Shown piece after piece: positions 1 through 47,073 of a DNA stretch of 47,073 nt. The notes under the pieces are model-generated. The model saw only the letters and a program-made list of their open reading frames with translations, did not search any database and was not told where the DNA came from. The position numbers and the translations under genes were made by a program. Each line of letters opens with the position of its first letter. Within the stretch, counting starts at the first letter, position 1. Source of the DNA: Rhodospirillales bacterium (GTDB taxonomy: Bacteria > Pseudomonadota > Alphaproteobacteria > Acetobacterales > Acetobacteraceae); assembly GCA_025359905.1 (NCBI GenBank), contig JANYDF010000009.1, forward strand, positions 1-47,073, in the 5' to 3' direction.

Positions 1-770
1 CGCTCGCGCTTCACCCGGTCCCAGGCGGCGTTGATGCGGGCCACTTTGTCAGTGGCGCGGGCGATGAATTCGGGCGGCACACCGCGGCTGGCCAGACTGT
101 CCGGGTGGGTTTCGCGCATCAAATTCTTCCACGCGGCGCGGATTTCATCGGCCGGCGCGCTGCGCGGCACGCCGAGGATTTCGTAAGGGTCTTCGCCCTC
201 CGGCTGGCTTTGGCGGGATGTGCCGCTGCTCGCCCGCTCCCAGGATTGCTGCGGCAGGCCGAACTTGTGGAAAATCGCCAGCAGGATTTGCTGCTCGATC
301 ACCGTCAGCGGCTTGTCGGCGCGGGCGATCACGAACAGGGCGGCCAGCACGTCTTCCAGCACGCCGGGCGCGTCGGTGAAGGCTTGGCCGAGTTGCTGGG
401 CGTATTCGTCCGGGCCGTCGGGGCTGTCGCGCGCTTGATCGAACAGGCGGCCGATGTCGCGCGCCGATTCAGGCGGGATGCGGAAACTGCGCTTGAAGGC
501 GTCGATTTCGTGGCGGTTCACCGGGCCATCGCATTTGGCCAGCTTGGCGGCCAGCACGACCACGCAGACGGCGAAGACCTGTTCCTTCTGTCCGAACATC
601 GAGGCCAGCCGCGCCGGGTTGAACGTGCTGGCGCCGGGGAACTGAAAGCCGCCGCCGAAGCCGCCCTTGGCCCCGGTTTCCGCCGCGTGGCCCAGTGCCG
701 CCCCCACCATGGCGCCGAACGGGCCGCCGAATGCGAAGCCAGCCATGCCGCCGATGATCTTGCCCCACAC
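1..770 (-). CDS. djlA: DjlA-like TerB/J-domain co-chaperone (3' end outside window)
   Basis: Reading leftwards from a GTG at 770 gives an open frame to the window edge, 256 codons visible. An in-frame TAA lies a few codons upstream, and a purine-rich stretch (GGGATCAGGG) precedes the GTG, so this start is well constrained. The N-terminus is a glycine-rich hydrophobic segment beginning VWGKIIGGMAGFAFGG, typical of DjlA membrane anchors. The middle (about residues 50-160) is alpha-helical and TerB-like. The C-terminal part is a J domain with DPYEILGVPRSAP and the HPD tripeptide in THPDSL. J proteins of this type stimulate DnaK ATPase activity at the inner membrane. The last few residues are missing at base 1. 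Confidence 0.85.
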   Translation of the reverse strand, partial: MWGKIIGGMAGFAFGGPFGAMVGAALGHAAETGAKGGFGGGFQFPGASTFNPARLASMFGQKEQVFAVCVVVLAAKLAKCDGPVNRHEIDAFKRSFRIPPESARDIGRLFDQARDSPDGPDEYAQQLGQAFTDAPGVLEDVLAALFVIARADKPLTVIEQQILLAIFHKFGLPQQSWERASSGTSRQSQPEGEDPYEILGVPRSAPADEIRAAWKNLMRETHPDSLASRGVPPEFIARATDKVARINAAWDRVKRE

Positions 771-947
771 GCGCCCTGATCCCGATCCGTTCTCGCTGCC
801 TTATGTATCACGGCGGGCTTACGATTTCCAAAGTGGGTATGCGCTACTGCCGGATTAACCGTTGCCGCGAACCGGCCGCGCCAGCATTCTCCGCCCGCTT
901 CCGCGCCCACGATGCATGCGGCCGGATGCAGACCGACTGGAGAGAAG

Positions 948-3900
948 ATGACCGGCTGGCAGTTCTGGATCGACCGAGGCGGCACGTTCACCGACATCGT
1001 GGCGCGCGACCCCTCTGGCCGCCTACTGACGCACAAGCTGCTGAGCGAAAGCGCCACGCGCAGCCAGGATGCGGCGATTGCCGGCATCCGCGCTTTGCTC
1101 GGGCTGGCGGCCGATGCGCCGATCCCGCCGGGCGCGATCGACAGCGTCAAGATGGGCACCACGGTGGCCACCAACGCGCTGCTGGAGCGCAAGGGCGAGC
1201 GCACGCTGTTGCTGGTCAATCGCGGTTTCGCCGACGCGCTGCGCATCGGCACGCAGGCGCGGCCACGGCTGTTCGACCTCGATATTACCCTGCCCACCAT
1301 GCTGTACGAGCGGGTGGTGGAAATTCCGGGCCGCATCGGCGCCGATGGACACGAGATCGCGGCGTTGGATGAGGCGGCTGCGCTGGCCGCCCTGCAAGCG
1401 GCCCGTGCCGCGGGCATCGCCGCTGTCGCCATCGTGCTGATGCACGCATGGAAATACCCCGCGCACGAACGGCGGCTGGCCGCCTTGGCGCGGCAAGCCG
1501 GGTTTGCCCAGGTCTCCGCCAGTCACGAGGTCAGCCCGCTGCTGCGGCTGGTGCCGCGCGGCGATACCACGGTGGCCGACGCCTATCTGTCGCCGATCCT
1601 GCGGCGTTACGTGGACCGGGTGGCCAGCGAACTGTCCGGCACGCGGCTGTATTTCATGCAGTCGAACGGCGGATTGGCCGCAGCCAGCCGGTTCCAGGGC
1701 AAGGACGCCATTCTGTCCGGCCCGGCGGGCGGTATCGTGGGTGCGGCGCGCACCGCCGCGATGGCCGGGCTGCACCGCATTGTCGGCTTCGACATGGGCG
1801 GCACCTCGACCGATGTCGCGCTGTACGACGGCGCGTTCGAGCGGGCGTTCGAGACCGAGGTGGCGGGCGTGCGGCTGCGCGCGCCGATGATGGCGATCAA
1901 CACGGTGGCCGCTGGCGGCGGCTCGATCCTGCATTTCGACGGCAGCCGGTTCCGCGTTGGCCCCGACAGTGCGGGTGCTCGGCCCGGCCCGGCATGCTAC
2001 CGCAACGGCGGACCGCTGACTGTCACCGACGCCAATGTGTGCGTCGGCAAGCTGCAACCGGCGCATTTCCCGGCGATCTTTGGCCCCAGCGCCAATCAGC
2101 CGCTCGACGCCGCCATCGTCGCCGAAAAATTCGCTGGCCTGGCCGATGAGATCGCCGCCGCCACCGGCCAGCACCGCGATCCGCGCGCGGTGGCTGAGGG
2201 CTTCCTGCGTATCGCGGTGGCCAACATGGCCAATGCGATCAAACAGGTCTCGGTGCAGAAAGGCCACGACGCCACCCGCTTCGCGCTGCAATGCTTCGGC
2301 GGCGCCGGCGGCCAGCACGCCTGTCTGGTGGCCGACGAACTGGGCATGGAGACGGTGTTCATCCATCCGTTCGCCGGCGTGCTGTCGGCCTACGGCATGG
2401 GGCTGGCCGATCAGACCGCGATGCGCGAGCAGGCGGTGGAAACACTGCTGACCGCCGCGTCGCTGCCCGGCCTGTTCGCCTTGGCCGAGGATTTGGCGGC
2501 GCGGGCGTCCGGCGAACTGGCGACCCAGGGCGCCGATCCGGCGGCCCTCGCGCTGACCCGGCGCGTGATGCTGCGCTATCAGGGCACCGAGGCGGCCCTG
2601 GCGGTGCCGCTGGCCGATCTGGATACACTGGTGGCCACGTTCACCGAGGCGCACCGCGCCCGCTTCGGCTTCGCCACGCCGGGCCGCCCGCTGATCGCCG
2701 AAGCGGTCTCAGTGGAAGCCACCGCCGCTGGCGAACCCATCGCCGAACACGCGCCGCCGCCGCGCGCGGGCGCATTGCCGGACCCGGTGGACCATATTGC
2801 GATGTGGACTGGCGGTGCCGCGCACGCCACCCCGGTGTTCGAGCGTACCGCGCTGTGCCCCGGCGACCGCATCGCGGGGCCCGCGTTGATCCGCGAAGCC
2901 AACGCCACCACGGTGATCGAACCGGGCTGGACCGCCGAGGTGACACCGCTCGATCACTTGCTGCTGCGCCGCACCGTGCGGCTGCCGGGCCGGGTGGATG
3001 CCGGGTCGGACAAGCCCGATCCGGTGCTGCTCGAACTATTCAACAACCTGTTCATGAACGTCGCCGAGCAAACCGGCGCGGTGCTGCAAAACACTTCGCA
3101 GAGTGTGAACATCAAGGAGCGGCTGGACTTCTCGTGCGCCATTTTCGACGCCACCGGGGCGCTGGTGGCCAACGCGCCGCATGTGCCGGTGCATCTGGGG
3201 GCGATGGGCGAAAGCGTGCGCACCGTGCTGCGCCGCCGCGCGGCCACACTGCGGCCCGGCGACGTGGTGGCGCTGAACAACCCGTATAACGGCGGCACCC
3301 ATCTGCCGGACGTCACGGTGATTACCCCAGTGTTTGGCGACACCGGGGAGATCTTGTTCTTCGCTGGCAGCCGGGGCCATCACGCCGATATTGGCGGCAC
3401 TGTGCCCGGCTCCACGCCACCGAACTCTCGCACGCTGGAAGAAGAAGGCGTCATCATCGACGACTTCCTGCTGGTCGCTGGCGGCGTGTTCCAGGAGGCG
3501 GCGTTCCGCGCGCTGCTGGCCGGCGCCAAGTATCCGGCGCGCAGCCCGGATGTGAACGTCGCCGACATCAAGGCGCAGGTCGCGGCCAACCAGAAGGGCG
3601 TGCAGGAATTGCTGCGCGTGGTCGATCAGTTCGGCATCGCCACGGTGCGCGCCTACATGCGCCATGTGATGGACAACGCCGAGGCGAGCGTGCGCCGGGT
3701 GCTCGGGCGGCTGCGCGACGGCGCATTCCACTACACGATGGACAACGGAGCCCCGCTGCATGTGCGGGTGCAGGTCAATCGGGCGGAGCGGACAGCGGTG
3801 GTGGATTTCACCGGCACCGGGCCGCAGAACGCGGGCAACTTCAACGCCCCGCCTGCCGTGACCCGTGCCGTGGTGCTGTACGTGTTCCGTTGTCTGGTCG

Positions 3901-4547
3901 GCGACGACATTCCGCTCAACGACGGCTGCCTGAAGCCAATTGAACTGATCATTCCGCCCGGCACCTTCCTGTCGCCGCAACCCGGTGCTGCGGTGGTGGC
4001 GGGCAATACCGAAGTGTCGCAGGCGGTGTGCAATGCGCTGTTCGGCGCATTGGGTGCCATTGCATGCAGTCAGGCGACAATGAACAACTTCCTGTTCGGC
4101 GACGCCACGCGGCAATACTACGAGACCATTTGCGGCGGCACCGGGGCCGGGCCGGGCTTCAACGGCACCTCGGCCATTCAGACTCACATGACCAACACGC
4201 GGATGACCGACCCCGAGGTGTTCGAGTTGCGCTACCCGGTGGTGCTGGAGGAATTCGCCATCCGGCGCGGCTCCGGCGGGGCGGGCCGCTGGCGTGGCGG
4301 CGACGGCGCGCGCCGCCGGGTGCGGTTCCTCGATCGAATGACGGCGGTGATCGTCGCCTCACGCCGCGAGGTGGCACCGTTCGGGCTGGACGGCGGCAGC
4401 GATGGGCTGGCGGGACGGCAATGGGTGGACCGCGCCGACGGCAGCCGCACGATTTTGTCCGGCACCTCGTCGGCGGAATTGCTGCCGGGTGACGTGGTCA
4501 CCATCGAAACGCCCGGGGGCGGCGGCTTCGGCGCCGTGGCGGACTAA
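948..4547 (+). CDS. Fused HyuA-HyuB hydantoinase/5-oxoprolinase family protein
   Basis: A single 1199-residue chain carries both halves of an ATP-dependent 5-oxoprolinase. The HyuA half has the N-terminal nucleotide-binding signature WIDRGGTFTD (residues about 6-15) and the second phosphate loop FDMGGTSTDVAL (about 281). The HyuB half starts near residue 690 (DPVLLELFNNLFMNVAEQTG). Length matches the eukaryotic-type fused enzyme, which hydrolyses 5-oxo-L-proline to glutamate with ATP; related fusions act on hydantoins or acetone, so substrate is inferred only. I chose the ATG at 948, not the one at 912, because GGAGAGAAG sits directly before it. The AsmA-type gene starts 3 nt after the stop, suggesting co-transcription, though no functional link is obvious. 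Confidence 0.9.
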   Translation: MTGWQFWIDRGGTFTDIVARDPSGRLLTHKLLSESATRSQDAAIAGIRALLGLAADAPIPPGAIDSVKMGTTVATNALLERKGERTLLLVNRGFADALRIGTQARPRLFDLDITLPTMLYERVVEIPGRIGADGHEIAALDEAAALAALQAARAAGIAAVAIVLMHAWKYPAHERRLAALARQAGFAQVSASHEVSPLLRLVPRGDTTVADAYLSPILRRYVDRVASELSGTRLYFMQSNGGLAAASRFQGKDAILSGPAGGIVGAARTAAMAGLHRIVGFDMGGTSTDVALYDGAFERAFETEVAGVRLRAPMMAINTVAAGGGSILHFDGSRFRVGPDSAGARPGPACYRNGGPLTVTDANVCVGKLQPAHFPAIFGPSANQPLDAAIVAEKFAGLADEIAAATGQHRDPRAVAEGFLRIAVANMANAIKQVSVQKGHDATRFALQCFGGAGGQHACLVADELGMETVFIHPFAGVLSAYGMGLADQTAMREQAVETLLTAASLPGLFALAEDLAARASGELATQGADPAALALTRRVMLRYQGTEAALAVPLADLDTLVATFTEAHRARFGFATPGRPLIAEAVSVEATAAGEPIAEHAPPPRAGALPDPVDHIAMWTGGAAHATPVFERTALCPGDRIAGPALIREANATTVIEPGWTAEVTPLDHLLLRRTVRLPGRVDAGSDKPDPVLLELFNNLFMNVAEQTGAVLQNTSQSVNIKERLDFSCAIFDATGALVANAPHVPVHLGAMGESVRTVLRRRAATLRPGDVVALNNPYNGGTHLPDVTVITPVFGDTGEILFFAGSRGHHADIGGTVPGSTPPNSRTLEEEGVIIDDFLLVAGGVFQEAAFRALLAGAKYPARSPDVNVADIKAQVAANQKGVQELLRVVDQFGIATVRAYMRHVMDNAEASVRRVLGRLRDGAFHYTMDNGAPLHVRVQVNRAERTAVVDFTGTGPQNAGNFNAPPAVTRAVVLYVFRCLVGDDIPLNDGCLKPIELIIPPGTFLSPQPGAAVVAGNTEVSQAVCNALFGALGAIACSQATMNNFLFGDATRQYYETICGGTGAGPGFNGTSAIQTHMTNTRMTDPEVFELRYPVVLEEFAIRRGSGGAGRWRGGDGARRRVRFLDRMTAVIVASRREVAPFGLDGGSDGLAGRQWVDRADGSRTILSGTSSAELLPGDVVTIETPGGGGFGAVAD

Positions 4548-4550
4548 CGG

Positions 4551-7463
4551 GTGCGAGCGCTGCGCGCCCTGCTGTGGTTGCTGTTGCTGCTGGCGGTCGC
4601 ATTGCCGGTGGCGGCATGGCTGGTGCCGCCGCGCCTCGACCTGGATCGGTTTCGCGGCGACATCGCCAGTGCGGCCGCCGCCCGGTTGGGCCGCAGCGTC
4701 ACCATCGGCGGGCGCATCGCGCTGCGCTTGCTGCCCGAGCCGATGCTGACCGCGTCTGGCATCGCCATCGGCTCGCCGTCGGAGGTGCGCGCCGAAAGCA
4801 TTAGCATCACCGCCGCCGAGTTGCGGCTGCGTTTGGCACTCGGCCCGCTGCTGGAAGGCCGCATCGACGCGCGCGAACTGGTGCTGCGCGGTGCCGACGT
4901 ACGGCTGCCCTGGCCGCTCGACCCGTCGCAGGTGATGGTGCGCACGCCGTATTGGCTGTCGGCGCTGTCGGCCAGCGTCGAGGATGGCAAGCTGTCGATT
5001 GGCGGGCTGAACTTCACCGGCATCGACGCCACGCTGACCACGGTTGGATACGGCGGCAGCTATTCGGCGGCTGGGACCGCGCAGTTTTCCGGCCGCCCCT
5101 GGCGCTTCACCGCGCGGCTGACCCAGCCGGGCGGCGATGGTTCGGCGGGGCTGGATGTGGCGCTCGACGGGCAGGGGCCGGTGCAAGGTATCGGCGCCAC
5201 GCTCAGTGGCCAGATCGGCCCGGATGGTACGCTGACCGGGCGGGTCAGCGGGCGCGGTCCGGATTTGTCGCATCTTATTCCGGCGCCGCCGGTGTCGTTC
5301 AAGGCCGAAGGCCGGGTGACTATCGCGGGTGGCCTCGCGGCGGCGGACGATTTGGCGATGCAGATCGGCGGGTCGCCGGCGCGTGGCGCGGTCGCCTTGC
5401 GCGTGTCGCCGATGCCACGGCTCGATCTGGCGCTGGCCGCCAGCCGTCTGGACCTGGATGCATGGCTGCCGGTGCTGGGCCATACCGGGCCGCTGCCGTT
5501 GCCGGTCGGGATCGATTTGTCAGCCGAGGCGGCGACGCTGGCGGGCGGCACGCTGCGCGGGTTGCGCGCGGCGGTGGATTTGTCGCGCGACGGGGCGGAG
5601 GTGCGCGAAGCCCGCGCCGTGTTGCCGGGCGAAGCGCCGCTGCGGCTGTCCGGCCATGTCGGCCAGGATGGCGGCGCGACGCCGCGCCCGCATTTCGAGG
5701 GCGATGTGTCGATCTCCGCACCTGCGCTGCGCACCACGCTGGCGTGGCTGGAACAGGCGGGCGTCGCCCCGTTCGCCAGCTTGCCGGATGGCGTGCTGCG
5801 CCGCGCCGAGCTCTCGGGCCACGTGGCCGCCGAGCCGGGCCAGTTCTCAGCGGCCTCGCTGGCTGGCATGGTGGATTCCAGCCAAATCAGCGGCAGCTTT
5901 TCCTTGCGGGCCGGCAAGCGGCTGGCGGCGGGCGCGGGCTTGTCCGTGGATCGCCTCGACCTCGATCCGTGGCTGCCAAGCGGCATCCCGGCATTGCCGC
6001 TGCCGCCGGGGCGCTTTGGACTGTTCGATGTCGATCTGCGGCTGGAGGCCAAGCAGGCGATGTTCCACGGCAACGCCATCGCGCCGCTGTCGCTCGACGC
6101 GGCGCTGGAAGCGGGGCGGCTGACCTTGCGCAAGCTCGATTTGCAAATCAACAGCGTGCATGCCAGCGCATCGGGAGCGATCAGCGAAGCTGGGCGGGTA
6201 TCGGAAGGCCATATCAATCTGCAAGTGCCGCACGCCGCCCCGCTGGCCGGCCTGTTGCCGGACCGGCTGGCCTTTTTGGGGCAGCGAGCGCCACGGCTGT
6301 GGGCGCAGCCCGCGACGGTGCAGGTGCTGGCCTCCGGCCCGCCGGAGGCGCTGGGACTGAAAATCACCGCCGACATCGCCGATCTGCGCTTCGAAGCCCA
6401 GCCGACGCTGAACACCGGCAAGGGAACCTGGACCTCCACCGTGCAACTGCGCCATCCCGGTGCACCGCGTTTGGCCGAAGCGCTGGGCATGGCCAATGCC
6501 GGGCTTTGGCTCGGCGATGGCTCACTGAGCCTGGCCGGACAATTGTCCGGCGCCGCCACCCACTATGCCGCCGATAGTTTTGAACTGACGGCCGGGGGAC
6601 TGCGGGCCACGGGAGCCATGACGCTCGACCGGATTGATGCGCATCCGTTTTTGAATGGCCACATTGCCGCCGAGACGCTGCCGCTGCCGCTGGTCGATCC
6701 GCGGTCGCTGGACCCGCTGCCGCTGTCGGTCCTGTCCGGATGGGACGGTGCGCTGAAGCTGACGGCGGGTCATGTGCTGATGGGCCAAGCCCCGCTGCTG
6801 GAGCAGGCCAGTGCCGCCTTAGCGCTGGAACACGGCGTGCTGCGGCTCGACGGCCTTTCGGCGCGGCTGGCGGGCGGTGCGCTGACCGGGAAAGTTTCGC
6901 TGGACAGCGGCAGCAGTCCGCCGGCCGGCCGGATCGACTTCGAGGTGTCTGGCGCCCAACTTGGCGGCGCCCTCTTCGACTGGCCGCTCGACATGACGGC
7001 GGGCAGCGTCGATGCGGGGGGGAGTTTGACCGCCAGCGGCCACGCCCCCGCCACACTGCTGACGACGCTGGGCGGCGAGGTGCGTTTGTCGATGCGCGAC
7101 GGCGTGCTGAGCGGCGCATCGTTGCCCGCGCTGGCCGGTGACGTATCCGAAGCAACGGCGCGCGCGGCGCTGGCGGGCGGGGAAACGCCGTTTCAGGCGT
7201 TGTCGTTGAATGCCACGCTGGCCAGTGGCGTTATTGCGATCAGCGGCGGCGAGATTACCGCGCCGTCGGGCAACGCCAGCTTGACCGGCACAATCGATCT
7301 GCCGGGGGCTGCCGCCGATCTGCACCTGACGTTGCGCCCCCTCACGCCCGACCCGCCGGAAGTGGGGCTGCGGCTGACCGGCAAGCTCGACGCACCGCGC
7401 CGGATGCTGGAGCTTGCCGGACTGACACGCTGGCGCGCGGCGCATCTGGCCGCTCCGCCGTAG
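4551..7463 (+). CDS. AsmA-family inner-membrane/periplasmic protein
   Basis: A 970-residue protein from a GTG start 3 nt after the preceding stop. It has one N-terminal membrane segment (about residues 4-24, rich in Leu/Val/Ala) and then a very long region of beta-strand repeats dominated by short hydrophobic/Gly alternation. The C-terminal part has the AsmA signature LSMRDGVLSGASLPALAGD. AsmA-like proteins are anchored in the inner membrane, span the periplasm and are implicated in outer-membrane lipid transport or biogenesis. Its length is at the high end of the family. No paralogue is visible in the window. The family call is firm; the exact role is not. Confidence 0.85.
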   Translation: MRALRALLWLLLLLAVALPVAAWLVPPRLDLDRFRGDIASAAAARLGRSVTIGGRIALRLLPEPMLTASGIAIGSPSEVRAESISITAAELRLRLALGPLLEGRIDARELVLRGADVRLPWPLDPSQVMVRTPYWLSALSASVEDGKLSIGGLNFTGIDATLTTVGYGGSYSAAGTAQFSGRPWRFTARLTQPGGDGSAGLDVALDGQGPVQGIGATLSGQIGPDGTLTGRVSGRGPDLSHLIPAPPVSFKAEGRVTIAGGLAAADDLAMQIGGSPARGAVALRVSPMPRLDLALAASRLDLDAWLPVLGHTGPLPLPVGIDLSAEAATLAGGTLRGLRAAVDLSRDGAEVREARAVLPGEAPLRLSGHVGQDGGATPRPHFEGDVSISAPALRTTLAWLEQAGVAPFASLPDGVLRRAELSGHVAAEPGQFSAASLAGMVDSSQISGSFSLRAGKRLAAGAGLSVDRLDLDPWLPSGIPALPLPPGRFGLFDVDLRLEAKQAMFHGNAIAPLSLDAALEAGRLTLRKLDLQINSVHASASGAISEAGRVSEGHINLQVPHAAPLAGLLPDRLAFLGQRAPRLWAQPATVQVLASGPPEALGLKITADIADLRFEAQPTLNTGKGTWTSTVQLRHPGAPRLAEALGMANAGLWLGDGSLSLAGQLSGAATHYAADSFELTAGGLRATGAMTLDRIDAHPFLNGHIAAETLPLPLVDPRSLDPLPLSVLSGWDGALKLTAGHVLMGQAPLLEQASAALALEHGVLRLDGLSARLAGGALTGKVSLDSGSSPPAGRIDFEVSGAQLGGALFDWPLDMTAGSVDAGGSLTASGHAPATLLTTLGGEVRLSMRDGVLSGASLPALAGDVSEATARAALAGGETPFQALSLNATLASGVIAISGGEITAPSGNASLTGTIDLPGAAADLHLTLRPLTPDPPEVGLRLTGKLDAPRRMLELAGLTRWRAAHLAAPP

Positions 7464-7480
7464 TTCGCACGACGGCGGAG
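7453..7480. terminator. Hairpin between convergent genes
   Basis: CTCCGCCGT (7453-7461) pairs perfectly with ACGGCGGAG (7472-7480) around a 10-nt loop. It overlaps the AsmA-gene stop and lies before the end of the convergent small gene, where a shared terminator is expected. Neither side has a T-run, so intrinsic termination is uncertain. Confidence 0.3.
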
Positions 7481-7496
7481 GGTATTGCGGGCTTGA

Positions 7497-7781
7497 TCAG
7501 GACTTGGCGTGATGGAGTTCAACTGCGGCAGCCGACGCGGCATCGTGGTCCGCCGCATCGTGGCCTGCCGCATCATGGCCTGCTGCATCATGGCCTGCTG
7601 CATCATGGCCCGCTGCTTCATGGCCTGCGGATGCATTGCCGCTTTGGCCCGAATTGCCGCCGTGGCTGCCTGCGGCGAAAGCCATCGGCGCCAGCACCGT
7701 GCCGCTGCTGAGAACCGGCGCCACCATCAGGCTCAATGCTGCAATGGCGGATGTAATAATCAGTTTCCGATAGTGGGTCAT
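7497..7781 (-). CDS. Small exported protein with His-Asp-Ala-Ala-Gly repeats
   Basis: A 94-residue protein. The ATG at 7781 has GGAAGA about 6 nt upstream; an upstream in-frame extension to 7979 lacks this and would bury the signal peptide. Residues 1-36 form a signal peptide (MTHYRKLIITSAIAALSLM, ending near MAFA-A). The mature part is glycine/serine-rich, followed by six pentapeptides (GHEAA, four GHDAA, DHDAA) at residues 53-82 and the tail VELHHAKS. The regularly spaced His/Asp pairs could bind metal (inference). The signal region, PVL-x2-G-x2-L-x3-AFA pattern and tail resemble the neighbour at 8196-8546, so the two are probably diverged paralogues. No known family was recognised. Confidence 0.75.
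   Translation of the reverse strand: MTHYRKLIITSAIAALSLMVAPVLSSGTVLAPMAFAAGSHGGNSGQSGNASAGHEAAGHDAAGHDAAGHDAAGHDAADHDAASAAAVELHHAKS
7536..7625 (-). repeat. 15-bp tandem repeat, six copies, coding for GHDAA units
   Basis: Six consecutive 15-bp units inside the small exported gene, with near-identical cores read on the plus strand as GC(C/T)GCATCATGGCCT. The unit length is a multiple of three, so copy-number change by slippage would alter protein length without frameshift. Confidence 0.85.
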
Positions 7782-7977
7782 ATTGGTCTTCCGCTGCCTG
7801 AATGCCGCACGATGTTGTGCAGTGACTGCGTTTTGACCGGCTAAACTGACGTGAAGCTGACGTTTGAGCGCCGGAAATTGCAATATATTTTTGTGTTTGC
7901 GCGTCGTTTTCAGGGAATAGATGCACGGCGCACCGGAAAATTCGTGCTTGCCGTGCCCCCTCGTTGGGTGGGGCAGC

Positions 7978-8009
7978 AAATCCGCCGCAGCCAGCGCTGC
8001 GGCGGATTT
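7978..8009. terminator. Perfect 13-bp hairpin, possible bidirectional terminator
   Basis: AAATCCGCCGCAG (7978-7990) is the exact reverse complement of CTGCGGCGGATTT (7997-8009), with a 6-nt loop CCAGCG. The GC stem ends in TTT on both strands. It lies in the 414-bp gap between the two small exported genes, downstream of the one ending at 8196, and may end its transcript. The rest of this gap holds the REP-like pair and no gene. Confidence 0.5.
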
Positions 8010-8064
8010 CGATGCCGCTGGATTATCCCAAATCTCGTGGGAGAGAACCCCTGATCCATTCGAC

Positions 8065-8168
8065 CGTCATCGCCGGGCTTGACCCGGCGATCCATGCCAA
8101 CGCTCGGTATTAAACGCGAGATGCTCTGTGCGGCGCCATGGATTGCCGGGTCAAGCCCGGCAATGACG
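8065..8168. repeat. REP-like inverted pair
   Basis: CGTCATCGCCGGGCTTGACC (from 8065) and its near-inverse, CATGGATTGCCGGGTCAAGC onward (8137-8168), face each other across about 40 bp. Each arm contains an inner palindrome GCCGGG-CTTGA-CCCGGC, giving a double hairpin. Elements of this look are dispersed extragenic palindromes in many alphaproteobacterial genomes (general knowledge). No other copy was noticed in this window. Confidence 0.7.
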
Positions 8169-8195
8169 ATGAGTCTTGGTCAGCGTGATTTGGTA

Positions 8196-8546
8196 TTAGT
8201 GCTTCTTGCCGTGCACTTCGGTTTCAACAACGCCCGGCGCATCTTTGCTGCCGTGATCGGCGCCGGCTGCATCGGGCGAGGTGCTGTCATGCGACGATGC
8301 CGCGCTGGCTCCAGAAGGGGTGCTGCCCGCGTCCTTGCTGCCCGCGTCCTTGCTGCCGGTGTCCTTGCTGCCAGTGTCTTTGCTGCTGGCGTCCTTGCTC
8401 GTGCTGCCCTTGCTGTCGTGGCTGGACTTGCCGCTGTCGGCGAAGGCGGCGGAACCGAGGATGCCGCCTGCCGGAAGAACCGGGCTGGAAACGACAGCGA
8501 AGGCGGCCAGCGTGGCAACGGTGAGCAACTTGGAGATGGTGTTCAT
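8196..8546 (-). CDS. Small exported protein with SKD(T/A)G repeats
   Basis: A 116-residue protein with a signal peptide (MNTISKLLTVATLAAFAVVS, processing near AAFA-D, residue 36). The mature protein is extremely Ser/Lys/Asp/Gly-rich with five pentapeptides SKDAS, SKDTG, SKDTG, SKDAG, SKDAG at residues 50-74, and ends VETEVHGKKH. It is predicted disordered and hydrophilic. It shares the N-terminal pattern KL-(L/I)...AA...PVL..G..L...AFA and a His/Lys-rich end with the neighbour at 7497-7781. The ATG at 8546 is preceded by AAGGAAAAG in the minus-strand reading. No family or function was recognised; an export-dependent extracytoplasmic role is the only supported inference. Confidence 0.7.
   Translation of the reverse strand: MNTISKLLTVATLAAFAVVSSPVLPAGGILGSAAFADSGKSSHDSKGSTSKDASSKDTGSKDTGSKDAGSKDAGSTPSGASAASSHDSTSPDAAGADHGSKDAPGVVETEVHGKKH
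8325..8399 (-). repeat. 15-bp tandem repeat, five copies, coding for SKDxG units
   Basis: Five 15-bp units inside the preceding gene, plus-strand consensus near CTTGCTGCC(G/A)G(C/T)GTC with mostly third-position variation. The period equals that of the GHDAA repeat in the neighbouring gene although the coded pentapeptides differ. Confidence 0.75.
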
Positions 8547-8654
8547 GACTGCTTTTCCTTGATTTTGTCTGCACCGTCTGATGCAGTGCAGTTGTTTTAC
8601 TCAATCCTCCTGACAGGTTGCTGACACCGTTGGCGTACAAATCTTGCTTTTCTG

Positions 8655-8876
8655 TTATCTGTCTGCGTGGCGTCCTTTGCTGCTCTTTGATCGCGCCGCG
8701 ACATGCGGGGCTGGCGGCTCGAACAGCGTGTCCGCCAGATACAGCAGATGCTCGGCAGCGACCGGAAATCCGGCTTGCCCGGCGTCTTGCGCCAGGCGCA
8801 ACAGCCGGTCGCACAGGGCCAGCGGGCTGTTGGCCGATGCGGTGTCCGGCATCCGCAGATCGAAACTGACAGGCAT
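8655..8876 (-). CDS. Small hypothetical protein
   Basis: A 73-residue protein starting MPVSFDLRMPDTASANSP. The ATG at 8876 has CCGGAG about 8 nt upstream, better than the ATG nine codons earlier. The middle is a helical stretch (ALCDRLLRLAQDAGQAG) followed by AAEHLLYLADTLFE; the last 20 residues are basic. No signal peptide or membrane segment. The helical LAxxAxxAG pattern is like small alphaproteobacterial conserved hypotheticals, but I cannot name a family. Confidence 0.55.
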   Translation of the reverse strand: MPVSFDLRMPDTASANSPLALCDRLLRLAQDAGQAGFPVAAEHLLYLADTLFEPPAPHVAARSKSSKGRHADR

Positions 8877-8963
8877 GGCTGGGTCTCCGGTTTGCAGCCG
8901 CAAGGTGCGGCGGTGTCATTTTGACAACCCCCCGACTCCGCCAGGCAAAACCTTGATATTTAG

Positions 8964-9173
8964 CTAACGTCCAGCGGCCAGCGCGAACAGCCGCAGGGCC
9001 GAGGCAAGCGGGCGCGCGGGCGGACGGGCGGCATCGATTTCGACCACGACCGCTGCCACGCTGCGGCCTTGCTGCATGGCGCACGCATCCAGCACCGCCC
9101 AGAATTCCGCCTCCAGCGCCACGCTGGTCCGATGGCCGGCGAGCGAGAAGCTGCGTTTGACCAGTTCGCTCAC
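8964..9173 (-). CDS. Ribbon-helix-helix domain protein
   Basis: A 69-residue protein beginning VKRSFSLAGHRTSVALEAEF after a short MSEL leader. This is the RHH_4-type ribbon-helix-helix layout: a beta strand (KRSFSLAGHRTSVAL), helix 1 (AEFWAVLDACAMQQG), turn, helix 2 (SVAAVVVEIDAAR), and a C-terminal LASALRLFAL helix. Such proteins are usually dimeric DNA-binding regulators, target unknown here. The GTG start at 9173 overlaps the queG stop (GTGA), so it is translationally coupled to the end of the queuosine block. Confidence 0.8.
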   Translation of the reverse strand: MSELVKRSFSLAGHRTSVALEAEFWAVLDACAMQQGRSVAAVVVEIDAARPPARPLASALRLFALAAGR

Positions 9174-10213
9174 GTCCCGCCTCGCAACCGCGCTGCCGCC
9201 CAGCCTGCCGCGTCGGCCACCACGGGGGCAGGGTCGTCACGCAACGCCTCGGCCGCCGCCAGCAGGCCGCTGTCGCCCGCATTGCCGATGGCGGTCAGCA
9301 CATTGCGCACAAAGCGGTCGCGCCCGATGCGCTTGACCGGCGAGCCGCTGAACAGCGCGCGAAACCCGGCATCGTCCAGCCGCGCCAACGCCGCCAGATC
9401 GGGCGCCAGCAACTCCGGCCGCGCCTGCAATTTGGCGTGCTTGGTGGCGGCGGCGAAGCGGTTCCATGGGCACACCGCCAAGCAATCGTCGCAGCCGTAA
9501 ATCCGGTTGCCGATGGCGGGGCGCAGCGCCTCGGGGATCGGCCCGGCGTGCTCGATGGTGAGATAGGCGATGCAGCGCGTGGCATCGAGCCGGTACGGGG
9601 CAGGAAACGCCTCGGTTGGGCAGGCGCGCAGGCTGCGCGTGCAGGTTCCGCAGCGCCCGGCGTGCGGCGGGCCGGACGGCAGGTCGAGCGTGGTGTAGAT
9701 TTCGCCGAGAAACAGCCACGAGCCATGCGCGCGCGACACCAGATTGGTGTGCTTGCCCTGCCAGCCGATCCCGGACTGCTCGGCCAGCGGCTTTTCCAGC
9801 ACCGGCGCGGTATCGACGAACACTTTCACCTCCGCGCCAAAGCGCGCCACGATGAACTGGCCGAGATGTTTCAACATGCCCTTGGCCACATCGTGATAGT
9901 CGCGGTTGCGGGCGTAGACCGAGATATTGCCGCGTGCGGGTGCTGCCAGCGTGGCCAGCGGGTCTTCGGCCGGGGCGTAGCTGAGGCCGAGGCAGATCAC
10001 GCTGCGCGCCTGCGGCCACAGGGCTTGCGGTTGGGCCCGCTGCTCGGCCCGCTCGGCCAGCCATCCCATCTCGCCGTGCTGTCCGGCGGCGAGAAAGTCG
10101 CGCAGCCGCTGGCCGGCTTGCGGCGCAAGGGTGGCCGGAGCGAAGCCAACCGCGTCGAAACCCAGCGCAAGCGCCTTGTCCCGGATGGCCGCCGCTGGCT
10201 GTCCGGCTGCCAT
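9170..10213 (-). CDS. queG: Epoxyqueuosine reductase QueG
   Basis: A 347-residue cobalamin-dependent iron-sulfur enzyme that reduces epoxyqueuosine in tRNA to queuosine, the last step of the pathway. Visible signatures: PQARSVICLGLSYAP, the radical/cobalamin region VKVFVDTAPVLEKPLAEQSG, GWQGKHTNLVSRAHGSWLFL, the first ferredoxin-type motif CGTCTRSLRACPTEAF (residues 188-203) and the second CDDCLAVCPWN. A HEAT-like C-terminal helix region follows. In the first motif the third cysteine of the usual CxxCxxCxxxCP is Ser194 (AGC codon at 9632-9634), so one expected 4Fe-4S ligand is missing. The start at 10213 lies 8 nt after the TPR gene stop; an open frame continues upstream without homology. Other queuosine genes lie in the same run. 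Confidence 0.93.
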   Translation of the reverse strand: MAAGQPAAAIRDKALALGFDAVGFAPATLAPQAGQRLRDFLAAGQHGEMGWLAERAEQRAQPQALWPQARSVICLGLSYAPAEDPLATLAAPARGNISVYARNRDYHDVAKGMLKHLGQFIVARFGAEVKVFVDTAPVLEKPLAEQSGIGWQGKHTNLVSRAHGSWLFLGEIYTTLDLPSGPPHAGRCGTCTRSLRACPTEAFPAPYRLDATRCIAYLTIEHAGPIPEALRPAIGNRIYGCDDCLAVCPWNRFAAATKHAKLQARPELLAPDLAALARLDDAGFRALFSGSPVKRIGRDRFVRNVLTAIGNAGDSGLLAAAEALRDDPAPVVADAAGWAAARLRGGT

Positions 10214-10221
10214 GCGTGGCG

Positions 10222-11208
10222 CTAGGCGGGCGTTAATGCGGCGGCGGCGCGGGCGGCGTTGCTGGCGATGGCGGCGTTGCCGGGGAAGCGCATCTTGGCG
10301 GCATCCCAGCGGCGCTGCGCCTCGGCCATGTCGCCCCGCGCCTCGGCCACACGGGCATAGTCCATCGCCATATCGGCATGGTCCGCGAACCGCTCCACGC
10401 CTTCGGCCAGCACCTCGTCCGATTCGTCCAGCCGGTTCAGATGGTGCAGCAGAACCGAGCCGTGCATCCAATAAGCGCCCTTGGCTTCCGGCTGGGCGAG
10501 CCGCACTGCCGACCAGCGGCGCGCGGCTTCCTCCCAGTCGGCGCGATAATGCGCCACCCAGGCCCATTCCATCAGCAGTGCGCGGTCTTCGGGGAAACGC
10601 ACCAGCGCTTCGGCGGCCACCATATCGGCTTCGTCGAACCGGCGCTCGTCGCGCAGCAGCGTCACCAGCCGGCGCCAACTGCCGGGCAGGGCGGGAAACC
10701 GCTCGCGGATGGTCTGGTAGCGCAGGATCGCCGCGGGCCGATCCTTCCGCTCGGCGGCGGCGGCGGCGTATTCGGTCCATACTTCGCTGCGGTTCGGGAA
10801 GCGCGCGGCGGCTTCCTCCAGCACGGCTTCGGCTTCTGCGCTGCGGCCAAGTTCGCCGCGCAGCATGGCGGCGGTGCGCAAGTGGCCGGCCGGATTTTGC
10901 GGAAACGCCGCGCGCATCTGCTGCCAGCGGGCCAGTGCGGTTGCCCAATCCTTGCGTTGCTCGGCGGCGCGGGCAAGGTCGGCGGCCAGTTCGGCGTCGG
11001 CCGGGAAGCGGCGGGCGGCTTCGCCCAGCACCAGTTCCGCCTGTTGCGGATGCCCGGCTTTGCGCAGTGTGCGCACGAACGCCATGTAGGTTGCCGGTTC
11101 GTCGGGCATTTCCGCGCGCACCGCGTCCCAGGTCAGCAACGCCGCCAGCCAGCGGTCAGGCAGCCCAGGATCGGCACTTGCCGCCGGCTCGGTCGTCGTG
11201 TCGCTCAT
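10222..11208 (-). CDS. TPR-repeat protein
   Basis: A 328-residue protein made of about eight degenerate 34-36-residue tetratricopeptide/HAT-like units, each with a pattern near DWxxAxxRWxxxRxxFP (for example DWATALARWQQMRAAFPQNP and DWEEAARRWSAVRLAQPEAK). There is no signal peptide or membrane segment, so it is cytoplasmic and probably a protein-interaction scaffold. It sits between queF and queG with short gaps (18 nt and 8 nt), which suggests an operon role beside tRNA modification, but the partner is unknown. The repeat family is clear; the function is not. Confidence 0.8.
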   Translation of the reverse strand: MSDTTTEPAASADPGLPDRWLAALLTWDAVRAEMPDEPATYMAFVRTLRKAGHPQQAELVLGEAARRFPADAELAADLARAAEQRKDWATALARWQQMRAAFPQNPAGHLRTAAMLRGELGRSAEAEAVLEEAAARFPNRSEVWTEYAAAAAERKDRPAAILRYQTIRERFPALPGSWRRLVTLLRDERRFDEADMVAAEALVRFPEDRALLMEWAWVAHYRADWEEAARRWSAVRLAQPEAKGAYWMHGSVLLHHLNRLDESDEVLAEGVERFADHADMAMDYARVAEARGDMAEAQRRWDAAKMRFPGNAAIASNAARAAAALTPA

Positions 11209-11226
11209 CGGCGCAGCCTCCTTGGT

Positions 11227-11688
11227 TCAGCCGCGCCCGCGATACGGCGGCACGCCCTGGTCGGGGATCCACGCACCGGCCGGGGGCGCCCCGGTCTGCC
11301 AGAACACGTCAATGGGGATGCCGCCGCGCGGATACCAGTATGCCCCGATGCGCAGCCACTGCGGCGCCAGCAGGTCGACGAGCCGTTGTGCCACTGTCAT
11401 CGTGCAGGCTTCATGAAAACTGCCGTGATTGCGAAAACTGGTCAGGAACAGCTTCAGCGACTTGCTCTCCACGATCCAGCCCGCCGGGATGTAGTCGATG
11501 ACCAGATGGCCGAAATCCGGCTGGCCGGTCATCGGGCACAATGAGGTGAATTCCGGGCAGGTGAAGCGCACCACATAGGCGGCATCGTCGCGCGGGTTCG
11601 GCACCCGTTCCAGCACCGCCGCATCCGGGCTGGCCGGAATGGCGGCGGCGTGGCCGAGTTGCGACAGGCCGGCATATGATTCGGTCAT
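11227..11688 (-). CDS. queF: NADPH-dependent 7-cyano-7-deazaguanine reductase QueF
   Basis: A 153-residue type I (unimodular) QueF that reduces preQ0 nitrile to preQ1 amine with NADPH. Motifs: [19 protein letters not shown] with catalytic Cys51 and Asp58, and the QueF signature [20 protein letters not shown] (Glu74 onward) in the substrate/NADPH region. Length is typical for the short bacterial subfamily. The ATG at 11688 overlaps the tgt stop in an ATGA junction, so translation is coupled; a longer in-frame reading upstream would overlap tgt deeply and shows no QueF homology. Confidence 0.95.
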
Positions 11689-12818
11689 TCCGCGAGATCT
11701 CCTTGCACCCAGGTAGCGCGCACGGCGGCGGCGTGGGCGTCCAGCCGACCGGCCGCGATGGCGTCGCGGATTCCGGCGGTCAGGTCCTGGTAATACTGAA
11801 TATTGTGCCAGGTCAGCAGCATCGGGCCGAGCATTTCCTCGCAACGGAACAGATGGTGCAGATAGGCGCGGCTATGGCGCGTGCAAAGCGGGCAGCCGCA
11901 GCCGGGGTCGAGCGGGGTGTCCTCGCCGGCGAAACGGGCGTTGCGCATGTTGAAGACGCCCCGGCTGGTGTAGGCGCGCGCGGTGCGACCGGCGCGGGTT
12001 GGCATCACGCAATCGAACATGTCGATGCCGCGCGCCACCGCACCCAGAATATCGTCCGGCGTGCCGACGCCCATCAAATAGCGCGGCTTATCGGCAGGCA
12101 GCAGCGGCACGGTGTGTTCCAGCACCTCATACATCGCCGCTTGACCCTCGCCGACCGCGAGGCCGCCGACCGCGTAGCCCTCGAAGCCGATATCGGTCAG
12201 CGCGGCGGCGGAGCGGGCGCGCAACTCCGGGAACACGCTGCCTTGGTTGATGCCGAACAGGCCGTAGCCGGTGCGCGGCGCGAACGCGCTACGGCAGCGT
12301 GCGGCCCAGCGCATCGACAGGTCCATGCTGTCGCGCGCCTGATCCTCGGTGGCCGGAAACGGCGTGCATTCATCGAACGCCATTGTGATCGTCGCATCCA
12401 GCTTGTGCTGAATGGCGATGCTGTCCTCCGGCGTCAGGCGGTACTGGGTGCCGTCGGTATGGCTGCGAAAGGTGACGCCGCCCGCGTCGATGGTGCGCAG
12501 CGCGGCCAGCGACATCACCTGAAACCCGCCGGAATCGGTCAGGATCGGGCCGGGCCAGTCCATCATGCGGTGCAGGCCGCCGAGCTTGGCCACCCGCTCC
12601 GCACCCGGCCGCAGCATCAGATGATAGGTATTGCCCAGCACGATGCGCGCCCCGGTGGAGCGGACCGCATCGGCGGTCATGGCCTTGACGGTGCCGGCGG
12701 TGCCGACCGGCATGAACACCGGGGTTGGCACGTCGCCATGCGCGGTATGCAGCGTGCCCAGCCGGGCGGCGCCGTCGTTGGCGTGGCGTGTCCAGCCGAA
12801 GGCGGCGGAAGTGGTCAT
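11685..12818 (-). CDS. tgt: tRNA-guanine transglycosylase
   Basis: A 377-residue Tgt that exchanges guanine-34 for preQ1 in GUN-anticodon tRNAs. Seen: [41 protein letters not shown] (catalytic Asp95), the nucleophile region [17 protein letters not shown], and the zinc site [18 protein letters not shown] near the C-terminus. Full family length. It is followed directly by queF with a 4-nt overlap and preceded by the broken PEP-CTERM gene and an acyltransferase that separate it from queA. Confidence 0.96.
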
Positions 12819-12878
12819 GCGGCGGTAACGATCCAGACAGCGGCGCGGCGGGCGCTCCGTCTAGCTTATGCCGGTGCC

Positions 12879-12904
12879 CGCTGCCAGCATTCTCGCTGGC
12901 AGCG
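12879..12904. terminator. Hairpin upstream of tgt, downstream of the PEP-CTERM gene
   Basis: CGCTGCCAGC (12879-12888) pairs perfectly with GCTGGCAGCG (12895-12904) around ATTCTC. On the minus strand it lies 26 nt after the PEP-CTERM stop and 60 nt before the tgt start. No T-run follows, so it may be an imperfect terminator or an mRNA processing/stability element. Confidence 0.4.
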
Positions 12905-12930
12905 GACGGCAAGGGTCAGGCGTTGGCGGC

Positions 12931-13461
12931 CTAGCGGCGCGCGCGGCGGCGCAGCAGCCCGCCACCGAGCAGCATGCCGGCGAGCAGCGTCAGGCTGGCC
13001 GGTTCCGGAACCGAGCTTGCGCCCGCGACGCTGAGGATCAGGCGGGTGTCGTAGACGTTCCACGAACCGGCGATGTCGAGAAAGAAATTATGTGCGTCGA
13101 ACGAAACACGACTCGCCCCAAACGGGGTGCTCGTGTAGCGATCGATGCCGTTCTGGGCGACGGTGACATCGGTCAACGCGAAGGCCGGGAAATTGATGAC
13201 GTCGTAAACGCCGTTCGACGATCCTGCATTGATCGAAATGGTGAGCTGATTACCCGAAGCATTCAACTCGTTGTAGATGCCCCAGGAAATCGTGGCGCCA
13301 TTGGCGAGGCCGCTGGCCGAGCTAAAGATTGTGTTGGTCGGCCGGAATTCGTCCTCGAACACCAGAGTTTGGCCATCGAGCAAACCTGCTTGCGCCGGGG
13401 CAAGCGACGACAGGCCAGCCAGACCGCACAGCGCGACGGCTGCAATTTTCTAAATCTTCAT
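12931..13461 (-). pseudogene. PEP-CTERM protein gene with amber codon at codon 4
   Basis: The frame encodes a secreted protein: a signal peptide (KIAAVALCGLAGLSSLAPAQ), a beta-rich middle (residues about 30-150) and a C-terminal sorting signal VPEPASLTLLAGMLLGGGLL followed by RRRARR, the PEP-CTERM anchor recognised by exosortase. The natural start MKI at 13461-13453 is followed by TAG (13450-13452), so the signal peptide cannot be made from this ATG without suppression. No ATG or GTG lies between the stop and the end of the signal peptide; the first in-frame TTG (13383) is after it. Otherwise the frame is intact, so the mutation is recent, a sequencing error, or the true start is a rare ATT. 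No exosortase gene is in the window. Confidence 0.65.
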
Positions 13462-13564
13462 TACGACGGCGTCCCGGTAACAAAATTTCTGCTGGCGTTA
13501 ACTTGAGCGGATCGTGCTATGGAGCGCAAGTGACAAAAGGTTGAATTCGTCGTCAATTGTCGTG

Positions 13565-14707
13565 TCATCTTGTTATTGTGACGATTGCGAGATACCGCTC
13601 GGCCGCCCCGCGCCCACGCCGGCGCAGCGGGCGTTCGATGGTGCGATAGGTGAGCGCCGCCGCCAAGACGGTCAGCCCAATCGACAACCCGGCGTGCAGG
13701 CCCGCTTGCGCCCAGGTGGCTTCGCCTTGCGGCAGCGCCGGTAAGGTTTGGCGCACAATGTGGAACACAATCAAATGGCTGGCGTACAGGCTGTAGGACC
13801 GCTGCCCGATCCAGCATAGCAGCGCGTTGGCCCATGCCGGACGCCAGATATAGCCGCTGTCGCACGCGGCGGCCCAGACGAGAGCGGCGGCAAGCATGGC
13901 GGCGATGCCAGTGAAGAAGCCCTCGGCGTCGAACATCTTCGCGGTTCCGAGCAACCCGAGTAGGCCGAGCGTGAACCCCGCGCGGGCCGCCGGATTGGCG
14001 AGAAAACGCGGGCGCAGCACGTTGGCCAGCAACCCGGACCCCGCCGCCAGCGCAATCAGGATGCCCCAGGCCAGTGCGTCGGTGCGCACGTACCACGCCA
14101 GCGAATCGGCGAACGGCGGGCGTTGCAAAGCGAATTGCCCAACAATCAGCGCCGCCATCGCCGCCGCCAGCCAGCGCCTCGGCACTAACAGTATAACGAA
14201 GGGCAACAATAGGTAGAACTGCACTTCCAGCGACAGGCTCCAATAATGCATGAAGGTGTCGCCGCAGGGGATGTCACGCGTGGCGCAAACGTAGCGGTGA
14301 ATGTTCTCGAAGTTCAGCAGCGAGGCCGTGGCGGCCGTCAGGTCTTTGTAGACGCTGATGCCGCCGGCGCCGCCGCCCGCGAGCGATGCCAGCACGCCGA
14401 TCAGCAGCCAGAGCCACGCCGTCGGCGCCAGCCGCCAAAAGCGGCGAATCCAGAACGCCACGATCTGCCGGGCAGCATCCGCAATTGTGCTGCCGTGATG
14501 CAGCGTCTCGGCCAGACTGCGGTAGATCACGAAGCCGGAAATGCAGAAGAACAAATCCACGCCGGTCCAGCCGGTGTAAAGCATACGCAGCGCCTGAAGC
14601 GTGGTTCCGTAATGGATTTGGCCGAAATGCTCGTACAACACCATGATGATCGAGACGGCGCGCAGCACCTCGATGTCGTCGTTGCGGGCTGTGCGGATGC
14701 CGCTCAT
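13565..14707 (-). CDS. Acyltransferase 3 family O-acyltransferase
   Basis: A 380-residue integral membrane protein with about ten hydrophobic segments. Family signatures are the early catalytic histidine region [33 protein letters not shown], the arginine pair [10 protein letters not shown] and [17 protein letters not shown]. Members (OafA/YrhL type) transfer acetyl or succinyl groups to sugars of lipopolysaccharide, exopolysaccharide or secondary metabolites. The cytoplasmic C-terminus ends [20 protein letters not shown]. The ATG at 14707 overlaps the queA stop in ATGA. Its substrate cannot be read from sequence; coupling to queA may be positional rather than functional. Confidence 0.88.
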
Positions 14708-15747
14708 GCCGCGCGTTCCAGCAACGTGGCGTCGCCGTACGAATAGAAACGGTACTGCGCCGCCACCGCGTGCGCGTAGGCGGCGCGCATCCGCTCAGTG
14801 CCAGCGAAGGCGCACACCAGCATGAATAAGGTCGAGCGCGGCAGATGGAAATTGGTCAGCAGCAGATCGGCGGTGCGGAAGCGGTGGCCGGGGCGGATGA
14901 AGATGTCCGTGGTGCCATTGAACGCGCCCAGCGTGCCATCGGTGGCGGCAGCCGATTCCAGCAGACGCAGCGCCGTGGTGCCAACCGCGATCAGCCGCCC
15001 GCCCGCCGCGCGCGCCGCGTTGATCGCATCAGCGGCGGCGGGGCGAATTTCGCCGCGCTCGGCGTGCAGCGTGTGGGCGGCGATGTTGTCGTCGCGCATC
15101 GGCAGAAAGGTGCCCGCCCCGACATGCAGCGTGATGGTCTGCCGCGACACGCCCCGCGCCGCCAAAGCGTCGAGCAGGGCCGGGGTGAAATGCAGCCCGG
15201 CGGTGGGGGCGGCCACAGCGCCTTCATGCTGGGCGAACACGGTTTGATAATCTTGCGCGTCGGCCTCGGTGGGGCCTGCGGGCCGGTCGATATACGGGGG
15301 CAAGGCCAGCGCCCCCGCGCGGCGCAGCGCCTCGGCAAACGCGCCGCCTTCCAGGTTGAACGCCAGCGCCACGCCGCCATCCGGGTTGCGTCCGCGCACC
15401 TCGGCGGTCAGATCGTCCGCGCCATCGAAGCGCAGCGTGTCGCCCGGATGCAGGCGGCGGGCGTTGCGGGCTAGCGCGTGCCAGGTGCCATCGGCCAGCG
15501 GGCGGTCGAGCGTGATGCCGATCCGCGCCCCGCCACGCCACCCGCCGAGTTGCGCCGGGATGACCCTGGTATCGTTTGCCACCAGCATGTCGCCCGGCCG
15601 CAGCAGATCCGGCAGGTCGCGCACGATGCGGTCGTGCCAGCCATCGCCCGCCACATGCAGCAGCCGCGCGGCATCGCGCGGGCGGGCTGGGTGGTGCGCG
15701 ATCCGTTCGGGCGGCAGCGGAAAGTCGAAGTTGCGGGCGTTCAGCAC
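14704..15747 (-). CDS. queA: S-adenosylmethionine:tRNA ribosyltransferase-isomerase QueA
   Basis: A 347-residue QueA that transfers and isomerises the ribosyl moiety of SAM onto preQ1-tRNA to give epoxyqueuosine. Seen: [20 protein letters not shown] near the N-terminus, [56 protein letters not shown] and [19 protein letters not shown] near the C-terminus. Full length for the family. It starts 6 nt after the VOC gene stop and overlaps the acyltransferase start by 4 nt. It is the first queuosine gene in the minus-strand run, with tgt, queF and queG following. Confidence 0.96.
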
Positions 15748-15753
15748 CGGGTG

Positions 15754-16152
15754 TCAGTCCAGATACGTCGCAATCTCGATCAGATTGCCGTCCGGGTCGC
15801 GGCAATACACCGAGGCCATCGGCCCCAGCGCGCCGATGCGTTCCACCGGGCCATTTTCGACCGCGACACCGCTGGCGCGCAGATGCTCGACAATATTGGC
15901 CGGGCCGACGGCGGTGATGAAACACAGATCGGCGGAACCGGACAGCGGCGCTTCGGCGGTCGCCCACTCGGCGTCATCGGCCAGCACCGGGCGCAGATTC
16001 AGCTTCTGGCCGCCGAATTTCAGGCAGGTGCGCTGCTGGCGGCCGAACGCCTCGCGGTCCATGCCAAGCACGCGCTGATACCACGACGCGGTGATCTCCA
16101 GATCGCGGCAGTTCAGCGTGATGTGGTCCAAACGGTCGACGGCGAAGCGCAC
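15754..16152 (-). CDS. VOC-superfamily (glyoxalase-like) protein
   Basis: A 132-residue vicinal-oxygen-chelate fold protein: LDHITLNCRDLEITASWYQR and the C-terminal ASVYCRDPDGNLIEIATYLD are the two metal-binding half-site signatures (His10-like ligand and the terminal Glu in LIEIATY). Related proteins include glyoxalase I, fosfomycin-resistance and dioxygenase-like enzymes, so the reaction cannot be assigned. It starts the run ending in queA (6-nt gap). Cytoplasmic, no signal sequence. Confidence 0.85.
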   Translation of the reverse strand: MRFAVDRLDHITLNCRDLEITASWYQRVLGMDREAFGRQQRTCLKFGGQKLNLRPVLADDAEWATAEAPLSGSADLCFITAVGPANIVEHLRASGVAVENGPVERIGALGPMASVYCRDPDGNLIEIATYLD

Positions 16153-16259
16153 GATGGGGATTCCTTCTTCCGCCGGGCGCTAATGCCTTGGAAGCAGGGC
16201 TTGCGCAATCAGGTTGACGGGCGGCACCGCTCGCCAGGGGGGCACCGCAGCGTCGCAGG

Positions 16260-16509
16260 TTATGCTTCTATGATTTCCTGGAAGGCTCGGTCGAAGGTCC
16301 AAGGCGATGTCGCCGGGAATGCGCTCGCGGCCAGCCCGGTTTCGCGCTGCGCCGCCAGCAGCGCATCGCCTTACGCTTCGGCCCATGCTTTCGAGTTCCT
16401 CGACGATGTTGGCCACATCGGCCTGGGCAAAATCCCCGGCGCGCAGCAAGGCCGCCTGACGATACGCCCAGCCGTAGCAATCGCCGTCGTAGAGGGCGGA
16501 ATTGCTCAC
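16260..16509 (-). pseudogene. DUF29 gene remnant with internal deletion
   Basis: From a GTG at 16509 the frame reads SALYDGDCYGWAYRQAALLR then ADVANIVEELESMGRS, the start of a DUF29 protein (normally about 140-150 residues). Directly after GRS the reading shifts to another frame, where GDALLAAQRETGL and then SPWTFDRAFQEIIEA-stop (TAA at 16260-16262) match the family C-terminus. About 60 central residues are missing and the C-terminal frame carries a TAA at the junction. This is a decayed gene with an internal deletion; the 330-base open frame to 16180 is an accident of the shift. Confidence 0.7.
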
Positions 16510-16536
16510 GCCGCCGCGCCCGCAACCTGCTTTGGA

Positions 16537-18183
16537 TTACTCCATCCCGTCGTAGAAATCATTGCCCTTGTCGTCGATCACGATGAACGCCGGGAAGTTC
16601 TCCACTTCGATCCGCCACACCGCTTCCATGCCGAGCTCCGGGTATTCCAGCACTTCAACGCGGCGGATGCAGTCCTGCGCCAGCCGGGCCGCCGGGCCGC
16701 CGACGCTGCCGAGGTAGAAGCCGCCGAACTGTTTGCAGGCATCCTTCACCGCTTTGGAGCGATTGCCTTTGGCCAGCATCACGAAGCTGCCGCCCGCCGC
16801 CTGGAAGTCGCCGACATAGCTGTCCATGCGTCCCGCCGTGGTCGGGCCGAAGCTGCCGGTGGCCATGCCGGCCGGGGTTTTCGCGGGCCCCGCATAGTAC
16901 ACCGGGTGTTCCTTGATGTAGTCCGGCAAACCCAGCCCGGCGTCGAGCCGCTCTTTCAGCTTGGCGTGGGCAATGTCGCGCGCCACGACCATCGTGCCAG
17001 TCACCGACAGCCGGGTTTTCACCGGATAGGCCGACAACTGGCGGCGGATGTCGATCATCGGCTGGTTCAGGTTCACCTGCACCACGTCGCCGCCGAGGAT
17101 GTCATCGGTGGCTTCCGGCAAGTAATGCGACGGATCGGCCTCAAGCTGTTCCAGAAACACGCCTTCCGGGGTGATCTTGGCCTTGATCTGGCGGTCGGCA
17201 CTGCACGACACGCCGATGCCCACTGGCAGACTGGCGCCATGGCGCGGCAGGCGCACCACCCGCACGTCGTGGCAGAAATACTTGCCGCCGAACTGCGCGC
17301 CGATGCCGATATGGCGCGTCATCTCCAGCACCTGCGCCTCCATCGCCAGATCGCGGAAGGCGTGGCCGGTCATGTCGCCCTCGGTGGGCAGGCTGTCCAG
17401 CCACTTGGTCGAGGCGAGTTTCACCGTTTTCAGCGTGGTTTCCGCGCTGGTGCCGCCGATCACAATGGCGAGGTGGTACGGCGGGCAGGCTGAGGTGCCC
17501 AGCGTCAGGATCTTCGCGCGCAGGAAAGCCGCCAGTTTGTCCGGGTTCAGAATGGCGCGGGTTTCCTGGAACAGGAACGACTTGTTGGCCGAGCCGCCGC
17601 CCTTGGCGACGAACATCAAATGGAACTCGTCGGCGTGGTGCTCGCCGGGGGCGGCCAGGATGTCGAACTGCACCGGCAGATTGTTGCCGGTGTTCTTTTC
17701 CTCGAACATCGTAATCGGCGCCATCTGCGAATAGCGCAGATTGGTTTCCGTATACGTGCGATGCACCCCGTAGCTGATCGCCTCCTCCTCGTCGCCCTGC
17801 ACCCAGACGCGCTGGCCCTTCTTGCCGAACACGATGGCAGTGCCGGTGTCCTGGCACATCGGCAGCACGCCGCCAGCGGCGATGTTGGCGTTTTTCAGCA
17901 AATCGAGTGCGACGAAGCGGTCGTTGGCCGAGGCTTCCGGGTCGTCCAGAATGGCCCGCAGGCTGGCCAGATGCGCCGGGCGCAGCAGATGCGAGACCTC
18001 GTGAAAGGCGGTGAACGCCAGTTCGGTCAGCACGTCCGGCGCGATCTTCAACACCGTCTGCCCGTCCACACTCAGCGTGGCGACGCCTGGCAGATCGAGC
18101 TTGCGCCAGGGCGTGCCGTCCTCACCCAGCGGAAACATGGTGGAGAAGCGGAATCCGGGCGGGCGGGGCGTGGCGGCGTTCAT
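16537..18183 (-). CDS. fumA: Class I fumarate hydratase (4Fe-4S)
   Basis: A 548-residue iron-sulfur fumarase that interconverts fumarate and malate in the TCA cycle. The cluster cysteines are visible in [37 protein letters not shown] and [30 protein letters not shown] and [12 protein letters not shown] belong to the C-terminal domain. Single-chain length matches FumA/FumB-type enzymes, distinct from the oxygen-stable class II FumC. The ATG at 18183 has GAGGAG 8 nt upstream; an earlier ATG at 18234 lies in the divergent promoter region and is not supported. Divergent from higBA across 80 bp that contain a palindrome. Confidence 0.95.
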
Positions 18184-18224
18184 CGCGGGGGCTCCTCGTG
18201 GGGCGCTGCCGGTGCGTAAACTGA

Positions 18225-18245
18225 GAGTTGACAAATTGACAACTC
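18225..18245. promoter_or_regulatory. Palindromic operator candidate of higBA
   Basis: A 21-bp near-perfect palindrome, GAGTTG-A-CAA-A-TTG-A-CAACTC, with only one mismatched pair, in the 80-bp gap between fumarase and higB and 19 bp before the higB start. It also contains two TTGACA elements that could be -35 boxes. HigA-type antitoxins bind palindromes in their own promoter, so this is the best autoregulatory site (inference). Confidence 0.55.
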
Positions 18246-18263
18246 ACGATTTACACAGGCTGC

Positions 18264-18542
18264 GTGATCCGAACGTTCAAAAGCAAGGCTCTGGCGGCGT
18301 TTTGGCAGCGTGGCGACGTCTCCCGCCTGGATGCGCGAACGCTGTCCAAGCTGAAACTGCGTCTGTCGCGGCTGGACGTGGCGGTGACGCCAGTGGAGAT
18401 GGACGCCCCCGGATATTACTTCCATGCCCGCAAGGGCGACCGGCAAAATGTGTTCAGCGTACGCATCACCGGCAATTGGCGGCTGACGTTCGGCTGGGAC
18501 GGCGCGGACGCCATCGACGTTGACCTGGAAGACGATCACTAA
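18264..18542 (+). CDS. higB: HigB-type RelE-family toxin
   Basis: A 92-residue HigB: MIRTFKSKALAAFWQRGDVS, LSRLDVAVTPVEMDAPGYYF, and the hallmark RQNVFSVRITGNWRLTFGW followed by DAIDVDLEDDH. Such toxins are ribosome-dependent mRNA endonucleases neutralised by HigA. The start is GTG at 18264, right after the palindrome region. The toxin-first order followed by higA 12 nt later is characteristic of hig modules. Confidence 0.92.
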   Translation: MIRTFKSKALAAFWQRGDVSRLDARTLSKLKLRLSRLDVAVTPVEMDAPGYYFHARKGDRQNVFSVRITGNWRLTFGWDGADAIDVDLEDDH

Positions 18543-18554
18543 AGGATGACCGAT

Positions 18555-18872
18555 ATGAGCAGCATCGCCGTCGAAGGTCCGCCCGCGTGGCAGCCGAGCC
18601 ATCCGGGCGAGGCGCTGCGCGAGGATATTCTGCCCGCCCTCGGCCTGACGGTCGCCGGAGCTGCGGAAAAGCTCGGCGTGTCGCGGCAGATGCTGCACCG
18701 CGTGCTGGCCGAACGCGCGGCAGTTACGCCGGAAATGGCATTGCGGCTGGGCAAGCTGTGCGGCGATGGGCCGCGCATCTGGCTCGCGATGCAACAGGCG
18801 CATGATCTGTGGCAGGCGCAACGCAGCATGGCCTGCGAAATCGACCGCATTCCCACGCTGCGCGCGCAATGA
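18555..18872 (+). CDS. higA: HigA-type antitoxin, XRE family
   Basis: A 105-residue antitoxin with the HigA N-terminal HPGEALREDILPALGLTV and an XRE helix-turn-helix (AGAAEKLGVSRQMLHRVLAE, then AAVTPEMALRLGKLCGDGPR). It should bind HigB and the upstream palindrome. The ATG at 18555 has AAGGA 8 nt upstream; an ATG at 18546 is in frame but has no room for a ribosome site. It ends 19 bp before the convergent sspB end. Confidence 0.92.
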   Translation: MSSIAVEGPPAWQPSHPGEALREDILPALGLTVAGAAEKLGVSRQMLHRVLAERAAVTPEMALRLGKLCGDGPRIWLAMQQAHDLWQAQRSMACEIDRIPTLRAQ

Positions 18873-18891
18873 CATTTCGCCGTCCCGCCGC

Positions 18892-19395
18892 TTATTCGCG
18901 CGGCGGGCTGCGGCGGCGGAAGGCATCCAGGCTGACCACCTGCGGCGTTTCGCTGCGTTCGATGACCGGTTCGGGAGCGGGTTCCGGTTCGGGTTCCGGC
19001 TCGGCGTCCGCCACGGTTTCGGCGTGAAATTGCAGGCCGAAGCGCATGTGCGGGTCGGCAAAGCCGGTAATCGCGCCGAGCGGGATGTGCAACTCGCTGG
19101 GCACGCCGCCGAACGACAGGCCGACGCTGAACTCGCCGGCGGCCTCGTCCACCTTTAGGTTCCAGAACTGGTGTTGCAGGACGATGGTCATCTCCTGCGG
19201 GTACTGGGCGCGCAGGCGCGGCGGGATCACCGTGTTAGGGTGATCTGTCCGGAAGGTGACGTAGAAATTGTGATCGCCGGGAAACCCGTTGGCCGCGACA
19301 TGCTCCAGCGCGCGCACCATCACCTGGCGCATCGCCGCTTCGGTCCATTCGTCATACGGGAGCAGGCTTTCGGGCCGCTCCGGTTCGTCTGCCAT
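18892..19395 (-). CDS. sspB: ClpXP adaptor SspB, alphaproteobacterial type
   Basis: A 167-residue SspB. The peptide-binding domain starts LLPYDEWTEAAMRQVMVRAL and includes GDHNFYVTFRTDHPNTVIPP and EMTIVLQHQFWNLKV. A Pro-Glu-rich linker (PEPEPEPAPEP) leads to the C-terminal VVSLDAFRRR, the short motif by which SspB docks on ClpX. SspB delivers ssrA-tagged proteins to ClpXP. The ATG at 19395 has GAGG 7 nt upstream. The ssrA gene lies 0.6 kb upstream on the same strand, with tag between. Confidence 0.93.
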   Translation of the reverse strand: MADEPERPESLLPYDEWTEAAMRQVMVRALEHVAANGFPGDHNFYVTFRTDHPNTVIPPRLRAQYPQEMTIVLQHQFWNLKVDEAAGEFSVGLSFGGVPSELHIPLGAITGFADPHMRFGLQFHAETVADAEPEPEPEPAPEPVIERSETPQVVSLDAFRRRSPPRE

Positions 19396-19456
19396 CGTGC
19401 GCCTCGTGCGTGAACCGGCATCCCTTAGCGCGTGCGGGCGGGCGCGCAAAGTCACG

Positions 19457-20008
19457 TCAGGGCTGCGTAGCCGCACTTCGCTGCCAGGGCGCGCCGATGG
19501 CGGCTATTTCGGCGGCCACCGGGCAGTCCGCCGCGTGTGCGCCGGGCAGGTAGCCCAGGCTCATCAGGAACTCGCCGACAATCTCCCCGCCGGTGAACAG
19601 GAAGCTGGATTTGAACAGTTTCACCCAGGCCGCCTTGTCGCGCGGGTGATGCGCGTCGAGCCAGTTGGCGAACCCGCCGTGGCTGGCGCGCAGCGCCTGG
19701 ATGCGTTTGGCGTTCTCGATGATGGCGGCGACCTTCAGCTTGTTGCGGATGATCGCCGGGTTGGCCAGCAGCGCCGCCTGTTCCTCAGCGCCCAGGACGG
19801 CGATGCGGTCGACATCGAAGCCCTGGAACGCCGCGCGCATGCCGTCGCGCCGCTTCAGCACGATTTCCCAGGACAGCCCGGCCTGCATGATTTCCAGCAC
19901 CAGCCGCTCGAACAGCACCGCCTCGCCGCGCTGCGGGAAGCCATACTCGCTGGCGTGATAGGCATGGTGCACCGGATGGCCCGGCGCGATGCTGCAATAG
20001 GTGCTCAT
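19457..20008 (-). CDS. tag: DNA-3-methyladenine glycosylase I
   Basis: A 183-residue Tag glycosylase that excises 3-methyladenine. The zinc ligands expected from E. coli Tag are conserved: Cys5, His18 (AYHASEYGFP), and the C-terminal His/Cys pair in GAHAADCP. The catalytic/recognition Glu lies in LVLEIMQAGLSWEIVLKRRD. The usual YHDEEWG is YHASEYG here, a Trp-to-Tyr change seen in a subset of the family. It lies just after ssrA on the same strand and 61 nt before sspB; the ssrA terminator hairpin separates it from ssrA. Confidence 0.92.
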   Translation of the reverse strand: MSTYCSIAPGHPVHHAYHASEYGFPQRGEAVLFERLVLEIMQAGLSWEIVLKRRDGMRAAFQGFDVDRIAVLGAEEQAALLANPAIIRNKLKVAAIIENAKRIQALRASHGGFANWLDAHHPRDKAAWVKLFKSSFLFTGGEIVGEFLMSLGYLPGAHAADCPVAAEIAAIGAPWQRSAATQP

Positions 20009-20031
20009 GGGGCCGCCGTGCCGAACGGGGG

Positions 20032-20066
20032 AAAAGCGGGGGGCATTCTGTTGCCCGGGGCCCCCC
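20032..20066 (-). terminator. Terminator at the end of ssrA
   Basis: On the minus strand GGGGGGC (20066-20060) pairs with GCCCCCC (20044-20038) and is followed by CGCTTTT, a stem plus T-run. It lies 20 nt past the ssrA tag stop codon and ends before the tag start. Confidence 0.65.
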
Positions 20067-20311
20067 TAACCGCGCTTGTTACTGCTTACGCAGCAACAGC
20101 GAGTGCAACGTTGTCGTTGGCACTTAGAAATTGACCCGATAACGGCGGTATCATGCCGGGCAAAAGATGAGCCTTTACTACGCGTGTCGAACCTGTGTCG
20201 CCCCCAACGCCCGGACAACGACGGGATTGTTGGTGGAGGCGCCGGGCACTGCCCCCGGGTCCACAACGCCTATTCCACGCATCGTTTATCACCATAGCCG
20301 GCAAGCCGGCA
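20038..20311 (-). ncRNA. ssrA: Permuted two-piece tmRNA (ssrA)
   Basis: Read on the minus strand, the acceptor piece comes first: TATGGTGATAAACGATGCG, a T-arm (CCGGG-GGCAGTG-CCCGG) and the 3' end CGCCTCCACCA (20241-20231). After a 25-nt intervening segment (20230-20206) the coding piece starts at 20205 with GGGGGCGACACAGGTTCGAC. GGGGGCG pairs with CGCCTCC to form a 7-bp acceptor stem whose third pair is G-U, the alanine identity element. The tag reading frame (20121-20086) is GCC to GCG then TAA and encodes ANDNVALAVAA, ending in the LAVAA-type degron read by ClpXP and SspB. This gene order is the alphaproteobacterial circular permutation. The outer 5' boundary is estimated from the promoter. 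Confidence 0.9.
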
Positions 20312-20316
20312 GGCGG

Positions 20317-20345
20317 AATATAGGGACGACCCGCTGGCGGGAGAA
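20317..20345 (-). promoter_or_regulatory. Candidate ssrA promoter
   Basis: TATATT (20322-20317) as -10 and TTCTCC (20345-20340) as -35, 17 bp apart, on the minus strand. This would start RNA about 7 nt later, at the 5' end of the tmRNA acceptor piece. The -35 is weak. Confidence 0.45.
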
Positions 20346-20370
20346 GGGATATTCGCATGGGCGTGCCGTC

Positions 20371-21309
20371 ATGGCTGTGACACCGGAACAGCAAGCCGAG
20401 ATCGACGCCGCCCGCGCCGCCTCGGCCACGACCCGCCGCGCCACCGTGCCGGCGCTGGAGGCGCTGCTGTTCGAGGCGATGCCGGTGCTGGACCACGGGT
20501 TCATCCGGGTGATCGACTACATGGGCGACGACGCCGCCGTGGTGCAGGCCGCCCGCGTCTCGTATGGGCGCGGCACCCGCAAGGTCAGCGAGGATGCGGG
20601 CCTGATCCGCTACTTGATGCGCCACCGCCACTCGACGCCGTTCGAGATGGCCGAGATCAAGTACCACGTGAAGCTGCCGATCTTCGTGGCCCGTCAGTGG
20701 ATCCGCCACCGCACCGCCAACGTGAACGAGTACTCGGCGCGCTATTCGGTGCTGGACAAGGAATTCTACATCCCAGCCCCCGAGCACCTCGCCGCCCAGT
20801 CGGCCAGCAACCGGCAAGGGCGCGGCGAGGTGCTGGACGCCGAACGCGCCGCCGAGGTGCTGCATCTGCTGCGCGACGACGCCGCGCGCTGCTACGACCA
20901 TTACGCCGAGATGTTAAATGAAGGCCCGGACGGGGAACCCGCCGACCCGTCGCGCCCCGGCCTCGCGCGCGAACTGGCGCGGATGAACCTGACGCTGAAC
21001 ACCTATACGCAGTGGTACTGGAAGACCGACCTGCACAACCTGCTGCACTTCCTGTCGCTGCGCGCCGACGCCCACGCCCAGTACGAAATCCGCGTCTACG
21101 CCGAAGCGATGCTGAAAGCCGCCGAAGCCTGGGTGCCGCTCACCCTCGCCGCCTTCCGCGACTACCGCCTGAACGCCGCCACCTTCTCCGGCCCGATGCT
21201 GGCCGTGCTGCGCCGGATGCTGGACGGCGAGGCGGTAGTGCAGGCGGGCAGCGGGCTGAGCAAGCGGGAGTGGGGGGAGATGATGGGGGTGCTGGGGCGG
21301 GAGGGTTGA
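20371..21309 (+). CDS. thyX: Flavin-dependent thymidylate synthase ThyX
   Basis: A 312-residue ThyX converting dUMP to dTMP with methylenetetrahydrofolate, FAD and NADPH. The hallmark motif is [15 protein letters not shown] (residues 112-126), with FARQWIRHR-type substrate residues and [20 protein letters not shown] earlier. C-terminal [20 protein letters not shown] is also family-typical. The ATG at 20371 is chosen because further upstream the frame enters the ssrA gene on the opposite strand and loses homology; a clear ribosome site is missing. The next gene starts 5 nt after the stop. Confidence 0.95.
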
Positions 21310-21313
21310 CGTC

Positions 21314-21631
21314 TTGTCCGTGAATCACGTAGTGAATGGTTGGTCGCTGACCGCTTACGAGTTTCGTGATGCCGTTGTGGCAGCGGAATTCCGCCGAGGC
21401 GATGAGCGGATCGAGATTTTGGCCGATGTCGCAATTGATGGCGCCAGTGTTGTGCTTTCGGGGTGCCATATGGACGGCTCGGGTCCAAATCGGCTGGGGA
21501 CCGCGCAGGTACTGGCGTTGGCACGGTGGGCACGGAGCTTCTTGAATGTCGCAGAACTCCGAATTGAAGGCGCTACTCGAACGACTGGGGCCAGTCCGGG
21601 TCATCAGCCACGACCGCTCATTTTCCGATGA
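21314..21631 (+). CDS. Small protein of unknown function in an overlapping pair
   Basis: A 105-residue protein from TTG at 21314 with GGAGG 9 nt upstream (an in-frame GTG at 21320 is the alternative). It reads NGWSLTAYEFRDAVVAAEFR, DVAIDGASVVLSGCHMDG, then a helix ALARWARSFLNVAELRIEG and the tail RTTGASPGHQPRPLIFR. Predicted alpha/beta, soluble, cytoplasmic. I do not recognise the family. Its last 86 nt overlap the next gene in another frame, and it follows thyX by 4 nt, so the three are probably one transcript. A toxin-like role beside the downstream HTH protein is possible but only inferred from arrangement. Confidence 0.65.
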   Translation: MSVNHVVNGWSLTAYEFRDAVVAAEFRRGDERIEILADVAIDGASVVLSGCHMDGSGPNRLGTAQVLALARWARSFLNVAELRIEGATRTTGASPGHQPRPLIFR

Positions 21632-22094
21632 GCTTCTCCCGGTCTTGTTGCGCCGGGATCCAGGACCCTTCGTCACGGCGATTGCAGTGGCCAAACGATT
21701 GTTTGCCAGCGGCATGCCGATGCGCGCGGCCCATGCCGTGATCAACCGGCTGGCCGCCGCAGGCACCGCGACGTGCGATATACCAGCGGATGGCGGCATC
21801 GATGACCTAGCCGTTGAGCTTCCGGCACTGAATGTTCATTTAGTGCGCCGTCGCACATTCGAAGAACCGGCAGCCTTCCTCACCGCCGTCCGTGCACGCC
21901 ATAACCTCTCCCAACGCGACTTCGCAGCCGCCCTCGGCTTCGACGTCCGCACGCTGCAAAACTGGGAACAAGGCCGCAACACGCCGGATACGGCGGTATT
22001 GCTGCTGGTCGCATTGTTCGACCGCGATCCCGCCCTGGTGACCAGCGCGCTCTATGAACCCGTCGCCAAGCGCGAACCCGTTCCCGCCGAATAA
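21546..22094 (+). CDS. XRE-type helix-turn-helix regulator
   Basis: A 182-residue protein. The N-terminal half (LKALLERLGPVRVISHDRSF, then FVTAIAVAKRLFASGMPMRA) is of no family I know. The C-terminal half is an HTH: FLTAVRARHNLSQRDFAAAL followed by GFDVRTLQNWEQGRNTPDTA, as in Cro/C1-type antitoxins. The ATG at 21546 has CGGAGC 8 nt upstream even though it lies inside the preceding gene, so the 86-nt overlap looks real. Most likely a regulator or antitoxin for its overlapping partner. Confidence 0.8.
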   Translation: MSQNSELKALLERLGPVRVISHDRSFSDELLPVLLRRDPGPFVTAIAVAKRLFASGMPMRAAHAVINRLAAAGTATCDIPADGGIDDLAVELPALNVHLVRRRTFEEPAAFLTAVRARHNLSQRDFAAALGFDVRTLQNWEQGRNTPDTAVLLLVALFDRDPALVTSALYEPVAKREPVPAE

Positions 22095-22172
22095 CGCGCG
22101 CCCGATTGACCGCCAGCCGCCCGGCGCGCGTAATTCGCGCTGCGGCCTGGGCCGTCAACACGGGAAACGGCC

Positions 22173-23057
22173 ATGATCGTCTGCTTCGGCTCCATCAATC
22201 TCGACCTGGTCTTTCCGCTCCCCGCACTTCCGCTGCCGGGCCAGACGGTGCTGGGCAAGGCCATGCATACCGAACCGGGCGGCAAGGGGGCCAATCAGGC
22301 GGTGGCTGCCGCGCGCGATGGCGGGCAGGTGCTGTTTGCCGGGGCGGTCGGCCAGGATGCGCTGGCCGATCAGGCGCTGGCGCTGCTGAAGGATGCGGGC
22401 GTCGATTTGTCGCGGGTGGCGCGCACCGATACCTCCACCGGTTGCGCGTCGATCTGCGTCGATCCGCAGGGCGGCAACCATATCGCGGTTGCCTCCGGGG
22501 CGAACCTGCTCGCGGTGCAGTCGCAGGTCGAAGACGCGCTGCTCGGCCCCAGCACCACCGTGCTGCTGCAAGCCGAAACCGATCTGGCCGAGACCGCCAC
22601 GCTGATCCGCCGCGCCAAGGCGCGTGGCGCGCGCGTCGTGCTCAATCTGGCGCCCGCCGCCAAGCTGGCGGATGACGCGCTGCGCGCTGTCGATGTTCTG
22701 GTGGTCAACGAGGACGAAGGACGCTGGCTCGGCGACAGCCTGGGCACCGGCGGCGATGCGGCGGCGCTGCACGCCGCACTTGGCATGGCCGTGGTGCGCA
22801 CGCTGGGCGGCGATGGGCTGGAAGTGGCAACCGGGCACGGCGTGCGGACGCTGCCGGTGCATAAGGTCGAGGTGGTGGACACCACGGCGGCGGGCGATTG
22901 CTTTACCGGCGTGCTGGCCGCAGCCCTAGATCGCGGCCTCGATCTGAACGCCGCGATCCGCCGCGCCACGGTGGCGGCGGCGTTGTGCTGCGCCAAGGCG
23001 GGCAGCCAGGGCAGCCTGCCATGGGCGGCGGCAACCGGCACGGCGCTGGCCGCCTAA
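22173..23057 (+). CDS. rbsK: Ribokinase-like PfkB sugar kinase
   Basis: A 294-residue PfkB kinase with the N-terminal VCFGSINLDLVFPLPALPLP, the substrate signature GGKGANQAVAAARDG and the C-terminal ATP/anion-hole motif DTTAAGDCFTGVLAAALDRG (catalytic Asp in AAGD). Pattern and length fit ribokinase (D-ribose to ribose-5-phosphate). No ribose transporter is nearby, so another sugar or nucleoside is possible. It converges with the large glycosyltransferase gene; the two stop codons overlap by 3 nt (23054-23057). Start ATG at 22173 is preceded by GGGAAACGGCC. Confidence 0.87.
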   Translation: MIVCFGSINLDLVFPLPALPLPGQTVLGKAMHTEPGGKGANQAVAAARDGGQVLFAGAVGQDALADQALALLKDAGVDLSRVARTDTSTGCASICVDPQGGNHIAVASGANLLAVQSQVEDALLGPSTTVLLQAETDLAETATLIRRAKARGARVVLNLAPAAKLADDALRAVDVLVVNEDEGRWLGDSLGTGGDAAALHAALGMAVVRTLGGDGLEVATGHGVRTLPVHKVEVVDTTAAGDCFTGVLAAALDRGLDLNAAIRRATVAAALCCAKAGSQGSLPWAAATGTALAA

Positions 23058-26000
23058 ACCGGCAGTTCGGGCAGTTCCACCGCCCGCCAGAGGTTGCCCT
23101 CGCCGATTTCCAAACCGGAGAACATCGCCGCGCGCGCGCGTAGATCGGGTGCTTGCAGCGGCACCACGAAGTCGAACCGGCAGGTCAGATCGGCAAACCG
23201 CATCTCACTCGCCGGAAACTGGCAGACCACGCGCTTGACCTGCGCTTCGTCGAGGAACACGCGGGCCAGCACGTGGCCTGCGCAGGTGATCTCCACCGCT
23301 TGGAACGCCACGCCGTCCGGCACCCAGAACGACAGCATCAGCCGCTGGATCGGGGTGGGCGACCAGATTTGCAACGTCGCGGTGGCATGGCACCAGCGGT
23401 CGTCGTCCACGCCGTCCGGCCATGCCAGCAGGCGCGGCAGGTCGGGCGGCGGGATCGATTCGGCCAGATCGACCAGGGCCGGGGCGTAGTAGTCCGCCAG
23501 CAGCCGCGCGTATTGGCCGTCGATGGCCTGGAATGGCACCGTAAGGCGCATCGCGGCGGCTTGGCGGATTGCGGCGGCGAGCTGTTCCGGCGGTGCGTGC
23601 AGCGGCACCAGCACCCCCACGCCGAGCGCCCGCAGCCGCTCGCCGATGGCGCCGAAGTCGTAGGCCACCGGCACCAGCCCGGCGGCGAGGCTTTCGGACA
23701 GCGTGTAGGAATAGGTTTCCGGGAAGATCGACAGGAACAGCGCCACCGTGCAACCGCTGGCGCGGAGTGCTGCGACCGCTTCGCCGGACTTGAAGCGGCC
23801 CGACAGACTGAGGTTCTCGTAGCGCTCCAGTTCCTTGTCGCGGTCGGTATGGCCGATCACCGCAAAGCCGATGTCGCTGTCCCAGCGCCCGCAATGCCGC
23901 ACCAATTCGACGAGTTGCCGCGCCCCTTTTTGCGGGCCAATCGCGCCGGGCACTGCCACGCGCACGCCACCCTCGGATGGCGCTAGCGGTTCTGCCTGGG
24001 TCAGCGTGCCGAAATGCGGCCGCACGTCGCACTGCAAGCCGGCAAACAACGCCGCATAGCGGTCGGCGGTGTCCTGCGACGGCGCGATCACTTGCATCGC
24101 ATCGCGCAGCAGCCGGTCCCAGTGCCGCCGCCAACGCGGGCCCGATTGCGCCACATCATCAAGGCTCGGATGCAGGCTGGCATGGGCGCCGGCGTGGCGA
24201 ATGCAGTCGGTGCATTTATCCACCGGCGGCATCCCGCAATAGGCGCCGCCTTCGTCCAGCAGCGTCACGCGCGGGCAGCCGTAGAAAAAATCGTGCAGCG
24301 TCACCGCATACGGAATGCCGCAATCATGGATGAATGCGCCAACGCCGTCCGGCAGATCGATCAAGTGCTGCACATGGATGAACTGCGGCGCGAGGTCGAG
24401 AATATCGGCCAGCGCCTCGGTGACCCGCGCCGGTTGCGGGTAGCGCAGCGCCTCGCCGCTGTCCCAGCGCCGCACCACTGGCATCGGCCGGTTATCGGTG
24501 TCGCGGCCCATGCACAGCGCCAGCGTCAGGCAGCCTTCGTCGGTCAGCCGCTGCATCATGTCGTTGACATGCCGCACCGCGCCGCCTTCCAGCGCCAGCG
24601 TGACGAACAGCACGATGCGGCCGATGCGCCGCCACACGGCTTTCTGCACCCGGTTACGCAATTCGTGCAGCGGGTCGGTGCGCAGGAAGTCGGCGACGAA
24701 ATGGTGGTAGTACGGATACAGCGCCTCGACCTTATGCAGATTGGCGGCAATCTGCACCTCGCGGGTTTCGGCGAACGACACAGCGCCGAGATGGCGCACA
24801 TACACATCGCCCGCGCACACATTGCGCCAGCCGCGCTCGAACGCGCGCAGCGAGAAGTCGTTCTCCTCGCCGTAGCCCGCGCCGAAGGTGTCCGCGTCGA
24901 ACAGCCCGACGTCGTCGATGGCGGCGCGCTTGATGAACATGCAGAAGCCGTGCGCGGTCGGCAGATCGCGCACCAAGCTCGCATTTGCCGTGCGGCAAAT
25001 TTCGTCGATAGCGATGGCGTCCAGCCCGTAGGGCGCGTCGTCCGTGCCCGGCGGTGCGGGCAGGCTGCAAATGGTGGCGTTGTTGGACAGCGGTGTCACG
25101 GTGGCAATCGCCGGGTCGCTGTAGGCCGCGCGGTACAACCGGTCGAGGAAGCCCGGCGGCACCACGGTATCTGAATTCAACAGCAGCACGTCGCCACCGC
25201 CCGGCAGCGCCAGCCCGCGATTGGCGGTGCCGACGAAGCCGAGATTGGTTTCATTGCGCAGATAAACCACGCGCCCATCAGCCGCGAGGTTCTGCAAGGC
25301 AGCCGTTAACGCCGGTTCCGGCGAGCAGTCGTCGATCACCACCACGCGGTGTGCGATCCGGTCGCCGCTGGCCAGCACGCTGTGCAAGCAGGCCAGCGAT
25401 TCCGCCACACCGCGATACGCGGGCACCACAACATCGACGCTGGGCGCTGCGGCGCGCGCCAGCCCCAGCGTGCCGGTCAACAGATGCGCGCCGTCGAATT
25501 GCGTGGCGAGCGCATCGAAGCTGCGCACCACGGCGGGCAACAAGGCGCCCGCCAGCAGGCCCTGCGCGTTGCGGCCAAGAGCCCGGGCCGCGCCAGCGGC
25601 GGCGGTGATGGCGGCGGGCAGGGTGGTGCCGCGCAGCACCGGGCCGAACGGCTCGAACGCGGTGCCGCGCACGGTGATCCGCACCATTTCGGGCTGCGCG
25701 TTGGCCGGGCGCGGCGGCAGCACAATCTCGAACCCGCCGCCCAGCGGGGTATCGGCGCACCCATTCAGCGCCGGATGGTCAATGGTATTAAGCAACGAGA
25801 ACGGCGGCCAGAACTGCCCGGCCACTTCCAGCGTCAGCGAGGAATCGGGCCGCAGCACGTCGTAAATCCAGCCGCTGATCTTGCGGTCGCCGACGCCGTC
25901 GAGGCCCCGGCGATAATCCGACTGCACCGCCAGATCGAGCGGCGCGTCCCCGCCGGCGAATTCCAGCCGCAGGCTGTGCGCTTGGCTGTCAAACGCGAAT

Positions 26001-26209
26001 GGCGGGCAGGCGATACGCAGATTGCCGCTGCCGGTGTCGCGCCAGCGGTCTGGCGGCAACGGATTGCCGTCGAACAGAATCGCCGTCACGCTGGCCTGGC
26101 GCGACAGCGCGATCAGCGCGTCGGTGCCCTTGAAGGCGAGGGATGCTGCAAGCGGCGCGGCCACTGGGTCGGCCGCACCGCTTTTGCCGCGCGTGCGTGG
26201 TTCGGTCAT
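23054..26209 (-). CDS. Large bifunctional glycosyltransferase (GT2 plus GT4)
   Basis: A 1051-residue protein in four parts. Residues 1-250: a beta-rich N-terminal region of unknown role (two sandwich-like stretches). Residues about 256-490: a GT2 domain, VDVVVPAYRGVAESLACLHS, LRNETNLGFVGTANRG, the DxD-like LLLNSDTVVP and GAGYGEENDFSLRAFERGW. Residues about 535-880: a GT4 domain, LFVTLALEGGAVRHVNDMMQ, VAVPGAIGPQKGARQLVELV and the EX7E motif FPETYSYTLSESLAAGL. The last 140 residues are another beta-rich module (ending VELPELPV). Such proteins build surface polysaccharides or glycoconjugates; both catalytic cores look intact. It is cytoplasmic, with no membrane segment. No polymerase or flippase genes adjoin it. 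Confidence 0.88.
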   Translation of the reverse strand: MTEPRTRGKSGAADPVAAPLAASLAFKGTDALIALSRQASVTAILFDGNPLPPDRWRDTGSGNLRIACPPFAFDSQAHSLRLEFAGGDAPLDLAVQSDYRRGLDGVGDRKISGWIYDVLRPDSSLTLEVAGQFWPPFSLLNTIDHPALNGCADTPLGGGFEIVLPPRPANAQPEMVRITVRGTAFEPFGPVLRGTTLPAAITAAAGAARALGRNAQGLLAGALLPAVVRSFDALATQFDGAHLLTGTLGLARAAAPSVDVVVPAYRGVAESLACLHSVLASGDRIAHRVVVIDDCSPEPALTAALQNLAADGRVVYLRNETNLGFVGTANRGLALPGGGDVLLLNSDTVVPPGFLDRLYRAAYSDPAIATVTPLSNNATICSLPAPPGTDDAPYGLDAIAIDEICRTANASLVRDLPTAHGFCMFIKRAAIDDVGLFDADTFGAGYGEENDFSLRAFERGWRNVCAGDVYVRHLGAVSFAETREVQIAANLHKVEALYPYYHHFVADFLRTDPLHELRNRVQKAVWRRIGRIVLFVTLALEGGAVRHVNDMMQRLTDEGCLTLALCMGRDTDNRPMPVVRRWDSGEALRYPQPARVTEALADILDLAPQFIHVQHLIDLPDGVGAFIHDCGIPYAVTLHDFFYGCPRVTLLDEGGAYCGMPPVDKCTDCIRHAGAHASLHPSLDDVAQSGPRWRRHWDRLLRDAMQVIAPSQDTADRYAALFAGLQCDVRPHFGTLTQAEPLAPSEGGVRVAVPGAIGPQKGARQLVELVRHCGRWDSDIGFAVIGHTDRDKELERYENLSLSGRFKSGEAVAALRASGCTVALFLSIFPETYSYTLSESLAAGLVPVAYDFGAIGERLRALGVGVLVPLHAPPEQLAAAIRQAAAMRLTVPFQAIDGQYARLLADYYAPALVDLAESIPPPDLPRLLAWPDGVDDDRWCHATATLQIWSPTPIQRLMLSFWVPDGVAFQAVEITCAGHVLARVFLDEAQVKRVVCQFPASEMRFADLTCRFDFVVPLQAPDLRARAAMFSGLEIGEGNLWRAVELPELPV

Positions 26210-26263
26210 GCAGGTTTATTGCCACGCCGCGCGCGTCTTGCCTACGGATCTGCACTGCCTGCT

Positions 26264-26292
26264 TTGACAGCGCGCGTGCCGCCGAACATTGT
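26264..26292 (+). promoter_or_regulatory. Candidate promoter of the apsD-apnL operon
   Basis: TTGACA (26264-26269) with a 17-bp spacer to CATTGT (26287-26292), about 55 bp before the ATG at 26346. The -35 is consensus and the -10 is weak, which fits an activator-dependent promoter. Confidence 0.4.
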
Positions 26293-26345
26293 CTGCACCA
26301 ATGAAAGCCGCGTCCGCAGCGGCAACGTCCCAGGGAGGACAGGCC

Positions 26346-27377
26346 ATGACACAAGCTCGTTTGCGCGCCGGAGTGATCGGCTGCGGCTTCTTCGCTCAGA
26401 ACCATCTGCATGCGTGGGCGACCATTCCTGGCGTCGATCTCGTCGCGGTGTGCGACCGCGATCCGGCCCGCGCCCAGGCGGCGGCGGCGGCTTTCAACGT
26501 GCCCGGCTGCTACACCGACGCGGCGGCGATGTTCGCCGAGGCCAAGCTCGATTTCGTCGATATCGCCACCACGATGCCGACGCACCGCGCGCTGGTCGAA
26601 CTCGCCGCCAGCCACAAAATCCCGACCGTCGTGCAAAAGCCGTTCGCGCCGAGCTGGGAGGACTGCATCGCCATGGTCGGCGCTTGCAAGGCGGCGGGCG
26701 TGCCGCTGATGGTGCACGAAAATTTCCGCTTCCAGGCGCCGCTGATGGCGGTGCGCAAGGTGATCGAATCGGGCGCTATCGGCACCCCGCATTTCGGCCG
26801 CCTGACCTTCCGCACCGGCTACGACGTGTTCGCCAATCAGCCGTATCTGGCCAAGGAGGAGCAGCTCATCATCCTCGATCTTGGTATTCACGTGCTCGAC
26901 ATGGCGCGGGTGTATTTCGGCGAAGTCGAGACGGTGTACTGCCAGACCCAGCAAATCCGCCCCGGCATCCGCGCCGAGGACATGGCGACGATGCTGCTGC
27001 GGCATCGCTCGGGGGCGACCTGCATCGTCGATGTGTCGTATTCCAGCAAGATCGACCCCGATCCGTTCCCGCAGACCCTGCTGGAGATCGAAGGCCCGCG
27101 CGGCAGCGTGCGGATGCTGCGCGGCCTGCGCATGGTGGTGACCAGCGACGGCGTTACCACCGAATCCGACGTCTCCACCCCGCTGCTGCCGTGGACCTCG
27201 CAACCCTGGCACACGGCACAGGAAAGCGTGCTGAACACCCAACAGCACTGGGTGGACTGCCTGCGTCAGGGCATCGCGCCGCAAACCACCGGCGAGGATA
27301 ACCTTCGCACGTACGCCCTGGTGACAGCCGCGTATCGCTCGCAGGCCGAACGCCGCGCGGTGGCCCCGCAGGCTTAA
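26346..27377 (+). CDS. apsD: Gfo/Idh/MocA oxidoreductase, probable D-apiose dehydrogenase
   Basis: A 343-residue NAD(P)-dependent dehydrogenase: nucleotide loop RAGVIGCGFFAQNHLHAW, the lysine motif PTVVQKPFAPSWEDC, LMVHENFRFQAPLMAVRKV and the His region LIILDLGIHVLDMARVYFG. These stretches match what is known of ApsD, which oxidises D-apiose to D-apionolactone, and the next gene looks like the lactonase that uses that product. Start at 26346 is set by AGGGAGGA 6 nt upstream; an earlier ATG at 26289 has none. A related sugar dehydrogenase is the alternative. Confidence 0.72.
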   Translation: MTQARLRAGVIGCGFFAQNHLHAWATIPGVDLVAVCDRDPARAQAAAAAFNVPGCYTDAAAMFAEAKLDFVDIATTMPTHRALVELAASHKIPTVVQKPFAPSWEDCIAMVGACKAAGVPLMVHENFRFQAPLMAVRKVIESGAIGTPHFGRLTFRTGYDVFANQPYLAKEEQLIILDLGIHVLDMARVYFGEVETVYCQTQQIRPGIRAEDMATMLLRHRSGATCIVDVSYSSKIDPDPFPQTLLEIEGPRGSVRMLRGLRMVVTSDGVTTESDVSTPLLPWTSQPWHTAQESVLNTQQHWVDCLRQGIAPQTTGEDNLRTYALVTAAYRSQAERRAVAPQA

Positions 27378-27404
27378 CCAACCGCGACATCGGAGGGAAC
27401 GGGC

Positions 27405-29285
27405 ATGACCGTTGCACGGGACGAATTGCTGTTCGGCACCGCCGAACCGGCCCCGCCGCCGCGCGTACTGCGCGCCGGGCCGCTCACGGCGGAGCTGGAA
27501 GCGGGCAATCTGCGCTACATCCGCTACGGCGGCGCCGAGATGATCCGTGCGGTGTCTTTCCTGGTGCGCGACCGCGCCTGGGCCACGCTGGCGCCGCACA
27601 TCGAGGATCTGGCGGTGCAGGAAACTGAGGGCCGTTTCAGCGTCAGCTACCGCGCCACGGTGCGCGCCGGTGCTTCGGTACTGCGCTACCGGGCCAGCAT
27701 CGAAGGCCGCGCCGATGGCGCGCTGGCGTTCAGCGCCGATGCGGTGGCGGACGCCGAAATACTCACCTGCCGCACCGGCTTCGTCGTGCTGCACCCGATC
27801 GAGGGCGTGGCCGGAGCTCCGGTCGAGATCGAGCACGCCGATGGCGGCGTCGAGCACAGCCGCTTCCCGGCGCTGATCGACCCGGTGCAGCCGATGATGA
27901 ACCTGCGCGCGCTCACCCACAGTTTTGCCTCCGGCGCCCGCGTCACCTGCCGCATGACCGGCGACGTGTTCGAGATGGAGGACCAGCGCAACTGGACCGA
28001 CGCCTCGTACAAAACCTACAGCCGCCCGCTGGCGCTACCCTGGCCGTATACGCTGGCGGCGGGCGAGACGGTGGCGCAGGCGGTCACGCTGACCGTGCAG
28101 GGCGCTGCCCCGCCGAAGGACTCCGGCGCTGCGGTGCGGATCGAAATCGGCGAGGCCATCGGCCCGATGCCGCCGCTCGCCCTCGGCTGCGACCCGGCCG
28201 AGGCGGCGCTGGCGTTGCCGCATGTGGACCGCTTGCGCGCCGCCGGGGTGGCGGCGTTGGTGTGCCGGTTCGACCCGCGCAGCGGTACGGGTGCGGCCGG
28301 TCTCGCCACTGTGGCCCATCTGGCCGGGCAACTCGGCGTGCCGGTGGAACTGCAACTGGTGGTGCCGTCGGTGGATAACTGGCAGGCCGATATAGCCGCC
28401 GCCGCCGGCGTCGTTGCCGCATCCGGCCTGAAGCCGTCCGCCATCGCGGTCTCGCCCGCCGCCGACCTGAAATCCACGCCGCCCGGCAGCGTCTGGCCGC
28501 CGTGCCCGCCCAACGATGCGGTGCTGCGCGCCACCCGCGCCGCGTTCCCCCGTGTGCCGCTGGGTGGCGGCATGTTGAGCTATTTCACCGAACTGAACCG
28601 CAAGCGCCCGCCGCTCGATCTAATCGACTTCGTGACGTTCTCGACCAGCGCGCTGGTCCACGCCGGGGACGACCGTTCGGCAATGGAGACGCTGGAGGCG
28701 CTGCCCGCCATCGCCGCCTCGGCGCGCGCCATCGCGGGCGCGCATCCGTTGCGGGTGGGCCCGAGCGCCATCGGGATGCGGGAAAACCCGTACGGCACCG
28801 GGCCGCTGCCCAACCCGGACGGCGGCCGCTTCGCCATGGCCGGGCGCGATCCGCGCCAGACCGGGCTGTTCAATGCCGCCTGGACGCTGGGCTTTATCGC
28901 CCGCTTCGCCCAGGGCGGCGCCAGCCGCATTGCGGTCAACGCGCCGCTCGGCGACTTCGGAGTCTTATCCGCAACCGGCTGCTATCCGGTGTTTCATGTC
29001 ATGCGCGGCTTGGCCGCGCTGCACGGCAAGACGCTGCGCGCCGTGAAAACCAGCAACGAACACGATGTGCTGGCGCTGGAAGCGGGCGGCGAGTTGTGGA
29101 TTGCCAACCTGACGTCGGCCCCTGTCAGCGTCGCCGTGCCTGACGGGTTCTCCGGCGCGGCGCAGGTGCTGGATGCGGCTTGCGGCCCATCATGGCAGAC
29201 GATGCGCGATGCCGGGCCCGCCGCCGCCACGCTGCCGCTCGACGCCTTCGCCGTCGTCCGCCTCATTCGCTCTAACCAGGGATAA
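27405..29285 (+). CDS. apnL: Probable D-apionate lactonase
   Basis: A 626-residue protein with no signal peptide, matching the pattern recalled for ApnL: LFGTAEPAPPPRVLRAGPLT, GNLRYIRYGGAEMIRAVSFL, VRDRAWATLAPHIEDL, then a TIM-barrel-like second half (DFVTFSTSALVHAGDDRSAM, VGPSAIGMRENPYGTGP). ApnL hydrolyses D-apionolactone to D-apionate. The adjacent probable ApsD (27-nt gap) would supply the lactone, so the two support each other. Start has GGAGGG 7 nt upstream. Genes for the downstream apionate steps are not in the window. Confidence 0.75.
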   Translation: MTVARDELLFGTAEPAPPPRVLRAGPLTAELEAGNLRYIRYGGAEMIRAVSFLVRDRAWATLAPHIEDLAVQETEGRFSVSYRATVRAGASVLRYRASIEGRADGALAFSADAVADAEILTCRTGFVVLHPIEGVAGAPVEIEHADGGVEHSRFPALIDPVQPMMNLRALTHSFASGARVTCRMTGDVFEMEDQRNWTDASYKTYSRPLALPWPYTLAAGETVAQAVTLTVQGAAPPKDSGAAVRIEIGEAIGPMPPLALGCDPAEAALALPHVDRLRAAGVAALVCRFDPRSGTGAAGLATVAHLAGQLGVPVELQLVVPSVDNWQADIAAAAGVVAASGLKPSAIAVSPAADLKSTPPGSVWPPCPPNDAVLRATRAAFPRVPLGGGMLSYFTELNRKRPPLDLIDFVTFSTSALVHAGDDRSAMETLEALPAIAASARAIAGAHPLRVGPSAIGMRENPYGTGPLPNPDGGRFAMAGRDPRQTGLFNAAWTLGFIARFAQGGASRIAVNAPLGDFGVLSATGCYPVFHVMRGLAALHGKTLRAVKTSNEHDVLALEAGGELWIANLTSAPVSVAVPDGFSGAAQVLDAACGPSWQTMRDAGPAAATLPLDAFAVVRLIRSNQG

Positions 29286-29290
29286 CGCCC

Positions 29291-30313
29291 ATGGACCCGC
29301 TCGCCCGCCGCAAACTCGGCCGCACCAACATCGAAGTGACGCAACTCGGCTTCGGTGGCGCCGGCCTCGGCGATTTGTTCAACATCGTCGAAGATTCCGA
29401 CGCGCACGGCGCGCTGACCGCCGCGTGGGATGCCGGGATTCGCTACTATGACACTTCGCCCTGGTACGGGCGCGGCCAGTCCGAACATCGCTTCGGCCGT
29501 GCGCTGTATCGCCGCAAGCGGCCGGACTACATCATCTCCACCAAGGTGGGCCGCTTGTTCAAAGCGTACCACGACGAGCAGAACTTCGATCAGGGCTTCT
29601 GGACCGGCGGGCTGAAGTTCCAGCACCGCTTCGATTACAGCTATGACGGCGTGATGCGCAGTTTCGAGGACAGCCTGCAACGGCTCGGCATCCCCAGCAT
29701 CGACCTGCTGCTGATCCACGATCTGGACATCCGCCACCACGGCAACGATGCGCGAGTCGATGCCTACCTGACCGAACTGCACAACGGCGGCTTCCGCGCG
29801 CTGAGCGAGTTGAAGCAGGCGGGGCTGATCGGCGGCATCGGCGCCGGCATCAACGAGCGCGGCATGATCAACCGGATGCTCGACCTGATGGACCTGGACT
29901 TCTTCCTGGTCGCCATGCCGTACACGCTGCTGGATCAGGATGTGCTGGACGACGAATTTCCCCGCTGTGCGGCGGCGGGCGTGGGCTTCGTGATCGGGGC
30001 CACCTTCGCCAGCGGCATCCTGGCCACCGGGGCGCGGCAAGGGGCACTGTATTGCTACAGCGCCGCCCCCCCGGCGATCCTGGCCCGCGTCGCGGCGATG
30101 GAAGCAGTGTGCGAGCGCCACGGCGTGCCGCTGGCAGCGGCAGCCCTGCAATTCCCGCTCGGCCATCCCTCGGTCGCGGCGGTGATTCCCGGCGCGCTGG
30201 AAGCCAGCCACGTACAGCGCAACGTCGCCGCGTTCCGGCACGACATTCCGGCCGCGTTCTGGGCGGAATTGAAGCACGAGGGGCTGATCCGCAAGGATGC
30301 GCCGACGCCGTAA
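29291..30313 (+). CDS. Aldo/keto reductase
   Basis: A 340-residue AKR starting 5 nt after apnL. The catalytic tetrad is visible: Asp and Tyr in YYDTSPWYGRGQSEHRFG, Lys in IISTKVGRLF and His in LLLIHDLDIRHH. The sequence (ARRKLGRTNIEVTQLGFGGA, then VAAVIPGALEASHVQRNV) is closest in character to the D-threo-aldose/L-fucose and pyridoxal dehydrogenase group. Operon position suggests it acts on the same or a related branched or deoxy sugar. Exact substrate unknown. Confidence 0.85.
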   Translation: MDPLARRKLGRTNIEVTQLGFGGAGLGDLFNIVEDSDAHGALTAAWDAGIRYYDTSPWYGRGQSEHRFGRALYRRKRPDYIISTKVGRLFKAYHDEQNFDQGFWTGGLKFQHRFDYSYDGVMRSFEDSLQRLGIPSIDLLLIHDLDIRHHGNDARVDAYLTELHNGGFRALSELKQAGLIGGIGAGINERGMINRMLDLMDLDFFLVAMPYTLLDQDVLDDEFPRCAAAGVGFVIGATFASGILATGARQGALYCYSAAPPAILARVAAMEAVCERHGVPLAAAALQFPLGHPSVAAVIPGALEASHVQRNVAAFRHDIPAAFWAELKHEGLIRKDAPTP

Positions 30314-30336
30314 GGCGCACGCGCCAGTAGGCCGCC

Positions 30337-30396
30337 GTGCCAGGACTGGGCGCGCCAGGACCGGGCGCGCCAGGACTGGGCGCGCGAGGACTGGGC
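30337..30396. repeat. 15-bp tandem repeat, four copies
   Basis: Four units of (GTGC/GCGC)CAGGACTGGGC at 30337, 30352, 30367 and 30382, with one or two differences each. They fill the gap between the convergent AKR and pdaD genes, ending 8 nt past the pdaD stop. Read in the pdaD frame beyond its TAA they encode APSPG-like units. Confidence 0.85.
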
Positions 30397-30404
30397 GCAG
30401 CGGC

Positions 30405-30992
30405 TTACAGTGCGATCTGCACCGGTTCGGCGTACTCGAAATTCAAGAACCCCATCGCCGTCAGGCAATAGCCGAACGGCTGTGTGAGGTTCAGATTATT
30501 GCACCAGAACTGATACGCGCTGTGTTGCGTCACCCCGCGCAACTGCAATTCGTGATCCAGCGACTTGGTTAGCCATCGCCGCGCCTGCGCATCCGCCGTG
30601 GCGCCGTCGATCGGCTCGGCAAAATACTCGACGTATTCCGCCGCCCAGCCGCCGATCAGCGCCCCGCTGGCGTCCTGGCCCCAGCAGATGCCCAGCCCGG
30701 TGGCGATGGCGCGATGGTCCGAACGCTGCGCCCCGGCGCCGGCGATGATGGTTTCCAGCACCGCGCCGTGATGGAACGCGTGCGCGACACGCTCCACCGG
30801 CACGATCCGTCCGAACAGCGCCTTGGGCAACACGGATGTGTATGGAATGACATTGAAATCTTGAATTTTTGCCTGCATCAATGCGCTGTCGTAGCAGAAC
30901 GTTTCGTAGGGTTGCGGCGGCAGACCTTCGCTGGCCTCGCCGGCGCCGCCGGTGATAAAGGCAAGTGTTGGGTAGCGGGTGCCTTGCGCCAT
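30405..30992 (-). CDS. pdaD: Pyruvoyl-dependent arginine decarboxylase
   Basis: A 195-residue protein of the PvlArgDC family, which makes agmatine from arginine and self-cleaves to form a pyruvoyl group. The cleavage region is [16 protein letters not shown] with Thr52-Ser53; Ser53 would become pyruvoyl. Other signatures: [42 protein letters not shown]. Start ATG at 30992 has GGAGGA 8 nt upstream; upstream in-frame codons to 31064 are not needed. The enzyme feeds polyamine synthesis or acid resistance. No agmatinase is adjacent. Family assignment rests on these motifs. Confidence 0.8.
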
Positions 30993-31077
30993 GCGCGGGG
31001 TCCTCCGATGGACGAATGTAACGAGCGTACCTGAGCGCCACCGGTCTGGACGCTCGGCTCCCACGGGATACTGCCGG

Positions 31078-31491
31078 ATGTCAGGCTTTCAACTCCCACT
31101 TTTGGGCGGTGCGCTGATTGGCTTGTCGGCGGTGCTGCTGATGGCAACGCTCGGCCGGATCGCCGGAATCAGCGGCATCGCGGCGGCCTTGCTGCCACCT
31201 TGGCCGGAAGGCGCGCTGTGGCGCTGGCCGTTTGTGGCCGGACTGCTGATCGGCCCGCTGCTGGCTGCCGCAGTGCTTGGCCGCCCGGTGGTCGCGGCCC
31301 CGCCGGGTAACGCTTGGCTGCTGCTGGCGGCGGGCGCCCTGGTTGGCGTGGGGACTGGGCTGAGCGGCGGCTGCACCAGCGGGCACGGCGTGTGCGGCAT
31401 GGCCCGATTGTCGCCGCGATCCATCGTTGCCACCGCGATCTTCATGGCGGCGGCCATCGCCACGGTCTTCGTGATGCGCCATGTCATCTAG
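31078..31491 (+). CDS. YeeE/YedE family membrane protein, first half
   Basis: A 137-residue membrane protein with about four hydrophobic segments and the conserved cysteine motif [20 protein letters not shown] of YeeE/YedE (TsuA-type) transporters, which take up thiosulfate or similar sulfur compounds. Members often are one chain of about 350 residues; here the function is split between this gene and the next, whose ATG lies 11 nt before this stop. Start ATG at 31078; the pdaD gene starts divergently at 30992. Confidence 0.85.
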
Positions 31492-31939
31492 TGCGCGCGG
31501 TCTGTGGCAGGCTTTAGCCGGGCTGGCCGCCGGGCTGCTGTTCGGCGGCGGGCTGGCGTTCGGCGGCATGACCGATCCGGCGGTGGTGCAAGGCTTCCTC
31601 GACATCGCGGGCGACTGGAACCCGAGCCTGATCGGCGTGATGGGCGCGGCGGTGGTCGTGAGCTTCATCGGTTACCGGCTGGTGCGGCGGGGGCCGCGCC
31701 CTTGGCTCGCGCCGGCATTCCACCTCCCGCACGAATACAATGTGGATGCGGCGCTGCTGCTCGGCGCGGCGCTATTCGGCGCTGGCTGGGGACTGGCTGG
31801 CTATTGCCCCGGCCCGGCGCTGGCGGCTTTGCCGGCCCTGCTGCCGGGCACCGCGCAATTCGTCCTCGCCATGCTGGCCGGGCTTGGCCTCGTTCGGCTT
31901 TGGCGCGCGTGGCGGGCGGATCAGCCCACCCGGCCGTAG
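31481..31939 (+). CDS. YeeE/YedE family membrane protein, second half
   Basis: A 152-residue membrane protein with about four hydrophobic segments, GLLFGGGLAFGGMTDPAVVQ early, and the second cysteine motif GAGWGLAGYCPGPALAALPA. It completes the preceding half-transporter; the 11-nt overlap implies coupled translation and a heterodimer. Its last 19 nt overlap the convergent manC gene end (31921). Confidence 0.85.
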   Translation: MSSSARGLWQALAGLAAGLLFGGGLAFGGMTDPAVVQGFLDIAGDWNPSLIGVMGAAVVVSFIGYRLVRRGPRPWLAPAFHLPHEYNVDAALLLGAALFGAGWGLAGYCPGPALAALPALLPGTAQFVLAMLAGLGLVRLWRAWRADQPTRP

Positions 31940-33363
31940 CTGTCCTCCACCCGCACCACATCATCGGCGCCCAGATAGCTGCCGGTCTGCACTTCGATGA
32001 ACGTCAGCGGAATCCGTCCGGGATTTTCCACCCGGTGCAGGCAGCCGGGCGGCAGGTCGATGCTCTCGTTCTCCCGCACCAGAATGGTGGCGCCGTCGCG
32101 GGTGGCGACGGCGATGCCCTCCACCACGGTCCAGTGCTCGGCGCGATGATAGTGTTTTTGCAACGAGAGCTTTTGCCCCGGTTGCACCACCACGCGCTGC
32201 ACCCGGAACCGCTCGCCGGCAATCAGCGTCTCGAAAAAGCCCCAGGGCCGGTACGACCGGTTATGCGCCACCGCCTCATGCCGCCCGGCGGCGCGCAACC
32301 GGTCCACCACTTTCTTCACGTCCTGCGCCCGGTCGCGGTGCATCGCCAGCACCGCATCCTCGGTCACCACCACCACGGCGTTTTCCAGCCCGACCACGGC
32401 GGTGACAATGCCGTCGCTGCGCACGTAGCAATCGGTGGCCCCCTCCAGCAGCACGTCGCCGACCGCGACATTGCCCTGGCCGTCCTTGGCGCCCAGGTCC
32501 CACAACGCGCCCCAACTGCCGACATCCGACCAGCCGAGATCGGCCGGCACCACGGCGGCGTGGCTGGTGCGCTCGGCCACCGCGTAGTCCAGGCTGATGG
32601 ACGGGCAGGCGGCGAACGGGCCGGGCGCGAGGCGGATGAAGTCCAGATCGGCGCTGCGCTGCGCCATTGCCAGCCGAACCGCCGCCAGCACATCCGGCGC
32701 ATGGCGGTCCAACTCGGCGATCATGGTCGCGGCGGTGAACACGAACATGCCAGAGTTCCACAGATGCCGTCCGGAGGCGACCAGTGTTGCGGCAGTGGCC
32801 GCATCGGGCTTTTCCACGAAGCGCGTCAGATCGTGCACGCCCGGAAACTCCGCCAGCGGCGCGCCGACTTCGATGTAGCCGAAGCCGGTTTCCGGTGCCG
32901 TCGGCTTCATCCCGAAGGTCACGATGCGCCCGGCCCGCGCGGCCAGCACGGCGGCGGCCAGCAGGCGGTGCAACGCGGGCAGATCGCTGATCGCGGCATC
33001 GGCCGCCATCATCCACAGCACCGCGTGCGGGTCGGTCTCGGCCGCCAATAGTGCGGCGGCGGCCACGGCGGGGGCGGAGTTGCGGCCGGCTGGCTCCAGC
33101 AGAATCCTGCCGCCATCGATGCCCGCGTGGCGTAATTGCTCGGCGACGACGAAGCGGTGGTCTTGGTTGCACACCACGATCGGCGGCGCGAAGCCGGGGC
33201 CGAGCGCGCGGCGCGCGGTTTCCTCGATCATCGAACGGTCCGACAGCAGCGGCCAGAACTGCTTGGGGAAACTCTCGCGCGACACCGGCCACAGCCGCGT
33301 GCCGGAGCCGCCGGATAGAATCACGGGAATCACAGGCGAAACAGCGGGGATCATATCGGTCAT
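31921..33363 (-). CDS. manC: Mannose-1-phosphate guanylyltransferase / mannose-6-phosphate isomerase
   Basis: A 480-residue type II enzyme that makes GDP-mannose. The N-terminal pyrophosphorylase has LSGGSGTRLWPVSRESFPKQ (GTP loop), RFVEKPDAATAATL and GWSDVGSWGALWDLG. The C-terminal cupin isomerase has FRVQRVVVQPGQKLSLQKHY and HRAEHWTVVEGIA with its metal histidines. GDP-mannose supplies capsule, exopolysaccharide or LPS synthesis, and may serve the large glycosyltransferase in this window. Start ATG at 33363, with an in-frame ATG at 33354 as alternative. Confidence 0.94.
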   Translation of the reverse strand: MTDMIPAVSPVIPVILSGGSGTRLWPVSRESFPKQFWPLLSDRSMIEETARRALGPGFAPPIVVCNQDHRFVVAEQLRHAGIDGGRILLEPAGRNSAPAVAAAALLAAETDPHAVLWMMAADAAISDLPALHRLLAAAVLAARAGRIVTFGMKPTAPETGFGYIEVGAPLAEFPGVHDLTRFVEKPDAATAATLVASGRHLWNSGMFVFTAATMIAELDRHAPDVLAAVRLAMAQRSADLDFIRLAPGPFAACPSISLDYAVAERTSHAAVVPADLGWSDVGSWGALWDLGAKDGQGNVAVGDVLLEGATDCYVRSDGIVTAVVGLENAVVVVTEDAVLAMHRDRAQDVKKVVDRLRAAGRHEAVAHNRSYRPWGFFETLIAGERFRVQRVVVQPGQKLSLQKHYHRAEHWTVVEGIAVATRDGATILVRENESIDLPPGCLHRVENPGRIPLTFIEVQTGSYLGADDVVRVEDSYGRVG

Positions 33364-33406
33364 GTGTCGATTGTAGTGAGGCGCGGCGCGGCGTGTCTAG
33401 CTTGAG

Positions 33407-34345
33407 TCAGGCTGGCAGCGCGGTTTGTCCGAGCACCCAGCCTTCCCACCGCACCAGCCAGGGATCGTCCGGCGCGGTGTCGGGGCGATGCCCGGCCAGC
33501 ACGTTCAACACGCAAAGCACCCCGAGCAGGCTGTCGAAGCGATCCTCACCCGCCGCATCCGCGCCGAAGCCATCGCGCAGCGCTGCCTGCAAGCCGGGTG
33601 ACGGCACGGCATCAAGCCGGGCCATCGCGCCGCCAATCGGCCCGGCCAGCGCGGCGCGGTCGCTTTGGCGGCGTTTGCTGCCGGTCAGCCGCAGACCCAG
33701 ATGGCGCAACGCCTCGGCGGGATAAGTCTCAGCGACCGCCACCCGGCCGGGACGCAGCAGGCTCAGCAACGGACCGTCGAACGGCCACAGCAGCGGCGGG
33801 TTCGGGGCGTGCAGCGCTGGGATCAGCAGCCCGCGCCACGCCGACAGCGCCGCCTTGCCGGTTTGGTTGGCCCCGAGCGTCCAGAACAGCGGCGCCCCCG
33901 CCGGGCGTTCCGCCGTCGCCCGGTCGCAGCGGCGGCCGAGGTCCGCGGGGCCCGCGAGCCCCAAGGCGGCGGCGTGGGCGGCGCGGCTCATGCCCTTGAG
34001 GCCGCGCGCCGGATAGAACGGGCGCGCCGGGGAAATCTCGCCGAGCGCCGCCGCCACGTCGAAAAACGCCGGGCGGTGCGCCAGTGCGCGCAGAAACGCG
34101 GGGAAATTCGCCTCCGTCGCATGGGCCGCCGCATAGCCGCGCGGCAAACCGAGCGGCAGATCGACGCCCAGCGCCACCGCGCCGCCCTCGGCCAGCGCCA
34201 GCAGGTGCGCCAGCAGCGCGGGCAGCGGCCCGACCGGCGCCGGGGCGGCAATCTGCCAGCCGGCCCCTTGGCGCCGCGCGACGGAAATCCACCTTTTACC
34301 AGGATCGACGCTCCAATCCGCGTGCGCCGCGAGCGTTGCGGTCAT
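33407..34345 (-). CDS. DUF429-like protein
   Basis: A 312-residue soluble protein with a RNase-H-like first part: DWSVDPGKRWISVARR, the acidic VALGVDLPLGLPRGYA, later AETYPAEALRHLGLRLTGSK and the C-terminal EDRFDSLLGVLCVLNVLAGH with Asp pair. This arrangement (early Asp, Glu-Tyr-Pro, late D-D) fits the DUF429 superfamily of predicted nucleases. Function untested. It is divergent from cytochrome b561 with only 38 nt between starts. Confidence 0.65.
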   Translation of the reverse strand: MTATLAAHADWSVDPGKRWISVARRQGAGWQIAAPAPVGPLPALLAHLLALAEGGAVALGVDLPLGLPRGYAAAHATEANFPAFLRALAHRPAFFDVAAALGEISPARPFYPARGLKGMSRAAHAAALGLAGPADLGRRCDRATAERPAGAPLFWTLGANQTGKAALSAWRGLLIPALHAPNPPLLWPFDGPLLSLLRPGRVAVAETYPAEALRHLGLRLTGSKRRQSDRAALAGPIGGAMARLDAVPSPGLQAALRDGFGADAAGEDRFDSLLGVLCVLNVLAGHRPDTAPDDPWLVRWEGWVLGQTALPA

Positions 34346-34383
34346 CGCGCGCGGCCACGCCAGCCAATGGGGAGACGCCGCCG

Positions 34384-34914
34384 ATGCGCGCCCGCTATCA
34401 TCCGCTGCTGCGCCTGCTGCACTGGCTGACCGCCGTGCTGATCGCCGGCCTGTTCATCGCGGGCGGCTGGATCGTGTATTTCGATCCGGGCGATGGGCCG
34501 CTGAAAGACACGCTGTACCATTTGCACGAAAGCACCGGCATGCTGGTGTGGCTGCTGGTGCTGATGCGCATCGCGGTGCGGCTGGCCACTGGCGCGCCGC
34601 GCCTGCCGCCGGATACGCCGGGCATCGTGCGTTTCCTGGCCACCGCCAATCACGTGGCGCTGTACGCGGTGCTGCTGGCGCAACCGCTGATCGGCCTGAC
34701 GGACGCCAACGCCTGGGGCGCGCCGCTGCACTGGTATGGCTTGTTCGAGGTGCCGTGGTTCATCGGCAAGACTGGCGAACCGGTGGCGCAAGCGCTGAGC
34801 AGTCTGCACTGGCTCGCCGCCGCCGTTCTGCTCGCGCTGCTGGCCATGCACATCGCCGGCGCTGCCTATCACGCTCTGGTGCGGCGCGACGGCGTGCTGC
34901 GCCATATGGCCTGA
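34384..34914 (+). CDS. Cytochrome b561 family protein
   Basis: A 176-residue, four-helix membrane protein. Histidine positions in LLRLLHWLTAVL, LYHLHESTGMLVWLLVL, ANHVALYAVLLAQPLIG and LLAMHIAGAAYHALV correspond to the two b-type haem sites of the bacterial CybB-like family, which moves electrons from quinol to a periplasmic acceptor such as superoxide. The start ATG at 34384 has GGGGAG 9 nt upstream. It is the only electron-transfer gene in this part. Confidence 0.87.
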   Translation: MRARYHPLLRLLHWLTAVLIAGLFIAGGWIVYFDPGDGPLKDTLYHLHESTGMLVWLLVLMRIAVRLATGAPRLPPDTPGIVRFLATANHVALYAVLLAQPLIGLTDANAWGAPLHWYGLFEVPWFIGKTGEPVAQALSSLHWLAAAVLLALLAMHIAGAAYHALVRRDGVLRHMA

Positions 34915-34922
34915 CGCCGCCG

Positions 34923-35132
34923 CTACAGCGGCTTGGTGGCGCGTTCCATCAGGCGGCCGAAAAAGCCCGGCTTCTTCGGCTCCGGCGGCGGTTTGCTGGC
35001 CAATTCGCGGGCCTTCTCGGCCTCGGCGCGCTCACGCTCCTTGCTGGCCAGCCATTTTTCCAAGCTCATGCCCGCCTTGGCGGCGCGCTTGGCTTCGTAG
35101 GCGCGCTGGCCCTCGCTCATCTGCTTCGTCAT
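34923..35132 (-). CDS. Small charged hypothetical protein
   Basis: A 69-residue highly charged protein: GQRAYEAKRAAKAGMSLEKW, then a long Glu/Arg/Lys helix (SKERERAEAEKARELASK), a PPPEPKKP linker and FFGRLMERATKPL. GAGGA lies 5-6 nt before the ATG at 35132. The N-terminal pattern is that of a short helical protein frequent in alphaproteobacteria, but I know no function for it. No export signal. Confidence 0.65.
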   Translation of the reverse strand: MTKQMSEGQRAYEAKRAAKAGMSLEKWLASKERERAEAEKARELASKPPPEPKKPGFFGRLMERATKPL

Positions 35133-35207
35133 GCTGTCCTCATGCGCGGTGGGCAGGTTGTGGCAGTGTGACGGGACTGCTTCAAGGGCTGGCGATCAGG
35201 AGTTGTG

Positions 35208-35543
35208 ATGAGCGAAGCCCGCGTGAAAGCCGGAATCTGGGTGCAGGTGGCATTGCGGCTTGGCAACGCCTCGGGCCGCTATGGCGCGGTGCTGCGGCGC
35301 GGCGATGCCGACGCGGGCGGTGTGCTGGTCGTGTTGCGCGGCCCCGCCGGGCTGGCCGTGCTATCGCAGGCGCGCACCGCCAGCGGCGAACCGGCGTGGG
35401 TGCGCGCCACTGGCGCGGCCCCGGTGGATCAGCAAGCCGCCGACGCCTATGTGGACCGCCAAGTGAAGTTCGACCCCGATTTGTGGGTGTTGGAATTCGA
35501 CAGCCCCGACCTGCTGCCGCCGTTCGAGGCCAAGTTCGTCTAG
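35208..35543 (+). CDS. DUF1491-like protein
   Basis: A 111-residue small alpha/beta protein: VKAGIWVQVALRLGNASGRY, GGVLVVLRGPAGLAVLSQAR, the motif GEPAWVRATGAAPVDQQAAD and the end LWVLEFDSPDLLPPFEAKFV. This fits the DUF1491 family of uncharacterised alphaproteobacterial proteins. AGGAG lies just upstream of the ATG at 35208 (a GTG directly before it is in frame). Divergent from the gene at 34923. Confidence 0.8.
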   Translation: MSEARVKAGIWVQVALRLGNASGRYGAVLRRGDADAGGVLVVLRGPAGLAVLSQARTASGEPAWVRATGAAPVDQQAADAYVDRQVKFDPDLWVLEFDSPDLLPPFEAKFV

Positions 35544-35623
35544 CAGCGCCCCAAATCGCTGCCCACTATCGCTCAGCCCGCCCCGCCCCTAGATATGGCT
35601 GGCATGGATCACGTGAGACAGGC

Positions 35624-36760
35624 ATGACGCGGTTTTGCAACGCTGTCCTGGCCGCCGCGCTGCTATCGGCGGCGGGGCTGGGCGCCAGCGGTGCTGCGGC
35701 GGAACCGCTCGACGGGTTCTACATCGGCGCGGGCGCTGGGTTGAACTTCGCTGAATCAAACACGGTCCGCATCGATGCGCTCGCCGGGCGTGCAATCGGC
35801 GGCGGCGTTTCGGCGAGCGTTCCCGCCACGCTGCGTTTCGCGCCGGGCGCTGCCGTGGCGGTCAGCGCCGGTTATGGCTTCGGCAATGGCCTGCGCTTCG
35901 AACTTGAAGGCAGCTTCCGGCAAAATGGCCAGTCGGGCGGCGGCGGCGTCCGCCAGCAGGCGGGCGTCATGGGCAACGTGCTGTTCGATATCGACATCGG
36001 CGAGTCGTGGGTGGTGCCCTATATCGGGTTCGGCGGCGGCTATCAGGCGCAGTCGTGGCGCAGTACGGCGTTCTCGGTGCATGGCGTCGATACCGGCGCG
36101 GCGGCGACCGCAGTGACCGCCAATCAATCGGTTGGCGGGCTCGCCTATCAGGTCATCGCCGGGGCGGCGTTTCCGGTGCCGAGCGTGCCCGGCCTGTCGC
36201 TGACCGCCGAGTATCGCTACGCCGTTCAGCCCGGTTCGCACAGTTATCGCGCCCAAGGCGTGACGCCCGGCGTGTCGGCTGGGCAGCCAAGCAATGCGAC
36301 GCGGGTGCGCGAGCGTGACGGCGCCAGTCATAGCATCATGCTGGGCTTGCGCTTCGCTTTCGATGCACCGGATATTATGCCCGACTCGCGCCCGCCATTG
36401 GCGGCATTTCCAGCGCCGGCGGCGCTGCCAGCACGCTCGTATTTGATTTATTTCGATTGGAATCGCGCCGATTTGACCCCGCGCGCACGCGAAGTGATCG
36501 CCGAGGCGGTGCGGAATTCGACCAAGATCGCGCATACGCTGATCGAGGTTACCGGACACGCGGATGCGTCGGGCTCGGCGAAGGCCAATCAGGCCCTTTC
36601 ATTGCGCCGGGCCGAGGCGGTGGCGGCGGAACTGCGCCGCTGGGGGGTGGCGCCCGAGTCAATCGCGCTGCATGCGGTCGGCGATACCAGTCCATTGGTG
36701 CCGAACATAGCTGGCGTGCGTGCACCACAGAATCGGGTAGTGGAAGTTGTCTATCGCTAG
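35624..36760 (+). CDS. OmpA-like outer-membrane protein, copy 1
   Basis: A 378-residue protein with a signal peptide (MTRFCNAVLAAALLSAAGL, cleavage near GAAA-EPL). Then an eight-strand-type beta-barrel rich in aromatic/Gly alternation (GFYIGAGAGLNFAESNTV, GFGNGLRFELEGSFRQNG, VVPYIGFGGGYQAQSW, VPGLSLTAEYRYAV). A short Pro/Ala linker joins the periplasmic OmpA domain (YLIYFDWNRADLTPRAREVI, LIEVTGHADASGS, QNRVVEVVYR), which binds peptidoglycan. A paralogue follows at 37013. Start ATG at 35624 is the one giving a signal peptide. Confidence 0.9.
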   Translation: MTRFCNAVLAAALLSAAGLGASGAAAEPLDGFYIGAGAGLNFAESNTVRIDALAGRAIGGGVSASVPATLRFAPGAAVAVSAGYGFGNGLRFELEGSFRQNGQSGGGGVRQQAGVMGNVLFDIDIGESWVVPYIGFGGGYQAQSWRSTAFSVHGVDTGAAATAVTANQSVGGLAYQVIAGAAFPVPSVPGLSLTAEYRYAVQPGSHSYRAQGVTPGVSAGQPSNATRVRERDGASHSIMLGLRFAFDAPDIMPDSRPPLAAFPAPAALPARSYLIYFDWNRADLTPRAREVIAEAVRNSTKIAHTLIEVTGHADASGSAKANQALSLRRAEAVAAELRRWGVAPESIALHAVGDTSPLVPNIAGVRAPQNRVVEVVYR

Positions 36761-36832
36761 ATTTGCAAAACCCCGTGAATGGATAAGAATTTAGCTGACA
36801 TGTTCAGCGTACGTGCCGCACCGGACACACGC

Positions 36833-36850
36833 TGTGGTATTTTCACCACA
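36833..36850. promoter_or_regulatory. Inverted repeat TGTGGT-N6-ACCACA
   Basis: TGTGGTATTTTCACCACA in the 252-bp gap between the two OmpA-like genes, 73 bp after the first stop and about 160 bp before the second start. It may be a regulator site or a weak hairpin. The rest of the gap shows no gene; AAGGAGAG lies just before the second ATG. Confidence 0.4.
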
Positions 36851-37012
36851 AGAGATCGGTGATTGACCGGTTCTCGCTGCGCCGCGGCATTGGACGCTGG
36901 CAACCGAGTCATGCCGGTCCTAAGTTACATTCTACGGTTTGGTGCCCTTTGGCGTGCCGGGTTTCCGTGCCGCGCCAAGCTAAGCGTGTTCGAAGAATAA
37001 GGAGAGTTTGTT

Positions 37013-38020
37013 ATGAAATTCCGCACTGCGCTCGTCGCGGCCGGCGTGCTGACGATTCCGGCTGCTGCGATGGCCCAGCCGGTTGATGGCCTGTATGTCG
37101 GCGCTGGCGTCGGCTACAACTATCTCAGCTCTGAATCCGTGAAGTCGCCCGCGGCCACCCCGTCCTTCAAGGGCACCGGTGGCGTTGTTGGCGCGGTGAG
37201 CGTCGGCGTCGGCCTGGGCAACGGCTTCCGGGTCGAAGGCGAACTGTCCGACCGTTCGACGGCGCAGACTGGCGGCGGCAACAAGGTGCGTAACAGCACC
37301 TACGGCGTGTTCGTGAACGGCTTGTTCGACTTCGACGTCGGCGCTGGCTCGATCTTCCCGTATGCCGGCGTGGGCGTTGGCTATGCCGTGCAGAACATGA
37401 GCAAGGGCAGCATCGGCGGCGCGGCGTTCAGCGGCAGCAAGGGCGGCATCGCCGGCCAGTTGATCCTGGGCGCGGCCATTCCGGTGCCGGACGTGGCTGG
37501 CCTGTCGGTCACCGCCGAATACCGCCTGATGGACAGCTTCGAAAGCCACACCTACGGCGCGGTGAAGCTCGGCAACGAGCTCAATCATAGCGCGATGATC
37601 GGCCTGCGTTACGCCATCGGCGTGACCCCGGCCCCGATGATGGCTCCGGCCCCGGCCCCGGTGCCGGTTGTTGCCCCGGCTCCGGCCCCGGCGCGCACCT
37701 ACCTGGTGTTCTTCGATTGGGACCGCGCTGACCTGACCGCCCGTGCGAAGCAGATCATCGGCGAAGCGGCTGCCAACGCCGCCCGCGTGAAGCTGACCCG
37801 CATCGAAGTGTCCGGCCACGCCGACAAGTCCGGCACCGCTGGCTACAACCAGAAGCTCTCGCAAGCGCGCGCCGACAACGTCGCCGCCGAGCTGGTGCGT
37901 CTGGGCGTGCCGCAGGCTGAGATCGCTGTGATGGCGTTCGGCGACACGCACCCGCTGGTGCCGACCGCCGCTGGCGTGCGTGAGCCGCAGAACCGCCGCG
38001 TCGAAATCGTGCTGAAGTAA
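37013..38020 (+). CDS. OmpA-like outer-membrane protein, copy 2
   Basis: A 335-residue paralogue of the preceding protein: signal peptide MKFRTALVAAGVLTIPAAAM with cleavage AMA-Q, barrel beginning PVDGLYVGAGVGYNYLSS, a striking Pro-Ala linker (APMMAPAPAPVPVVAPAP) and the OmpA domain YLVFFDWDRADLTARAKQII, IEVSGHADKSGTAGYNQKL, PQNRRVEIVLK. Codon use is unusually uniform (GTG, CTG, AAG, GCC), as in highly expressed genes, and the ribosome site AAGGAGAG is strong. A clean intrinsic terminator follows 31 nt after the stop. It is probably a major porin. Confidence 0.93.
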   Translation: MKFRTALVAAGVLTIPAAAMAQPVDGLYVGAGVGYNYLSSESVKSPAATPSFKGTGGVVGAVSVGVGLGNGFRVEGELSDRSTAQTGGGNKVRNSTYGVFVNGLFDFDVGAGSIFPYAGVGVGYAVQNMSKGSIGGAAFSGSKGGIAGQLILGAAIPVPDVAGLSVTAEYRLMDSFESHTYGAVKLGNELNHSAMIGLRYAIGVTPAPMMAPAPAPVPVVAPAPAPARTYLVFFDWDRADLTARAKQIIGEAAANAARVKLTRIEVSGHADKSGTAGYNQKLSQARADNVAAELVRLGVPQAEIAVMAFGDTHPLVPTAAGVREPQNRRVEIVLK

Positions 38021-38051
38021 GCTTGTCCATCAGCCTCGGCTGAAGACGGCA

Positions 38052-38079
38052 GGGCGGGCACGCAAGTGCCCGCCCTTTT
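38052..38079 (+). terminator. Intrinsic terminator of the second OmpA gene
   Basis: GGGCGGGCAC and GTGCCCGCCC form a perfect 10-bp stem around the tetraloop GCAA, followed by TTTT, 31 nt after the stop. Confidence 0.92.
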
Positions 38080-38100
38080 CATTTGCCCTAACCCGGCGAG

Positions 38101-38676
38101 CTACTTGGCCGGTGTGGTGGCGGGTGTGGTGGCGGGTGTGGTGGCGGGCGGGACGCTCGCTGGCTTGGCGGCCGGTTTGGCCTTCTTTTCCGGCGGCGGC
38201 GGGCATTCCACCACATCGATCGCCTGCACCAGCTTCTGGCCGGTGGCGTAGCTGGTCAGATCCTTCGAGTCCTTCAGCGCCAGCACGCCGGTCAGCAGCG
38301 TCATGTTCTTGCCGCAGAAATCCACGCCTTGCTTCAAGCCGTCCTCGGACTGCGTGTTGGCCAGCGAGGTGATGTAGTCGTCATGCGCCTGCTGCCAGCG
38401 TTTGCCGGCGGTGCGGTTGAAATAGGCGTTGATGCCCTTCTCGCTGCCTTGCAGGTCGGAGCGGAAGCGGACGACGAAATTGTTGTATTGTTCCTCGGCT
38501 TGGCACGAGATGGCAGTCACCATCAATTCGCTTTTCAGCGCCGCCAGGTCGAAGGCGGACTTTTCAGCAGGGCGCATGCAGGATTCTGCGGCGATCCCGG
38601 TGCCGCAGGTCGTGGCCAGCATGGCGGCGGCCAGGCATGCAGCCTGCATTCGGCGGGCAGTGAGTAGGGGACGCAT
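38101..38676 (-). CDS. Exported cysteine-containing protein with PATT tail
   Basis: A 191-residue protein with a signal peptide (RRMQAACLAAAMLATTCGTG, cleavage near GIAA-E). The mature part is mostly helical with cysteines in ESCMRPAEKS, TAISCQAEEQYNNF, DFCGKNMTLL and VVECPPPPEKK that could form two disulfides. It ends in Lys/Ala/Pro and three PATT units coded by 12-bp tandem repeats (plus strand GGTGTGGTGGCG). Predicted periplasmic. The core is of a kind seen as an uncharacterised protein in acetic-acid-type alphaproteobacteria (impression, not a search). GGAG lies 6 nt before the ATG at 38676. Confidence 0.7.
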   Translation of the reverse strand: MRPLLTARRMQAACLAAAMLATTCGTGIAAESCMRPAEKSAFDLAALKSELMVTAISCQAEEQYNNFVVRFRSDLQGSEKGINAYFNRTAGKRWQQAHDDYITSLANTQSEDGLKQGVDFCGKNMTLLTGVLALKDSKDLTSYATGQKLVQAIDVVECPPPPEKKAKPAAKPASVPPATTPATTPATTPAK

Positions 38677-38951
38677 GCGTCACTCCAAACAAAGGTGTGG
38701 TCAAACAACGCTATGGATTCGCGGGCGGCGCGGTGACGGGCGCTGACCCGGTTGCCGCTGGGTAAGCCACCGAAACGGCTGCCATGCAACCTCAATCGGC
38801 CAAGCGCGCTAAGCTGGCGATGGCCGGTGGCATTCGTGCTGCACCGCCACATGGGCTGATTGGGCTTGTGCATCTGGGGGATTGCAAAACCAGCAAGCCT
38901 GATATGCTGTGTATCCGGCGAACTTTATCGTCGAAGCCGAGCGAGCATTGC

Positions 38952-40457
38952 ATGCATCTGACCCAGTCCGACCCGTTCAAGAACTACGATCCGGGTCCCT
39001 ATTTTTGCGAACTCACCGGCCCGCGCGCCGGGGATCGCGGGACAGGTGCTGCGATTAGAAGCCGCATTGCCACCATCGGGCTCGACGCGCTGCGCGCGCG
39101 CGCCACGGCGGCGGAAACCGACCTGATCAATCTCGGCATCACCTTTACGGTGTACTCGCAGGCGACCGCGATCGACCGCATTCTGCCGTTCGACTGCATT
39201 CCCCGCGTGCTGACCGCCGCTGAGTGGCGGCAATTGGAAGCCGGGGTGAAGCAGCGGGTGGCGGCGCTGAATGCGTTTCTGCACGACGTCTATCACGGCG
39301 GAAAAATCGTCAAGGACGGCGTGATCCCTGGCGAACTGGTGTTCGGCAACGCCAATTACCGCCCGGAGATGGTCGATTTCCCGGTGCGCTTCGGCACCTA
39401 CGTGCATATCTGCGGCATCGACATCGTGCGCGACGCGGCGGGCGACTTCATGGTGCTGGAGGACAACGCCCGCACCCCGTCCGGCGTATCCTACGTGGTG
39501 GAAAACCGCCATTTGATGTCGCGGGCTTTCCCGGACTTGATGGCCGGGATGCCGCTGCGCCCGGTCGACGATTACGGCCGCCGCCTGCTGTCGGCGATGG
39601 TCGAGATCGCGCCGGAGGGGGTGGACAACCCGCAAGTCGTGCTGCTGTCGCCCGGCATCTATAACTCGGCGTATTTCGAGCACGTGTTCCTGGCGCGCGA
39701 GATGGGCGTGCCATTGGTCGAAGGCCCCGATCTGGAGGTGGCCGATGACCGGGTGTGGATGCGCACCACTGCCGGGCGGCGCCCGGTGCACACCATCTAC
39801 CGCCGCATCGGCGACGATTTCCTCGATCCGACGGTGTTTCGCCCCGACTCGATGCTCGGTGTGCCGGGCCTGATCGGCGCGTGGCGCAAAGGCAACGTGA
39901 CGCTGGCCAACGCGGTCGGCACTGGGGTGGCCGACGACAAGGCGGTGTATGCCTACATGCCGCGCATCATCAAATACTACCTCGACGAGGACGCCATTTT
40001 GCCCAACGTGGAAACCCATATCTGCCGGGAACCGGAGGGCCTCGCCTACACGCTCGACCGTTTGGATCAGTTGGTGGTCAAGCCGGTGGGCGAGTCGGGC
40101 GGCTACGGCATCACTATCGGCCCGCGCGCCAGCAAGGCCGAGCTCGACGCGGCGCGGGCGGCGCTGATCGCCGACCCGGCCAACTGGATCAGCCAGCCGG
40201 TGATCTCGCTGTCAGTGGCGCCGACGCTGACCGACCAGGGCGTGCGGCCGCGGCATCTGGATTTGCGGCCGTTCGCCGTCACCGGGCGCGACACCTGGGT
40301 GCTGCCCGGCGGCCTGTCGCGCGTGGCACTGAAGGAAGGCAGTCTGGTGGTCAACTCCTCGCAGGGCGGCGGGTCGAAGGACACCTGGGTGCTGGACGAC
40401 GATCTGGCCACCGATATGCCGCAAGATGCCGCGCCTTCGGGCGGGGAGGGCGCATAG
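38952..40457 (+). CDS. Circularly permuted ATP-grasp protein
   Basis: A 501-residue member of the circularly permuted ATP-grasp family that occurs with alpha-E proteins in predicted peptide-modification loci. Signatures: LINLGITFTVYSQATAIDRI, DFMVLEDNARTPSGVSYVVE, VVLLSPGIYNSAYFEHVFLA, KPVGESGGYGITIGPRAS and LDLRPFAVTGRDTWVLPGGL. It should ligate an amine to a carboxyl group using ATP. The start ATG at 38952 gives the usual N-terminus; upstream in-frame codons to 38784 lack homology. The alpha-E gene begins 1 nt after the stop, so the two are co-translated. Confidence 0.9.
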   Translation: MHLTQSDPFKNYDPGPYFCELTGPRAGDRGTGAAIRSRIATIGLDALRARATAAETDLINLGITFTVYSQATAIDRILPFDCIPRVLTAAEWRQLEAGVKQRVAALNAFLHDVYHGGKIVKDGVIPGELVFGNANYRPEMVDFPVRFGTYVHICGIDIVRDAAGDFMVLEDNARTPSGVSYVVENRHLMSRAFPDLMAGMPLRPVDDYGRRLLSAMVEIAPEGVDNPQVVLLSPGIYNSAYFEHVFLAREMGVPLVEGPDLEVADDRVWMRTTAGRRPVHTIYRRIGDDFLDPTVFRPDSMLGVPGLIGAWRKGNVTLANAVGTGVADDKAVYAYMPRIIKYYLDEDAILPNVETHICREPEGLAYTLDRLDQLVVKPVGESGGYGITIGPRASKAELDAARAALIADPANWISQPVISLSVAPTLTDQGVRPRHLDLRPFAVTGRDTWVLPGGLSRVALKEGSLVVNSSQGGGSKDTWVLDDDLATDMPQDAAPSGGEGA

Positions 40458-40458
40458 C

Positions 40459-41475
40459 ATGACCAGCCGTGAAACCCCGTTGCTGGCCCGTTACGCCGAG
40501 GGTCTGTTCTGGATGGCGCGCTATCTGGAGCGCGTCGAGAATCTGGCCCGGCTGGTCGATGTCACCCAAGGCTTCGAGACGCCGGGCCGCGAGGCGGAAA
40601 GCTGGTTCTCGCTGGTGCGCATTAACGCCGATGAGGAAGGCTTCGCGCGCCGTGGCCTTGCCCCCGGTGCCGACGAGGTGAAGCACTTCTATCTGCTCGA
40701 CCAAGGTAACCCGACCAGCATTCCAGCCAACCTGGAAGCCGCGCGCACCAATGCGCGCACGCTTCGCCCGCTGATTTCCACCGAAATGTGGATGCAGTTG
40801 AATGTGTTTCACCGCGACATGACGGCGATTTCGCCGGAGGCGCTGCAAGGCGACCGGCTATCGCGGCTGTGCGTGCGGGTGAAGGAGGGGGTGCAGGCGC
40901 ATACCGGCATCACCGAGGGCACGTTCTTCCGTGATGAAGGCTGGTGCTTCTACCAGCTTGGCCGCCTGATCGAGCGCGCCGACCAAACCACTCGGCTGTT
41001 GGATATCCGTTACCATCTGCTGGTGCCGCAGGCGGGCGAGGAACGGCGGGTGGCCGAGCTCACGCAGTGGTTCTCGGTGCTGCGCGCCGCCGCCGGCTAC
41101 CACGCGTTCCGCCGCGTCGCCCAGCCGGGCTTTACGCCAACCGACGTGGTGGCGTTCCTGCTGACCGACATGGCGTTTCCGCGCAGCGTGGCGCTGTGCG
41201 TGGAGCAAATGGAATGGCTGCTGGGCCAGTTGCGTGGCCGCTACAAGCTGCGCGGCACGGTGCCGGCGCTGGAGCGCGTGGAGGAACTGCGCGCGGGCCT
41301 GACCGGGCGGCCGGTGGAAAGCCTGGTGAGCGACGGATTGCACCATTTCCTCGACGGGGTGCAGCGCGACCTGATCATGCTGGCAGCCGAGATCGGCACC
41401 GCGTTCTTCCGCGATTGGCGCCCGCTGGCCGACACAGCGGCGGGCGGCCAGGGACAGTCACAAACGCAAGGGTAG
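40459..41475 (+). CDS. Alpha-E domain protein
   Basis: A 338-residue all-helical alpha-E protein: LLARYAEGLFWMARYLERVE, NLARLVDVTQGFETPGREA, GWCFYQLGRLIERADQTTRL and DVVAFLLTDMAFPRSVALCV. It is the constant partner of the permuted ATP-grasp enzyme. In the usual locus a transglutaminase-like protease and a proteasome-like peptidase follow, but none is here. A start GTG/ATG upstream at 40426 is rejected; GGGAGGG precedes the ATG at 40459. Confidence 0.9.
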   Translation: MTSRETPLLARYAEGLFWMARYLERVENLARLVDVTQGFETPGREAESWFSLVRINADEEGFARRGLAPGADEVKHFYLLDQGNPTSIPANLEAARTNARTLRPLISTEMWMQLNVFHRDMTAISPEALQGDRLSRLCVRVKEGVQAHTGITEGTFFRDEGWCFYQLGRLIERADQTTRLLDIRYHLLVPQAGEERRVAELTQWFSVLRAAAGYHAFRRVAQPGFTPTDVVAFLLTDMAFPRSVALCVEQMEWLLGQLRGRYKLRGTVPALERVEELRAGLTGRPVESLVSDGLHHFLDGVQRDLIMLAAEIGTAFFRDWRPLADTAAGGQGQSQTQG

Positions 41476-41576
41476 CGGCGCACGAGCCGCGCGTGCCGCC
41501 CATGCGCGGGTGCGGTATCACGATTCCGTGATGTGTGGCATTAATCATTAATCTATCACGCTGAGGGGTTCTGGCT

Positions 41577-41585
41577 TGGTATAAT
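41577..41585 (+). promoter_or_regulatory. Candidate extended -10 promoter
   Basis: TGGTATAAT is a TG-n extended -10 with a perfect TATAAT, in the AT-rich 250-bp gap before the small membrane protein at 41726 (140 bp downstream). No matching -35 box is present. Nearby, CGTCATC and GATGACG (41595-41617) form a 7-bp inverted repeat. The gap holds no other gene. Confidence 0.45.
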
Positions 41586-41725
41586 TATCATTAACGTCAT
41601 CTGGTCACGTGATGACGGCGTGGGGCCAGAATCCCTGCGATGAACATAAGATTGCGCAATGGGTGCCGGTATGATTTCGTTGGGATTTTTCGAAGCTGCC
41701 CAAGTCCGGCCGATCGCTGGCGCAT

Positions 41726-41968
41726 ATGGTGGCAGCCATGCGTAGCGCCCCAGCGCCCCGGACGATTGACAGCCGGCCGCACGGCACGCCGCAGCGCCCA
41801 GCGCGGCGCATGCCGGTGGCCTCGTACGAGACAGACCCAGCGCGCTACGGCCGCCGGTTCGTGGTGCAGACGCAAAATGCCGCCAAGCCGGCCTATTGGG
41901 TGGCGTTCGAATATGCCGTGCTGGCGGGCACCATCGGGTCGTTGCTGTATATCGCTTTCGGCTACTGA
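41726..41968 (+). CDS. Small single-span membrane protein, EY-motif copy 1
   Basis: An 80-residue protein (or 76 from ATG 41738). The first 50 residues are basic and Pro/Arg-rich (RTIDSRPHGTPQRPARRM) and the last 28 are KPAYWVAFEYAVLAGTIGSL ending LLYIAFGY, one membrane span at the very C-terminus. The segment from Lys-Pro on aligns residue by residue with the protein at 42184, so they are paralogues. The Phe-Glu-Tyr-Ala followed by a hydrophobic helix recalls Flp-type pilin precursors, but the Gly before the cleavage point of those is absent. No known function. Confidence 0.65.
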   Translation: MVAAMRSAPAPRTIDSRPHGTPQRPARRMPVASYETDPARYGRRFVVQTQNAAKPAYWVAFEYAVLAGTIGSLLYIAFGY

Positions 41969-42064
41969 CGCCCGCTTGCGCTGACGACGCTTGCGCTGGC
42001 GGCCGCTCGATTGTTCGGTGTGCCACACGGCCGCCAAATTGCGGCCATCGGCGCGACAAAAATA

Positions 42065-42083
42065 TGTGGGAAAATTTCCCACA
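42065..42083. promoter_or_regulatory. Perfect 19-bp palindrome
   Basis: TGTGGGAAAATTTCCCACA is an exact palindrome around a central A, 97 bp after the first small membrane-protein gene and 101 bp before the second. It is followed by AAAA but the location and symmetry favour a dimeric-regulator operator; a hairpin is also possible. Confidence 0.6.
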
Positions 42084-42183
42084 AAACCCGTTTTCGTCAG
42101 CTCCACGTCAGCCAGCCCGGTCACCTTCGCCTCGTCCGCAGCGCAACGCCACCCAGCGGACACGACGAGAAGGACCAATACCG

Positions 42184-42429
42184 ATGAGCTACGCCGCGAC
42201 GGCCACCTACTCAGCCTCCACCCTGCGCGCCGTATCGGCCCATCGCCCATCTGGCGCCGTCCGCCGCCCGATTGCGCATCCGGCCGCGATCCTGGCCGCG
42301 CGCGCCAACTGCAATTCGGCCCGCATCCTGGTGCGCAGCCAATATGCCATGAAGCCGCTGGCGCTCGTTGCGTTCGAATACGCCATTGTGGCCGCATCCA
42401 TGGCCACCGCCATCTACCTGACGCTCTGA
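42184..42429 (+). CDS. Small single-span membrane protein, EY-motif copy 2
   Basis: An 81-residue protein from ATG at 42184 with GAGAAGGACC about 8 nt upstream. Basic N-terminal 50 residues, then RILVRSQYAMKPLALVAFEY and AIVAASMATAIYLTL as a C-terminal membrane span. RxLVxxQxAxKPxxxVAFEYA is shared with the gene at 41726. Both end within a few residues of the span, an arrangement for tail-anchored or pilin-like proteins. Transcription may be controlled by the 19-bp palindrome upstream. Confidence 0.72.
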   Translation: MSYAATATYSASTLRAVSAHRPSGAVRRPIAHPAAILAARANCNSARILVRSQYAMKPLALVAFEYAIVAASMATAIYLTL

Positions 42430-42451
42430 CGCTGCACGGCCGCACCAGGGC

Positions 42452-42820
42452 CTAGCCGCCCGCGTGGCGCTCCGGCCCCGGTTCCAGCGCTACTGTCACC
42501 GCCCCCCAAAATTGAACGCCGTTCGTATCGCCTGCCGCAATAGCCCGGCGACGCATGGTCGCTGCGTGGGCGCGGGCGGTCAGCGGATGCTGTCCTGCGG
42601 CGAGCAAGGCGCTTGCCATGCCGTCGGCGGAATGCTGCTCAAGCGCCGGCAGCACGCGGCGCAGATAGCTTTGCCATGTAGCACCTTGCGCCAGCGCGCC
42701 GCGCCGTTGCTCGTAAGCATCCTCGCGCGCCAGTTCGTCGGCCGGAACGTCGTGGAACAGCATTGCCCCAGCGCGGCCGGGGGCGTGCGATAATAATTCG
42801 GTCGCGTGAGAGAGAAGCAT
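42452..42820 (-). CDS. Hypothetical protein
   Basis: A 122-residue mostly helical protein: MLLSHATELLSHAPGRAGAM, LAREDAYEQRRGALAQGATW, HPLTARAHAATMRRRAIAAG, and the end GDTNGVQFWGAVTVALEPG. AGGAGG 9 nt upstream fixes the ATG at 42820; an upstream in-frame extension is not supported. The sequence is soluble, without export signal. I do not recognise the family. It lies downstream of the F0 operon and converges with the small membrane gene at 42184. Confidence 0.65.
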   Translation of the reverse strand: MLLSHATELLSHAPGRAGAMLFHDVPADELAREDAYEQRRGALAQGATWQSYLRRVLPALEQHSADGMASALLAAGQHPLTARAHAATMRRRAIAAGDTNGVQFWGAVTVALEPGPERHAGG

Positions 42821-42962
42821 CGCAGCCGCCTCCTTTTGCCGGGCGTGATCGATGCCGTCACTACGCTCGGCACCGTCGCGCCGATTGTGGCGCGCGTCAC
42901 GACTCCGCCGGGAAGCGGGTAAAGATCTCGTGAAGACCGGCGCAAGACGGCCGCCAAACAGC

Positions 42963-42993
42963 AAAACGCCCGGAACGCTGCGCGTTCCGGGCG
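42963..42993 (-). terminator. Intrinsic terminator of the F0 operon
   Basis: On the minus strand CGCCCGGAACG and CGTTCCGGGCG form an 11-bp perfect stem (42967-42993) with a 5-nt loop, followed by TTTT (42966-42963). It lies 27 nt past the stop of the subunit b gene. Confidence 0.88.
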
Positions 42994-43019
42994 ATGTATG
43001 TGCCGATCCGGCCGAGACG

Positions 43020-43532
43020 TTAAGCAGCCCGGCGCGGCGCCAGTGCCGTGTTCAATCCGCCGATGGCACGGTCGATCAACTGACCATCCGCTTCGGCGCT
43101 GAGGCCTTCGCGGATCGCCTGCTCCGCCGCCTGGGCGGCGATTTCGGCCGCTGCGAAGCGCACCGAATCAACCGCCGATTTCTCGGCCGCACTGATGCGG
43201 TCCATCGCCATCTTTTCCCGCCGCCGGGCCGAAGCTTCCGCTTCCTCGGCAGCCGCCTTGGCCAGCCGCGCTGCTTCCGTCTTGGCGCCTTCCAGCAGCG
43301 CCTTGGCTTCGGTCAGCGCATTGGCCCGCTGACGGCTGGCGCCGGCCAGCATCGCCTCGGCTTCCTTGCGCAGGCGTGCGGCTTCAGCCAACTCGGCGCG
43401 CACCGTTTCGGTACGCTTGTCGAGCATCCCGGCCAGCGCCTTCCACAGCTTCGGGCCGAGCACGACCACGAAGATCACGAAGGCCACCGCCACCCAGGTG
43501 CGCGGATCGGCGAAGAAGCTTTCTTCCTGCAT
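43020..43532 (-). CDS. atpF: ATP synthase F0 subunit b
   Basis: A 170-residue subunit b: short N-terminal membrane span (WVAVAFVIFVVVLGPKLWKA) after MQEESFFADPRT, then a long charged helical stalk (AELAEAARLRKEAEAMLAGA, AAEEAEASARRREKMAMDRI) that forms the peripheral stator. The last gene of the F0 operon; b' precedes it by 10 nt and the terminator follows. Confidence 0.95.
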   Translation of the reverse strand: MQEESFFADPRTWVAVAFVIFVVVLGPKLWKALAGMLDKRTETVRAELAEAARLRKEAEAMLAGASRQRANALTEAKALLEGAKTEAARLAKAAAEEAEASARRREKMAMDRISAAEKSAVDSVRFAAAEIAAQAAEQAIREGLSAEADGQLIDRAIGGLNTALAPRRAA

Positions 43533-43542
43533 CGCCGTTTCC

Positions 43543-44175
43543 TTACGAAGCGCGGGCGGCGAGCGCCGCCGCGACCGCGCGATTGACCGTTGAGCCGTCG
43601 ATGGCGGTGCCGGTCAGGCGTGACACCACTTCCAGAGCGGTCTCGGTTGCCACCTGTTCCAGCGCCCCCATCGCAGCGGCGCGGGCGCGGGCAATCCGCT
43701 CCTCAGCCTCGGCGATCTGCTGGTCGAGCTTGGCGTTCAGGGTTACCGACTCTGAATCAGCCGCTGCCTTGGACGTCGCGACAGCGGCAGAGATTTCGGC
43801 CTGCGCGGACGCGTGCGCCTCACGCGTGGCCTTGGCTTGCTCGGCAACCGCCGCATCGGCTTCGGACTTGGCGCGGCGCGCCGCATCCAGGTCGCCCGCG
43901 ATGGACGTGGCGCGCATTTCCAGCACGCTCGCCACCTGCGGCAGCGCCCAGCGCGACAGCAGCAGGTAGAGTGCGACGAAAATGATTGCCAGCCACACCA
44001 CCTGCGCGGTGGTGAGCTTATTGGCGAAATCGAGCTGCGGCATCCCCTCGGCTGCCCACGCCGGGGCAGCCGTGATCAGCAGCACTGCGGCGCTAGCGGC
44101 CAGTTGCCACCGGCGCCGCAGAATTTGACGCCCGGCCCAGCGCCCAGCCGAAGCATGGCCCAAACGAATGCCCAT
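43543..44175 (-). CDS. atpF2: ATP synthase F0 subunit b'
   Basis: A 210-residue b'-type subunit as in alphaproteobacteria: an N-terminal leader with a hydrophobic stretch ending AAPAWAAEGMPQLDF, then the span TTAQVVWLAIIFVALYLLLS, RWALPQVASVLEMRATSIAG and an Ala/Glu-rich stalk helix. Pairs with subunit b as a heterodimer in the stator. Starts 20 nt after atpE. The first 40 residues are longer than in many b' proteins and could be a signal-like pre-sequence. Confidence 0.92.
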   Translation of the reverse strand: MGIRLGHASAGRWAGRQILRRRWQLAASAAVLLITAAPAWAAEGMPQLDFANKLTTAQVVWLAIIFVALYLLLSRWALPQVASVLEMRATSIAGDLDAARRAKSEADAAVAEQAKATREAHASAQAEISAAVATSKAAADSESVTLNAKLDQQIAEAEERIARARAAAMGALEQVATETALEVVSRLTGTAIDGSTVNRAVAAALAARAS

Positions 44176-44195
44176 CTGGGCGCCGCTCCTGGCTC

Positions 44196-44420
44196 TTAGG
44201 TGAACAGGATCAAGAAGGCGATCAGCAGGGCGAACAGCGCCACCGCTTCCGTCAGCGCGAACCCGAGAATGCCCAGGCCGAACACTTGGTCGCGGGCCGA
44301 CGGGTTGCGGGCAACGCTGGTGACCAGCGACGAGAAGATGTTGCCGATACCGATGCCGACACCGGCAAGCGCGATAACAGCAATGCCAGCTCCGATAGCC
44401 TTCGCGGCGGCGACGTCCAT
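44196..44420 (-). CDS. atpE: ATP synthase F0 subunit c
   Basis: A 74-residue two-helix proteolipid. Helix 1 has the GxGxGxG packing motif VGIGIGNIF, the polar loop is ARNPSARDQ, and helix 2 contains the proton-carrying Glu58 in [17 protein letters not shown]. It forms the rotor ring turned by proton flow through subunit a. Confidence 0.97.
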
Positions 44421-44474
44421 AGCGAGAAGTCCTTTTGTTGAGTGTTGGCTAGTGGGTGGAACGGAACCCGGCGC

Positions 44475-45230
44475 TTAGTGCAGATGCACCGCGTCGTGGA
44501 GGTAGATGCAGGTCAGCACGGCGAACACGTAGGCCTGCAGGAATGCGACAAGCAGTTCGAAGCCCATCAGCACAACGTTCAAGGCAAGCGGGCCAGCGGC
44601 GCCGAAATACCCGATAACGCCGGCGCCTGCCATCATCACCATGAAGCTGGCGAACACTTCGAACATCACGTGGCCGGCCACCATGTTGGCGAACAACCGG
44701 ATCGACAGGCTTACCGGACGCGACAGGTAGGAGATGATCTCGACCGGGATGATGATCGGGGCGAGCGCCACCGGGGTGCCCTTCGGCCAGAAATAGGTGA
44801 AGAAGTGCATGCCATGAATGGCAAGCGCCACCACCGTCACCAGCACGATCACGGTAATCGCCAGCGTTGCGGTCACCGCAATATGGCTGGTGTAGGTGAA
44901 GCTGAACGGCAGCAGGCCGAGCAGGTTGCCGAACAGCACGAAGAAAAACAGCGTGAACACGAACGGGAAGAAGCGTCTGCCTTCCTCGCCGATCTGATCG
45001 ACGCACATCTTATGGATAAAGTCGTACGCCAGTTCGGCGGCGGCCTGCAGGCGGCCCGGCACCACGGCGCGCGGCTTGGCGCCGAAATACAGCAGCGCCA
45101 GGATCAGCCCGGCCGCGATCACCATCATCAGGTTCGACTGGGTGAAATTGACGGACGCGCCAAATGGGCCAAGCGCAGTATGCAGCTTGAATTGGCCCAA
45201 GGCGTCGATGGAGTGTGCTTCGGCCGCCAC
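44475..45230 (-). CDS. atpB: ATP synthase F0 subunit a
   Basis: A 251-residue multi-span subunit a. The essential Arg is in LSIRLFANMVAGHVMFEVF, with AELAYDFIHKMCVDQIGEEG, FFFVLFGNLLGLLPFSFTY and the C-terminal LLVAFLQAYVFAVLTCIYLH. Start GTG at 45230, MAAEAHSIDALGQFKLHTAL. Forms the proton half-channels beside the c ring. Follows atpI by 49 nt. Confidence 0.97.
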   Translation of the reverse strand: MAAEAHSIDALGQFKLHTALGPFGASVNFTQSNLMMVIAAGLILALLYFGAKPRAVVPGRLQAAAELAYDFIHKMCVDQIGEEGRRFFPFVFTLFFFVLFGNLLGLLPFSFTYTSHIAVTATLAITVIVLVTVVALAIHGMHFFTYFWPKGTPVALAPIIIPVEIISYLSRPVSLSIRLFANMVAGHVMFEVFASFMVMMAGAGVIGYFGAAGPLALNVVLMGFELLVAFLQAYVFAVLTCIYLHDAVHLH

Positions 45231-45279
45231 GGTCTCGTCCTTTACGCTCTGGGCGCTGCCGCCCGGTTCGCCTAGCCGG

Positions 45280-45603
45280 CTATTTGCCGCCGGGCATTCG
45301 CCCCGGCGCCATCAGCCGCCACACATTCATCACCCCGGCCCCACCGCCCAGCACCACGAACAGTGCCAGCATGATCGGGCTGGTATGCAGCCATCGGTCC
45401 AGCGCCCAGCCGATGGCCAAGCCGACCATCAGCGTCGCCAGCAGTTCAACGCCCACCCGCATCCCAACGCCCATCGCCGAGAGTGAGGGAGCGGAAGGCG
45501 ATTTGGACGCATCGTCCGGCACCGGGTCCATCCCATGGCGGTCTCTCGCTGCGCGCAACCGCGCGTCGAAAGAATTGCCGTCACCGTTTGGGCCGTTGCT
45601 CAT
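45280..45603 (-). CDS. atpI: ATP synthase accessory protein AtpI
   Basis: A 107-residue AtpI: a hydrophilic N-terminus (NSFDARLRAARDRHGMDPVP) and two spans (GVELLATLMVGLAIGWALDR, IMLALFVVLGGGAGVMNVWR). AtpI/AtpZ assists c-ring assembly or ion handling and heads alphaproteobacterial F0 operons. The ATG at 45603 with GGGGA upstream is preferred over the TTG at 45621. Confidence 0.9.
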   Translation of the reverse strand: MSNGPNGDGNSFDARLRAARDRHGMDPVPDDASKSPSAPSLSAMGVGMRVGVELLATLMVGLAIGWALDRWLHTSPIMLALFVVLGGGAGVMNVWRLMAPGRMPGGK

Positions 45604-45645
45604 CTTTGCATTCCCCGGCAAGCCGCCTCGCCGGAAGGCGCGGGC

Positions 45646-45674
45646 TAGCTACCGTTGGGGGGCCGGTGCGTCAA
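45646..45674 (-). promoter_or_regulatory. Candidate promoter of the F0 operon
   Basis: On the minus strand TTGACG (45674-45669) and TAGCTA (45651-45646) are 17 bp apart, with the predicted start about 36 nt before the atpI ATG. Confidence 0.6.
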
Positions 45675-45738
45675 GTGTAGTTGCGCCGCACAACGCTCCG
45701 TTATCAAGTTGCGGCGCCCTTGGGAGACCTGCAAACCG

Positions 45739-47073
45739 ATGAGCCGCATCCTGCACCGCTCGCTCGCCGCCGATCCGCCGCTCGCCGCGCGGGGGCAGGG
45801 CATCTATTTGTACGCAGCCGATGGCCACGCCGTCATCGACGGATCGGGCGGCGCCGCCGTCGCCTGCCTCGGCCACGGCAACGCGCGGGTGAACGCCGCC
45901 ATCGCCGAACAACTCGGCAAGGTCGCCTACGCGCACACCGCGCTGTTCAGCAATGCAGCCGCCGAGGAACTGGCGGAAACCCTGCTGGACGGCGAGCCGG
46001 GCGGGCTGAGCCATGCCTATTTCATCTCCTCCGGGTCCGAGGCGATGGAGGCGGCGCTGAAGCTGGCGCGGCAGTATTTCGTGGAAATCGGCCAGCCGCA
46101 GCGCACCCAGGTGATCGCGCGGCGGCTCAGCTATCACGGCAACACGCTCGGCGCGCTGGCGGCTGGCGGCAACATCGCGCGGCGCGCCATGTTCCTGCCG
46201 CTGCTCTCGCCCGCGTTCAGCCATGTCGCGCCCTGCTTTGCCTACCGCTTCCAGGACGCCGCCGAGTCGGACGCGGATTACGTGCAGCGACTCGGCGGCG
46301 AGCTCGAAGCAGAGTTCCAGCGCCTCGGCCCGGACCGGGTGATCGCCTTCTGCGCCGAGCCGATTGTCGGCGCCACCACCGGTTGCGTGACCGCGCTGCC
46401 CGGCTATTTCCAGTTAATGCGCGAGATCTGCGACCGGCACGGCGCACTGCTGATCCTCGATGAAATCATGTGCGGCATGGGCCGCAGCGGCACCACGCAC
46501 GCCTGGGAACAGGAAGGTGTCACGCCCGACATCCAACTGGTCGCCAAGGGCCTGGGCGGCGGCTACCAGCCCATCGGCGGCATTCTGATCGGCAAGCGCA
46601 TTATCGAAGCGCTGCGGGCGGGCAGCGGCGCGTTCATGCACGGCCACACCTATCAGGCGCACCCGGTGGCCTGTGCGGCGGCGCTGGCGGTGCAGCAGGT
46701 GATCCGCGAGGACAATTTGCTGGAAAACGTCCGCGCCATGGGCGGCCGGCTCTGCGCCGGACTCACCGACCAGCTCGGCAACCACGCCCATGTGGGCGAC
46801 ATTCGCGGGCGCGGGCTGTTCTGGGCGCTTGAACTGGTCGCCGACCGTGCCAGCAAAGCCGCGTTCGACCCCAGGCTGAAGCTGCACGAGCGCATTGCCG
46901 AGGCCGCCTACGAACGCGGGCTGGCGATCTACCCGATGGGCGGCACCATCGACGGCGTGCACGGCAACCATGTGATTCTTGCCCCGCCGTACAACGTCAC
47001 CGCAGCGGAGATCGACGCCATCACCGCCCGCATCGGCGACGCGGTGGATGCCGCCTGTGCGGCGGCGGTGCGC
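45739..47073 (+). CDS. Class III PLP aminotransferase (C-terminus outside window)
   Basis: An open frame of 445 residues runs to the window end without a stop. Visible: LYAADGHAVIDGSGGAAVAC, HAYFISSGSEAMEAALKLAR, ILDEIMCGMGRSGTTHAWEQ and the PLP-lysine motif PDIQLVAKGLGGGYQPIGG. These define fold-type I class III aminotransferases (omega-amino acid or acetylornithine/BioA-like). The exact substrate is not readable. Divergent from the atp operon with 135 bp between starts. ATG at 45739 follows GGAG at 12 nt. Confidence 0.9.
   Translation, partial: MSRILHRSLAADPPLAARGQGIYLYAADGHAVIDGSGGAAVACLGHGNARVNAAIAEQLGKVAYAHTALFSNAAAEELAETLLDGEPGGLSHAYFISSGSEAMEAALKLARQYFVEIGQPQRTQVIARRLSYHGNTLGALAAGGNIARRAMFLPLLSPAFSHVAPCFAYRFQDAAESDADYVQRLGGELEAEFQRLGPDRVIAFCAEPIVGATTGCVTALPGYFQLMREICDRHGALLILDEIMCGMGRSGTTHAWEQEGVTPDIQLVAKGLGGGYQPIGGILIGKRIIEALRAGSGAFMHGHTYQAHPVACAAALAVQQVIREDNLLENVRAMGGRLCAGLTDQLGNHAHVGDIRGRGLFWALELVADRASKAAFDPRLKLHERIAEAAYERGLAIYPMGGTIDGVHGNHVILAPPYNVTAAEIDAITARIGDAVDAACAAAVR

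Follow-up and report, generated by a model that had tools for sequence, protein, structure and literature searches.

P1, P2 and the Palindrome Between Them

Two small genes, P1 and P2, stand on either side of a perfect palindrome in the window, that is, the whole stretch of 47,073 nucleotides analyzed here, and the locus raises the question of whether the pair forms a unit around this palindrome or whether the palindrome belongs to something wider. The palindrome proved to be more important than the pair, which by itself is a modest, lineage-specific curiosity. The features concerned are the following:

41577–41585, plus strand: extended −10-like string TGGTATAAT, about 150 bp 5′ of P1, seen in the sequence
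41726–41968, plus strand: P1 read from its first start (80 aa), or 41738–41968 read from ATG (76 aa); tail-anchored-like; congener alignment and codon statistics
42065–42083, no strand: palindrome TGTGGGAAAATTTCCCACA, proposed DUF6502 operator of P2
42184–42429, plus strand: P2, tail-anchored-like, 81 aa; paralogues C127 and C73

Open frames were found at both P1 and P2, with the common motif KPxxxVAFEYA[VI] followed by one C-terminal hydrophobic span, as the sequence-only reading had described; this stretch leaves 3 or 4 residues to the C-terminus. A single pairwise BLASTP comparison gave 33% identity over 73 aa (E 7e-10), and P1 and P2 are, judged by their sequences, paralogues. Because the match spans 73 aa, the N-terminal parts are also weakly alike. 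Third-position GC was 0.82 for P1 and 0.82 for P2. Values of dS and dN were 3.42 and 0.65 between P1 and its congener counterpart and 0.66 and 0.38 between P2 and the C127 paralogue, with little contrast between P2 and the congener P2 (dS 0.69, dN 0.64). P1 probably starts at the in-frame ATG at 41738, favoured over 41726 because the ATGCGTAG start there is where the congener alignment begins. The pair lies on the plus strand, with a gene that we take to be of the alpha-E type on one side and an ATP synthase b-like gene on the other.

An extended −10 promoter had been proposed in front of the pair. The string TGGTATAAT is indeed present, but the congener has TATGATATTAAT near that place, so that the extended −10 is not kept as such, and a sigma-70 scan of 41400–43000 reported no promoter-like site. 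Also 5′ of P1, the TAG closing a 28-codon frame at 41659–41745 (plus strand) overlaps with the ATGCGTAG at which P1 starts, and a 26-codon frame of unlike sequence shows the same overlap in the congener; this may reflect translational coupling or chance. The string ATTAATCATTAAT at 41540–41552 (plus strand) lies 5′ of P1, and an identical string lies 5′ of the congener P1.

A Small Membrane-Protein Family

A search of the own genome with P2 yielded two further copies, C127 (53% identity) and C73 (43%), and a six-sequence profile added C89 and C92 in the same genome and C231 in the congener (E 1e-5 to 3e-4), which makes up to six copies in the own genome and three in the congener, G001. A family-profile search, of the kind that had been suggested for the C-terminal segment, thus found extra copies, all in the same genus: over 299 genomes of the taxonomic family, with about 18 candidates scored per genome out of up to about 300, 2 genomes matched at E ≤ 0.001, both of them from this genus. 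An additional search, in which near records may be left out, found no confirmed relative. The family is likely, though not proved, to be genus-restricted, as scoring covered just part of the first-look candidates. When P1 or P2 alone served as the query, weak hits in G070, G039 and G020 (E 0.003–0.009; long frames, one with a stop) were judged to be chance, as was the lone NCBIfam match, MamE, obtained for one of the nine members (E 0.67). None of the nine matched any Pfam model at E ≤ 1.

In the nine-member alignment K57, P58 and E65 (P2 numbering) were invariant. In the N-terminal part, Lys/Arg residues number 6 to 10 and Asp/Glu residues 0 to 4; the helix stops 2 to 6 residues short of the C-terminus. 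According to the positive-inside rule, by which the basic side stays cytoplasmic, we infer from this Lys/Arg-rich composition a cytoplasmic N-terminus.

Like Flp/Tad prepilins, the family has EY before a hydrophobic helix, with E at +5 of a would-be cleavage site followed by Y. That P1 and P2 are divergent prepilins of this type is nevertheless extremely improbable and was rejected. The residues at −1 in the nine members are Y, A, L, A, G, L, L, V and A, so the absence of the cleavage Gly noticed earlier in P1 and P2 (Tyr and Ala) extends to the family, with Gly in 1/9; moreover, the leader would be about 50 residues long, the helix lies at the extreme C-terminus, and Pfam pilin models are among those that no member matched.

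G001, the only congener whose genome was searched, also has the P1–P2 pair, with gene order and flanking genes unchanged. Five of the seven loci, however, are single-copy (C127, C73, C89 and C92 in the own genome and C231 in the congener), with the pair at 2/7, and the pair is therefore not a strict unit. The earlier proposal of a paired unit around the palindrome did not survive this comparison, since homologues occur singly and the palindrome does not stand before P1; pair and palindrome are both kept in the congener, but most loci are unpaired.

The Palindrome in the Window and Across the Genome

The perfect palindrome of 19 bp that had been claimed between P1 and P2 was confirmed as exact at 42065–42083, with arms of nine and one central base, and its proposed regulatory role appears justified by sequence comparison. 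It is downstream of P1, 97 bp past the stop, and precedes the P2 start by 118 bp. With up to 3 mismatches allowed, it has one match in the window and none in 100 shuffles. Counted from box start to ATG, the box stands at −118 in P2, −119 in C127 and −122 in the congener P2, and no box better than three mismatches of ten was found upstream of P1, C73, C89, C92 or C231.

Across the own genome, TGGGAAANTTTCCCA at one mismatch occurred in four places and its backwards control in none; the 14-position box GTGGGAANNNTTCCCAC at ≤1 mismatch, a pattern derived in part from this genome, likewise gave 4 places against 0. GTGGG-N7-CCCAC stands in four places of the 4.63-Mb genome outside three tRNA genes. 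The four box places are P2, the lone C127 paralogue, and two on C28, where the boxes lie 81 bp apart in the spacer that separates a DUF6502 gene from a divergent response-regulator gene. At up to 2/14 mismatches there was no enrichment (6 places versus 10 for the control), and GTGGG-N7-CCCAC counted 7 versus 4, 3 of the 7 being tRNA T-arms. Loose-match counts do not exceed controls, so location and the A/T core carry the case.

Association of the Box With DUF6502 Genes

The C28 gene product matched DUF6502 (PF20112) over residues 15–274 with 99.2 bits, against a curated cut-off of 27. Pfam PF20112 is an unnamed family with no function given, and the literature library searched contained no paper with the term DUF6502. 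In 100 relatives, DUF6502 was present in 12 genomes (13 genes) and the box at ≤1 mismatch in 26, comprising 11/12 genomes that have DUF6502 and 15/88 that lack it. The exact box occurred in eight genomes, seven of which have DUF6502, compared to 5/92 of the others (Fisher 4e-7, kinship ignored). The eighth is the congener: next to the same response regulator, close to where a contig ends, it has two exact GTGGG-N7-CCCAC sites; its assembly gave no match to DUF6502. In G030, which is without DUF6502, a unit containing a GTGGGAAAANTGCCCAC-like palindrome is present on L070 in three tandem copies (2584, 3025 and 3466).

Within 300 bp upstream of the DUF6502 profile match, 21 of the first 24 DUF6502 genes carry the 14-position box at ≤3/14 mismatches (shuffle p ≤ 0.01 each), often as two sites 27–36 bp apart; the three others are those of G605, G414 and G518. 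Twenty-two more genes, taken phylum-wide, included 8 with GTGGG-N7-CCCAC at ≤1 mismatch plus a site at G897, and three with the A/T-flanked variants ATGGG..CCCAT or TTGGG..CCCAA; in the remaining 10 no box was found upstream by reading. In total, the box stands upstream of 29/46 DUF6502 genes of Pseudomonadota. Most of these sites have A or T next to GGG, and the centre varies while GTGGG/CCCAC is kept. Three of four named plasmids have the exact box (Pseudoroseomonas cervicalis, Methylocystis iwaonis and Azospirillum lipoferum 4B); in the fourth, from Rhizobium etli CFN 42, the HRK helix described below was present and no box was found. The same box thus stands before DUF6502 genes far beyond this genus, which the sequence-only reading had missed.

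Covariation of the Box With the DUF6502 Recognition Helix

A G-x-HRK helix is encoded by 34/46 DUF6502 genes, and the other 12 have HRR, TRK, TRR, NRK, NRR, PRR or QRR. The box at ≤1 mismatch was observed in 29/34 genes with HRK and in 0/12 without it (Fisher 1.6e-7, kinship ignored). Among the five HRK genes without the box, those of G548, G793, G681 and G899d carry A/T-flanked variants and that of G764 neither. HRK was also present in all four named plasmids, checked afterwards, of which 3 are boxed. The sequences themselves show where the boxes lie, that they go with DUF6502 and that they covary with its recognition helix. This covariation is the best evidence here to suggest that DUF6502 itself, and not the response regulator, reads the box.

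Genes Next to DUF6502

The genes that flank DUF6502 include the following:

L013 804–1493, minus strand: OmpR-family response regulator, phosphorylation position occupied by Glu; shared with the congener and G028
L016 from about 10528, plus strand: putative DUF5666 protein (assigned by eye), next after DUF6502; five (D/E)RGxG repeats close to the N-terminus

The response regulator has the receiver and winged-helix domains of the OmpR/PhoB family, both above cut-off (Response_reg PF00072, 87.5 bits; Trans_reg_C PF00486, 52.4 bits), and is BasR-like over its whole length. It differs from that family in that a Glu aligns with the Asp of BasR and DrrD, the phospho-acceptor Asp being absent in the three genomes seen. 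The gene divergent from DUF6502 is this regulator in the own genome, the congener and G028, a HATPase in G004, a pentapeptide-repeat gene in G087, a haem peroxidase gene in G016 and a glycosyltransferase gene in Methylocystis iwaonis. Other boxes stand near genes for a haem peroxidase (G005) and RgpF-like proteins (G007, and G004 below cut-off), and these neighbours hint at cell-surface functions. The gene after DUF6502 was annotated as DUF5666 in all four named plasmids. Its repeats are DRGIGGTG-like here, with R replaced by H or N in two of the four named species.

A Proposed DUF6502 Operator and Its Alternatives

We propose that DUF6502 is an autoregulated transcription factor that binds the palindrome, with P2 and C127 as its targets in this genome, a reading that we consider probable. 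A DUF6502 dimer, encoded on C28, would bind GTGGG-N7-CCCAC in its own promoter, a region also serving the divergent response regulator of the OmpR family (the one with Glu in place of the phospho-acceptor Asp), and also in the promoters of two paralogues, P2 in the window and the lone C127 copy. The products of these would be small proteins of the inner membrane, with their basic N-terminus in the cytoplasm and a helix at the C-terminus beginning at KP...EY; we expect contact of this helix with a membrane partner to be their mode of action. P1 would be a paralogue next door and no evident DUF6502 target. Binding, the sign of regulation, and the topology and function of the membrane proteins are what we infer from the sequences. 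DUF6502, an unnamed family in many Pseudomonadota, would thereby gain a predicted role, a DNA site, a recognition helix and targets, and a small membrane-protein family without a Pfam or NCBIfam model a predicted dedicated switch.

The palindrome could instead be the site of the divergent response regulator, with DUF6502 merely one of its targets, as the position of this regulator beside the boxes in the own genome, the congener and G028 would allow. We regard this as unlikely, given that the box stays with DUF6502 when the divergent gene is a different one (G004, G087 and Methylocystis iwaonis) and tracks the DUF6502 recognition helix. In addition, OmpR-family proteins mostly bind direct repeats, and P2 has such a repeat of its own at 42095–42112. 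Somewhat less likely still, the box at P2 and C127 would have been inherited from one duplication, without present function; these two are the closest paralogues, and C73, C89 and C92 lack the box, but between P2 and the congener the box is identical at 17/17 positions while most of the flanking sequence has diverged.

It is very improbable that the palindrome is a terminator or another RNA or DNA hairpin between P1 and P2. Its distance from the P1 stop would suit a terminator, and a scan flagged it as terminator-like on the minus strand, with a T-rich tail; however, two terminator-like sites were found versus 1.6 in shuffles, and this sequence is found in front of genes, in DUF6502 promoters as well as ahead of C127, with only GTGGG/CCCAC kept around a varying centre.

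Predicted DUF6502 Structure and HetR

HetR is the cyanobacterial heterocyst regulator, a master switch of cell differentiation. A DUF6502 model built from 23 sequences (mean pLDDT 85, pTM 0.70) contains a helix-turn-helix domain, and its first Foldseek row in the PDB was HetR with DNA (E 3.9e-3, probability 0.94, TM 0.33, rmsd 10.5), the next row having E 0.5. In VIA-align, HetR rows had Z values of 9.5 to 7.1 over 218–234 residues, the best over 234 residues at rmsd 6.1, compared to Z 7.0 over 55 residues for the next unrelated row and Z 5–7 over 45–73 residues for other helix-turn-helix and winged-helix families, although such values can reflect a common arrangement. A shallower model gave the same first structural rows. 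HetR is thus the best structural match of the predicted fold over 234 residues, but a loose one. A match to the HetR helix-turn-helix domain alone means little because DUF2285 has likewise been compared to it, according to parts of PMC10359603.

Sequence methods gave no link: hhalign of DUF6502 against HetR reached E 0.55 with a shallow HetR alignment (Neff 1.1), HMMER ranked HetR no better than shuffles, the Pfam matches of the 23 members at E ≤ 10 included no HetR model, and a HetR search in the plasmids found no match. In titles and abstract openings of the literature on HetR outside cyanobacteria, no claim was found. Passages of PMC4192349 describe the hetP site GAGGGGTCTAACCCCTC as a 17-bp inverted repeat, which can also be read as GAGGG-N7-CCCTC, and passages of PMC4649674 report that HetR contacts it via Arg62, Lys73 and Glu71, with GGG-N5-CCC indispensable. 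The DUF6502 box, with GGG-N7-CCC, resembles it in make-up and overall length but differs in spacing, so that it does not contain the HetR operator GGG-N5-CCC. Autoregulation is common to HetR and, as proposed, DUF6502. As site spacing differs, sequence methods see nothing and the structural match is loose, we call DUF6502 'HetR-like' on the strength of its model and do not file it as HetR.

It is conceivable, and in our view unlikely, that DUF6502 is a remote proteobacterial counterpart of HetR, with its exported operon partner DUF5666 and the (D/E)RGxG repeats of the latter in the role of the PatS/PatX peptides of HetR, and small tail-anchored proteins among the outputs. HetR itself is inhibited by RGSGR-type peptides. 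The repeats were rejected as a PatS-like peptide because their R is not conserved, and for that reason this part is kept just as a bold reading. If true, it would place a HetR-plus-peptide switch outside cyanobacteria and imply an older origin of such control; a HetR likeness reflecting descent would bear on the origin of a classic developmental regulator.

A Direct Repeat in the P2 Promoter

Between the palindrome and P2 lies a further element:

42095–42112, plus strand: direct repeat CGTCAGC-N4-CGTCAGC before P2, 11-bp period, kept in the congener

The 11-bp period is that of OmpR/PhoB-type response-regulator sites, and a regulator of the OmpR type may bind here, perhaps the one beside DUF6502; this repeat was not seen by eye in the response regulator's own spacer. 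The own genome has one other exact copy (C64) and seven at one mismatch. As a dedicated regulon marker the repeat was rejected, with 94/97 matches at ≤2 mismatches versus 48/46 for the control, and only exact and GTCAGCTTCACGTCAG-like copies look meaningful. Past the C64 copy comes a short region with a terminator-like hairpin at its end, and a further copy is on C160. In the window, a copy with one mismatch at 7845–7862 (minus strand) precedes a secreted Gly/His-rich repeat protein. Elsewhere in the window, a frame at 12931–13383 (minus strand) ends in VPEP, a hydrophobic stretch and RRRARR, resembling a PEP-CTERM sorting signal.
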